Shown here: one piece after another, positions 1 to 16,955 of the stretch
How positions within the stretch are numbered: position 1 is the stretch's first letter
How the letters are laid out: every line of letters starts with the position of its first letter
Assembly: GCA_945787595.1 (NCBI GenBank)
Contig: CALZJV010000192.1
Span: 1 to 16,955, forward strand
From: an uncultured Desulfobacterales bacterium
GTDB taxonomy: Bacteria > Desulfobacterota > Desulfobacteria > Desulfobacterales > JAFDCJ01
Direction of reading: 5' to 3'
DNA length: 16,955 bases
Notes under the pieces: model-generated
Seen by the model: the letters and a program-made list of their open reading frames with translations, nothing else
Database searches by the model: none
Told to the model about the DNA's origin: nothing
Translations under genes and position numbers: made by a program

Positions 1-26
1 TATTATACGTTTATGGGGTGGTTACC

Positions 27-118
27 GGGTAGGGCAGGGGCCTCACAGCCCCATTCCCCCCTAAGAACCACGCATGATAGTTTCCCATCACGGGACTCAA
101 GCATTTCAAAGGACACCC
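27..118 (-). mobile_element. Group II intron 3' end remnant (domains V and VI)
   Basis: On the minus strand, 98 down to 65 form a 34-nt hairpin with a GAAA tetraloop and the group II domain V pattern (starts GAG, ends GGUUC). This is followed by a G-rich/C-rich hairpin (64 to about 30) and a CCTACCC tract, as expected for domain VI with its branch-point A and the intron 3' end. The catalytic triad, normally AGC at domain V positions 2-4, reads AGU here, and there is a C-U mismatch at stem position 6, so it is probably inactive. No reverse transcriptase/maturase ORF follows on the 5' side, where cassette sequence starts within about 60 bases; the fragment is therefore 5'-truncated. The exact 5' limit and the 3' splice junction (near 27-30) are uncertain. 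Confidence 0.6.
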
Positions 119-172
119 TTATGGAGTGGCCCGACTGTTGACATCATCCCCATGTCAGCGCCCAGGTTGCAC

Positions 173-249
173 CCTTAACAGATCTGCGGCGCCAAAAATA
201 GCCCGCGTACTTCTTCAAGTAAGGGTTTGCCTCAACTGTTTTGTTATAC
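173..249 (-). repeat. Candidate attC site of cassette 6 (weak)
   Basis: Downstream of the last cassette gene, the minus strand has an R''-like GTATAAC (249-243) and an R'-like GTTAAGG (179-173) about 77 bases apart. The inner arms pair only partly (CAGTTGAGGC against CAGATCTGCGGC after reverse complementing). Position and size suit an attC, but the core sites are degenerate. It sits directly beside the group II intron remnant. Confidence 0.4.
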
Positions 250-272
250 AAAAATGTTTTAACTACTTTACG

Positions 273-611
273 CTAAGAAATGAGATAATATACGCTTCCC
301 AAAACTCCCAAAATCATAAGTGCGTAGCTAAACCAGTATGAAAACTTAAAGGGCTTCCGCATCTGTTTTGATCCCCAGCTATTCCAGATACCTTTTTGAA
401 ATTGTGAAATTTTTGAGATTAGCAGAAGTATAAATCCTGCCATTGTCATAATTATTGAGTCAATAGCAAGCTGTTGGAAATTGTGAAAGTATCGGGGAAT
501 CAATAGCATTGCAATAATTCCAATGATTACGATCAAAATTTCAAAAGGGATAGAAACAGAATATATTGACTTTTTGTTAGCGTCGTTTTTACGGTAAATC
601 CAAATTGACAT
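273..611 (-). CDS. Small integral membrane protein of cassette 6
   Basis: This 112-residue protein is not recognised. It is strongly hydrophobic, with three likely membrane helices at about residues 25-43, 50-68 and 93-111 and a basic loop (GSKQMRKPFK) between the last two, so it should sit in the inner membrane. The start chosen is the ATG at 611, preceded by an AAGGTG ribosome site. The reading frame is open further upstream, but that part lies inside the preceding attC (635-761) and is unlikely to be translated. Gene, short 5' leader and following attC-like site have the layout of an integron gene cassette (sixth from attI). Its AT-rich composition differs from the metabolic genes to the right. 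The stop is TAG. Function is unknown. Confidence 0.65.
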   Translation of the reverse strand: MSIWIYRKNDANKKSIYSVSIPFEILIVIIGIIAMLLIPRYFHNFQQLAIDSIIMTMAGFILLLISKISQFQKGIWNSWGSKQMRKPFKFSYWFSYALMILGVLGSVYYLIS

Positions 612-634
612 TAAATTCACCTTAATGTGGATGC

Positions 635-761
635 ATATAACGGCGGCGGTCAGGGGCAGCCAGGGCGCCCACTGACGTTTAAAAAGATGATTAAGTCCAT
701 TTTTACCTGATATGGTGGAAACGGCTCGGTCCTGGCTGTCCACTGAACTGCCTGGTTATGC
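635..761 (-). repeat. attC recombination site of cassette 5
   Basis: On the minus strand the site runs from GCATAAC (761-755, R'') to GTTATAT (641-635, R'), about 127 bases. The outer edges mirror each other (GGATGCATAAC against GTTATATGCATCC). The inner arms also pair: TTCAGTGGACAGCCAGG on one side, and the reverse complement of the other side reads GTCAGGGGCAGCCAGG. Symmetry with a few unpaired bases is the hallmark of attC sites, which are recombined as folded single strands. The stop codon of the cassette 5 gene lies in the R'' box. Confidence 0.75.
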
Positions 762-1241
762 ATCCAACTTTCTTTGTATTTGCATTAATAAATCTAAAAC
801 ATTAACTTTTTTTCCTGCACTTAGCTTAATTTCAGATCTTCTGTATGCTTCATGTACAAAGTTTCTCGTTTCAATCAATGTTTTATTCAAGCTCCTGATG
901 TGATCGGATTCACTTTGGTATATAATTTTCATTCTTTCAATAAAAGTGACAATTTCTGTCTTATTGTACCAACGCTTTTTTGCAGAAACTTTACCTCTTA
1001 TAGTATATTCAGAGCCATCATTATCATCCCAGAGGACTATTTCACCGGTTTTTAAATCATAATTGCCTACTATAAGTTCTCTATCATTGCTTAGAATTCT
1101 ATCATCATAAACAGCATCGTGAACAGTGAGGTCAATGACGTCATCATCAATAGAAAGATCTAAAATAGACCAGTGCGGAGAAGCTGATATCAATAGTACA
1201 CTGTCTTCTTTGCTAATTTGATTTACAAGAAGTTCAGTCAT
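756..1241 (-). CDS. Uncharacterised protein of cassette 5
   Basis: This 161-residue acidic, soluble protein is not recognised. The N-terminal two thirds is rich in alternating hydrophobic and acidic residues, probably beta-strands (around DLSIDDDVIDLTVHDAVYDD). The C-terminal third is charged and helical (from about residue 98 to the end), with no signal peptide or membrane segment. The start is the ATG at 1241, with AGAAGAA just upstream. A longer open frame reaching 1310 would begin inside attC4, so it is rejected. The gene is flanked by attC4 (1253-1320) and attC5 (635-761), a complete cassette unit, and is transcribed in the same direction as the other cassettes. Function cannot be read from the sequence. 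Confidence 0.7.
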   Translation of the reverse strand: MTELLVNQISKEDSVLLISASPHWSILDLSIDDDVIDLTVHDAVYDDRILSNDRELIVGNYDLKTGEIVLWDDNDGSEYTIRGKVSAKKRWYNKTEIVTFIERMKIIYQSESDHIRSLNKTLIETRNFVHEAYRRSEIKLSAGKKVNVLDLLMQIQRKLDA

Positions 1242-1252
1242 AGGTTCTTCTG

Positions 1253-1320
1253 CGAATAACGAATTGCTCACCAGGGAGGGCCGCTTTTTGGCCCGAACCT
1301 GGTGAAGCAAAATGTTATGG
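1253..1320 (-). repeat. attC recombination site of cassette 4
   Basis: This is the clearest short attC in the window. The minus strand reads CCATAAC (R'', 1320-1314), then an arm ending TTGCTTCACCAGG, a short loop, CCTGGTGAGCAATTC and GTTATTC (R', 1260-1254). The arms pair almost perfectly with one extra unpaired T, the extrahelical-base arrangement that sets strand choice for integron integrases. Total length is about 67 bases. It lies 14 bases after the stop of the cassette 4 gene. Confidence 0.85.
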
Positions 1321-1334
1321 TTTGCTCCAATGCA

Positions 1335-1748
1335 TTAGCTTCCTGGCCTGTTGTAAACTTTTATAACTTCCATTTTTGCGATGTTTATGACAACGGCTAT
1401 GTGAAGCCCCTTAATTCCATCTACTCCAATTAAGAATGTCACTAACTTCGGATTTGATTCTTCGAATTCATAGCCAACGATACTATCGTAATTATAATCC
1501 TTAGAAATAGGAAAGGGCAGATTCATAGGCCCAGGATTATCTGGAAAATTGTCTGTTTTGATCCCTTTTGAGATGTTTTCAAAGCACGTGTCAATGGCCT
1601 CAATCGAAAGCGAAAGCACCTCACTCATCTTCACCTCATATGAAGATATTTTAAGAATCTTTTCCTGTCGAGATTCTTCACTTGTGCCCGAGGACGGCAT
1701 CAAATTGACCAAAAAAATGAAAATCAAAACAAAGATGCGTTTTAACAT
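1335..1748 (-). CDS. Secreted uncharacterised protein of cassette 4
   Basis: This 137-residue protein has a clear N-terminal signal peptide: basic MLKR, a hydrophobic core of about 13 residues (IFVLIFIFLVNLM) and a small-residue stretch (PSSGTS) for cleavage. No lipobox cysteine is present, so it is likely a periplasmic or exported soluble protein rather than a lipoprotein. The mature part is acidic with no recognised domain; an internal segment (VTFLIGVDGIKGLHIAVVINIAKMEV) looks like two beta-strands with a turn. The start is the ATG at 1748, with GGACGGGG upstream. An R'-like GTTATGG (1767-1761) lies just before it and attC4 follows the stop, so this is the fourth cassette. Function is unknown. 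Confidence 0.7.
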   Translation of the reverse strand: MLKRIFVLIFIFLVNLMPSSGTSEESRQEKILKISSYEVKMSEVLSLSIEAIDTCFENISKGIKTDNFPDNPGPMNLPFPISKDYNYDSIVGYEFEESNPKLVTFLIGVDGIKGLHIAVVINIAKMEVIKVYNRPGS

Positions 1749-2032
1749 AGCCCCGTCCTACCATAACAATTGAGTAGTGCGCAAAAAGGCGCCATATCAA
1801 CAACGAAAACCCAATTGTAAAGTTAAATGTTTAATTAATACGATTACATAAATAACATCCGGTAACATATTGAAACCGGAAAATTGCGCATTTTTGCGCA
1901 ATATCCCGATATGCGTGAATTTTTGCGCAATATCCACTGTAATTCAGGTGATATTGAGAAATTTTTCTCAATATCGCTTGAGCTCATTGGTTTTCATGAG
2001 CGCCAGCGAATGAAAATCCAGTGCAGCGATTT
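1749..2032. other. Gene-free 280-base segment between cassettes 3 and 4
   Basis: No credible gene is present. From left to right it holds an R'-like box (1761-1767), an AT-rich stretch (about 1790-1880), three palindromes (1883-1975) and the arms of a truncated attC (1974-2032). The adjoining cassettes are normally separated by one attC of 60-130 bases, so roughly 200 bases here are extra. Confidence 0.6.
1883..1975. repeat. Array of three related palindromes
   Basis: Three palindromic units sit in a row. At 1883-1902, ATTGCGCA and TGCGCAAT flank a four-T loop. At 1909-1935, GATATGCGTGAA faces an imperfect TTGCGCAATATC. At 1950-1975, GATATTGAGAAA and TTTCTCAATATC form a perfect 12-bp inverted repeat with only two bases between. 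All carry a T-run centre, and two contain the same TTTTTGCGCAATATCC core. They may be operator sites, a transcription stop or a small palindromic mobile repeat. A double-HTH gene lies immediately to the right (2047-2481). Confidence 0.7.
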
Positions 2033-2040
2033 GTTAGGGC
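1974..2040 (-). repeat. Truncated attC of cassette 3 (R' lost)
   Basis: Seven bases after the stop of the HTH gene the minus strand has GCCCTAAC (2040-2033, R''). The next arm, TCGCTGCACTGG, pairs with the reverse complement of 1974-1990 (TCGCTTGAGCTCATTGG) with extra bases, and an inner TTTTCAT/ATGAAAA pair closes the stem. Where GTTAG should follow the AAGCG of the left arm, the sequence instead enters the perfect palindrome at 1950-1975. The site has therefore lost its R' core and is probably not recombinable. Confidence 0.65.
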
Positions 2041-2046
2041 TTTCTT

Positions 2047-2481
2047 TTATAGTTTATCAAGAAGTAATCGTAATGGAAGACCAAGTATCAAGGCAAACTG
2101 TTTGATGGCATTAAGGGCTATAACAACGTCATCTCGATCTTCTTCGATTGCTTGTATTACGTTTTGTTCATATCCAATGTAGTCCGCCAAATCAGTGATA
2201 GAATAACCCAATTCTTCTCTTCTTGCTCGGATAAGGGATGATAAAGGCAAATCTCGAAGATTAGAGGCTGGTATATCGGCATATTCTACTGAATTAATAT
2301 CGAGGGCCTTGCAATACAATTTAAACTCTCGGATTGACAGACCATCTATGTCGTTGTCATCACCCGATTCAAAATCCCATATTCGGCTTTCATCGAAATT
2401 TGGTCCTATGAGCGAAGCCAGTTCTGATTCACTCAAGCCTTTTTTAATTCGTTTTTCCTTAAAATATTTGCCTATCAACAT
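2047..2481 (-). CDS. Double helix-turn-helix protein of cassette 3
   Basis: This 144-residue protein appears to contain two XRE/Cro-type helix-turn-helix domains. The first is at about residues 5-60 (GKYFKEKRIKKGLSESELASLIG, then an arginine/acidic recognition stretch). The second is at about 80-140 (SLIRARREELGYSITDLADYIGYEQNVIQAIEED, then a hydrophobic closing helix). It is probably a DNA-binding regulator or antitoxin-like protein, but no toxin partner is adjacent. The start is the ATG at 2481, with AAAGAAG upstream. A longer frame to 2571 would begin inside attC2 and is rejected. It is the third cassette, flanked by attC2 and the truncated attC3. The palindromes at 1883-1975, just past its 3' end, are possible binding sites; this is inference. 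Confidence 0.7.
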   Translation of the reverse strand: MLIGKYFKEKRIKKGLSESELASLIGPNFDESRIWDFESGDDNDIDGLSIREFKLYCKALDINSVEYADIPASNLRDLPLSSLIRARREELGYSITDLADYIGYEQNVIQAIEEDRDDVVIALNAIKQFALILGLPLRLLLDKL

Positions 2482-2499
2482 TGTGATCTTCTTTGTGAG

Positions 2500-2606
2500 C
2501 CCTAACCCGCCGCCGGTGAGCAGCGGCGCAAATTCATGACAAGTATGCACGGCCTTTATGTAAAACCGCAATCTTTACACCGTCTGCTCCAGTGGTTTTG
2601 TTAGCT
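2500..2606 (-). repeat. attC recombination site of cassette 2
   Basis: The minus strand runs from AGCTAAC (R'', 2606-2600) to GTTAGGG (R', 2506-2500), 107 bases. The inner arms pair with extra bases: CACTGGAGCAGACGG against the reverse complement of the other side, CCGGTGAGCAGCGG. The loop contains TGCGGTTTTACATAA, almost identical to the loop of attC1, so the two sites are related. R'' lies one base after the stop codon of the cassette 2 gene. Confidence 0.85.
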
Positions 2607-2607
2607 C

Positions 2608-3189
2608 TCAAAGCGGCAAATCCTTCAGCTCTTCCGGCACCTTGGAAGGGTGCTTCCGATATATGGGTTCAGCGATGGATGAAAATACCTCACTAATCAC
2701 CTTTCCAACGCCGTACGCAAGCTTCTTGTAGTCTTCCACTGAAAACTCATTCTTTAGGCCTTTAAGTAAATCGGTTAGCAGCACATTACAGGAATACGCC
2801 GCATTTAGAATCAGCTCAGCATCTTCTTCGATCGTAGAAAGCGATTTCTTCTCTTTCAGAGAGCTCTTAATTTCGAGTGGCACATCCGCTGGTGCCTCAG
2901 GCATAACTTCGATAGTTATATTGTCCCCGGCCTCCAAATCAGAGCCTAGCCATTTCAAGTATTTTGTATCTTCTGGATTGTTTGTGTCATAACCGTTTAA
3001 GGCAATATCCATCTTCGGTTGTCCATAACCGATTTTGTTGTCTATGTTTATATAAGCACCCAGATGACCCTTGCCGCATATCTCGCCTGTTGATATATGG
3101 TGACCATTTATACCAATGCGAATTTTAATATCATTTTCCTTCTTGAGAGCTAACCAGCGGGCCAAAGAATTTTCAAGCTGGCTCGGCAC
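2608..3189 (-). CDS. Uncharacterised protein of cassette 2 (start uncertain)
   Basis: This protein of up to 193 residues is not recognised. The N-terminal half looks beta-rich (from IKIRIGINGHHIS to about residue 95, ending NITIEVMP). The C-terminal half is helical, including NAAYSCNVLLTDLLKGL. No signal peptide or membrane segment is seen. The frame opens at a GTG (3189) inside the upstream attC1, without a good ribosome site, and has no ATG before residue 60. After the R' box a strong AAGAAGGA is followed by an in-frame ATT (3129) and by an out-of-frame ATG (3136-3134) that gives only eight codons. The real start may be the rare codon ATT, the GTG in attC, or an ATG lost by a frameshift. 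The stop abuts attC2. Function is unknown. Confidence 0.6.
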   Translation of the reverse strand: MPSQLENSLARWLALKKENDIKIRIGINGHHISTGEICGKGHLGAYINIDNKIGYGQPKMDIALNGYDTNNPEDTKYLKWLGSDLEAGDNITIEVMPEAPADVPLEIKSSLKEKKSLSTIEEDAELILNAAYSCNVLLTDLLKGLKNEFSVEDYKKLAYGVGKVISEVFSSIAEPIYRKHPSKVPEELKDLPL

Positions 3190-3238
3190 TTACATAAAAC
3201 CGCATAGTTTTTCCCGTCAGGTTCATCTCTTTGTTAGC
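3149..3238 (-). repeat. attC recombination site of cassette 1
   Basis: The minus strand runs from GCTAAC (3238-3233, R'') to GTTAGC (3154-3149, R'), about 90 bases. The arms pair as CCTGACGGG against the reverse complement of the other side, CCAGCGGG, leaving one unpaired base. The loop carries TGCGGTTTTATGTAA, shared with attC2. It follows the stop of the TerB-like gene by four bases. Confidence 0.8.
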
Positions 3239-3242
3239 AAAT

Positions 3243-3776
3243 TTACCATTTTTTAAATTTCTCCTTTTTGGGGGTAAAAATATCTTTGACTTTCGCCAAT
3301 AATTCTTTCTGTTTCTCGTTTGGATCACCTTCACAAAATGCGACTTTTTCGACTAACGAAAAGGCTGATTGTTTTTGTTCATCTGCAAAGTTGTCTATGC
3401 TTGGTCTGATGAATTTTTCCAAATTGTTTTTTATTTGGTTTTCATCTCTGATAAAAAAGCTGCAATTTGAAAGGAGATCGGTCGCTTCTCCAGCAGAAAG
3501 TTTGAAAACGTTCTTAAAAATTGAGAGTATACATGATTTTTCTTCACGTGAAATATCACCAGAACATTTAGCCATTGTATACATGAGACCAGCGGTGGCC
3601 TTCATTGGATCATCAATATCAAACACTGGATTCGAATGATAGGCTTGTCGCCATTTGCGTCTTCTGTTCCATTTGAATGGATCGAGCCAACCAATATCAA
3701 TTCCTACGTCTGATAACCTTTTTACTAAAATTAAGATGGTTACTATTAAACCTAGTGCTCCTAAAATAACATGCAT
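3243..3776 (-). CDS. Membrane-anchored TerB-like protein of cassette 1
   Basis: This 177-residue protein has one N-terminal membrane helix (about residues 3-19, VILGALGLIVTILILV) and a basic linker (KWNRRRKWR, about 35-43). It continues into a helical soluble domain (about 57-168) resembling the TerB/tellurite-resistance fold. Two related helical repeats are visible, one around MYTMAKCSGDISREEKSC and one around VEKVAFCEGDPNEKQKE, each with an acidic turn like the metal-binding loops of TerB. TerB-family proteins act at the inner membrane in stress or phage-defence complexes; that role is not shown here. The start is the ATG at 3776, with a strong GGAGGAAG nine bases upstream. It is the first cassette after attI and the first gene downstream of the predicted Pc promoter, so it should be the best expressed of the array. 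Confidence 0.65.
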   Translation of the reverse strand: MHVILGALGLIVTILILVKRLSDVGIDIGWLDPFKWNRRRKWRQAYHSNPVFDIDDPMKATAGLMYTMAKCSGDISREEKSCILSIFKNVFKLSAGEATDLLSNCSFFIRDENQIKNNLEKFIRPSIDNFADEQKQSAFSLVEKVAFCEGDPNEKQKELLAKVKDIFTPKKEKFKKW

Positions 3777-3799
3777 ACTTACACTTCCTCCATTGTTCT

Positions 3800-3857
3800 G
3801 CTAACTTATATATTATGTAGATTCTTAATTTTATTCCGAAACTTTGATTTAGAAAGA
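3800..3857 (-). other. attI-side junction of the integron
   Basis: On the minus strand a GTTAGC box (3805-3800) lies 24 bases upstream of the first cassette gene, where the attI x attC crossover should be. The AT-rich sequence to its right (to about 3857), between this box and the promoter, should be attI. attI sites are poorly conserved, so only the crossover triplet and the location support this. Confidence 0.55.
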
Positions 3858-3886
3858 ATTATACCGAAATTCGACTGACAACTCAA
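3858..3886 (-). promoter_or_regulatory. Cassette promoter Pc
   Basis: The minus strand reads TTGAGT (3886-3881), a 17-base spacer and a perfect TATAAT (3863-3858). It points toward the first cassette and lies between the integrase start and the attI junction, the usual Pc location in integrons. No other sigma-70-like match as good was seen on this strand nearby. Confidence 0.65.
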
Positions 3887-3980
3887 TAATATTAATTTTT
3901 TTGCTTAAATATCAGTTGGATACATCAGATAAGATGAATGTTGGCAGGTGATTTATGAGTATCCTGCGTTTTGGAACAGA

Positions 3981-4010
3981 GCTAAAAAGGACGCTTTTTG
4001 TTTTTTTAGC
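3981..4010. repeat. Short inverted repeat in the intI leader
   Basis: GCTAAAAA (3981-3988) and TTTTTAGC (4003-4010) form an 8-bp inverted repeat around 14 bases, about 50 bases before the intI start. The T-tracts give it a terminator-like look, but the stem is too AT-rich to be convincing. It may instead be a regulatory site for intI. Confidence 0.4.
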
Positions 4011-4062
4011 GGGTATTATGTAGAGTCTATATAATAAAAGATATTTAATATTTTGGGGTCAA

Positions 4063-4869
4063 ATGGAAGATTTCAGGTCTTATCTATTATCACACCCGGC
4101 ACAAATCCCAAACGGAAGCCAAAGCCGACTCACAATCCGACATACTCTGGCGGGCGGTGGCACAAGACATGATCAATGTGTTGCGCTTAAAACACCGTGC
4201 CCTGAGCACTGAGAAAGCCTACCTTGGCTGGCTGCGATCTTTTTACCGATTCGTGAACGGTCTACCCCCGCAAGAGCTTGATAGCAGCCACGTCAAAGAT
4301 TTTTTGTCTGATCTTGCAGTTGAACGGAATGTGGCTCCTTCGACCCAGAACCAGGCTTTCAATGCCATACTTTTTCTATTCCGTTATGTACTCGACAAAG
4401 ATCTTGATGATATCGAAGGAAGCGTTCGAGCTTCCAAAAAACGCCGGTTGCCAGTAGATTGACGCAACAAGAGGTTTTTCGACTGTTTGACCACCTCAAC
4501 GGGATTTGCCTGTTTATGTCGCGGTTGATATACGGCGGCGGACTGCGTTTGAAGGAATGCCTGCGGTTGAGAGTTAAGGATATTGATTTTGAAAGGGATT
4601 GCATGATCGTCAGATCCGGCAAAGGTGATAAAGACCGGGAGACGGTTCTTCCCGAAAGCCTAAAAAATGATCTTCGGCAACATTTGGAAAAAGTTAGGGA
4701 TCTTTATGAAAGTGATCGTGCGCGAAACGTTGCCGGGGTTTACCTGCCGGGTGCTTTGGCACGCAAGTATCCCCATGCGGGCAAGGAGTGGGCTTGGCAA
4801 TGGTTGTTTCCTTCGAAAACGCTATCTGTTGATCCAAGGGCGCGACAGATAAGATCAAATTACGGCTCG
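4063..4869 (+). pseudogene. intI: Integron integrase IntI, multiply broken
   Basis: This is a tyrosine recombinase of the integron-integrase family. It carries the N-terminal core-binding domain (RLKHRALSTEKAYLGWLR and following) and the first part of the catalytic domain: GGGLRLKECLRLRVKDIDF contains the box I arginine, and SGKGDKDRETVLPESL follows. The IntI-specific patch ALARKYPHAGKEWAWQW is also present. Three lesions are visible. (1) A plausible start (ATG 4063, GGGG upstream) reads MEDFRSYLLSHPAQIP, then the homology shifts frame to HKSQTEAKADSQSDILW, so much of the extended N-terminus is missing. (2) Near 4459 one T is missing (PVD-stop instead of PVD-LTQQEV). (3) Homology ends near 4854 after SVDPRARQIR, before box II (HxxR) and the catalytic tyrosine. 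The enzyme cannot be functional. Its position and divergent orientation relative to the cassettes are classical. Confidence 0.85.
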
Positions 4870-5194
4870 TGTCAGATTCCCAAGTATGATTCTAAATAAT
4901 TGAGCAACGTAAAGTCAGGTCTGGGCCAGGGGGTTCAACGTTCCGGGTTGCAAAACACCCGACCAACGCTTATCAAAGGGATTCGGCCTTCATCGTTTTA
5001 CCAGTGCCTTTTCACCCAATGGGTGAATTCGGGTAGTACGGGACTCGATCAATATTTTAAACATTTTCAAATAGTTATAACCTTTGAACCGTGAACCTGG
5101 AACCGATCAGTTTAGGAGAAAGATAAAGATAAGAAGTTGCTTTGTTTTTTCAACCCGGAACGTTGAACCCCGAACCCCTGAACCTATATAACAC
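4870..5194. other. Gene-free spacer with inverted and GAAC-type repeats
   Basis: No gene is seen. Two copies of an 18-bp sequence face each other: GGTTCAACGTTCCGGGTT at 4932-4949 and its exact reverse complement at 5152-5169. The left copy continues the GGTCTGGGCCAGG motif (4918-4930) that recurs at 13442 and 13646. Spaced GAACC words occur at 5086-5104 and 5158-5185. Confidence 0.7.
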
Positions 5195-5974
5195 TTACCT
5201 CAACTTCCATTCCGGATTGCGCTTTTCGAAAAAAGCGCTTACCCCCTCCTTGGCGTCTTCCGTGGTGCAAAGACGTGCAAAGGCCTCATTCATGTATTCG
5301 AAGGCCTTGTAGTAATCCAGATCGGCGGCCGCATAAAATGCTTTTTTGCTGATTTGTACGGCTATGGGACTTTTGCGGGCTAAAATCGCCGCCCATTTGC
5401 GGGTTTCATCCGCCAGATCGTCTTTAGGAACCACCCGGTTCAATAGACCCATTTCTAATGCTTGTGGGGCTTTAATCAAATCACCGTAGAGCAGCAATTC
5501 AAGGGCACGCTTTCTGCCGACCGATCTAGCAACCGGAACCACCGGACCAATGCAGTTGAGCCCGACGTTAATGGCCGTCAAACCAAAGCGCGTGTTTGCT
5601 GCTGCAATCGCCAGATCGGCGGCTGCCACCAGGCCGGCCCCATTTGCCGCGGCCACGCCCTGAACCTGGGCAATCACAGGTTTGCTCATACGACTGATGG
5701 TGACCAGCGGCTTCTCCATGTGTTCAACCCAGGCCTTGTATTCCATGGCGGTCTTTCCGGCCAGTTCGTTAACGTCGATACCGGCGCAAAACGCTTTGCC
5801 CGCCCCTTTGAGGATAATAACTCTCACGCTTGGCTGCCCGTCCAGTTCATTGAGCGCCTGGACGAGTTCCCCGGCCAGGGGGGTGTTGAAAGTATTGAGT
5901 TGTTCAGGACGATTCAGTGTTATTTCTCCAACAAAGTCATCGCCAATTTCTACAATTAGATTATCATAGGTCAT
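5195..5974 (-). CDS. Crotonase-fold protein (enoyl-CoA hydratase/isomerase family)
   Basis: This 259-residue protein has the normal length and layout of the crotonase family, which acts on acyl-CoA thioesters in the cytoplasm. The N-terminal strand segment has LNRPEQLNTFN (20-30). The first oxyanion-hole loop is AFCAGID (61-67), and the second region is ANGAGLVAAADLA (110-122), followed by RFGLTAINVGL (129-139) and a C-terminal trimerisation helix region. By eye, the two catalytic glutamates of enoyl-CoA hydratase (Glu144 and Glu164 in the rat enzyme) correspond to Gly114 or a neighbour and Ala134. Simple hydration of enoyl-CoA is therefore doubtful, and an isomerase, hydrolase, dehalogenase or lyase role is more likely. 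The start is the ATG at 5974, with GAGGAATAAATT upstream, overlapping the isomerase stop by ATGA, so the two are translationally coupled. Confidence 0.85.
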   Translation of the reverse strand: MTYDNLIVEIGDDFVGEITLNRPEQLNTFNTPLAGELVQALNELDGQPSVRVIILKGAGKAFCAGIDVNELAGKTAMEYKAWVEHMEKPLVTISRMSKPVIAQVQGVAAANGAGLVAAADLAIAAANTRFGLTAINVGLNCIGPVVPVARSVGRKRALELLLYGDLIKAPQALEMGLLNRVVPKDDLADETRKWAAILARKSPIAVQISKKAFYAAADLDYYKAFEYMNEAFARLCTTEDAKEGVSAFFEKRNPEWKLR

Positions 5975-6879
5975 AATTTATTCCTCTCTTGATCTTCTTT
6001 CTTTATCCCCAGAACTTCGCGACAATAGCGGATACTGCGTTCGATTGTCTCCTTTTCCTTTCGCAGGGCTTGCTGCATGTCATTCATTGGTATTTCCATT
6101 TCAGTCTCGATGTTGATACGACGCATAGCGGATTTTGTTTTAATTATTTCATAGGCGCGCTTCATGTCGATGTCACCTTCTCCCACGGCTGCACCCGTTA
6201 GCTTGAAGCCATATCTTTGAAACTCGATACGGTCGTCTCTGAAATGGTTCGTGAAGGCCCTTGGTGCCAGGTTTGCAATGGCCTGCATGGGGTCTTCCAT
6301 GACCATCAGGGCATTGACGGTGTCGATGCAGGCACCGACTACCGGACTGTCCACCAGATCCAACAACCACAGGATCTCTTCAGAAAAACTGTCGCAATGG
6401 TTCTCCACCGCGATTCTGATTCCGGCAGCATCCGCTTTCGGTGCCGAAGCCTTCAGCCGTGAGGCAAAGGCTTTCATTTGTGCCGTAACTTCCGGATGGA
6501 AGCGACTGGCGGAAACCGGACGTGGGCGCTTTAAATCCATACTGACTTTGACGATATCCGCTCCCAGGCTGGCGGCTGTTGCAATGGCCTCTTCGAGATC
6601 GTGCTGAATCCCGATGCCCATGCCGCCCATATCCATGGAAAAATTGTATTCAAGATAAAGTCCGTGTTCTTTGGCGGCGGCGCTGACTTCCTGCAGATAA
6701 GCCGTATCCAGTTTTTCAAGAACGCCGTCGTCGAGATGGAGTCCGTCGAGACCCAAGCGAACCGCTTCATCAAAGAGTTCAAATGTGCTCAGCTGCCTGG
6801 GCCAGGGTAGCTTAAAATCAGCCCATGCCTGACCGATACCATGAATATAAAAACTATATGTGTGTAATCCCAGCAGCAT
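5971..6879 (-). CDS. Sugar phosphate isomerase/epimerase-like TIM-barrel protein
   Basis: This 302-residue protein belongs to the xylose-isomerase-like TIM barrel (AP endonuclease 2) superfamily. Numbered from the chosen start, the typical metal ligands are visible at strand ends: Glu159 in AVENH, Asp186 in CIDT, His212 in TNHF and Glu258 or Glu260 in NIETE. The N-terminal strand LLGLHTYSF is also typical. Members isomerise or epimerise sugars and polyols or act on related ketoacids; the substrate cannot be assigned. The start is the ATG at 6879 with GGGGTGACATC upstream; an in-frame TTG ten codons earlier lacks a good ribosome site. It is the first gene of a two-gene operon with the crotonase-like gene and is divergent from the MttB-family gene at 7071. 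A promoter is proposed at 6968-6995. Confidence 0.8.
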   Translation of the reverse strand: MLLGLHTYSFYIHGIGQAWADFKLPWPRQLSTFELFDEAVRLGLDGLHLDDGVLEKLDTAYLQEVSAAAKEHGLYLEYNFSMDMGGMGIGIQHDLEEAIATAASLGADIVKVSMDLKRPRPVSASRFHPEVTAQMKAFASRLKASAPKADAAGIRIAVENHCDSFSEEILWLLDLVDSPVVGACIDTVNALMVMEDPMQAIANLAPRAFTNHFRDDRIEFQRYGFKLTGAAVGEGDIDMKRAYEIIKTKSAMRRINIETEMEIPMNDMQQALRKEKETIERSIRYCREVLGIKKEDQERNKL

Positions 6880-6928
6880 GATGTCACCCCAATGTTGCAA
6901 AAACAACAAGGCAAAGAATAGTTAAAAT

Positions 6929-6956
6929 TTGCGAAAATTATTTATTGCCTTATAAA
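6929..6956 (+). promoter_or_regulatory. Possible promoter of the MttB-family gene at 7071
   Basis: TTGCGA (6929-6934) and TATAAA (6951-6956) are separated by 16 bases and point to the gene starting at 7071, leaving a leader of about 105 bases. The match is modest and the area is AT-rich, so a chance hit is possible. Confidence 0.35.
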
Positions 6957-6967
6957 ATTCCATGTGT

Positions 6968-6995
6968 TGTATATGAACCAACCAGGTTATGTCAA
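6968..6995 (-). promoter_or_regulatory. Promoter of the isomerase-crotonase operon
   Basis: The minus strand reads a perfect TTGACA (6995-6990), 16 bases, then TATACA (6973-6968), about 90 bases upstream of the isomerase ATG. It overlaps the divergent control region shared with the MttB-family gene. Confidence 0.5.
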
Positions 6996-7070
6996 GAAAC
7001 GGTTATTTCCCATTTTTTTATTTCTACAGACAATCATCGACGGGCGAGTGACCCGAATAAGGAGTCGATC

Positions 7071-8531
7071 ATGGAACTAAAAGGACTTACAGGGGGTTTA
7101 TACCAACCGCTATCCTCTGCAGATATCGAAACCATTCACCAGGCGGCGCTGACTATTTTGGAGAATACCGGCATCACTTATGAATCCGGCCTGGAAGAAA
7201 CCATTGCTATGCTTGAAGCACAGGGGGCCAAGGTGGACAGAGAACGAGCCAGAGTTTTTTTCCCCAAAGACCTGGTTGTAACCCAGGCGGCCAGGGCGCC
7301 CGAGCGCGTCATTTTGTTCAGCCGCGATGGAAAAAATGACCTGGATCTTACCCAACACCGCGTTTACCTTGGAACAGGCGGGGCGGCCATTAAAATTCTA
7401 GATCTTGAAAGCGGCCGGGCACGATCCACCACATTGAACGATTTGTATCAACTCGGAAGACTGGTGGATGCGCTGGATAATATCCATTTTTTTCTTCGGC
7501 CCTGCATACCGACCGATATCTCTGAAAACGACTACGATGCCAACGTTTTTTATACCTGTTTAAAAGCTACGGGCAAGCATGTCATGGCCGGGGTAAATGA
7601 TGTGGCAGGGTTTCATAAAGCTTTGGACATCGCCGCGATGGTTGCCGGTGATAGGGCAAAATTAAAAGATAAGCCTTTTATTTCAATAATAACTTCGTTT
7701 GCCATCAGCCCGTTGAAGCTTTGCACGCAATCGACATTGATCATGCAGGAAGCGGTCAAGAATCGAATTCCGGTTGCACTCTCCAGTGCCCCCATGGCAG
7801 GTTCGACCTCCCCGCTGACCATGGCCGGCACTCTGGCTCAGCTCCATGCCGAGCAGCTTGCCGGAATTGCCGTTTGCCAGTTAACCAACCCCGGCGCACC
7901 GATCTTATACGGCGGTATACCCGGCATGGCAAATCTTAACAGCTTCGGGTATCTGGGCGGTGCTGTCGAGTGCGGCATGATGAATGCCGCCATTCACCAG
8001 CTGGCAAATCATATTAAAGTACCGAATTACAATTCAGCAGGACTGGCCGAATCGAAAATCCCCGATGCGCAAGCCGGCTGGGAAAAAGCCTTAACTGTAC
8101 TGCTGGCAGCCATGGGTGGCTCCAACTATGTCCACCATGCGGCCGGCATGCTGGAGTCCATGCTGACCGTGGCCTTTGAACAATATGTTATCGATGATGA
8201 GATTATCGGAATGTGCTGCAAAGTTCTTAAAGGCATTGAAGTGGATCCCGAACATCTGGCCCTGGAAGCCATCGATGAAGTCGGACCGGGAGGCAATTTC
8301 ATTGCCTCAGATCACACCTTTGCCCACATGCGCAAAGAATATTTTGCAGGAAACGGCGTTACGGACCGAATGATTCGGGATGATTGGGAGCTGGAAGGTT
8401 CGCAAGATGCCGCAGCACGGGCACGAGAGATTGCCAAAACAATTTTAGCGCAAGAAGAAAAATCTTATATTCCCGCTGAAGCGGCGCAGGCCATCCGGAA
8501 GAAGTACAACATTATCGGTGAAAAATCTTAG
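7071..8531 (+). CDS. MttB-family (COG5598) corrinoid-dependent methyltransferase, non-pyrrolysine
   Basis: This 486-residue protein is of the trimethylamine methyltransferase (MttB) superfamily. Typical segments include an N-terminal helix pair (DIETIHQAALTILENTGI), LGTGGAAIKILDLESG, LDNIHFFLRPCIP, a glycine-rich barrel region (YGGIPGMANLNSFGYLGGA), AGLAESKIPDAQAGWEKA and a C-terminal VGPGGNFIASDHTFAHMR. The frame is unbroken with no in-frame TAG, so it lacks the pyrrolysine of true MttB. Non-Pyl members such as MtgB demethylate quaternary amines (glycine betaine, proline betaine, carnitine), passing the methyl group to a corrinoid protein. No corrinoid protein or methylcorrinoid:folate transferase is in the window. 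The start is the ATG at 7071 after AAGGAGTCGATC; an open frame from 6945 has no ribosome site and is rejected. Confidence 0.85.
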   Translation: MELKGLTGGLYQPLSSADIETIHQAALTILENTGITYESGLEETIAMLEAQGAKVDRERARVFFPKDLVVTQAARAPERVILFSRDGKNDLDLTQHRVYLGTGGAAIKILDLESGRARSTTLNDLYQLGRLVDALDNIHFFLRPCIPTDISENDYDANVFYTCLKATGKHVMAGVNDVAGFHKALDIAAMVAGDRAKLKDKPFISIITSFAISPLKLCTQSTLIMQEAVKNRIPVALSSAPMAGSTSPLTMAGTLAQLHAEQLAGIAVCQLTNPGAPILYGGIPGMANLNSFGYLGGAVECGMMNAAIHQLANHIKVPNYNSAGLAESKIPDAQAGWEKALTVLLAAMGGSNYVHHAAGMLESMLTVAFEQYVIDDEIIGMCCKVLKGIEVDPEHLALEAIDEVGPGGNFIASDHTFAHMRKEYFAGNGVTDRMIRDDWELEGSQDAAARAREIAKTILAQEEKSYIPAEAAQAIRKKYNIIGEKS

Positions 8532-8783
8532 GCCCTTGTCAGTTTTTTTTAGACAGGATTTACAGGATTGATGGGATTTTTTTCGCCTGCGGCGAGAGGC
8601 CCTTCGGCCGAAAAACCGATGGAAAATGGAGGATCGCTTCGCTAGGATGAGGGACGATAGAACATATTGTCCACCTTCTTCAGAGCGGCACCCTTTTCCT
8701 TTGAGCCTTGAGCCATATTCTCTTTATCCTTATGATCCTGTCCAATTGTTTTTTTTAAGATAAGAATCCATTCCTTTTCTTTT
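8532..8783. other. Convergent intergenic region with small hairpins and an AGGATT repeat
   Basis: No gene is seen between the convergent genes. AGACAGGATTTACAGGATT (about 8552-8570) is a tandem AGGATT-type repeat of a kind common in deltaproteobacterial intergenic DNA. It is followed by two GC-rich mini-hairpins, CGCC-TGC-GGCG and GGCC-CTTC-GGCC (about 8584-8611), with A/T runs on both sides that could end transcription from either side. A second T-run lies near 8748-8756. Confidence 0.5.
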
Positions 8784-10085
8784 TTATCCTTCGTCAATCA
8801 TCGTTCGTCGTTCGAAGCAGGCGGAAAGCTCTTCACCGATAATGTTCAGAACAAAAGGCAGGTGCATTTCCGGTACAGGTCCGGCGGGTGTCTCCGGGAG
8901 GATGATCGTGCTGCTTACCGGAAATCTGTAAAGCGCCTCTTTCGCTTTTCCGTTCAGAAAAGCTTGCTGGGTTATAAGGATCATCCGGGGATATCGGCTG
9001 CCGAAAGTTGATATCTCGTCTATGGCTTTGTCTAAATACCGGTCCCAGGTAGCATCCATCACGATGAGGTTGTCATTTAATGTATTATAATCCGGTTGAA
9101 GTTCCGGAAGATACCAGGCCTCATCTGCAAAAAAAGGGGTTTTTTCTTCATAGGAGGGATCGACCGGCGGTGCATTGATAAATTCATCCATTGTTTTTCC
9201 GGCAAAATAACTTTTTTCCCATAATACTACTTTTTCCCGGCCGAATTTTAACAGCATTTCATTTCTGCCCTCGAGTTTTACGAATTTGGCATCAACCCTG
9301 GAATCGACAGTTACCAGCGGGCCATGAGCACTTTTTCCAAACAAATGCTGTTCACAAAGCATCGTTCCAGTCCTGTCGAATTTGTCTGACCATGCCAGAC
9401 CAATTCCGGCCGGAGGTCCAATATAGAACATGGTTTCATATTTCTTGTTGACGGCCATGCTCGTTGATATAGCCGCCTTAAGGTCCGGCTTACCAAGCAC
9501 GTCAAGCACTGTTTCAGCGCTTTTTCTGAAATGCTCGCCCACGATTTCGGCCTTTTCAGGAAATGCTGTGCACCAGGCATTGATAAAAATCAGGTGGATT
9601 GCTGCATACAGATAATCCCTTCGCGAATACTCAAAGCCGTTTTTCAGCAAAAACTTCCCGCCGTTTTTTTGGGCCGGCTCGTGATCACGGAAACCGGTTT
9701 CCGGTTCCAGCCGGAACACGGGGCTCGAGACCGTCGCAAGTCGTTTTGTCAGCCGCTTTTGCCCTGCAGGTGAAGATGCCGCCGTAAACAGGAGAATATT
9801 GTTGTCAAACGCGCATAGGGGTGCTTCGGGCGAAATGATCCGCACCGGATAACCCAGAAAGCGGCTCCAGATACGGCCTGCATTTTTTACTGCGGCTTCC
9901 GAGATTCGATCCATGGGTGCAAATACGATTTCGTCTATATCCGAATTATCGTCAAAAAGATATTGCGCAAGCCGGGTTGTGTTTTCATCCATCGCCCGAC
10001 ATATCTCGTCCCCCAAATCCTTTGAAGAAATTATTGCGGCCAGCTCACGCATCTCTTCATAACCATATGCTTCTGCGCTCTGCAT
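8784..10085 (-). CDS. SIS-type partner protein of the GlmS-like gene
   Basis: This 433-residue cytoplasmic protein resembles the isomerase half (two SIS domains) of GlmS. Numbered from the ATG, the first SIS-like part is about 35-170, with DIDEIVFAPMDRISEAAVKNAGR and a loop LLFTAASSPAGQ where GlmS has SQSGET. The second part, from about 210, contains EQHLFGKSAHGPLVTVD (245-261). This matches the GlmS segment ending in KHGPLALID, so His254 corresponds to GlmS His504 and Lys235 to Lys485, while Glu488 is replaced (Arg238). The C-terminus ends ERRTMIDEG, without the PRNLAKS tail that carries Lys603. It lacks a glutaminase domain. The ATG at 10085 overlaps the end of the upstream GlmS-like gene by 29 bases (TTG at 10100 is an alternative), implying coupled translation and probably a complex. 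Exact activity is unknown. Confidence 0.7.
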   Translation of the reverse strand: MQSAEAYGYEEMRELAAIISSKDLGDEICRAMDENTTRLAQYLFDDNSDIDEIVFAPMDRISEAAVKNAGRIWSRFLGYPVRIISPEAPLCAFDNNILLFTAASSPAGQKRLTKRLATVSSPVFRLEPETGFRDHEPAQKNGGKFLLKNGFEYSRRDYLYAAIHLIFINAWCTAFPEKAEIVGEHFRKSAETVLDVLGKPDLKAAISTSMAVNKKYETMFYIGPPAGIGLAWSDKFDRTGTMLCEQHLFGKSAHGPLVTVDSRVDAKFVKLEGRNEMLLKFGREKVVLWEKSYFAGKTMDEFINAPPVDPSYEEKTPFFADEAWYLPELQPDYNTLNDNLIVMDATWDRYLDKAIDEISTFGSRYPRMILITQQAFLNGKAKEALYRFPVSSTIILPETPAGPVPEMHLPFVLNIIGEELSACFERRTMIDEG

Positions 10086-13000
10086 GTTCTGACGGGGCAA
10101 CCATCGCTTTCAAGCCTTCATTTAGATTTTTTATTTTCGACAGCTCTCTGGCCGGGGAAGCAACCTTCGCGAACAGACTCCGCCCGACGGTCATGGATTT
10201 GGCCAGGTTGCGGGGCGCGACGCCCATGGCTATACCGTGGGACTGACCATAGAAAAACGCAAGCTGGTAATAAAAGACCAGAGTTACGAGCGGTTGCATT
10301 GCATTTTTTTTCAAACCGGAAAGGAAGATGCAACGGTTGCGGCTCAACTGCCGGATACGTTCCTCCTGCCGACGTTCTAAACCGACTGCAGCAAATTTTA
10401 TCCTTTTACGATAAAGCAGCTCCATGACGTCAAGAGCTTCGTCAAGTCGCGGCGTACAGGTGGCGTCGACCACCACCAGTACGCATGCTAAATCGGCAGG
10501 CAGGCCCGTTTCCATCACCTCCTGATAGTCCAAAGCTCTACCTATTGCCGACCAGCTGTTCTCCTCCAGCTTCAGTGCTATTTCCTTTCCTGCACCGTTG
10601 GTAAAAAGGGCACTGACAACGATGCTGGCTTTATTTTGCGCATTTTCACGAGCCAGTCTTTTTGAAAATCTCTTGACGGTTTCATCTTCAAGAAGATTGG
10701 CAAGCACGTACGGGATCCGATGCATTTTTTCCAGGTGCAAAAGGGCTTCTTGCTTTCTGCCCTTGTGCGATGCCAACCACAGGCAGAACAGCTTTAAACA
10801 AAAAAGCATGCAAACCGTGCTCTTGACGTCGGAAACGGTGACTTCCTCACCGCTCAAGGCCGGAATTAAACCGCCGCTTTTGGCGACAATAAGGGCCATG
10901 TCGGCAAAAGTCTTTTCGGTGATACCGGTCATGATCACTTTGAGCGACTGGAGCTTCTTCGCCAAAAAGACCATGTCCGCCGTGGTCGAAGACCAGCTTA
11001 ACAGGATAACCAGGTCTTTTTCCGGAACGAACAGGGTTTCCGGATTTTCAATATCACCGGGCCTGACGGTCAACGCATCCATCTCCGGCATAATGGCATG
11101 GATAAAGTTTTTTGCGATTTCACACATGTGAAAAGCACTTCCGGTCCCGGCCAGTACAATCCGTTTAAGACCCGTGAAATTTGAGCCGAACCGACGGCGC
11201 AACAGGTTTTTTCTGATTCCCAGATCCGTAATCCCGTCCTCCTCCGGTGCATAATTTCCCAGTATTGTCAGAAGCCGCTGCGGTATTTCAGCCAGATGCG
11301 TTTCATAAAAAGACCGGTCCATGTCCTTCTTAACCTGGATGGGGTTTAAAACAGTCGCAAAAGGCTCCAGATCCGGCAGGCGCTGACCCTTGAAATCGGT
11401 AATCGTCACGCTGCGGCAGATGCTGCCGTCTAGTATTAATGGTTCTATGCGGGCAAATTTTTCTTCGCCCTCAAGAGCGTGGACCTCTACGGAAAATGCC
11501 TTTAGAATATCAGCTTTTTCTTTTTCAAAGACCTTTTTGAGCGCTTTTGAATCTTGCGCACCGGCACTTTTCCCCTTTAGCCCGGCAACTTTTTTAATAT
11601 GGTGTTCTTCCAGTCTTTCAAGCGCTTCTCGTTTTTCATAGATAAGCTGCTGGGGAAAGAGTCCTATAGCCGCGTTGATGTCGGAAACCACCATAAAATC
11701 ATCGTTCTCCAGCCGGCGGACCACAAATACAGGCCGGTTGTGGGCTGCCACATAAAGCCTTCGCGGAGATAAGATGCTGATTCCGCAGACGGCCACCTGA
11801 CCTCCGTTTTTCGATATCTGTTTGGCTGCTTCTATGAACGCCGCTTCATCCAGTTGTGCGGGTGTTTTGCCCTTGACTGTGCGATGAACCGAATAGTCTA
11901 TTACACTGCTTCCGATTCCGTGTTCCTGGAGATCATTTTCCACCTGGGTCAATACGGCCCCGTACCTTCGCTGTGCCTGGATCAATTGGTCAAAATAATA
12001 TCCCCAGAGAAGGGAGAGATACTCGGCGGAATTTTCACTGCGGAAAGAAAAGTTTGCGACTTTGGTAAGAAATTTACGGATGCTGTCCTCTGTTTTTCCG
12101 TCAAACTGACCGTTTACAACCACACTTCTAAATCGTTTTTCGTCCAGGAAGGGATGGGCGTTTGTTACAGTGACAGCCGACTGAAGCGCCCATCTTCCGT
12201 GAGCGACAACCGGCTGGGTAAAATATCTCAGGCTGACCGGGTCGCTCTGCCCCGGGACGATCGAAGCTTCCGTCATAATGTCATTGCGGGAAAGCTCGCT
12301 TAGCATATCAGTCAAAAAATCGTCGCGCTGCAGACACATCAGCGCTGCTGCTGCAGCCCTGCCGTAAATGTTTACGCCTTTTTCAGCTCCGTACAGACGT
12401 CTCCACTCCACAGGTCCGGGACGTTCATGGCGCGGCCAGGAAGCTTCCAGTATTTTTTCAAGGGATTCGATAAGGTCGGGCCTGGCCGCCGTTCTGGCAA
12501 GAAGGGCTACGTCCAGTAGCCGGAACAGGCAGCATACCCCGTCCCTATCGTAATCCGAAGGGATTTCAATGGCTGTTTCCGGCAGACAGCGCCATAGTGA
12601 TTTCAAGGCAGCCGGGTTTGGGGAAACTATCCTGCTGCCGCTTACGGCGGACTTTATCATCATTATGGCTGAAAGCGCTTTTTCAAATATTCGGTCAAAG
12701 GTGTGCAGGATATCGGCAGGTTCGGCACTAATCAGACCTGTGGCCTTTTTCGAGGCTATTGTTGTAATCAGCGGTTTGCGAATTATTTCGCGGATGACCA
12801 CCGGCGAAAGGTCATATTCTTTGATAAGTCGCCTGACAAAATTTATAAGATCTTTCCTTGAACGGATGAAAAAGGAGATATCAAAGCTCGGCCGGCCCGG
12901 CTGGCCGGGATTTAGTCGGCAGGGCCGCTCGGCCTTCAAGTCGACAAGCTCATCATATGCGGGATAGGGTGCTTCACCTTTAGTCACTTTTTCAAATTGA

Positions 13001-13308
13001 TCGAAGGGCAGCCCTTCGAAAGCGATAAGGCGTTGTTGCTGCTCCACCATCTTTTCACGATCGGAGCCTTGCGACCAGACGGATAACAACCGATTCTCAG
13101 GGTTCAGGTAGGCGCCATTGTCTAAAAGAGTTTCGACGAGCCTTTCCACGGAACCGACCGCTTTTCTAGTTCTGACCGGTTCGTTGTCGTCACCGAACAT
13201 GGCTACGCCGGTACTGTCCGGCGCCCTGTAAATAATGGCTGACATACCTGTCAGCACCCTGGTGAGATTGTTGCCAGCCCCTCCGAAATACGCCACAATT
13301 CCACACAT
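10057..13308 (-). CDS. Giant GlmS-like glutamine amidotransferase / SIS protein
   Basis: This 1083-residue protein compares with about 609 for GlmS, which makes glucosamine-6-phosphate from fructose-6-phosphate and glutamine. The N-terminus MCGIVAYFGG gives the Ntn nucleophile Cys2 after Met removal, and YRAPDSTG (27-34) follows. The continuation of the same domain, HGRWAL (370-375), TNAHPF (382-387) and VNGQFDG (398-404), comes only after about 300 extra residues (about 70-365) of unrecognised, helical sequence. RLYVAAHNRPV (517-527) ends the glutaminase part. SIS1 spans about 714-850 (AGTGSAFHM; SWSSTTAD for SQSGET) and SIS2 about 876-1045, ending in PRNLAKSMTV with Lys1037 equal to GlmS Lys603. 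Lys913 and Glu916 match Lys485 and Glu488, but His504 is missing (METG for KHGP). Two glutaminase-loop residues (Thr76, His77) are also changed. The ATG has AGGGAAAATATC upstream. The substrate is probably a phosphosugar, but not established. Confidence 0.8.
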   Translation of the reverse strand: MCGIVAYFGGAGNNLTRVLTGMSAIIYRAPDSTGVAMFGDDNEPVRTRKAVGSVERLVETLLDNGAYLNPENRLLSVWSQGSDREKMVEQQQRLIAFEGLPFDQFEKVTKGEAPYPAYDELVDLKAERPCRLNPGQPGRPSFDISFFIRSRKDLINFVRRLIKEYDLSPVVIREIIRKPLITTIASKKATGLISAEPADILHTFDRIFEKALSAIMMIKSAVSGSRIVSPNPAALKSLWRCLPETAIEIPSDYDRDGVCCLFRLLDVALLARTAARPDLIESLEKILEASWPRHERPGPVEWRRLYGAEKGVNIYGRAAAAALMCLQRDDFLTDMLSELSRNDIMTEASIVPGQSDPVSLRYFTQPVVAHGRWALQSAVTVTNAHPFLDEKRFRSVVVNGQFDGKTEDSIRKFLTKVANFSFRSENSAEYLSLLWGYYFDQLIQAQRRYGAVLTQVENDLQEHGIGSSVIDYSVHRTVKGKTPAQLDEAAFIEAAKQISKNGGQVAVCGISILSPRRLYVAAHNRPVFVVRRLENDDFMVVSDINAAIGLFPQQLIYEKREALERLEEHHIKKVAGLKGKSAGAQDSKALKKVFEKEKADILKAFSVEVHALEGEEKFARIEPLILDGSICRSVTITDFKGQRLPDLEPFATVLNPIQVKKDMDRSFYETHLAEIPQRLLTILGNYAPEEDGITDLGIRKNLLRRRFGSNFTGLKRIVLAGTGSAFHMCEIAKNFIHAIMPEMDALTVRPGDIENPETLFVPEKDLVILLSWSSTTADMVFLAKKLQSLKVIMTGITEKTFADMALIVAKSGGLIPALSGEEVTVSDVKSTVCMLFCLKLFCLWLASHKGRKQEALLHLEKMHRIPYVLANLLEDETVKRFSKRLARENAQNKASIVVSALFTNGAGKEIALKLEENSWSAIGRALDYQEVMETGLPADLACVLVVVDATCTPRLDEALDVMELLYRKRIKFAAVGLERRQEERIRQLSRNRCIFLSGLKKNAMQPLVTLVFYYQLAFFYGQSHGIAMGVAPRNLAKSMTVGRSLFAKVASPARELSKIKNLNEGLKAMVAPSEHAERRSIWL

Positions 13309-13751
13309 GATATTTTCCCTATGCGTTCAAGGGTTCTAAGGTTCAGGGGTTCAAGCCCGCCCTGGTGCGACGTGATGTGGCTATGAAATTGCTTTCACAT
13401 TCTATGGGCTTGGCTTTCCATCACCACATCTTGACATGCCAGGTCTGGGCCAGGGGTTGCATTCTCGTCTCCGGACTGTATTTGGGATGCGTATTTACGA
13501 GAAAAGCGTCAGCTTCGTCAGGCCTAATCCAAAATTTGGGGCCAAATTGGCAATTATTTGGAAAAATGAGCATTTTTAACGAGGACTGCGGGTCTTTAAT
13601 GCCTTCTTTGTCCTTAACCCTGAACGTTGAACCCCTGGCCCAGACCGGGATTAAATATGAGTGCCTTTTATCTAAAGGTCGCATCGGTTTAAGGTCACCC
13701 AAGTGTACCAAAGCCGTCGCGCCAGGGCAAGCCTGAACCTGTGAACGGTTA
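13309..13751. repeat. Gene-free 440-base gap with a 17-bp perfect inverted repeat
   Basis: GGTCTGGGCCAGGGGTT at 13442-13458 and its exact reverse complement at 13630-13646 enclose about 170 bases with no credible gene. The right arm extends into CCTGAACGTTGAACC, and together they match 4918-4949 over about 30 bases with one mismatch and one gap. GAACC words spaced 8-9 bases apart occur at 13328-13354 and 13733-13747. Open frames on both strands here (for example 13365-13736 and 13421-13711) have no ribosome site or recognisable content. The GlmS-like operon promoter probably lies in this gap, but no good match was found. Confidence 0.65.
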
Positions 13752-15197
13752 CTATTTTCCTTTTACTAGTTCCTTTTCACCCTTTTGCCGAATTGTCTTC
13801 AAGGCGGCCAATGTGTTGCCCGGCAGCGCAGGCGCTTCATGATTTTTGACGATATCTTCAAGTTGTTCCTGAATGCGGGTGGCCAGATCTTTGGCGCCTT
13901 GGCTTTGCCAATCATCACTGGCGGATCGTGTCATCAAACCCGGCATCCAGAGCTCGCTTTTGAAATGATCATAAGTATGATCTTGATCGAGAAAATGGCC
14001 GCCGGGACCAACCTTTTCGATCAGCTCGCGGGCCAGGGTTTCATGGTTGACTTCGATGCCTCTAATAAAGCGTTTGGCCATCCCGATGTTTTCGTTACCC
14101 AGAATTAATTGGGCGGTGGAACAGACCATACCGTTATCCATATACCCCACATCGTGGATAAGGTTGAGTCCGCCCAAACCCTGTGCCAGGATGGAGAAAG
14201 CGGATTCCGACCCGGCCTGGGCATCCAGCACTTTAGCGTCGGTCGATCCGGCCAGCCCCCAGGAGGGCAGCCCGAAGGATTGTGCCACCTCGGCCTGGGC
14301 TGCGAGGGCAAGGCTCATCTCCGGTGCGGCGATGGACAGGAGGCCGGCGGTCATATCAAAAACGGCAAAATTGCAACCCAGACTGCAGGGGCAGCCGGGC
14401 TTACGTAGCTGAGCCAGGACCAGGCACATCAATGCTTCGGCCGTACCCTGGGCAATAGCTCCGGCCAGGGTTACCGGGGCCGTAGCACCGAATTGCATCG
14501 TGGGCCCCTGAATTTGAGGCATAGCAAGATCCGCACAGACAAAGAGGCGGTCGATCACATCCGCCGGAAAGACCAGCGGGGAAATCGGCTCGGGATAAAA
14601 AATAACAAAAGGCCGCTGCTGAAGATTATCGCTTCCGCCGGCGACTTCGGTAGCCATTTCATATACAAGCGCAACCCCGCGAGGCGTGTATCCTATAAAA
14701 ACGATTGGTTTGATGGTATTGGTCACAACGGCCTCGAACTCGTACAAGTCGGCAACCGTGGGCGGGACATCCTGGACGGATCCCATGGGCATGACCCAGT
14801 CGATGTTCGGCAGGGCGTCAGCCACCTTGGCTCCGATCGCAATATCGGCAACGCGGGTGGGATGAATTTCACCGCTGAACGCATCCTTGGTGGACGTGCC
14901 GTAGTAGCTCTTGCGGCCCTCTATTTCCATGGCCCGGTTTCCCCCACGATCATAGATTGTCCAGCCTTTGGGTGCGGAACTGAGACACCCGCTAACGATG
15001 TGTTCAGGTACTTTAACAATCTCATCAACGACCAAAGCTCCCGCCTGCTTCAGCATTTTACGGGCGCCTTCGTGATAAATCCTGAAACCCACCTTGGACA
15101 TTACTTCAAAAGCGGTGCGCCTGATTTCCACAATTTGGTCGTCGGTGAGTATCCGGAACGAAACCGATCTTTTCTCAATTGAACCTGTTTGAATCAT
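13752..15197 (-). CDS. Second MttB-family (COG5598) methyltransferase, non-pyrrolysine
   Basis: This 481-residue protein belongs to the same superfamily as the gene at 7071 but is only distantly similar. Shared landmarks are the N-terminal helix pair (DQIVEIRRTAFEVMSKVGF), YYGTSTKDAFSGE followed by ADALPNIDWVMPMG, the central glycine/alanine-rich barrel, GSTDAKVLDAQAGSESA, and the C-terminal RGIEVNHETLA plus VGPGGHFLDQDHTYDHFK. The frame is open without internal TAG. It should transfer a methyl group from an N- or S-methylated substrate to a corrinoid protein, which is not encoded here. The ATG has a very strong GAGGAGGGACT upstream. Translation ends at TAG followed immediately by in-frame TAA. 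The gene lies upstream of the GlmS-like pair on the same strand, separated by 443 bases of repeats, so it is probably a separate transcript. Confidence 0.85.
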   Translation of the reverse strand: MIQTGSIEKRSVSFRILTDDQIVEIRRTAFEVMSKVGFRIYHEGARKMLKQAGALVVDEIVKVPEHIVSGCLSSAPKGWTIYDRGGNRAMEIEGRKSYYGTSTKDAFSGEIHPTRVADIAIGAKVADALPNIDWVMPMGSVQDVPPTVADLYEFEAVVTNTIKPIVFIGYTPRGVALVYEMATEVAGGSDNLQQRPFVIFYPEPISPLVFPADVIDRLFVCADLAMPQIQGPTMQFGATAPVTLAGAIAQGTAEALMCLVLAQLRKPGCPCSLGCNFAVFDMTAGLLSIAAPEMSLALAAQAEVAQSFGLPSWGLAGSTDAKVLDAQAGSESAFSILAQGLGGLNLIHDVGYMDNGMVCSTAQLILGNENIGMAKRFIRGIEVNHETLARELIEKVGPGGHFLDQDHTYDHFKSELWMPGLMTRSASDDWQSQGAKDLATRIQEQLEDIVKNHEAPALPGNTLAALKTIRQKGEKELVKGK

Positions 15198-15579
15198 AGT
15201 CCCTCCTCATGGATTTAGCACCTTCGTATAGACAATTGGCTGGCGATATTCGATATTTAAATTTCTCAGCAGCTTATTTTGGTCTGTGTAAAGCGGAAAA
15301 TTTTAAATATCACCTTTTTTGTTTCTCTCATAGTCGTAGGCTCTATCCGCTCTCCGGGCTATAGGCTTCTACGATCCTACGCCTCGGAGAGAAGCGGAGT
15401 CAGAGGTCGGGCATTCCGAGTCTGGGTGTTATTTAGCGCATAAACACAGAGGAGGTAAAGAATTATTTTTGCTTTACTTTGACCCTATTTACCAATGATG
15501 TCTTGACAGTAATGCTTCGGATTAATATTTTAAGTAATTAATATAAAAATTTTATATGAATTCATTGAGGGAGGACAAA
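15198..15579. other. Intergenic control region between MttB2 and the stress protein
   Basis: No gene is seen. It holds a hairpin-forming element (15335-15398): TCCGCTCTCCG at 15346-15356 pairs with CGGAGAGAAGCGGA at 15385-15398 (three-base bulge), and CGTAGG (15335-15340) with CCTACG (15376-15381) is an alternative pairing. Further right are the promoter of the universal stress protein gene and an AT palindrome (15541-15557). The promoter of MttB2 must also lie here, but no clear match was found. Confidence 0.5.
15503..15531 (+). promoter_or_regulatory. Promoter of the universal stress protein gene
   Basis: A perfect TTGACA (15503-15508), a 17-base spacer and TATTTT (15526-15531) give a sigma-70-like promoter about 50 bases upstream of the ATG at 15580. 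A perfect palindrome ATATAAAA-A-TTTTATAT (15541-15557) lies just downstream, where a regulator could bind. Confidence 0.6.
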
Positions 15580-15972
15580 ATGAAGATACTGGTGGGTTAT
15601 GATGGCTCTAAAGTGGCAGATGATGTTATAAAGCTGGCGCATGATCATGCAAAGGCATTTAAAGCCGACGTTTATATTGTGACGTCATTGGAGCAAGATC
15701 CGTCCTTGAAAAAAGAGGATATCGATAGAGCTGAAAGCAAGTTGGAAAAACTAAAAACACCCTTCAGAACAGATGATATTCGCTGTGAAATCCAGACATC
15801 CGTCAGTTACCAGTCTCCTGGAGAGGATCTGGTCAATTATGCAAAAAGCAACAATATTGATGAAATCATTATCGGAATCAGAAGAAGGTCAAAAGTCGGC
15901 AAATTGGTGTTTGGTTCCACCGCCCAATATGTCATCCTGGAGGCGCCCTGCCCGGTCCTTACGGTGAAATGA
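15580..15972 (+). CDS. Universal stress protein (UspA family)
   Basis: This 130-residue protein is a typical single Usp domain of the nucleotide-binding HUP fold, cytoplasmic. It starts with the first strand MKILVGYDGSK, has VYIVTS as the second strand and a long charged helix region, then DEIIIGIRRRSKVGKLVFGSTAQYVI and the closing strand PVLTVK. In ATP-binding Usps the loop reads G-x2-G-x9-G-S/T. Here the second glycine is arginine (GIRR), while the final GST is kept, so ATP binding is plausible but not certain. The start is the ATG at 15580, with GGGAGGACAAA upstream; an in-frame ATG at 15556 has no ribosome site. Its stop overlaps (ATGA) the start of the broken cupin gene, suggesting the two were once an operon. 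Confidence 0.9.
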   Translation: MKILVGYDGSKVADDVIKLAHDHAKAFKADVYIVTSLEQDPSLKKEDIDRAESKLEKLKTPFRTDDIRCEIQTSVSYQSPGEDLVNYAKSNNIDEIIIGIRRRSKVGKLVFGSTAQYVILEAPCPVLTVK

Positions 15973-16468
15973 GGGCGGAAAATAACCTCATTGCCCTGCT
16001 CGTTGCAATTTGCGATTTTCTTGGAGGCATCAAAGACGTTCATATAGAAAGCTTTCTGACAGACTGGCCTTCAGCAATTTGCATAACACGCCCTGTTTTA
16101 CCGCACGGTCTTCCCGTTCTCTCCAGGTTGCCTGCGGCTGTTAAGGCCGCCGGCAAGAACACCGAGGGTATTGTCAAACTGCTTGCCGCCCAGGCGAATC
16201 GTATCGCATGGGGTCAAACCTATTCAGCGCAGGATTTGGGCGTTGGATTCCTTGAGAAGTATGGATGGACGGAGCTGATCGGCCTGCGTGGGCCCATCGC
16301 CAGTAACCGTGTGGCATGCGGATTTTTATTTTTGGGAATCGCGCTGCCGGCCTGCCGATATATCATCCCCCCTGGTTGCCTCATGCGATGCGAACAGAGA
16401 CCGTGCCGCTGCTTGCGCTCTATCTCTGGCGCGGGGGTAACCTGGCCCAGAAATCACTTATTGAATAA
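15969..16468 (+). pseudogene. DMSP-lyase-family cupin gene, core deleted
   Basis: The first 120 or so codons (15969 to about 16336) resemble the N-terminal half of DMSP-lyase-family cupins (DddQ/DddL type). These convert dimethylsulfoniopropionate to acrylate and dimethyl sulfide. Landmarks are WGQTYSAQDLG, EKYGWTELIGLRGP and VACGFLFLG. The homology then jumps to another frame, where PIYHPPWLPHAMRT and VPLLALYLWRGGNLAQKS lead to a stop at 16466-16468. About 35-45 residues between LFLG and PIYHPP are absent, including the HxH...E metal-binding cupin motif, and the two halves are out of frame. Reading straight on in the first frame to 16541 gives nonsense (cysteine/arginine-rich). The call rests on remembered family motifs, so the exact subfamily is uncertain. 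The start overlaps the stress-protein stop. Confidence 0.65.
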
Positions 16469-16519
16469 GCCCCCCTGCAGGGTAAACTACGGGGCAAAAA
16501 ACCGGCTAAACGTTCGAGG

Positions 16520-16955
16520 TCACTTTGACTGCTGCGCGTGAAGCCGTTCGGATTCATCCGGCACATGGATTACGGGCTCCACCTTTTTCAACTCTTCAAG
16601 TGGTATATGACATTTTATAACGTGCCGATCTACTACAACCTGATCCGGCGGCGGCTCATTATCACAAATATCGCCGATTCTGCGATGGCAGCGGGTACAA
16701 AACGGGCAGCCTTTGGGAGGATTCATGGCGCTGGGCAGGTTACCTTCCAGTACAATTTCACGCTTGGTCACTTCAGGATCGGCAATCGGCACTGCTGATA
16801 AGAGCGCCTCCGTATAGGGTTGATAGGGCGGTGCGAAGATCTGCTCCGTGGTGCCTCTTTCAAGAATATGCCCGAGATACATGACGACAATGCGATCCGA
16901 CAGGTAGCGCACGACACTCAGATCATGACTGATGAACAGCAGCGTGGTTCTATGT
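16520..16955 (-). CDS. Oligopeptide/dipeptide ABC transporter ATP-binding protein, C-terminal part
   Basis: About 144 codons are visible; the gene continues beyond the right edge of the window, so its start is not seen. The visible part begins within the nucleotide-binding domain with the H-loop (LLFISHDLSVVRYLSDRIVV), then MYLGHILERGTTEQIF and HPYT-type PPYQPYTEALL. It ends in the oligopeptide/dipeptide transporter C-terminal extension, with GCPFCTRCHRRIGDIC. These features are typical of DppD/DppF or OppD/OppF, which energise uptake of peptides and, in many bacteria, other small solutes across the inner membrane. Walker A, Walker B and the signature motif lie outside the window. It is convergent with the stress-protein/cupin pair. 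D- versus F-type cannot be decided from this part. Confidence 0.85.
   Translation of the reverse strand, partial: HRTTLLFISHDLSVVRYLSDRIVVMYLGHILERGTTEQIFAPPYQPYTEALLSAVPIADPEVTKREIVLEGNLPSAMNPPKGCPFCTRCHRRIGDICDNEPPPDQVVVDRHVIKCHIPLEELKKVEPVIHVPDESERLHAQQSK

Follow-up and report, generated by a model that had tools for sequence, protein, structure and literature searches.

A disrupted copy of what is probably a single-chain GlmS-like pseudo-dimer gene in an uncultured Desulfobacterales bacterium

Two overlapping open reading frames (ORFs) in a 16,955-nt stretch of an uncultured Desulfobacterales bacterium (contig CALZJV010000192.1; the whole stretch that was analyzed is called the window below) are, by comparison with their relatives, two halves of one gene. 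An earlier note, made from the DNA letters alone, had proposed that they encode the partners of a heterodimeric sugar aminotransferase. The best explanation of the evidence as a whole is a disrupted copy of a gene for a single-chain GlmS-like pseudo-dimer, which we consider probable. Intact relatives are one protein, mostly ~1,480-1,880 aa long, that spans both window ORFs, and database matches place this GlmS-like family mainly in Desulfobacter-type bacteria. The simplest account of its residue pattern would be one composite site, built across two modules of one chain.

The interrupted gene and its relatives

The gene and its parts lie on the minus strand of the window as follows.

8784..13308, minus strand: disrupted single gene, with a GATase2 domain, a helical insert, module 1 (SIS1-SIS2-tail) and module 2 (SIS3-SIS4); from the two-frame alignment of P0003 and from L001, which is open across the junction
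10057..13308, minus strand: first ORF (the "giant"), 1083 aa, terminating shortly past the junction after the frame has shifted; from the ORF list
8784..10100, minus strand: second ORF, 438 aa, a linker remnant and module 2 (SIS3-SIS4); from the ORF list and the P0003 alignment
10061..10063, minus strand: frameshift junction, where nt 3446-3480 of L001 (35 nt) are absent from the window; from the P0003 and L001 alignments

The two ORFs overlap by 44 nt, and the protein P0003 (1518 aa) runs through both of them: its residues 1-1082 match window positions 13308-10063 (90% identical), and its residues 1095-1514 match positions 10061-8802 in a different frame (89% identical), both without gaps. 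The nearest DNA relative, L001 (JAFDDW010000255.1), has a single open frame with 35 additional nt at the junction, and its DNA identity to the window is 88-89% near the junction and 91-92% across the coding parts. Against L001, in which the frame with these 35 nt stays open all the way, the window gene is interrupted by a deletion of 35 nt. Judged by these alignments, the gene is disrupted in the window, and the cause would be either a mutation or an assembly error. All near-invariant positions (159/159, both halves together) are kept in the window, and the two parts have dN/dS values of 0.21 and 0.26 against L001, indicating that the break is recent or artificial. A programmed frameshift was rejected: the gene differs from L001 by a 35-nt deletion, and inspection by eye showed no slippery site.

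Searching with the first-ORF protein, in which the 7,990 candidates sharing most words were scored, gave 399 relatives, 120 of which were listed. Among these 120, 115 have lengths of 1,483-1,850 aa and cover 96-100% of the first ORF, and the remaining five have 762-1,287 aa (P0033, 1002 aa; P0034, 762; P0042, 1287; P0073, 1077; P0100, 1187, named partial). Scanning a collection of 84,980 species genomes yielded 62 related loci, by title mostly from deltaproteobacterial (Desulfobacter-type) metagenome-assembled genomes (MAGs) and from three Spirochaete MAGs, with Desulfacinum hydrothermale, D. infernum and Desulfospira joergensenii as isolates. In 51/62 loci, an ORF no shorter than 1,400 aa reads through the linker in one frame, and in the other 11 the match breaks off 23 bases or less from the end of the contig. 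Three of the 51 (L001, L014, L035) run into a contig end further along, and in another (L005) the first ~12 residues lie outside the open frame.

A module-2 profile was positive in 5/395 genomes of the Desulfospira phylum (ORFs of 1,508-1,862 aa), in 1/198 genomes of one Spirochaete phylum (1,881 aa) and in 31/291 genomes of the Desulfospira order, where the ORF has 1,478-1,882 aa in 27/31; of the other four, G720, G607 and G724 are shorter and by coordinates at a contig end, and G732 has 845 aa. In a set of 5.8 billion proteins (7,998 candidates sharing most words scored), 19 proteins with module 2 were found, on contigs of less than 5 kb except for P0134 on 11 kb, and none of these 19 could be recognized as a whole stand-alone module-2 protein. 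P0073, whose longest contig has 219 kb, terminates in the linker; its 88% relative, at 1531 aa, forms one ORF, so that P0073 is most likely another lone break rather than a second natural split. With P0033, P0034, P0042 and P0100 left aside, no relative was seen to encode the giant alone as a lasting arrangement.

On this gene structure (the read-through loci, the lengths of the ORFs that hold module 2 and the relative of P0073), we rejected the earlier proposal of two partner genes, whose separate products would join to form one enzyme having a composite site: relatives carry the two parts fused in one ORF, and the apparent pair results from the 35-nt deletion. Both pieces do keep their near-invariant residues under purifying selection relative to L001, the break falls in a linker, which might bear being split, and P0073 ends there likewise; nevertheless, the loci are either in one frame or cut by contig ends, module 2 sits in long ORFs, and the second ORF starts at TTG with no clear Shine-Dalgarno sequence seen by eye, which together make a genuine heterodimer very improbable. 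The split itself might be an assembly or sequencing artefact with the gene intact in the organism, which is compatible with the disrupted-copy explanation and which we would put a little short of even. Neither half has decayed and the near relative L001 is intact, but a 35-nt gap would be unlike ordinary read errors; the integron integrase of the window (4157-4899) is also broken, a state that would suit decay or poor assembly.

Active-site residues of the two modules

The positions that matter for catalysis, numbered as in P0003, are listed below. Counts refer to 166 relatives, which include near-copies and some proteins entered as both P and L, the effective number of sequences being ~102 at 80% identity.

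13303..13305, minus strand: Cys2, the glutaminase nucleophile, in 162/166 relatives; from the alignment
12244..13158, minus strand: helical insert of ~300 residues (51-355) within the glutaminase domain; from the model and the alignment
10174..11343, minus strand: module 1, SIS1-SIS2 and C-terminal tail, with the GlmS isomerase fold
10561..10584, minus strand: helix with Glu909, Lys913 and Glu916 (GlmS Glu481, Lys485 and Glu488); from the HMM-HMM alignment
10198..10200, minus strand: Lys1037 in PRNLAKS (GlmS Lys603), in 166/166; from the HMM-HMM alignment
9324..9326, minus strand: His of AHGPL (GlmS His504; P0003 residue 1340), in 149/166; from the alignment

The first ORF scores 94.2 bits against the GlmS model TIGR01135, for which the curated cut-off is 418. 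Features of the GlmS equivalog that are present include the N-terminal Cys glutaminase and the two-SIS isomerase with equivalents of Lys485, Glu488 and Lys603, the first two of which are missing from 15/166 relatives. The earlier note had assigned these residues by eye, and the HMM-HMM alignment agrees with it, placing K913, E916 and K1037 (APRNLAKSMT) on K485, E488 and K603 of E. coli GlmS. It had also seen METG (932-935) in place of the His504 motif; residue 933 (E in P0003 and in the window) does fall on His504, and His is rare in every column from 920 to 944 (0-8/166), so a GlmS-type His504 in the SIS2 of the same chain is absent from module 1. Contacts to the sugar phosphate are kept at Ser347 (150/166), Ser349 (166/166) and Thr352 (163/166) and changed at Gln348, which is Trp in 166/166, and at Ser401, which is Gly or Ala in 147/166.

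Module 2 has the reverse pattern in most respects. The AHGPL motif is found in the downstream ORF, as first noted, with the His at residue 259 counted from TTG or 254 counted from Met6, and across the family H is conserved in 149/166, G in 149/166 and P in 146/166. The Lys485 that had been ascribed to this part did not hold up: at the equivalent column (P0003 1321, by gapless counting back from HGPL) K occurs in just 28/166, which means that this lysine is not conserved as a catalytic residue. The absence of Glu488 and of the lysine tail was borne out, as column 1324, counted back in the same way, has R in 66, Q in 46 and E in 8 of 166, and a PRN-K tail occurs in 0/166, the window ORF itself having no PRN tail. 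HGP and the lysine tail are thus each kept in one part, HGP in module 2 and the tail Lys in module 1. No conserved serine/threonine loop was found among the 166 at the aligned place in SIS3. The second ORF had no match in Pfam (E <=0.1), NCBIfam (E <=0.01) or, by sequence, the PDB (E <=10), and the HMM-HMM comparisons of module 2 are weak both with E. coli GlmS, where HGPL falls on HGPL (single-comparison E 0.0027, probability 11%), and with module 1 (hhalign, E 0.0031, probability 10-11%).

The glutaminase insert varies from 276 to 342 residues across the family. A C-terminal extension of ~250-350 residues is found in L007, L012, L014, L015, L016, L023, L026, L045, L053 and L056, and one of at least 200 residues in 17/166 sequences, with a Pfam match worth naming in 0 of the three tested. 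Pfam gave no match to the insert, module 2 or the extension other than a weak one in L045 (E 0.037), which was disregarded as below its cut-off.

Joint states at K913, E916 and H1340 are KEH in 146/166 relatives, all three replaced in 15/166 and mixed in 5/166 (KDH in two, QEH in one, KEF in P0061 and KEY in P0122), so that in P0061 and P0122 the His is gone while K and E remain. The occurrence of K, E and H together in 146/166 relatives argues that the pattern is not chance. The 15 sequences without the three residues form one clade on a single long branch of a 55-row tree, indicating that the joint loss was one event; Desulfospira joergensenii (L028) is among those with the residues lost, and Desulfacinum (L023, L026) is of the KEH type. 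This clade has replaced 17 of 188 near-invariant positions, among them E909, K913, E916, H1340, G1341, P1342 and T1345, and kept 171/188, including Cys2 (14/15, one X), K1037 (15/15), R372 (14/15, one gap) and N399 (14/15, one T); the hypergeometric p for at least three of the four named catalytic residues being among its replacements is 0.002. In the covariation between modules, the 12 pairs that join the Lys/Glu helix to HGP are all among the 87 highest of 164,780, a signal that carries no weight because it comes from the single lost clade. Without that clade, the SIS2-SIS4 pairs show no excess (12 in the top 50, the expectation being 11.0), and columns of the tail occur there more often than expected (18, the expectation being 3.1).

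Predicted structures

The AF2 model of the giant has a mean pLDDT of 83.5 and a pTM of 0.72, and the four-SIS half of L002 (871 residues) was predicted with a mean pLDDT of 88.2 and a pTM of 0.90, values which suggest that the relative placement of the two modules in the L002 model is confident. In these predicted models, module 1 and the whole giant have the GlmS fold. Helices and strands alternate in the module 2 region of the four-SIS model; the best 50 VIA-align matches of this model were all on module 1, and none was of module 2 alone. Foldseek against viral models returned GlmS-named proteins of large viruses as top matches. A viral origin was rejected, as eight stretches matched a pattern and none was a relative, and so was a defence system, PADLOC having given no match.

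A composite site within one chain

We propose that ammonia set free by the N-terminal glutaminase (Cys2) would pass into module 1 (SIS1-SIS2 and the Lys tail), which is without the trans-acting His of GlmS, and that the degenerate module 2 (SIS3-SIS4) of the same chain would pack as a built-in other subunit and supply the HGP His. The outcome would be one composite site for amination and isomerization, the second site presumably being dead with its phosphate loop, Glu and tail missing. In such a division, one module would hold the Schiff-base lysine, the base and the phosphate loop, and the other would lend only the histidine. The lack of a conserved His at the His504 position of the giant, the conservation of HGP in module 2 and the joint K/E/H loss fit this idea; the complementary losses from which the earlier note had derived a composite and a dead site thus suit the residue pattern of the family, on a single fused chain rather than on two genes. 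A His from the other subunit is documented for human GFAT-1, namely His577* (PMC7000685).

Against the composite site stand the single joint-loss event, P0061 and P0122, the two KDH and one QEH states, and the weak homology of module 2. Module 2 could instead be a regulatory or structural pair of domains, with HGP staying outside the active site of module 1. The weak sequence homology to GlmS, the lack of SIS2-SIS4 covariation beyond expectation once the lost clade is removed and the two proteins that have K and E without His would all agree with this, but it would leave module 1 alone with no conserved trans-His, and E909, K913, E916 and HGP were lost jointly in one clade that retains 171/188 near-invariant positions. 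For these reasons, a regulatory or structural role of module 2 away from the site seems unlikely to us.

Gene neighbourhood and possible substrate

Two methyltransferase genes adjoin the disrupted gene in the window.

13752..15197, minus strand: MttB-family methyltransferase upstream of the giant on the same strand, with no in-frame stop; a conserved kind of neighbour; Pfam MTTB, 1.3e-87
6945..8531, plus strand: second MttB-family methyltransferase, convergent; Pfam MTTB, 9.9e-105

The upstream ORF obtains 364 bits with the Pyl-type model, on which 525 is the mark. Within the convergent one, Rfam PYLIS_3 matches at 8043-8142 (plus strand, 51 bits), and no pyrrolysine codon or in-frame stop interrupts the frame.

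Neighbours of the 62 loci were counted by tblastn (E 1e-10, 100 aa) in flanks of at most 9 kb per side, often shorter; matches to ATPases were left out, and those to permeases and pterin-binding proteins may include unrelated genes. MttB-type methyltransferases were found at 31 loci, MmgE/PrpD at 21, a betaine-type binding protein or permease at 20, corrinoid or pterin-binding (MtgA-like) proteins at 13 and subunits of sarcosine oxidase at 9. Any of the counted types occurred at 46/62 loci, and at 26/32 of those with at least 5 kb upstream. At six loci whose upstream flank is 5 kb or longer (L012, L014, L015, L021, L022, L056), none of the counted neighbours was found, so that the link to quaternary-amine genes is not universal. 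In a hand-chosen set of 15 host genomes, an MttB match lies within ~9 kb of the giant in 13, one of them weak (G010), where a Poisson estimate from match counts would expect 0.5; the two exceptions are G003, where the giant starts ~1.1 kb from the beginning of its contig, and G009, where the contig with the giant measures 9.5 kb. At 18/21 loci (L002, L006, L009 and L031 among them), a MmgE/PrpD gene in the same orientation precedes the giant and ends no more than 225 bp before it; this gene is further upstream in L003 and L027, and downstream in L005. This adjacency suggests that the two products might share a step in quaternary-amine pathways, although we know of no joint MmgE/PrpD step of such a kind there. 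Neither a SIS domain nor PrpD is mentioned in the consulted part of PMC8318568.

Canonical GlmS above the cut-off is found in 6 of the 15 host genomes, and the other nine have a GlmS-like ORF of 1,207-1,297 aa. With another GlmS-like gene in each of the 15, the family protein need not make glucosamine-6-phosphate, and, with Gln348 replaced by Trp and Ser401 by Gly or Ala, its substrate need not be a hexose phosphate. These two replacements point to a substrate other than fructose-6-phosphate. The enzyme would probably use glutamine to aminate a phospho-ketose-like substrate, and its place would be in quaternary-amine metabolism or close to it.

Comparison with known enzymes

GlmS/GFAT (TIGR01135, PF01380 SIS; E. 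coli GlmS, human GFAT-1) differs from the family, in which a ~1,480-1,880-aa chain has two modules, the glutaminase has a ~300-aa insert, and module 1 is without His504 and has the altered residues at 348 and, mostly, 401. The chains matched among the SIS enzymes NagB-II, FrlB and FraB are ~330 aa, with neither a glutaminase nor a second module. The large PurL (FGAM synthetase) is a single-chain glutamine amidotransferase with an internal pseudo-dimer, one site being live and one dead; its fold and reaction are unrelated, and the likeness is an analogy only. Another large GlmS relative in the same genomes, the ~1,260-aa ORF (L070-L078, 9/15 genomes), is a separate gene closer to GlmS (216-233 bits). 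It is present in the nine genomes without canonical GlmS above the cut-off, none being listed for the six canonical-GlmS genomes, and is thus an apparent large replacement of GlmS. No protein like that of the window was named in the titles and abstract beginnings of the open-licence papers that literature searches listed.

Other features of the window

An integron integrase (TIGR02249; 4157-4899, plus strand) is split over two frames and shortened. It points away from a low-GC series of six ORFs on the minus strand (273-3776), one TerB-like and one HTH, and two-copy short repeats (225-246 and 2582-2603) adjoin ORF ends there. Together, the integrase and the ORFs look like a chromosomal integron with cassettes. 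A group II intron match (24-100, minus strand; 44 bits, gathering 40) lies at the window edge next to the cassette-like ORFs.

Implications

The case warns that what looks like a complementary two-gene pair may be one frameshifted gene. If the pseudo-dimer explanation is true, the family would be a natural GlmS dimer in a single chain, one of its sites live and the other dead, and would make it possible to ask what a composite site owes to the second subunit and how an obligate homodimer turns asymmetric by fusion. We tentatively suggest that duplication and fusion made a GlmS homodimer into an asymmetric single chain, which was recruited to quaternary-amine clusters for an amination other than that of fructose-6-phosphate. 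One clade might later have shed the three isomerization residues together while keeping the glutaminase and the lysine, and so have become an amination-only enzyme. That clade, without Lys/Glu/His and with glutaminase and Schiff-base lysine, would be a natural separation of amination from isomerization, and the link to MttB/betaine-type clusters points to an as yet unassigned step, dependent on glutamine, in the anaerobic use of quaternary amines.
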